Origin: a virus
IMG/VR virus record: IMGVR_UViG_3300009788_000330
Span: 1-21,608 of that record
Length of the DNA stretch: 21,608 nucleotides
Reading direction: 5' to 3' (one strand)
Under the pieces are notes generated by a model, which saw nothing but the letters and a program-made list of their open reading frames with translations, was not told the DNA's origin and searched no databases. A program made the translations under genes and the position numbers. Positions 1 through 21,608 of the stretch are shown piece after piece (the stretch's first letter is position 1; every line of letters starts with the position of its first letter).

Positions 1-1
1 A

Positions 2-310
2 GAAGAAGCAATCGAGCCCAGTATAGGGGCACGCGTCATGCCCTCAGTGAGTGCTTTCCTCGATGGTGCAGTTGATTCCATCGGGTCTACGTTCATTAAA
101 GAACGCTGGGAGACAGAAGACAAAGAAGAAGTGCGCCATGTGGACTACTGTATGCGAATCGGTCCTCACGCGTTTTACTCAACGAAGATTCGCAGACCGG
201 TGTCCGCTGGTCCTATCCCTGAACTGATCGTCAACCCGACGTTCAAGAAAATCCGGGACCTGACTTCGGGCAAACAAAAACCAAGACGAAAAGCTAGGAG
301 AGCAAGGTAA
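2..310 (+). CDS. C-terminal part of a probable phage ATPase (partial, runs off left edge)
   Basis: The frame is open from the left edge to a TAA at 308-310, and the ATG at 38 has no convincing reason to be the start: the codons before it (reading EEAIEPSIGARV) continue smoothly into the protein. I therefore treat it as the end of a longer gene. The visible part has a charged stretch, then a block reading YCMRIGPHAFYSTKIRRP followed by a short stretch ending VNPTFKKI. From memory, this arrangement resembles the C-terminal region of phage RecA-like/AAA nucleotide-binding proteins (Sak4 type) that sit beside single-strand-binding proteins; the Walker motifs would lie upstream and cannot be seen, so this is an inference. 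It ends in a strongly basic tail (KQKPRRKARRAR). The stop overlaps the start of the next gene (TAATG), implying translational coupling. If the ATG at 38 were used the product would be 90 residues. Confidence 0.6.
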   Translation, partial: EEAIEPSIGARVMPSVSAFLDGAVDSIGSTFIKERWETEDKEEVRHVDYCMRIGPHAFYSTKIRRPVSAGPIPELIVNPTFKKIRDLTSGKQKPRRKARRAR

Positions 311-1056
311 TGGCTACGAAGAAAAGACGAAAGGCACCATCAAAAAAGAAAGCAAGACGTGGAGGCAGGAATAAGAATGTCATAACGGTTGACTTCACCG
401 ATGTGGAAGCCGGAGGTGGTATGCCCACACCGGACGGTTACTACGTCGCCGAAATCCTAAGTGCTGAACAAGAGGTCAGCTCAAATGCCAACGACATGAT
501 TGTCGTGCGCTGGAAGACCCACACAGGTTCGACAGTGTTCGACCGTTTCGTATTGCTACCGCAGTCACTGTGGGTACTCCGTACCGCGCTGGATTGCTTG
601 GGCTTCGAGACACCGGACGGTCCGTTCGATCTCGATGTCGATGCACTGGTCGGCGAGCGTTGTGGTCTGGAGATTGTCAACGAAGAGTACGAAGAGAAAG
701 ATCAGCCACGTGTAACTGGCTACCTCACCGAAGACGTGGCAGAGCAGTATATTGCTGAGGCAGGTGGAGAAGTACCTGAAGAGGAGGAAGAGGAGCCCGA
801 AGAAGAAGAAGAACCTGAAGAGGAAGAAGACGAGGCTCCCCCTGCAAGGGCGAAGAAGAAGAAAGCTGCCAAAAAGAAAGCAGCTAAGAAGAAAACCGGA
901 AAGGCTCTGCGCCCCGGCGCTCGTGTCGTATTCGAAGACGAAGACGGCGACGAGATTCAGGGTGTCATCGAAGGCATCGAGGACGAGCTGGCAATCGTGG
1001 TCGATGACGAAGAAGGTGAGTGGGAAATTCCACTCAATGAGCTGAAGAAGGCCTAA
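310..1056 (+). CDS. SSB-like DNA-binding protein with Glu/Lys block-charged linker
   Basis: A 248-residue protein in four parts. Residues 1-23 are a Lys/Arg-rich arm. Residues 24-145 look like a small beta-rich domain with a pattern (PDGYYVAEI, then a hydrophobic strand, VFDRFVLLP, and a helix with CLGFE) that resembles phage DUF669/single-strand-binding-like proteins; this is family resemblance by eye. Residues 155-175 are almost pure glutamate with periodic prolines, followed at 181-196 by lysine blocks separated by Ala-Ala, like histone H1 tails. Residues 200-246 (starting RPGARVVFEDEDG) form a compact acidic beta domain resembling Tudor/KOW-like barrels. The gene overlaps its neighbours at both ends by TAATG junctions. 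Likely role: coating single-stranded DNA for the helicase and nuclease that follow. The linker is much longer and more charged than the acidic tails of ordinary SSBs. Confidence 0.65.
   Translation: MATKKRRKAPSKKKARRGGRNKNVITVDFTDVEAGGGMPTPDGYYVAEILSAEQEVSSNANDMIVVRWKTHTGSTVFDRFVLLPQSLWVLRTALDCLGFETPDGPFDLDVDALVGERCGLEIVNEEYEEKDQPRVTGYLTEDVAEQYIAEAGGEVPEEEEEEPEEEEEPEEEEDEAPPARAKKKKAAKKKAAKKKTGKALRPGARVVFEDEDGDEIQGVIEGIEDELAIVVDDEEGEWEIPLNELKKA
772..897 (+). repeat. low-complexity GAA/GAG then AAG/AAA codon tract
   Basis: Purine-only codon runs encode a poly-glutamate segment (residues 155-175 of the SSB-like protein) and then Lys-Lys-Lys-Ala-Ala repeats (181-196). The coding strand is nearly all purine over about 120 bases, so the tract may also form unusual DNA or RNA structure and is prone to slippage. 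Repeat number would be expected to vary between relatives. Confidence 0.8.
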
Positions 1057-2471
1057 TGATTCGGACGGAACTTCGTCCGTATCAGAGTGAAGCTGTCGCT
1101 GCGGCTCTGTCGTACGATGGCTTCGCTTTTTTTCCTGAGCAACGCACGGGGAAATGTCTAATATCTCTGGCTGTGGTGGATCACCACAAGCCGGAGGTGT
1201 TAGTCATCCTGTGCCCAAAAAAAGCGCTGGCAACATGGGACGAACAGATTGAAGAGCACCTTGACAACGATTGGGGTTGCGAAATCTACACCGTCACGTA
1301 CCAAGAACCCGTCAAGGATAAGCAGCTCCGAAAGGAGTGGTACGCCGAAACACTGAAGTAGCAAAAAGATGGTGTGTCGATGATGATCATCGCTGACGAA
1401 GCACACATGATCAAAAAACCGGGAGCTGCCCAGTCTCGGTTTGCACGTACGCTTGCGAAGCGTTGTCAGTGGAAGCTCGCACTCACGGGCACCCCAATTG
1501 ATGAAGGCTTCGAGCAGTACTGGGCAGTCTTCGATTTCATCGGGAAGAATGAGATTTTTGGTACCTACGGGGACTTCAAAGACCAGTACCTTATTTTTGA
1601 GGAGCGTCAGCGGCGTGATAAGCGAACGTATCCTGTGATCGTCGGCTACCGATACACCGAAGAAATCATGGAGAAGATTCACACGTACAGTTACCGCATC
1701 ACGTTCAACGAAGCACGGAAATCCATGGGCAAGCAGCCTGTGAAGGTGCGTAGAAAGAAAGTTAAGTTCGATCTCAAGCGTAACACTCGTCACATCTACG
1801 ATGAGCTGAGGAAGGATCTAGAAACCACCATCGAAGACATCACGATTGATGTGCCGTTGCCCATGCACCTAATCCAAAAACTACAGCAAGTGTGCGGAGG
1901 TCATCTCCTGCATCAGGAGCGCATTCCCGGTGAGAAAAAACGCAAACGCATCGTCCTTCCCGTCGGTACGGAGAAGCTGGACAGGCTCATGGGGCTCCTG
2001 TCAGGTTTCGGTCAGGAGAAAGTCGTCATCTGCTGTCGCTTCACGCACGAAATCGAATCCATCGCTAAGGAGTTCGACGAGTTCGGCTGGACCTACAAAA
2101 TAATCTCTGGACAGCACGAGTGGGACGGTCAGTTCGACGTAGACTTCGTCCTGCTACAGGTGAAGAGCGGACTTGGGTTCGACCTGTCAGCAGCGAATAC
2201 TTACGTGCTGTACAGCTGGGATCACAGTCACATTACATTCGAACAATCACGTATGCGCATCATGCACATGGAGAACACGGACTGGGTGAAGTACTTCTTC
2301 CTGATGGCACGCGACACAATTGAAGATGAATACTATGAAGCGATTGCGAAGAAAAAAGATTTCTCGACGCTCGTCCTCGACCGGTACCGCAAGAAAAAAG
2401 TACGGCACCGTCGAGGAACAGCTCGCAAAGGTGCGCGGAGAATTCGCAAAACCCGTGCGCTCCTCGCCTAA
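1056..2471 (+). CDS. Snf2-like superfamily 2 helicase, interrupted by in-frame TAG
   Basis: Reading through the TAG at 1359-1361 gives 471 residues with a full SF2 helicase motif set. Before the TAG: Q-motif-like RPYQ (7-10), Walker A variant QRTGKCLISL (29-38), motif Ia around ILCPKKALATW. After it: DEAH box IIADEAHMIKKPG (111-123), motif III LALTGTP (about 141-147), then the second RecA lobe with VVICCRF, an ISGQ segment, and a motif VI-like EQSRMRIMH (about 396-404). The last 28 residues are very basic. Neither fragment alone (101 residues, or about 365 from GTG 1374 or ATG 1380) has both the ATP-binding loop and the DEAH box. Role: ATP-driven DNA translocation or unwinding in replication or recombination. 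Walker A has Cys where Thr/Ser normally binds the metal. The TAG may be a mutation, an assembly polymorphism or a readthrough site. The start overlaps the previous stop. Confidence 0.85.
1359..1361 (+). other. in-frame amber codon inside the helicase gene
   Basis: The codons run CTG AAG TAG CAA AAA GAT GGT, with coding sense resuming at once in the same frame. One C-to-T change from CAG would create it. At least four genes in this window (ending at 4573, 6641, 14724 and 20909) use TAG as their stop, so TAG is not globally recoded here. No strong ribosome-binding site precedes the possible restarts at 1374 or 1380. Confidence 0.9.
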
Positions 2472-2477
2472 AGGCGA
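2464..2477 (+). other. small hairpin at end of helicase gene
   Basis: A perfect 5-bp inverted repeat (TCGCC and GGCGA) with a four-base TAAA loop; the helicase stop codon lies in the loop. No T-run follows at once, so it is not a standard intrinsic terminator; it could slow ribosomes or stabilise the upstream message. Confidence 0.35.
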
Positions 2478-2522
2478 ATCTGAGAAAAGTTGACAAAAAT
2501 TTTAGCTGGGATTTTCGGTTTT

Positions 2523-2981
2523 ATGAACGAGTCAAATTTATGGGACTGGCTGAGAGATGTTGTTCTGCCTCTGGGGCATTACTCCAGAATCGAATCTCCA
2601 GATACTGCGCCGGGATTTCCTGACGTTCACTACCAAATCGGAGAGAAGGGGTGCGGTACATTAGAACTCAAAGCCAACGACCGTCCAGCGAAAGTACCCT
2701 TCGCTGATGAAGAGAAAGGGCTGCACAAATCCCAGCTGAAGTGGATTAGAAATAACGTAGAGTATGGTGGCGTCGTCTGGATCATTGCTGAGACACCGGG
2801 TGCGATTTATATTGTTCACGGCAAAGATGCGGAGTATTTTAATGGCGCGACGCATGACACCCTGATCCAAATGGCATGGCAGATAATGCACCGCAGTGCA
2901 CCTAAAGAAGCAGCCAAAATACTAAACACTGCACTCAAAACAGATGCTAACTTCAGACTATTTGCGGAGTACCCACGATGA
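2523..2981 (+). CDS. PD-(D/E)xK nuclease (VRR-NUC / resolvase-like)
   Basis: The protein is 152 residues from the ATG at 2523. An in-frame TTG at 2490 would add 11 hydrophobic residues that do not look like part of the fold, so I prefer the ATG, although its ribosome-binding site is weak. Catalytic signature by position: Glu24 (RIES), GFPD with Asp34, Glu48-Leu-Lys50 (the D/ExK core), and HKSQLKW with Gln71, an order typical of small VRR-NUC and Holliday-junction-resolvase-like phage nucleases. Likely function: cutting branched or processed DNA during recombination-linked replication or packaging, alongside the helicase just upstream. The stop overlaps the start of the MazG-like gene (ATGA). 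Exact substrate specificity cannot be read from the sequence. Confidence 0.8.
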   Translation: MNESNLWDWLRDVVLPLGHYSRIESPDTAPGFPDVHYQIGEKGCGTLELKANDRPAKVPFADEEKGLHKSQLKWIRNNVEYGGVVWIIAETPGAIYIVHGKDAEYFNGATHDTLIQMAWQIMHRSAPKEAAKILNTALKTDANFRLFAEYPR

Positions 2982-3400
2982 CAGAACGAACCTGTACCTA
3001 CCGAGACAAACATAACAAAGTGTGCTGCACGGAATGTGGCAGTGACCTCAGCCTCTGCCAGTGTCCAACACCTAACGAACAGGCCCAAGAACGTTGGACC
3101 AGTCCCGACGGTCTGGTCATGAAGATGATCACTGATGAGTTAGTTGCTGCACGCGAAGCATTCCCTGAGAACACGCACAAACTTGCTGCGTTGATGGAAG
3201 AGGTAGGTGAGCTGGCGCAAGCTATGATCCAACACGACCGCAAGCTTGGTACCAGCGTGCAGGAGGTGTTACGTGAAGCAGTGCAGGTTGCAGCGATGGC
3301 TATCCGTGTTGAAGTTGAGGGCGACGGTAACTTCCTGTATTTATTCCCGGTAGTTGAAGATGAGCTACCACGAGGTCCAGTGGGGAGACAATATGACTGA
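2978..3400 (+). CDS. MazG-like nucleotide pyrophosphohydrolase with Cys-rich N-terminus
   Basis: This 140-residue protein starts with a cysteine cluster (C6, C16, C17, C20, C27, C29) that looks like a small zinc ribbon, followed from about residue 45 by an all-alpha MazG-type domain. The metal-binding motif LMEEVGELAQAM gives Glu74, Glu75 and Glu78; the second helix REAVQVAAMAIR supplies Glu100 and a Gln103 where classical MazG has Asp, a variant I believe is common in phage MazG-like proteins. Family role: hydrolysing nucleoside triphosphates to monophosphates, either to cleanse nucleotide pools or to alter the starvation alarmone level in the infected cell; which one applies here is unknown. 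The start ATG overlaps the nuclease stop and has GGAG upstream. The Cys-rich head is unusual for the minimal domain and may mediate binding to DNA or protein. Confidence 0.8.
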   Translation: MTERTCTYRDKHNKVCCTECGSDLSLCQCPTPNEQAQERWTSPDGLVMKMITDELVAAREAFPENTHKLAALMEEVGELAQAMIQHDRKLGTSVQEVLREAVQVAAMAIRVEVEGDGNFLYLFPVVEDELPRGPVGRQYD

Positions 3401-3587
3401 CAAAAAATCAACCGAGGACGAGGGATTCAAAACATCCATTGGTGTAGAGAACGGCAACGTTCTTCTTATTTTCTCAGAGAAAACGAATCTGGTCGGCTAC
3501 CCACCAAAAGCCGCAAGAAAGCTCGCCAAAGCCCTGAAAAAGCACGCTATTGAGGCTGAAAACATGACCCGTGGAAGTGAGACGTAG
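3393..3587 (+). CDS. 64-residue hypothetical protein
   Basis: I start this gene at ATG 3393 because GGGGAG lies about seven bases upstream; an earlier in-frame TTG at 3354 lacks such a site. It overlaps the end of the MazG-like gene by eight bases. The product has a short charged N-terminus, a predicted two-strand segment (VENGNVLLIFSEKTNLVGY) and a C-terminal basic helix (PKAARKLAKALKKHA). I do not recognise a named family. It is compact enough to be a small regulatory or DNA-associated protein. Stop is TAG at 3585-3587. Confidence 0.7.
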   Translation: MTDKKSTEDEGFKTSIGVENGNVLLIFSEKTNLVGYPPKAARKLAKALKKHAIEAENMTRGSET

Positions 3588-3592
3588 CTCCC

Positions 3593-3620
3593 TTTACACG
3601 AGAGCGGATCTGTGTATACT
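3593..3620 (+). promoter_or_regulatory. sigma-70-like promoter
   Basis: TTTACA at 3593-3598 and TATACT at 3615-3620 are separated by 16 bases, close to the bacterial housekeeping consensus (TTGACA, 16-18, TATAAT). It sits in one of the few true gaps in the window, just before the ATG at 3651, and would drive the zinc-knuckle, basic, HAD and CG-knuckle genes. It implies host RNA polymerase transcribes this block. Confidence 0.65.
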
Positions 3621-3650
3621 GGAACCCTTGAAACTCACCGGAGAAAGACC

Positions 3651-3833
3651 ATGGCGGTAAGAGCCCCTACTGACAGCATCGGCGCACAACTGGCGATGAT
3701 GCGTAAACGTCACAGGAAAACGTGCGCTAACTCGGAGTGTGGCAAGAGGTTTGAAGGCCTTGCCATCACAACCTTTTGTTCTGACGAATGTCGTTTCAGA
3801 GCAGCCTACCTGCGTCGTAAAAAAAGGAAATAA
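3651..3833 (+). CDS. small zinc-knuckle basic protein
   Basis: A 60-residue protein from ATG 3651, preceded by GGAGAAAG at good spacing; an in-frame GTG at 3612 lies inside the promoter -10 region and is unlikely. It has four cysteines in the pattern C25-x4-C30-x12-C43-x3-C47 (CANSECGKRF then FCSDECR), the layout of a small treble-clef or zinc-ribbon that binds one zinc ion. Both flanks are basic (MRKRHRKT before, RRKKRK at the end). Such proteins commonly bind nucleic acid or host proteins such as RNA polymerase, but the target cannot be told here. It is the first gene after the internal promoter. Confidence 0.75.
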   Translation: MAVRAPTDSIGAQLAMMRKRHRKTCANSECGKRFEGLAITTFCSDECRFRAAYLRRKKRK

Positions 3834-3836
3834 GAC

Positions 3837-4034
3837 ATGGCATTTTTGAAGCAGCACCGCAAAGGCACCCTTGAGGTTGAGGGGCGCAAGCTGAAGGGTC
3901 ACTTCGACGTGAGCCTGACGAATCAGGGCGACCGCGAGATGCTCATTGAGTTTATCAGTGAAATGCGCAAGCAGCTGTTGAAGTTCAACCCGACAAAGAA
4001 GAAGCGAAAGAAGAAGATCAAGAGACGCAGGTGA
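3837..4034 (+). CDS. small basic hypothetical protein
   Basis: A 65-residue protein starting three bases after the previous stop, with AGGA upstream. The first 50 residues have alternating hydrophobic and charged positions (TLEVEGRKLKGHFDVSL) suggesting a small beta structure and a helix; the last 13 are almost only lysine and arginine (KKKRKKKIKRRR). No family recognised. The tail suggests nucleic acid binding. The TGA stop overlaps a GTG at 4031 that could be an alternative start of the next gene. Confidence 0.7.
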   Translation: MAFLKQHRKGTLEVEGRKLKGHFDVSLTNQGDREMLIEFISEMRKQLLKFNPTKKKRKKKIKRRR

Positions 4035-4036
4035 TC

Positions 4037-4519
4037 ATGATCGATCTGGAGGGGACGCTGAGCGATCACACCGACCGCTTAGCCATCCTTCTGGCGAACG
4101 AAGAAAAATATAAGGGACGTGATCGGGAAGCGTGGAAGACCTACTACAAGGGACTCCTGCATGACCCTCCCCGGCAGCACATCATGGACCTTGTGCACGA
4201 GTACATCCGTGACGGGATGCGTCCCATTATTTACAGCACTCGCTTCGTCAACAAATACAACCACGAACGACAGTGGCTCGAAGCGCACGACCTGTTAAGT
4301 CACGTCGAATTAATCCAGCGCGAGCCCCACATGACCAAGATCAAAGGCCCGGATTTAGTGGTCCAGTGGGTACGTCACTACGATCCTGCCATCGTAGTTG
4401 ATGATCGAGAAGAAGTACGTGATAAGATTCGCGAACTGCACCGGGACATCATGGCTTATCACCCGAACGCTTTCCTCCGGATAGAGGGAGAGTCCGATGA
4501 ACATCCACTGCAAGAATGA
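4037..4519 (+). CDS. HAD-family phosphatase (PNK 3'-phosphatase-like)
   Basis: 160 residues from ATG 4037 (AGGTG just upstream); GTG at 4031, overlapping the previous stop, would add two residues. HAD motifs are clear: motif I MIDLEGTLSD with nucleophile Asp3, motif II serine in PIIYSTRF, motif III lysine in TKIKG, and motif IV IVVDDREEV with paired aspartates. Size and order resemble the phosphatase half of phage polynucleotide kinases and other small phage HAD proteins; no kinase P-loop is present. Possible roles are removing 3'-phosphates during nucleic acid repair or dephosphorylating nucleotides. In motif I, the usual second Asp (DxDGT) is Glu (DLEGT), which may alter catalysis. The start of the next gene overlaps its end by 23 bases. 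Confidence 0.8.
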   Translation: MIDLEGTLSDHTDRLAILLANEEKYKGRDREAWKTYYKGLLHDPPRQHIMDLVHEYIRDGMRPIIYSTRFVNKYNHERQWLEAHDLLSHVELIQREPHMTKIKGPDLVVQWVRHYDPAIVVDDREEVRDKIRELHRDIMAYHPNAFLRIEGESDEHPLQE

Positions 4520-4733
4520 CTGGCTATTTCATCTCTGGGACACCGACGGTGAATGTATTCGAGGCTGCGGAGCTAGGGCTGCTGGAATCCGCGACCCGCA
4601 CCTGCACGCCCGCGCCCAAACCGGCGTGACGGTGGTGCACGACCCGTCCCTCTCTGCATCGCCCGCGAAAGTGCGCCTTGTTGGTCCGCCATCCCTACCC
4701 GATTTCCTCCGCCACCACCGACAGGTCCGCTAG
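4497..4733 (+). CDS. small Cys-knuckle protein, antisense-overlapping the late operon end
   Basis: 78 residues from ATG 4497 with a strong GAGGGAG ribosome-binding site. The first 27 residues (C5, H13-L-W, then ECIRGCGAR) recall a common small phage family with pattern C-x-H-x-W and R-x-C-x2-C-G, probably zinc-binding. From residue 26 on, the reading frame runs opposite the C-terminal coding region of the 688-residue minus-strand protein, so that half has no independent support and its length may be opportunistic. It is the last plus-strand gene; function unknown. Confidence 0.5.
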   Translation: MNIHCKNDWLFHLWDTDGECIRGCGARAAGIRDPHLHARAQTGVTVVHDPSLSASPAKVRLVGPPSLPDFLRHHRQVR

Positions 4734-6639
4734 GCGGACGATTCATCATTCGCTGTCGTTGCAGGTAACCTCGCTGATTCGGCGGCACCATAGGTCCACC
4801 GGGAATCCCCGGTCCACGTTCATCCCCCATCGGGTATTTCCCCGGCGGAGGTGCACGCCTGCCACCCGGCGGACGTTTCCACGGAGGAATGCCTCCACCA
4901 CCCCCAGTGATTGGTCCCATGTCACCAATCGGGTCCCATCCGGGACGACCTATGTTGGGACTAGGTCCGGTCCTGATTCTTGGATCGTAGTCACCGAACC
5001 CCCCACCTCCCGGCATTGGATTTGGATCTCTTCCCATACCTCGTCGCAATCCCATGATGCGTTTATCCATCTCATTAGGACCGTAATTCCTTCGTTGCCA
5101 CTCTGCTTCTTCCGGGCTTCTCGGTGCCATGATTGCTCCCTGCATACTTCCACCTCCCGGTCCACCCATCATCTCGGCTGCGCGTCGTTGAGCGTCTGTT
5201 GCCCCACGATATTCATCCGCTGACATCCTGTATTGTCGAGAAGTTCCCGGTCCCATTTCACCTCGTGCCGCCATGCCTTGGAACCCTCGTTGTGCACCTG
5301 CTCGCTGAGCTTCTACCTGCGCACGATATCCTTCTGGATTTGCTGCGACTGCTCGGGGATCAATACCCGGAGGTAAACCCCCCACCTGAGCTAAGCCACC
5401 TTGAGGTCTGCCACGACCGAACCTTCCACCACGCGAAGGACCAAGACGTCCTCGTGCCTGCTGGGCACGATTTGGGATGCCTGCCTGAGGTGCAGCCATA
5501 CCTACAGGTGCTGCTGCAGGTGCAGGTGGATTAAACCTATCGGCAATTCCACCGAACTGATATCCCTGAGGCTCCTCCATGTATTCGGGACCGGTTCCAG
5601 TAGGTGATATCCACGGTGGCACACCTCCAGCCGGTGCAGCTATCGCAAGACCACCAAGTTGATAACCGACACGACCACCTCGGGCTTGATCTATTGATTC
5701 AAGATACTCCTCGGCCTTCTCCACGTTGGCTGTCTCGGGATCATCAATGAACATACCTCGTAACCACGCCAACATCCCTCCATCCTCTTCTTCCACTGCT
5801 GCAGGTTCGGGCGGAGGGGGAGGATCTTTGTGAAACCTCGTCTCCCAATACTTGTATGCTGCCGGGTCCGCTGCTGGATCGTGAGGGTTTGCTCCCTCTG
5901 CATGACCGGGGCGAACTTCGCCACCACCTTGATAGTAATTCACGTGACCTCCTTCGGCACCGCCAAATATTTCATCAATTTTTCCCTGATGTGCGCGTAA
6001 TTTATCTCGGTATGAGCTTTCTTTCAGTGCTGCTTGCTCTTCAGCGGATGCCCCAACATAACTTGCAGGCTCCGTCGGGATAATTCTCGGTGGAGGTCCA
6101 CTGGGTCCACCGGGACCACCTTCTCCTGTGAGCGTTTGCTCAGGTGGATACCACATTCTGTTTCTCAAATCCTCGGGGTCACCTCCGGGAGCCGGAGTCC
6201 ACCCTGCTTGTCGTAACCCAGAGACGACACCGATGTACCCCATAGGACCGCTATACCCCATTCGGTCAAGCATTTCTTGAGTTGTACCAGCCTCACTCCC
6301 CCAAGGAAAAGTAGGAGCTTCAGGAGCTGGAGGAGGTGAGTACGTCGTTGTAGATGTTCCTCCTCCGCCATTCGTTCTTCGTCCGCCACGACGACCTCCT
6401 CGTTGGAAGTGAAGCTGGTTAAGAGGTCTCTGTCGTTCACTGCCAGAGTCCACTTCGTTCATAGCGGAAAGACCACCTTTGGCATATCGGTTCTCGGCAA
6501 AGCCACCGGAATATTTCTTGTCAGCTTCAACGAACTCTTGTGCTACTGCACGTGACGGTGGACTCTTCATCCGACTTGGTGTCCACCCGTGTGCAATGGC
6601 TCGCATAAGTTTTGCCTGCTTAGGCGTCTTCGATGGCAT
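4573..6639 (-). CDS. Gly/Pro/Arg-rich disordered phage protein with small conserved N-terminal domain
   Basis: 688 residues, last gene of the minus-strand operon, with a strong GGAGGAG ribosome-binding site overlapping the previous stop. Residues 1-45 (MPSKTPKQAKLMRAIAHGW and following) resemble a small conserved phage domain usually found as a stand-alone protein of unknown function. The rest is largely disordered: proline runs, glycine runs, and RGG/FGRGR boxes at about 79-88, 402-411 and 672-685. It contains several aromatic-x-x-Gly-Gly motifs (YAKGG 52-56, YYQGGG 235-240, YQLGG 326-330, YQFGG 360-364) shared with other virion proteins encoded nearby. One better-folded island around 260-320 is acidic and Trp-containing. 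It ends in TAG. Function unknown; I infer a virion or scaffold-related role from the motifs and operon position. Confidence 0.75.
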   Translation of the reverse strand: MPSKTPKQAKLMRAIAHGWTPSRMKSPPSRAVAQEFVEADKKYSGGFAENRYAKGGLSAMNEVDSGSERQRPLNQLHFQRGGRRGGRRTNGGGGTSTTTYSPPPAPEAPTFPWGSEAGTTQEMLDRMGYSGPMGYIGVVSGLRQAGWTPAPGGDPEDLRNRMWYPPEQTLTGEGGPGGPSGPPPRIIPTEPASYVGASAEEQAALKESSYRDKLRAHQGKIDEIFGGAEGGHVNYYQGGGEVRPGHAEGANPHDPAADPAAYKYWETRFHKDPPPPPEPAAVEEEDGGMLAWLRGMFIDDPETANVEKAEEYLESIDQARGGRVGYQLGGLAIAAPAGGVPPWISPTGTGPEYMEEPQGYQFGGIADRFNPPAPAAAPVGMAAPQAGIPNRAQQARGRLGPSRGGRFGRGRPQGGLAQVGGLPPGIDPRAVAANPEGYRAQVEAQRAGAQRGFQGMAARGEMGPGTSRQYRMSADEYRGATDAQRRAAEMMGGPGGGSMQGAIMAPRSPEEAEWQRRNYGPNEMDKRIMGLRRGMGRDPNPMPGGGGFGDYDPRIRTGPSPNIGRPGWDPIGDMGPITGGGGGIPPWKRPPGGRRAPPPGKYPMGDERGPGIPGGPMVPPNQRGYLQRQRMMNRPPSGPVGGGGGNRVGMADQQGALSRAMQRGTGRAPPSRRFGRGRAGAGRGFQQP

Positions 6640-6640
6640 G

Positions 6641-7219
6641 CTACTCCTCCACTTCCCCAGTGCGACCGTCGATGGTCACGTTATCTGGTTTCGGTTTGAT
6701 CAGTGACAAGATGCTGGATATAACCTCCATCTTCGTCTCGTCACGAATACCTATGGGTGAACCGTCATCCTTACCAGACACGTTCGTGTGATGACGATCC
6801 TTCCAGTTTTCTTTCTGCCGGTTGGTCAGCCACAATTTGATGGCTGCAACATCTGGCTTGTAATGTTTGATCGTTTCAGCACGGACGATTTCTCCGTCCC
6901 ACTGAAAAATTTTCTCTTCGTCGTGCGTGTAACCGATAGCACTTTGGTACAACGCACCCAGCACTGCAGTATCAGCGTCGGTGTAACCTGCTTCAAGCGC
7001 TTCTTTGAACAACGGGTACTGTGCTTTCCACTTGCCCAGCTGCTTGCGACTGATGTCAAAAATCTCTGACATCTGTTCTTCACTGATACCTCGCATTGCA
7101 ATCGCACGCACCTGATCGAGGTGATCAGGGAGAAACAGACGGTGTTGCTCAGCCAGCAGGTGACCTGCACTGTTACGTACAAATTTCCTCTTCCCGTTTG
7201 TCAGTCGTCGTGCTGGCAT
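6641..7219 (-). CDS. terminase small subunit-like HTH protein
   Basis: 192 residues. A helix-turn-helix at about 35-66 (AMRGISEEQMSEIFDISRKQ then LGKWKAQYPLF) is followed by a helical region with ADTAVLGALYQSAIGY and KPDVAAIKLWLTNRQKENW, an arrangement I associate with phage terminase small subunits of the HTH type that recognise packaging sites. No large terminase gene lies on either side, which is unusual, so a DNA-binding regulator remains possible. AAGGGTGAG precedes the start; the stop of the upstream gene overlaps the ATG (TAATG), and its own TAG stop abuts the next start (TAGCATG). Confidence 0.65.
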   Translation of the reverse strand: MPARRLTNGKRKFVRNSAGHLLAEQHRLFLPDHLDQVRAIAMRGISEEQMSEIFDISRKQLGKWKAQYPLFKEALEAGYTDADTAVLGALYQSAIGYTHDEEKIFQWDGEIVRAETIKHYKPDVAAIKLWLTNRQKENWKDRHHTNVSGKDDGSPIGIRDETKMEVISSILSLIKPKPDNVTIDGRTGEVEE

Positions 7220-9432
7220 TACTCACCCTTCATAAAGTTCACGAGTTTGTCCGGGAGCTGCCCGATGTCACCGACAGCACCCTTTGCCGTATCTTCCAGA
7301 TTCATCAGCAGATTCTCACCACCTTCTTTGAGCGACTCTGCTGTGATGTTCACCTCTGGGAAGTAATAGTTATCTTGCTTCCACTGGTTCATACCTGCTT
7401 GTATGAAAGGTCTCATCTCCCTCATGATGGCAGCAGTCGCTGCTTCATCACCTTCGGTGTGTGCCATTCTCAGGAAGAAATTACGGAAGGTATTCTGATA
7501 GAGCCGCCCTGCCGTACCTGTAAGTGCAGAAATACCAACTACTGAATCCAAGATGCCGAATATGATTCCAGCACCTGCGGCACCACCTGCAGTGGCACCG
7601 GCAGCAACCATGCCTGCGCCCTTACCTGCTGATTGCGCACTGGCTGTTATCCGCAGGTACTCACGTACACCCTTAACTACTTCCTGATCTTCTGGAGTGA
7701 ACCATTCGTTAATGACCCTACGATTACCCGGCTTATCGAGCCACTTCATGAACTTCGCTGGGTCTGCAACGCTGGGAGCTTCCGGTGTCCAAGTTGATTC
7801 TTCCAGACCTCGCAGTAGGAACCGTTTGCGTGCAGTGGCTTGTCCTTCTGGCGTTAGCCTATCAAACAAGTCGGTGAGCAGTTTGGGTCTGCCTGTATCC
7901 ATTACCTTATCGACGATGACGTCATCGAGCTGGTTATTCTTGATTGCCTCTTTCAAGACACCTTCAGAGATATCATCCGCCTCTTTGACCCACGCAGCCT
8001 CGATCATCTCTTGTGCTGCCTTCGGTACCGTCTTCGAGCCCTTTCCAAAGATCGGAATATTTTCTGGGTGGACCCACTCCTGCTTACCCCAGAAACGTTG
8101 ATTCATCATGCGCTTGACGAAACTTTCCATCACTCGCGTGCCGTAATCCGTCTCGACATCGATGCCGTACTTGGCAGCTAACTCTGTTAGTGCATCGACG
8201 CGCTGACGTGCCATCTCTCTACGTTGCGCACCAGTACCTGCGATAGGAATACGTTCGACGATTGCTTTGAAGATCATCTTGGCAGGTGTCATGCGCTCAG
8301 CCACTGCATCAGTGGTCATGATCCGTTTACCAGTCTCCTTCGCATAGTTGATGGCTTGCCGAACATTTGCGGGAACGACATCCTTGGTTTTATCTGCGAG
8401 ATAGCTGGGTATCTTCGTCATCGTCCTTGCCAGAGGATCGAATACATAATCAGGCACGACACCGAACGCAGTGCTCACTACAACGTCAGCAGTGTTGAAC
8501 TCACCACCGGCAGCTACCTGCCCAGTTTGCAATCCTGTTTCAGTTACAGCTGATCCCGCCATCATTGCCTTTGCGCTTGCCTTTCTGGCCTGTCTGACTG
8601 CCAATCGTCTTGCTGTGTCGCTACCAACATCTTTAGCTGCTTTAACAGCAGCCGCACGCATCGGTGCCGATGCCACTGTGGCGTAACGACCAACAGGTGT
8701 GTACGCAGCACCGATAACTCCCATCTGCATCGCATCAAAAGAACTGATACCCGGACGATTAATAATGGCCCGTGCACCTGTCTTTGTGTTGTTCAAAATC
8801 AATGTGCCATCAGGAGCTTGTTGAAGACCAATGTTGGGAAACATCTGTGACGTTTTAATCTCACCCGTGGTGGGGTCCTCGTACTCGACCTCCTGCGTAA
8901 ACATCTCTGCGATCTCATTCGGATCAGTCGCTGTCATCATTGATGCCGTCATTGCCGCTTGTGCCCACTTCGGGTAATCCTCAGGGAAGAAATGTTTCGC
9001 ACCGATTTGCGAAAACAATTCAGGTAACTGTAACGATGCACGTGACGTGCCCCGTTCCATGGGGAAGTCCGTTGGGAATTCAATGTCGGGTTCTTCCTTC
9101 GCACCACGGGGCGCGAACGGATTCTTTCTCTGTGGTCCTTCATCTGGACCGGGCGCGAAAGGATTTACCCTATTCATCCCTCGTTCCGGGAGGATTGGTC
9201 CGGCACCAGCTGCAGGGGAACCTGTCGCTTCGAGAAGAGCCTCGACATCTCCGGGTTGCTGCCCAGCTGCGATGTCTGCTCGTTGCCCAAGTGCTCCCTC
9301 AGGAGGCATACCTTCCAGAGGCATACCTTCCAGAGGTTCGACCGGACCTGTCATGATGGGCTCATCGATGCGAGCCTCGTTCTCCTCCAGCTGGGCGAGC
9401 TGTTGAAGTAGTTGCTCTTCTGTTGTCGCCAT
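7219..9432 (-). CDS. internal virion / DNA ejection-type protein
   Basis: 737 residues. The N-terminal 130 are Pro/Gly/Glu-rich and disordered, with a perfect tandem EGMP(L) repeat near 35-45 and two NPFAP boxes. A helical body follows (ALPELF-like and many Ala/Lys/Arg helices at 230-600). A Gly/Ala-rich hydrophobic stretch at about 605-637 (GMVAAGATAGGAAGAGIIFG and on) looks like a glycine-zipper membrane-inserting helix. The C-terminus is acidic. Large helical virion proteins with a single membrane-active segment, encoded near tail genes, are typical of short-tailed phages that inject proteins to build a channel through the envelope. I do not recognise a specific named family. Start overlaps the preceding stop. 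Confidence 0.7.
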   Translation of the reverse strand: MATTEEQLLQQLAQLEENEARIDEPIMTGPVEPLEGMPLEGMPPEGALGQRADIAAGQQPGDVEALLEATGSPAAGAGPILPERGMNRVNPFAPGPDEGPQRKNPFAPRGAKEEPDIEFPTDFPMERGTSRASLQLPELFSQIGAKHFFPEDYPKWAQAAMTASMMTATDPNEIAEMFTQEVEYEDPTTGEIKTSQMFPNIGLQQAPDGTLILNNTKTGARAIINRPGISSFDAMQMGVIGAAYTPVGRYATVASAPMRAAAVKAAKDVGSDTARRLAVRQARKASAKAMMAGSAVTETGLQTGQVAAGGEFNTADVVVSTAFGVVPDYVFDPLARTMTKIPSYLADKTKDVVPANVRQAINYAKETGKRIMTTDAVAERMTPAKMIFKAIVERIPIAGTGAQRREMARQRVDALTELAAKYGIDVETDYGTRVMESFVKRMMNQRFWGKQEWVHPENIPIFGKGSKTVPKAAQEMIEAAWVKEADDISEGVLKEAIKNNQLDDVIVDKVMDTGRPKLLTDLFDRLTPEGQATARKRFLLRGLEESTWTPEAPSVADPAKFMKWLDKPGNRRVINEWFTPEDQEVVKGVREYLRITASAQSAGKGAGMVAAGATAGGAAGAGIIFGILDSVVGISALTGTAGRLYQNTFRNFFLRMAHTEGDEAATAAIMREMRPFIQAGMNQWKQDNYYFPEVNITAESLKEGGENLLMNLEDTAKGAVGDIGQLPDKLVNFMKGE
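9304..9333 (-). repeat. perfect tandem 15-bp repeat
   Basis: Two identical 15-base units (AGGCATACCTTCCAG on the plus strand) lie head to tail in the disordered N-terminus of the ejection-type protein and encode a duplicated Leu-Glu-Gly-Met-Pro unit. A degenerate third unit follows in the protein (PPEGAL). Likely recent slippage. Confidence 0.85.
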
Positions 9433-11363
9433 TAGAGATTCGCTCCCAGTTCACGCAGCGCCAGTCTGACCTCGTCGGTCAGATCGTAGTGTTCTTCGAA
9501 CGCTTCGATCAGGTATGCCTGTTCGTCGGGATTATCTGCAGCCCCTTGAAACAGCTTGATCAGTTGCTCTTCTTTCAACGGAGGTGCAGTGCGCGTCGCT
9601 GCGTCGTACTCCATTGCTGCTTCAGCTTGCTGCTTACGGAAGCGCAGGTATTGATCTTGCCAGAAAGACTTCTCTTCGGTACCCGGACCTTCCGTAAGTT
9701 CCTGCGCAGCGTACTCACCTCTGGTGATAATCTCGTCTAACACGTTCATCTGCTCATCGAGGAGACCGAGATTCGCCTCAGTGTCTTTGCCGAGAATAGC
9801 GTTCATGTCCGAAACTTTTTTGAACTCGTAATCAGTTTTGTTACCTGTCAGAACTCGTATGTCAGATAGCACTTGCCTACCAAACATTCCGTGTAATACA
9901 GAAAGGGTAGTGTTGTCATCGATGACCTCGCTGATGCCAGCCCACTGTGCAACCTCACGGATTTTTTCACTCAAGCCACTCGTGTCTTCACGCAGAGTCG
10001 TCAAGAGTCCGTACGCTCGTTGCAACCTGTTCACTGAAGGGATAGCTTCTACACCCATTTTTGCTTGGGCAATCATATTTTCCATGGCTTTCCCTGCCGT
10101 CACGGTTGCTGCTTTCTGAGCAGCTGCTTGAGCAGGAACTTTCCCCGGATCAACAATCCGGTAAGGCTCACCTGTAGCCGCATCACGCTCAACACGACTG
10201 ATGGTGGTGCCATCAGGCTGCATGATGATGCTTATGATATTTCTTTCCGCGTCTGCTTCCTTGATCGTGCCGTCTTTGACAGCCTGCAGCTGATCCGGAG
10301 CGATAACAGTCTGCGTGCCGACAACACGTGCACGACTGGTGCTCTTGAAACCCGACAAGTTCTCCAACGCATCGTAATAGTCACTGGCAATCTCGTGTTC
10401 TCTTTCAGCAAACTTTTGGTGTTGAAGCGCCTGCTTCTCTTCGATCAGTGCCTGCTGTGCTGACTGTTCTCGCAATGCACCTGCAGCCATGCCGATGTTC
10501 TCACCGAACCCACCTGTCTGTGTCGGTGCCAACATACCTTGAGCGAGCGCGAACCACCTGTCCTGTTCAGCTTGTTTTTGTTGTCTGGCTTGACGTTGTT
10601 CGAATTCACTCTGTCCCGCTCGCAACTGCTGAAGGGCTGTGTCACGATTCATCCTCGCCATCTTCTGCAGGTCGGGGGCAGGGCTCGGAGTCACCGAAGC
10701 GAGAATCTCATCGACACCTGTCGCCTGCGAGACATCGAAGAAGCCTCCTTCTTCTTCATCTTCATCCAAATTTACTGCCGCCAATCCACCAGCTTGAAAT
10801 TTTTTCACCACTCCACCTCGTGCAAATTTTCTAGGTTCCATACCAGAGTAGATCTGTCTCATTTTCTTCAGTTTTTCCAGTGAGAATCTATCCCTCGGTG
10901 CGCTCTCACCAAGCTGGTTTAATATTTTTTGCATCTTTGCTGAACGCTCCATCTCCTGCTGCTCTTCTGCAATAGGGTCATAAAAAACATCCCCTGTCGT
11001 AGGCTGCGGTACTCCACCGGGACCGTTGGGCACCCACTCCATTGCGCCACCTGAATACACTTCGATGCGACCACCCTCTCCACCTGCGTCGAACGATCTC
11101 TCAATTGCTTCCGCTTCTAAAACTTCTGGGTCCGTTTTTCTCCGTGCTCCACGATACAATTCCCACTTTGACATCGGTGTCGGTTCTTCGTTGACGTAAC
11201 GCACTTCTCCGTCTGGAGTCATCACAGCCATCGCAGTGCCCCCGTCGGGAGTGGAGACGCGACCAACGACTCTCCGTTTCATTTCCTCGTATGACTTGAG
11301 ACGGCTTCCGCCGGGACGTACGTCTCCTCCTTCGTCGTATGCCTGTTCTACTTCAGCCCGCAT
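9432..11363 (-). CDS. coiled-coil virion protein with aromatic-Gly-Gly motifs
   Basis: 643 residues. The first 200 are mixed and partly disordered, carrying YDEGG (9-13), FDAGG (91-95), YSGG (103-106), FARGG (180-184) and FQAGG (189-193). Then comes an acidic patch (DEDEEEGG) and long Gln/Arg/Ala-rich helices (LRAGQSEFEQRQARQQKQAE) predicted to be coiled coil, and a helical C-terminal half. No enzyme motif is seen. Position between two ejection-type genes suggests an internal or tail-associated virion protein. AGGA precedes the ATG, which follows the end of the 56-residue gene by three bases. Confidence 0.65.
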   Translation of the reverse strand: MRAEVEQAYDEGGDVRPGGSRLKSYEEMKRRVVGRVSTPDGGTAMAVMTPDGEVRYVNEEPTPMSKWELYRGARRKTDPEVLEAEAIERSFDAGGEGGRIEVYSGGAMEWVPNGPGGVPQPTTGDVFYDPIAEEQQEMERSAKMQKILNQLGESAPRDRFSLEKLKKMRQIYSGMEPRKFARGGVVKKFQAGGLAAVNLDEDEEEGGFFDVSQATGVDEILASVTPSPAPDLQKMARMNRDTALQQLRAGQSEFEQRQARQQKQAEQDRWFALAQGMLAPTQTGGFGENIGMAAGALREQSAQQALIEEKQALQHQKFAEREHEIASDYYDALENLSGFKSTSRARVVGTQTVIAPDQLQAVKDGTIKEADAERNIISIIMQPDGTTISRVERDAATGEPYRIVDPGKVPAQAAAQKAATVTAGKAMENMIAQAKMGVEAIPSVNRLQRAYGLLTTLREDTSGLSEKIREVAQWAGISEVIDDNTTLSVLHGMFGRQVLSDIRVLTGNKTDYEFKKVSDMNAILGKDTEANLGLLDEQMNVLDEIITRGEYAAQELTEGPGTEEKSFWQDQYLRFRKQQAEAAMEYDAATRTAPPLKEEQLIKLFQGAADNPDEQAYLIEAFEEHYDLTDEVRLALRELGANL

Positions 11364-11366
11364 GTG

Positions 11367-11537
11367 TCAATCCTGTTTCCATTTCAACTCGCGCTCTTCG
11401 CCTTCATCGGAGTCCGGTTGGATCAATCTATGACCAAGGATGGTACCGATACTTTCACTTGGGTCGGGACGGAGTGACTTCGCCCAGCGAGTCAGTCCGC
11501 CCCAGCCGCTTTTCCCAAGCCGTACATCTTCTTCCAT
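11367..11537 (-). CDS. 56-residue hypothetical protein bridging two virion genes
   Basis: Read by hand on the minus strand: ATG at 11537, TGA at 11369-11367. It starts within the last codons of the upstream gene in another frame and fills the only apparent gap in the late operon, ending three bases before the next ATG. The product begins MEEDVRLGKSGWGGLTRWAK and ends EERELKWKQD; the second half is acidic and hydrophilic. A purine-rich AGGAGG lies about 15 bases before the ATG, farther than ideal. Support is the exact fit to the gap and the coding-like composition; family unknown. Confidence 0.55.
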   Translation of the reverse strand: MEEDVRLGKSGWGGLTRWAKSLRPDPSESIGTILGHRLIQPDSDEGEERELKWKQD

Positions 11538-12613
11538 GCCGCTGAGGCAAGACCTCCTATTGCGTATTCTTCAGGATCAACGTAGCCACCTTCAGCATCA
11601 CCCGTCAGTCCTCGGTACACACCGTAGCCACCGACAAGTTGTGACAACGGTGATGGCTGGTAAACCGATGCCGGTCCAACATCAGTACGCGTCTGTACTC
11701 TCGGCACAAACGATGGCGGCAAGCCGCGAATGAGTTCTGACATTTGTCCCAGACGTTGCCATGGCAGCTCACGTTGCTCCAAGAAATCCTGATACGCGAG
11801 GTCCATACTTCCCTGCTCAAGGCCTCGCCGTTGCGCACCGATAGCTTCGAGTGTTGCAGCATCGAGGGCACCCATTCGCTGAGCTTCTGCACCCATACGA
11901 CCCAGTCCCTCAGCCCCGCCATACATTGCAGCAGCCTGAGCTTCGTCGAGGGCACCTGATACACGTGCCAGTTCTCGTGCACTCGTAATGTCCTGCCCGC
12001 GAATGTCAGCTGCCTGACCGTAGGCTCCAGAGAGTGCTTCAAGACGTTGCGCTTCGAGTCCCTCTTGAATATCCCTCATACCCTGCACACCGATGTCTTC
12101 CATCGAGCCAGTGCCACCTCGTGAACCCAGCTGCCCTGCGCCTGCGAATGCACCCTGCAAGCCGGGAAGGAATTTCTCCTCAAGAGTACGAGTAGCAAGT
12201 TGTTCCTGCCGGTCGAGCACGTTACCGATGTACGGGTTCATGTAATCTTCGACGACGCCGGGATCGGTCCACTTCCCAGTTGCCTGATCGATGTACGGCT
12301 GCGCTCTCTCTCGCATACCTGAAGCTACATCTAAGCCACCCATGTAGCCTTGGGCTCCGGCTTCTTGGTACGGTTGCCACGCACCAATATTCTGCTCAGC
12401 GAGCCCGAACCCGGCTTCTTGTTCCTCCGTGAAGCCAGCAATCCTCGGTCCACCGTATGGGATGTAGGGCTCAGCTGCCGCAGCATTCGCTCGTGCGATC
12501 AGTCCCTGCGTGTAGTCCGACATCCATTTCGGAGTACCTTCTACAGTCTGCCCGTAAGTTGTGACCGACTGTGGAGGTTTTCCTTCAAAAAGGAAGTCTA
12601 AGTTCGCGCCCAT
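11492..12613 (-). CDS. conserved virion / ejection-type protein
   Basis: 373 residues, mostly helical and Ala/Gly/Glu/Gln-rich. The middle contains WTDPGVVEDYMNPYIGNVLD followed by a Gln-rich helix and FAGAGQLGSRGG; this Tyr-Met-Asn-Pro-Tyr plus glycine-rich AG-x-x-GSRG combination is one I recognise as recurrent in virion proteins of marine phages, usually of unknown or DNA-injection-related function. The C-terminal 24 residues hold an aromatic-Gly-Gly motif (YAIGGLA, about 350-356) followed by a basic helix. The start lies directly after the previous stop (TAAATG) with GGGAG upstream. Confidence 0.7.
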   Translation of the reverse strand: MGANLDFLFEGKPPQSVTTYGQTVEGTPKWMSDYTQGLIARANAAAAEPYIPYGGPRIAGFTEEQEAGFGLAEQNIGAWQPYQEAGAQGYMGGLDVASGMRERAQPYIDQATGKWTDPGVVEDYMNPYIGNVLDRQEQLATRTLEEKFLPGLQGAFAGAGQLGSRGGTGSMEDIGVQGMRDIQEGLEAQRLEALSGAYGQAADIRGQDITSARELARVSGALDEAQAAAMYGGAEGLGRMGAEAQRMGALDAATLEAIGAQRRGLEQGSMDLAYQDFLEQRELPWQRLGQMSELIRGLPPSFVPRVQTRTDVGPASVYQPSPLSQLVGGYGVYRGLTGDAEGGYVDPEEYAIGGLASAAWKKMYGLGKAAGAD

Positions 12614-14719
12614 TTATACTCTCCCTGCCGCGGTCATCGCTCGACGGAGTTTTGCCATCCCGCCTCGTGCCATGTACTGGTGCGGTGCCTTCGCCTTGTG
12701 ACTGAAGCCACCCTTCTTCAGGTTGGTCGCTTTATGCTTACGAAGATTCTGGCGCATCTCATCAAGTCGGCGAGCGCCCGCACTGCCTGATCCGTCACCC
12801 AAGAGTGCGACCGATTCTGCGTCCATGACGTACTCTCCGTCGCTCAGTCGAGCGGGGATGTCATCGGACCTACCAGTGCCCTGCCCCTTAACATAACGTC
12901 CAGTAGCGGCGACTGAGGGAGCTGCACGTGGAACGTCTGCATTTTGCGACCAGTAGTCAAACTCACCTCCACGCTGATAGCCACCACGAGCCTGCGGCAA
13001 GGCCGCTCCCAGCTGCGGCGGAGTCCAGTCGCCCGTGTTGGGGTCTTGCGTATAACCAGCTGCGGTCAAAGCTCCTGTTCCAGCGACACCGACCATGTTG
13101 GCAGGCACCGGCTGACCAGCTGCAATCATAGCTTGCATGTCGCCCCCCGCTCCCGGAGTTGGAGTTGTCGGGTCGGTGGGTACTCCAGCGAATGGCTGCG
13201 GGTCCATGAACAAGTGCTGTCCAGACTGAGGTGCCCCGGCCTGTCCGTAGGTGTAGTACGCACCGGGGTCCATGCCTTGGAACTGCCGATTCATTTCGTA
13301 AAGCGGCAAGGGCTCATCAAAGCCCGGTGGCAGCTCAGGAGGTGGACCTTCTTCGTACTCGCCACCACCCATTGCACCAGCAGCCATGATTGCAGGCAGC
13401 GCATATTTCTCTAGCATCCCCGGTCCTGTGCCAGCTTGGGCACCAGTTGCTGGCGTAGCAACTTGCGTTGCAGGTTTACCTCCACCACCAACGGGACCTC
13501 CCGGCAACCCAGCTTGGTTTGCTGCCATCATTTCAGGAGTGACATCTTCAGGTTGGACGTAGGCACCCGTAACAGGGTCGTACATCGCTTCACCTGACAG
13601 GATGGATTCGGTGTCGGTCGCACGTCGAGCTAAGACCTCGCCTGCCTGAGGTTCTGCCAATCCTAAGACATCGCGCCCTTTCTCAGTGATGCCTTCCATG
13701 GTCGGACGCATCATCTCCCCGGTAGCACCCATAAGGGCACCTTCAACGAACTCACCACCAGTCAGTTCGGCACCTGCGCCACTCGCCAGACTGGCACCGA
13801 CAATGTCTGCGGTCCGTTCGCTTAAGGCGTCACCAGCAACCTTCCCGACATAATCACCAGCAATATCTCCAAGCCCTCCAGCGACAGCTCCGGAAATTGC
13901 ACCGGTCATGAAGTCACCACCACCGGCTGCACTCAACCCACCTCGAACCAGAGCGTTACCAATGACGCCTTGCGCTGCTGCCCCTACACCCGGTGCCAAT
14001 GCACCTCCGATGAAAGCACCAAGACCCGGTACAAAAATCGACAGTGCAATAGGTGCGAGGACCTGAAAGATCTTCGAGGAAACAACCTTCTTCACCACTT
14101 TCTTGATGCCCTTCCAGATCTTGCTGAAGAATCCGTACTCAGGTAGTCCAGTGTTCGGGTTGGTATCAGGTTCGCCCCACATGCCTTTGATAATTCCCAG
14201 CTCTTCCTCAGTCATGTGGACCAGCATCTCGTCTTCGCCACGTCCTGCTTGTCGCGCCCTCGCTGCTGCAGCCTTGACCTTGCCTCCCTTGGCATAGGCA
14301 CGTTCGACCGCACCACCGAATTTGTAGAGACGTACCTTCTTGATATCTTTCTGGGGCACACCCTGCGCCTTCATCAGCTCCTGAGCTGCCTGCGTGTAGA
14401 GCAACTCCTTGCCACCCGGTGTGTCCTCGATTTTCTGCACCTGCTTGACCATGGATTTCGATGCGCCCTGTTGAGCCATCAGCTGAGCCAGACCACCTTT
14501 GGGCTGCAACGTCGTCGCAGCCTGCTGCTGTCTCTGAGCTTTGTTCTGCATCTGTGTCCCTGCCATAAGACGTCGGGCTCCTTCAGCCGAAGCGCGGAGT
14601 TTGTCCTGATTGGTGTCGAGCAAGCTCGAAAAGGACTCACCTCGTGACACAGCCGCAAGATTACGACCTTGACCCACGAGTTCCTTACCTTTTTCCATTG
14701 GACCTTTATGTAATGGCAT
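12614..14719 (-). CDS. large membrane-active virion protein with tape-measure-like C-terminal motif
   Basis: 701 residues from ATG 14719 (AGGA seven bases upstream); longer in-frame starts at 14779 and 14788 overlap the previous gene and are less likely. Residues 1-130 are helical and Gln/Ala-rich. YKFGGA (132-137) and YAKGGK (142-147) belong to the shared aromatic-Gly-Gly motif. Residues 200-216 (KIWKGIKKVVKKVVSSK) form a strongly cationic amphipathic helix, followed by a hydrophobic, glycine-rich region to about 330 that looks membrane-inserting. A Pro/Gly-rich middle follows. From about 618, SDDIPARLSDGEYVMDAES and AGARRLDEMRQNL resemble a motif seen near the C-termini of phage tape-measure and related tail proteins. 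YMARGG (682-687) lies near the end. Likely an injected or tail-lumen protein that breaches the host membrane. Confidence 0.7.
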   Translation of the reverse strand: MPLHKGPMEKGKELVGQGRNLAAVSRGESFSSLLDTNQDKLRASAEGARRLMAGTQMQNKAQRQQQAATTLQPKGGLAQLMAQQGASKSMVKQVQKIEDTPGGKELLYTQAAQELMKAQGVPQKDIKKVRLYKFGGAVERAYAKGGKVKAAAARARQAGRGEDEMLVHMTEEELGIIKGMWGEPDTNPNTGLPEYGFFSKIWKGIKKVVKKVVSSKIFQVLAPIALSIFVPGLGAFIGGALAPGVGAAAQGVIGNALVRGGLSAAGGGDFMTGAISGAVAGGLGDIAGDYVGKVAGDALSERTADIVGASLASGAGAELTGGEFVEGALMGATGEMMRPTMEGITEKGRDVLGLAEPQAGEVLARRATDTESILSGEAMYDPVTGAYVQPEDVTPEMMAANQAGLPGGPVGGGGKPATQVATPATGAQAGTGPGMLEKYALPAIMAAGAMGGGEYEEGPPPELPPGFDEPLPLYEMNRQFQGMDPGAYYTYGQAGAPQSGQHLFMDPQPFAGVPTDPTTPTPGAGGDMQAMIAAGQPVPANMVGVAGTGALTAAGYTQDPNTGDWTPPQLGAALPQARGGYQRGGEFDYWSQNADVPRAAPSVAATGRYVKGQGTGRSDDIPARLSDGEYVMDAESVALLGDGSGSAGARRLDEMRQNLRKHKATNLKKGGFSHKAKAPHQYMARGGMAKLRRAMTAAGRV

Positions 14720-14723
14720 TGCT

Positions 14724-14990
14724 CTATCCTGTAAAATTTGTAGTTGAAAACATTCTCTCTGCCCACTCGCGCCAGTCATCGTACGCAAAAGGATCAGGTA
14801 CGTCCTGTCCCAGTGGATCTACTCCGCCGAACACTCCTGATGCCCACTGCTGCCACTCTTCTGGGTCGTCCAACCGTTCGAACTGATCGTCTGTCCCAGA
14901 CACGGGATCAGTGAAGAATCCCAGTTGCCCTGCCATGAAATCCGCCCACTCGATTACGTCTTTAAAACCGACAGGATTGATGATGGTCAT
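14724..14990 (-). CDS. Trp-rich acidic 88-residue protein
   Basis: The ATG at 14990 has AAGGG upstream and overlaps the nozzle gene stop (ATGA). Three imperfect repeats with Trp-Ala cores are visible: VIEWADFMAGQLGFF, EEWQQWASGVFGG and DDWREWAERMF. It is strongly acidic and ends in TAG five bases before the next start. Small proteins of this type occur beside virion genes of aquatic phages as far as I recall; function unknown, possibly a structural adaptor or chaperone for the large protein that follows. Confidence 0.7.
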   Translation of the reverse strand: MTIINPVGFKDVIEWADFMAGQLGFFTDPVSGTDDQFERLDDPEEWQQWASGVFGGVDPLGQDVPDPFAYDDWREWAERMFSTTNFTG

Positions 14991-16534
14991 GTCTCAACCC
15001 TTCCGTCTGCAGGCTCGATGTGTGCAAAGGTCTTACCCAGTTCGTAATTCCCTCCACGCACATTAGATTCGAACCTGAAGCTCATCAACCGGCGCACGTC
15101 TTTGAACTTCACAGTTTCTTCGTCGGGTGTAGAAGGTGTTTCGAATATGGTCCGGGTACCTGCCTCCGTCACATCAGCTTTTGCATTGGCACGTCCCTTC
15201 AGGGTCACAGTCATGTCACCTATCTGCACAAAGTCAGGCTCAATTCGAGCACACCGAACTGACTGAGTACTTTGCCCAGTGTCGAGCAACGACATCTCGT
15301 GCGTCTCATAGAACGACTGCACAGCACTGATCTGTGACGTGCGAATTTTGTCGAACGCTGTCTCGTGCTGCCAAAGAGTACGACCGTTAAAAGTCTTATC
15401 GTTATCTACCATGAACGGGAACTGATACACGTCCGCAAAGACACCTGATGTGCGTCCCTGATTGGTATCGTCAGAGTCAGGTAACGGTGTGTCGTACCAG
15501 TACCCTTCGCGTGCATTGAAGATCACTGCGTGAGTACACTCGGTTGCATTGCCACGTGGATAGCACCACCAAAGCTCACCGTAGCGTGGTACTTTGATAC
15601 CGAAAACTTTGTTCCGATGCGAGAAGTTGAGGTTGTCAAAGAAAAAGTTCTGGTTCATATCGTTGGGCATCTCTCGCACAACACCATTGAACAGCAACCA
15701 ACGATCAACACCGGGCCAATAGTAAATGCCGTCCATTTCGAGGATGCCCTGCGAACTCAGAACCGTGATACCTCTGGCAACGATGTCGAAGGCAAAGTTC
15801 GGTCCACCACCCGGTACGAACGTTGCTCGGATGAGCGAATCAAGAGACCAGAACAAAGCAGCAGGACCCTGACCTGCACCTCGAAGAGGGAGTCCCTTAA
15901 TAATCTTCTGTACACCAAGATTAAATGCGACAGGCTGATCCGTCACATTATTGGCCTGAGACTGAAGGATAAGTCCCTTGCTACCATATGCGAACATGTA
16001 CACACCGCTGACAACAATCCCCCCACTCACAGGTCCTTCATTAGCATTCCAATCAGCATGTAAGCCAGCTGTTGAAAGCGGCGTAGTTGCAGTCATGGTG
16101 TCAATGTAGATATCACCACCAATTGAGTTATCGATCTCAACTGCGTTGGGAGCTGCGTGTGCAACGAGAATATGATTACCTGTACCTCCCGTATCGGCGA
16201 AGACATCGAACTGCCACAGATTGTTGATGTCGTCATTGAAGGGATTCGGCGTGCGGTCGGCGAAAATACTTAGCGTACCGTTCGAAACTTGGTATTGCCC
16301 AAGTGTCATTGGATGACCCAGATGCAGGAACTGGACGTTGTTCTCGGAGAAACTGGTCATGCCGCGGGTAATCTCCGGCACGGTGTCAGTCACCTGCTGG
16401 TAGCCCCCAATCTTTTTCGGCTTGCCACGTTGAAACCTACACCACCGACCGTCGATGTAGTGCTCGCTGTCGAAACGAGTACTGTCCCGTTTGATACCGG
16501 GTGTCGAGACGAGGAGTGCAGGTTGCTCAGCCAT
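14987..16534 (-). CDS. tail nozzle / hub-like protein (P22 gp10 or SU10 nozzle type)
   Basis: 515 residues, beta-rich throughout, with repeated short strands such as GDIYIDTM, GVYMFAYGSKGLI and WLLFNGVVREM that suggest a beta-propeller. It opens with STPGIKRDSTRFDSEHYIDG and WCRFQRGKPKKIGGY, and closes with MSFRFESNVRGGNYELGK, IEPADGR, a terminal pattern I associate with tail-hub/nozzle proteins of short-tailed phages (P22 gp10-like). Role: extending the tail tube below the adaptor and closing it until infection. Operon order (adaptor, fibre, this protein) supports the call. The start overlaps the preceding stop (TAATG). Confidence 0.7.
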   Translation of the reverse strand: MAEQPALLVSTPGIKRDSTRFDSEHYIDGRWCRFQRGKPKKIGGYQQVTDTVPEITRGMTSFSENNVQFLHLGHPMTLGQYQVSNGTLSIFADRTPNPFNDDINNLWQFDVFADTGGTGNHILVAHAAPNAVEIDNSIGGDIYIDTMTATTPLSTAGLHADWNANEGPVSGGIVVSGVYMFAYGSKGLILQSQANNVTDQPVAFNLGVQKIIKGLPLRGAGQGPAALFWSLDSLIRATFVPGGGPNFAFDIVARGITVLSSQGILEMDGIYYWPGVDRWLLFNGVVREMPNDMNQNFFFDNLNFSHRNKVFGIKVPRYGELWWCYPRGNATECTHAVIFNAREGYWYDTPLPDSDDTNQGRTSGVFADVYQFPFMVDNDKTFNGRTLWQHETAFDKIRTSQISAVQSFYETHEMSLLDTGQSTQSVRCARIEPDFVQIGDMTVTLKGRANAKADVTEAGTRTIFETPSTPDEETVKFKDVRRLMSFRFESNVRGGNYELGKTFAHIEPADGRVET

Positions 16535-16905
16535 TAGGGTTGACCGATTCTGCTCCTGATGCTCGCGTTCACCGTACCGAAGTTTAGATCTGGCAAAGCG
16601 TGCAGTGCTCGCAGCACATTGAGTTGATCAACCATCTCCTTGATGAGCGCAGTGAGATCGTCTTTCTCATCGAACCTATCTTTCTCCTCGTCATCTCGGC
16701 GATCTTTTTCGTCGTCTGCAAAGTCGGCATCGATGGTTGCCTGATCAGCGACGTAGTTAATCAGTGCCGCGTCGAGCGCAGCTTGAGCGACACCTGATTC
16801 ATACTCCATAGTAATTTCATCGAAGCTGAATCCTGCACCTCTGTTCCCTACGAAATCATCGAACGCGAAAAAGTTTCCGCCCACGGGTAAAGTTACTGTG
16901 CTCAT
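16534..16905 (-). CDS. 123-residue charged hypothetical, tail-associated
   Basis: Short beta-like N-terminus (TLPVGGNFFAFDDFVG), an Ala-rich helix, then a highly charged tract with Asp-Glu-Lys-Arg repeats (DDEKDRRDDEEKDRFDEKDD) and a hydrophobic helix with MVDQLNVLRALHAL, consistent with a trimeric or dimeric coiled coil. It sits between the tail fibre and the nozzle gene and overlaps both, so it is probably a fibre-assembly or attachment protein. GGAG lies ten bases upstream. No family recognised. Confidence 0.7.
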   Translation of the reverse strand: MSTVTLPVGGNFFAFDDFVGNRGAGFSFDEITMEYESGVAQAALDAALINYVADQATIDADFADDEKDRRDDEEKDRFDEKDDLTALIKEMVDQLNVLRALHALPDLNFGTVNASIRSRIGQP

Positions 16906-19397
16906 TCTACGATCTCCAATTCAAACCACGCACCCCGCGTTATTGTCGTCGCGTTGCCAGCCTGAGTTAGTATGTAAGCTTCGTAATAATCAGTGCCGGG
17001 ATTGTTAACTTCGATGATGCCGGTATCAATTCCTGTCCAACCCCACTGACTTCCTGTTCCAGCTGGTTCAGGTTGAGTCCCAAGTGGAATCCAATTCAAA
17101 TAACCGTTATCAACAGTAAGGACCGCACTTCCATTCCTTCTTATGAGTACATGCTTGAGACCGACGCCAGCACCTAACAGACCTTGCATTCGGAAAGCAG
17201 CTCTGATCTTAATCTTAGTAACTCCTACTGGAGGAGTGAAGCGAGTGTTGAGACCTCCGGTAGTGTGGATACCGTCAGTGTCAAATATCTCATTGTCATA
17301 CGGAACTGCGGTCGCTGCCTGAGTCGGTCCCGTGAAGTTATTGTTCGGAGTGTCGTCCCTCGGCCAACTGAAACCTGCAGTCCTGAATGCTTTGACTCCT
17401 CGGTACGCGGCTCCACCACCACCGAGATCCGACGTGGTCAGTACTCTCTCGAATCCTACTCCGGTGTTCAGGTTATTAGCCTGAGCGCCACCCTGTGCAG
17501 GAGTTCGTGTCCGAAGAACTTCAACACCATCATCGTAAATAGCGACGTCGTTGTCCGGATTCATCTCTAGAAATATGCGAGGATTGCCTCCAGCATCGAA
17601 TCCTCTAAGTTCAGTGTTCTGACCATTGATCTGGTTGGTCAGGTGCATGATTGCTTCAGTGTTTGTCCAACCCCAGTCGCCTTTTATATTGCCGCCAGAG
17701 TCTTTGAGCTGAATTGCTTGGAACTCAGTTTCAGTAGCGCCATCAGCAAACAGATCAAACTGCGCTGCCAATGCGGCACTTGCTCGTAATGTTCCACCCC
17801 CCACAAAAAAGCTAACGGCAGACGAAGGACCAGACCTGAGCTGAATAGCCCCACCGCTCATGAGGTTTTCAATGATTAGATTAGGACTGGCAGTCGGCTG
17901 ACCAACTCCCCAGCGGACAGTTTGATCCGCGTAAGTTCCAACGATTGCACGAATCTCGGAGTCTACATTCCCGTCACTTCGTATCTCTGCTACGCCGAGT
18001 AGCTCAGCGCTTACACGAACATTGGCACTACTGTCGAACAGTTGCTGCGGTGTTGGGTCAACAATGTCGGAAAGAAGTGCCTTCTTCGTGATGTCCGAGT
18101 CATCGACGTCTTGGAACGTTAGGAAGTCAGCTGCATCAGGCACTGCTGTTGTGACAGTAGTGTAGTCAAGGAAGACATCATCGGGATTGACTCCAACACC
18201 TACTCCCGGAGCGACCTGAAATGTCCTGTCCGCTTGAAGAGTGCCACCACCAACCAGACCATCTCCGGCGAACAGCTCTAATTCATCGTGTGCAGCTTCT
18301 AAATTATTCCGTGCATCCGTCGGATTGTTTGCCCCAGTACCACCTTGTACGACCGAAAGCGGGAGCGAGATGGACGTAGCATTTACTGCGTTAATTACAT
18401 TGACAGCATCACAAGAGAAGATTGCAGTCTGACCTTGCTCCAGTTCCGGAGGTGACACCTGTGCAGGTGTCGAAATCGTCAGTGCAAAAGCACCTGACGT
18501 CTGATTTTCACACCAGTACTGTTGCGTGGTATTTGGCACGACGATGCGTCGGTCACCAGTCAATGCACCCGTAAAGCGATACGAGATCCGATCTACGTTC
18601 GCCCCAGAGAGGACAAAGTCACCAGACCCCGGAACGGGAAGCGAAACAAAATCAAACCCAATGACTGAAGAAGTAGTGAGTCCGACGGTGAAAAAGTCCG
18701 TGCCATCTGTGAAGATGAACGTACTGCCACTAGGCTCAATAGTTATGTCTGTAGAACCGTCAATCGTTCCTGACGGAGGAACAATGGTCAGTGTGCCCGT
18801 GCCAGAGTTACGGATCATGAAGAACCAATCGTCCATAACTACGCCCGGATCAGGCAGATCAGCTTGTCCTGCACCCCCTGTCCAGATTAAACACTTCGCT
18901 CGGTCGCCATCGACAACGGTAATCGGTGATACACCTTCGATGTCGGAATCGATTTTCTGATTCAACGTATTCGAAATAGGTTTGATGCCCGCACCACCCA
19001 GTGCGGCAGCTTGTGCCGTAGAAACAGTAGCGCCCATCTGGAAGGTTGACCACGTGCCAGCTTGAGTCGAGTTATCAGTGAGAACAACAACCCATTGCTT
19101 ACCCGGCTCTACGGTTACAATCGGTCCCCCCGTGTTATCGAGTACGTCGAAGTCATTAGCGCCCACGTTATTGACTGTGGTTTTATTACCCGTGGAAGTG
19201 TTACGGGCATCCGGCATGCTGATGTTAAGCGAACCAGCCGTAGCGTCGATATCCAAGAAATCGGCGACAACATTCTGCCCTTCAATCTGTTGTTCACGCG
19301 CCCACTGCAGTTCAATATCGACAGCAGTCGTAATTAAGAGATAACTAAGCTGCGACGGGAAGATTGTTTCTCCACCAAAGACGTCGGTGTAACCCAT
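16902..19397 (-). CDS. tail fibre / receptor-binding protein
   Basis: 831 residues. The N-terminus (MGYTDVFGGETIFPSQLSYL and on to about 40) looks like a virion-anchoring segment. Residues about 60-345 hold three divergent copies of a roughly 60-residue beta module. A typical fibre stalk follows: SVVQGGTGANNPTDARNNL (349-367) and GDGLVGGGTLQADRTFQV (378-395). The C-terminal region (about 670-831) carries VPYDNEIFDTDGIH, FTPPVGVTKIKIRAAF and RNGS, the pattern of a C1q/TNF-like jelly-roll head, ending WFELEIVE. This head would contact the host surface. GAGGGAG lies upstream of the start, which overlaps the adaptor stop. Confidence 0.85.
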   Translation of the reverse strand: MGYTDVFGGETIFPSQLSYLLITTAVDIELQWAREQQIEGQNVVADFLDIDATAGSLNISMPDARNTSTGNKTTVNNVGANDFDVLDNTGGPIVTVEPGKQWVVVLTDNSTQAGTWSTFQMGATVSTAQAAALGGAGIKPISNTLNQKIDSDIEGVSPITVVDGDRAKCLIWTGGAGQADLPDPGVVMDDWFFMIRNSGTGTLTIVPPSGTIDGSTDITIEPSGSTFIFTDGTDFFTVGLTTSSVIGFDFVSLPVPGSGDFVLSGANVDRISYRFTGALTGDRRIVVPNTTQQYWCENQTSGAFALTISTPAQVSPPELEQGQTAIFSCDAVNVINAVNATSISLPLSVVQGGTGANNPTDARNNLEAAHDELELFAGDGLVGGGTLQADRTFQVAPGVGVGVNPDDVFLDYTTVTTAVPDAADFLTFQDVDDSDITKKALLSDIVDPTPQQLFDSSANVRVSAELLGVAEIRSDGNVDSEIRAIVGTYADQTVRWGVGQPTASPNLIIENLMSGGAIQLRSGPSSAVSFFVGGGTLRASAALAAQFDLFADGATETEFQAIQLKDSGGNIKGDWGWTNTEAIMHLTNQINGQNTELRGFDAGGNPRIFLEMNPDNDVAIYDDGVEVLRTRTPAQGGAQANNLNTGVGFERVLTTSDLGGGGAAYRGVKAFRTAGFSWPRDDTPNNNFTGPTQAATAVPYDNEIFDTDGIHTTGGLNTRFTPPVGVTKIKIRAAFRMQGLLGAGVGLKHVLIRRNGSAVLTVDNGYLNWIPLGTQPEPAGTGSQWGWTGIDTGIIEVNNPGTDYYEAYILTQAGNATTITRGAWFELEIVE

Positions 19398-20041
19398 TAG
19401 ACATTCTCCCTCGTAACTTGTCTGTCGATGATGCGCTTAACATCCTGCGCCTCGAGTATTGCAACATCTTTTTCGTAGATGGCTTCCCAAGTAGGGATGC
19501 GTTCATCGTTTTTCAAAAAGGGAGTCGCCTGCAGCAGCGCACCATGAAGCAGACTGTTGGGGGCGAAGTCCGTTGTCCAGTTCGTTTGATTGGTGTCGTC
19601 CAGCAGCGCAGGCAACTCCCAGTAATTAACTTCAAATGGATACGCAAGGTCAGCTGACGGCGCTATTAGCCAGTTGAAGTAATCGTAGTCGCCATAAAAC
19701 TTCGGCTGATCAGTGAGATCTTCATCCGGCCAATAACGTCGCATGTACTCGTAGGAACGAGCAAACAGAGGTGTTCGAATCTGCGTTGCTCCCACACCGA
19801 AGTTAATCGAAATTGTGTCACGCCAGCGATTAGGCTTCGGCACCACGGACTGCCCGACACCAAACGTATCTGTGACGACCTTTACAAATCCTAAGATTTT
19901 CAACCGGTTCGCCAGCTCCCTTTCAGCCAGATTAATCAAGCTGGGGAGCTGCTCGAACACGGTCGGATCGACAGCAGTACCTCGCTCCAGATACTTACGC
20001 ATATCTTCCTGAAGCGAATCGAATGTCATCGAGACAGCCAT
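19397..20041 (-). CDS. tail adaptor protein (SU10-adaptor-like)
   Basis: 214 residues. The sequence has the run MTFDSLQEDMRKYLERG, an early helix LINLAERELANRLK, a middle block RWRDTISINFG with LFARSYEYMRRYWPD, and PKFYGDYDYFNWLIAP then YPFEVNYWELPALL, closing with a helical SLLHGALLQATPFLKND. I recognise this as the phage adaptor family of short-tailed phages (head-completion ring between portal and nozzle, SU10/phiEco32 type). The location immediately before fibre and nozzle agrees. AGAGGA lies eight bases before the ATG. Confidence 0.75.
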   Translation of the reverse strand: MAVSMTFDSLQEDMRKYLERGTAVDPTVFEQLPSLINLAERELANRLKILGFVKVVTDTFGVGQSVVPKPNRWRDTISINFGVGATQIRTPLFARSYEYMRRYWPDEDLTDQPKFYGDYDYFNWLIAPSADLAYPFEVNYWELPALLDDTNQTNWTTDFAPNSLLHGALLQATPFLKNDERIPTWEAIYEKDVAILEAQDVKRIIDRQVTRENV

Positions 20042-20044
20042 GGA

Positions 20045-20485
20045 TTATTCCTCTCCGTTAATCTCTAACAGTTGGATGATCTCAGCCTTCGTTGCAGAAG
20101 AAGGAACATTGACGTCCTCCTCCGCTGCCAGCTCTAACAACTCAGCCTTGGTCAACTCCTCCAGAAAGACTTGCTCCGTCTCTTCTTCTTCGGTAGCTGC
20201 AGCAGCAGCCTGAATGACATCATGAGCAGCGTCACTTCGACCACGGAGCGTGTCCCATTCCGCCTTATTAGGCTGTCGTCCCTCCGCTGCCATACCTTCG
20301 ACCACCTTCGTGAACGCAACAAGCTCATCGTGAGCTTCGTCACCACGTGTCAGCAGTTCACCCAACAACGCAAGCAACTCGGAGGCATCTTGCAGTTTTA
20401 CACTGCTGCCTCCGCCGAGTGCCGGGTTGTTCAGAACCACGGACAGACCTTTTATCGCCACTAAGGCGAGTTCTATAATTCCCAT
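20045..20485 (-). CDS. hypothetical protein with C-terminal HeH/SAP-like motif
   Basis: 146 residues. Residues 1-25 are hydrophobic and may be an anchor. A helical middle includes RSDAAHDVIQAAAAA, a pattern seen in small phage proteins of lysis/tail regions. After an acidic linker, residues 111-141 (TKAELLELAAEEDVNV and TKAEIIQLLE) form two short helices of the HeH/SAP or Rho-N type, typically a nucleic-acid-binding or protein-docking module. Strong AAGGAG ribosome-binding site; starts at the stop of the lipoprotein gene (TAATG). Function unknown. Confidence 0.7.
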   Translation of the reverse strand: MGIIELALVAIKGLSVVLNNPALGGGSSVKLQDASELLALLGELLTRGDEAHDELVAFTKVVEGMAAEGRQPNKAEWDTLRGRSDAAHDVIQAAAAATEEEETEQVFLEELTKAELLELAAEEDVNVPSSATKAEIIQLLEINGEE

Positions 20486-20907
20486 TACTCAGCTCCTTGC
20501 ACAGCAGATATTAAGTTAGCGATCAGAGGTCTCGCTCGTTCGACCCAACTGTTTAGCTCATTCATGGCCCGGACAAATTGTTCTTCCCCTGTTCCGCCAG
20601 CTTCAAACTCGGCCCGAATCACTGTGAATTCGAGCGTCGCATCTAGCAGGGAATCTGCCACTGACTTCACTTGTGAATCTGCACGTGCGATAGCACGCAC
20701 AGCACTGTCCGAGATCTGTCCGCTGGAGACAAGCTTTGCAGCTTGCTCCTCGATGATCACGAACGTGCCGTACGTTGCGAACGCTCTCTGTTCAGTCGTT
20801 TCTGCCTTCGCAATCGGATTCGCTCCTGCACATGCTTGCAGCAAGAGCATAATTGCGAGCAGGTAGAACGTCTGAAACTGACGCACCCCTACGGTTACGT
20901 GGTTCAT
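20485..20907 (-). CDS. lipoprotein of the lysis region (possible spanin)
   Basis: 140 residues from ATG 20907, chosen because GGAGGT lies eight bases upstream; GTG 20925 and ATG 20922 are in frame but lack such a site. A basic/hydrophobic signal peptide (FYLLAIMLLLQAC) ends in the lipobox LQAC, so the mature protein would begin with a lipid-modified cysteine at about residue 26. The rest is helical (SDSAVRAIARADSQVKSVA). Next to the holin gene, a lipoprotein suggests a spanin or other outer-membrane disrupting role and implies a Gram-negative host; the helical body is longer than classical Rz1, so this is an inference. Confidence 0.7.
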   Translation of the reverse strand: MNHVTVGVRQFQTFYLLAIMLLLQACAGANPIAKAETTEQRAFATYGTFVIIEEQAAKLVSSGQISDSAVRAIARADSQVKSVADSLLDATLEFTVIRAEFEAGGTGEEQFVRAMNELNSWVERARPLIANLISAVQGAE

Positions 20908-20908
20908 A

Positions 20909-21133
20909 CTAAATACCTCCATCACCCGTGCCTGTGACTTTATTCACCAAACGTCGGGCGGAAATCGCTTGGAAGTCTTTACCAAATGTGATCAAGCCAC
21001 CAATGAGCAGGATGGTCCACTGGAGACCGGAGATGTCACTCAAAGACGTGATGTCCGGTCCACTCAAGAGTGCCAGTGCTGCCGTTGCCATGGCGATGAT
21101 GGTCGCGATAAGTGCACCTATAACTGTATTCAT
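20909..21133 (-). CDS. holin
   Basis: 74 residues from ATG 21133, which has AGGGGGA six bases upstream; a GTG at 21154 is in frame but weaker. Two hydrophobic segments (about 4-24, VIGALIATIIAMATAALALL, and 40-54, TILLIGGLITFGKDF) are joined by a short polar turn, and the C-terminal tail is basic and glycine-ending. Size and topology match small two-span phage holins that permeabilise the inner membrane to time lysis. It ends in TAG that overlaps the lipoprotein start (TAGTATG) and begins at the stop of the DUF5675-like gene. Confidence 0.7.
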   Translation of the reverse strand: MNTVIGALIATIIAMATAALALLSGPDITSLSDISGLQWTILLIGGLITFGKDFQAISARRLVNKVTGTGDGGI

Positions 21134-21608
21134 GTCGTTCCCCCTGTTCCGCACCTTGGGCGGATAATTAACGTGTGGGTTTCTTCACGTCCTAAAACTC
21201 TGCGGAGAATTCTCATTGCCTCTCCGCTGCTTGAAACTGCTCGTTCGTAGGTCCCCGTTTTCTTGTCTCTCATAATGGCTCGCCGAGTTCCGGGTCCGAC
21301 ACAGCCAACTACGTTTCGAACGAAATTCGCAATATGCATGAGCACAAGAAAACGTCCTACACCATCCGGCATGTCATCCTCTTCTTGGTACACCCCCAAG
21401 TCGGAATTGAAGAGGATGTAAACTTCACTGTCGTCCGGTCGTACCCACGGATTAAGAAGGTATTCTCCGTCCGGGACACATGACTCGAATGGCTTTCCTC
21501 CCGGAGCATCAACAGGCACCCACGGACGTTCAATAGTAGCCAGATTGTGATCAGGCAAACTAAGAACACCCTCAGTCTCCGTGGACGCATAACTGAATCT
21601 CTCAAGGA
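21130..21608 (-). CDS. DUF5675-like protein (partial, runs off right edge)
   Basis: The frame is open to the window edge, and codons upstream of the TTG at 21558 read LERFSYASTETEGVLSLPDH, which fits the start of a DUF5675 domain, so the gene almost certainly begins at or beyond the edge. Domain features: ATIERPW, CVPDGEYLLNP, and MHIANFVRNVVGCVGPG. DUF5675 is common near phage lysis genes; its His and Gly-Cys placement loosely resembles YkuD-type L,D-transpeptidases, which is only a suggestion. The TGA stop overlaps the holin ATG. Confidence 0.75.
   Translation of the reverse strand, partial: LERFSYASTETEGVLSLPDHNLATIERPWVPVDAPGGKPFESCVPDGEYLLNPWVRPDDSEVYILFNSDLGVYQEEDDMPDGVGRFLVLMHIANFVRNVVGCVGPGTRRAIMRDKKTGTYERAVSSSGEAMRILRRVLGREETHTLIIRPRCGTGGTT

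Follow-up and report, generated by a model that had tools for sequence, protein, structure and literature searches.

The analysed window is a virus record of 21,608 nucleotides (21.6 kb) in which end repeats are absent. A gene for an SNF2-type helicase (1056-2471, plus strand) is split into open reading frames of 101 and 365 amino acids; the counterpart in relatives is a single protein of about 470 amino acids, and the window holds either a broken gene or a sequencing error. Read from the right, the leftward genes start with small proteins and continue with a SU10-type adaptor (19397..20041, minus strand; PF24175, E 3e-20), an 831-amino-acid tail protein, a 123-amino-acid protein and a nozzle-like virion protein (14987..16534, minus strand; phrog_3287, E 4e-25). 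Two paralogues of the 831-amino-acid tail protein are encoded in the relative G001 (L061-L062; positions 6061-9408 and 12701-15031 of G001). After the nozzle gene follow an 88-amino-acid protein, p701 (12614..14719; all window coordinates from here on are on the minus strand), p373 (11492..12613), p643 (9432..11363), p737 (7219..9432), the terminase small subunit (6641..7219; phrog_309, E 6e-37) and p688 (4573..6639), which adjoins the terminase gene. The N-terminus of p688 is a 'MPSKTPKQAKLM' domain (phrog_16759, of unknown function), the remainder is rich in glycine and proline, and homologues were found in 28 loci.

The adaptor and nozzle genes adjoin a cassette that ends with p737, as expected of the ejection cassette of a SU10-like podovirus, and the order adaptor, tail, nozzle and cassette matches that of SU10. 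SU10 virions contain five ejection proteins, gp20-24, which leave the particle when the genome is released (PMC9509320). The genes of gp20-24 come after the SU10 tail genes. One cassette protein, p373, has homology to phrog_4287, a known family that bears the name DNA ejection protein (E 8e-8); no homology to such a family was detected for p643 and p737. The homology of p373 and the SU10-like gene order make an ejection function most likely for p701, p373, p643 and p737; for p701, an ejection or pilot role is predicted from its position after the nozzle and from a C-terminal module common with tape measures. Bacterial genomes scanned for p373 yielded no relatives and consequently no host was assigned.

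An earlier note had pointed to an aromatic-x-x-Gly-Gly pattern in four otherwise unrelated proteins of this region. All strings that it listed are present in the sequence, although YMARGG near the p701 C-terminus (12659..12676) is a Y-x3-GG variant and not a strict copy, and FQRGG in p688 had been missed. Strict [YF]xxGG copies number 14, of which six are in p688, four in p643, one in p373 and three in p701. The p688 copies are YAKGG (residue 52; 6472..6486), FQRGG (residue 78; 6394..6408), YYQGGG with two overlapping registers that count as two (residues 235-236; 5920..5937), YQLGG (residue 326; 5650..5664) and YQFGG (residue 360; 5548..5562). In p643 they are YDEGG (residue 9; 11325..11339), FDAGG (residue 91; 11079..11093), FARGG (residue 180; 10812..10826) and FQAGG within FQAGGLAAV (residue 189; 10785..10799). 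The p373 copy is YAIGG within YAIGGLA in the C-terminal tail (residue 350; 11552..11566), and p701 contains YKFGG (residue 132; 14312..14326), YAKGG (residue 142; 14282..14296) and YQRGG (residue 581; 12965..12979). The motif is lacking in p737 and the terminase small subunit. The nozzle was likewise thought to be free of it; FVPGGG is found there at residue 239, and the 831-amino-acid tail protein has FFVGGG and FDAGG, in both cases near chance level. The motif-bearing proteins are probably packed inside the head and fired into the bacterium.

Shuffling was used to compare these numbers with composition. The four proteins were expected to contain 2.92 copies (sd 1.67; P = 2e-4), or 5.93 when runs of glycine were shuffled as units (P = 0.0026), so that the proposed recurrence exceeds expectation under both schemes. 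The other 18 proteins of the window have 5 copies, against 2.1 by composition and 4.4 with glycine runs kept, which is no clear excess. Aromatic residues at offsets -8 to -1 of GG in the four proteins number 1, 2, 1, 1, 2, 13, 5 and 5, each against an expectation of about 3.3. An artefact of composition or low complexity would have some footing in the glycine-rich nature of p688 and p701 and in the fact that p701 alone and p373 alone are not significant with glycine runs kept; p373 by itself has 1 copy against 0.6 expected and gains significance only through its homologues. The sharp peak at -3 and the conservation at protein termini described below speak against such an artefact, which is highly improbable and was ruled out by the shuffles together with a residue-by-offset scan. 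A repeat at the DNA level was also ruled out: the copies use different codons, which identifies a protein motif. Common ancestry of the four proteins was rejected as well, as their best pairwise BLAST match has an E of about 1 and the profiles of p643 and p373 do not match each other; beyond the motif, the proteins show no detectable similarity.

A single scan with p373 supplied the relatives, 59 loci of which the majority contain the complete cassette; patterns from p643 used as query retrieved no relatives directly. All residues and offsets around GG were then scored in 824 representative proteins of these loci. Among homologues of the four proteins, tyrosine at -3 is the strongest residue-by-position signal (139 observed, 38.9 expected, z 16.1), followed by leucine at +1 (z 10.8), valine at +2 and alanine at -2. 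Other proteins of the same loci lack this signal, with 171 tyrosine and phenylalanine residues at -3 against 153 expected. The excess of aromatics at -3 holds for the non-redundant homologues of each protein (p701, 84 versus 32 expected; p373, 44 versus 16; p643, 32 versus 5; p688, 60 versus 24), and no such peak was seen in homologues of p737, the 831-amino-acid tail protein (p831) or the nozzle. A residue table of 237 copies reads [YF], Q or A, any residue, GG, L, Y or A, and V or A, which gives the fuller consensus [YF]-[QA]-x-G-G-[LA]-[AV]. The motif is not universal: SU10 ejection proteins are without it except for one, and Caulobacter phage GB2A has a single copy in its cassette, at the C-terminus of p701. 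In many phages that share the C-terminal module of p701, the motif is confined to a single protein of the cassette.

The location of the motif is kept in dozens of related phages, namely at floppy ends and linkers. Of 27 p643 homologues, 22 have it among residues 1-20, where 0.19 would be expected (MANYQAGGLAAATG, MKKRYQSGGLAEAVG and MQRFQEGGLAEVA are examples), and 25 of 35 p373 homologues have it after residue 290 (5.5 expected), with 3 before that residue. In both families the terminal position is kept although the flanking sequence has been replaced. The p643 of the window has an extra front domain of about 185 residues, with copies at its start and at the point where it meets the common part; shorter homologues begin at the second of these, and FQAGGLAAV aligns with their N-termini. 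AlphaFold assigns a pLDDT under 50 to two stretches of p643 (residues 11-33 and 174-228) and to one of p373 (residues 297-356), the latter protein being modelled as a long helix with a low-confidence tail. These segments hold every copy of the two proteins, the first (residues 9-13, in the N-terminal tail of p643) only in part, with the exception of FDAGG at residue 91, which falls where the model is confident and could be a chance copy. The motif segments are likely disordered; proof is not provided by these models, as they are weak overall (mean pLDDT 67 for p643 and 59 for p373). A fold search with the p643 model gave no match. Within the low-confidence segment of p643 an island of conservation is found (alignment A3: Q190 in 20 of 25, G192 in 23, G193 in 22 and L194 in 19), and the fixed motif residues are more conserved than their surroundings, as expected of a short linear motif.

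These placements could also be read as a partner-free glycine linker or hinge that favours an aromatic residue, used for unfolding through the portal or marking recombination joints between modules. Copies at domain edges that flank an insertable domain, and mostly in low-confidence segments, would suit such a hinge. A pure linker needs neither tyrosine at exactly -3 nor leucine at +1 nor alanine or valine at +2, however, and would not explain conservation within a variable disordered segment or the lack of the motif in p737, an equally long protein of the cassette; we regard this alternative as rather unlikely. The residue-specific enrichment, the local conservation in low-confidence segments and the kept terminal position agree with the earlier proposal of a short linear signal located at protein ends and domain boundaries, and conservation in homologues was likewise confirmed.

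Among p701 homologues, LY..GG occurs in the N-terminal part in 30 of 34, corresponding to YKFGG of the window, and a copy precedes the 'SDGEYV' module in 27 of 34, as YQRGG does here. This module (GTGRSDDIPARLSDGEYV...; 12671..12901; residues 603-647) matches the C-terminal module of tape-measure proteins (phrog_6090 and others). In many other phages it ends with YLxGGR, and those phages often have further copies. The module would cover at most the copies of p701 and not those of p643, p373 and p688. It is common to tail tape-measure proteins of long-tailed phages, yet the phage studied here is short-tailed.

The motif was also found in further head-region proteins of relatives. Longer relatives (43-55 kb) encode an extra basic protein of 144-307 residues with 3-6 copies on the tail side of the major capsid gene (for example L061:3633-4478, L066:2003-2599, L069:4441-5364 and L070:1263-1697). 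It is present in 47 viral loci, has a conserved core 'TMDHGxxPAxxGxxQxExEAGG' and gave no PHROG match. An 11-row profile of this protein matched 6 of 32 records. The protein was rejected as an unambiguous marker of genomes with the motif because the profile-negative genomes G033, G022 and G015 carry other motif-rich proteins. A second protein, encoded between the portal and coat genes, is scaffold-like by place and composition and has an acidic start. In the lineage of the window and a few others it has FRTGG or a close variant towards the C-terminus; neither is seen in GB2A and several other lineages. This FxxGG is weakly associated with the tail motifs (4/0/2/5 in lineages tallied by hand; Fisher P 0.06, kinship ignored). 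In the relative G002, a gene for a GroES-like co-chaperonin lies between the portal and scaffold-like genes (L066:10779-11237), and a single protein of 832 amino acids combines a uracil-DNA glycosylase domain with a family A DNA polymerase (L064:10097-12595).

Such a distribution bears on whether the motif acts during assembly or after ejection. In the latter case, motif tails would link the ejection proteins to one another as these build a channel through the cell envelope, or aromatic-glycine segments that stick to each other would keep the internal core together. The motif is mainly limited to the ejection-type cassette and occurs in multiple copies with glycine spacers, an acidic stretch follows it in p643 while the small protein is basic, and in module-bearing loci p373-like proteins with the C-terminal motif tend to occur together with p643-like proteins that have the N-terminal one (17/3/6/11, OR 10, P 0.003; a weak statistic that ignores phylogeny). 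All of this would be compatible with a role after ejection. That the small basic protein near the head genes and the scaffold-like protein also carry it fits assembly better, and action after ejection is therefore considered doubtful.

Proteolytic processing, one of the roles suggested earlier, would mean maturation cleavage after GG and would trim short peptides off p643 and p373 at the terminal positions. The proteases of adenovirus and ASFV cleave GG sites. The aromatic residue of the present motif would lie at P5, however, and not at the P4 of these proteases. None of 30 head and accessory proteins of G002 matched a protease family, and Peptidase_S78 was absent from the 12 records searched, an absence by HMM being weak evidence. 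As 3-6 cuts would in addition shred the small basic protein, cleavage is not favoured and appears quite improbable.

Known systems offer partial parallels. The internal proteins of T4 share a capsid targeting sequence, a short conserved signal on diverse proteins that directs them into the prohead core (PMC3012670). As in T4, a short sequence is shared across unrelated proteins whose location would be internal. The T4 signal is N-terminal and is cleaved by the prohead protease, whereas the motif described here is glycine-based, multiple and found at N-terminal, C-terminal and internal positions. In P22, the podovirus ejection proteins gp7, gp16 and gp20 are recruited during procapsid assembly, and the available portion of one account states that scaffold is required to load ejection proteins, via the N-terminal portions of gp7 and gp20, and describes no shared short motif for the three (PMC8402733). 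The scaffold column was proposed as the docking site (PMC12005531). No homology of the window proteins to P22 proteins was detected. SU10 (Kuravirus) gp20-24 share the gene order after adaptor and nozzle, and p373 provides the match to a DNA ejection PHROG; they differ in containing the motif only once (FGGGG). Encapsulin cargo-loading peptides are short hydrophobic and glycine-containing tags on cargo tails that are bound by a shell of HK97 fold, and their consensus differs from [YF]-[QA]-x-G-G-[LA]-[AV].

The motif, its residue specificity, its positions and its conservation are established. Fixed residues in probably disordered surroundings, a terminal or junction place, several copies and occurrence in several unrelated proteins of one assembly point to a short docking motif. 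By analogy with P22 and T4, its most likely function would be head loading. Borne on disordered ends and linkers of p701, p373, p643 and p688, each copy would bind a weak hydrophobic site on one common partner during head assembly, with several copies per protein giving avidity. The candidate partner would most likely be the scaffold, the inner coat surface or the growing internal core. Unrelated internal (ejection) proteins and p688 would thereby be collected into the same procapsid. Of the earlier suggestions, capsid loading or a common partner fits best, and we tentatively prefer this docking motif as the explanation, with confidence somewhat short of even.

No description of this motif in phages was found in the literature searched. 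Even for P22, the selection of unrelated ejection proteins for the head is understood only in part. A wider reading, possible but less probable, is that many environmental short-tailed phages use a general packaging code. A five-residue aromatic-glycine tag, also present on the scaffold-like protein, would be recognised by one head component, and any protein could acquire it at a floppy end for head loading and injection. If the tag is indeed portable, sequence alone would suffice to recognise the packaged and injected proteins, mostly unannotated, of uncultured phages, and the tag might serve to load reporter proteins into phage heads.
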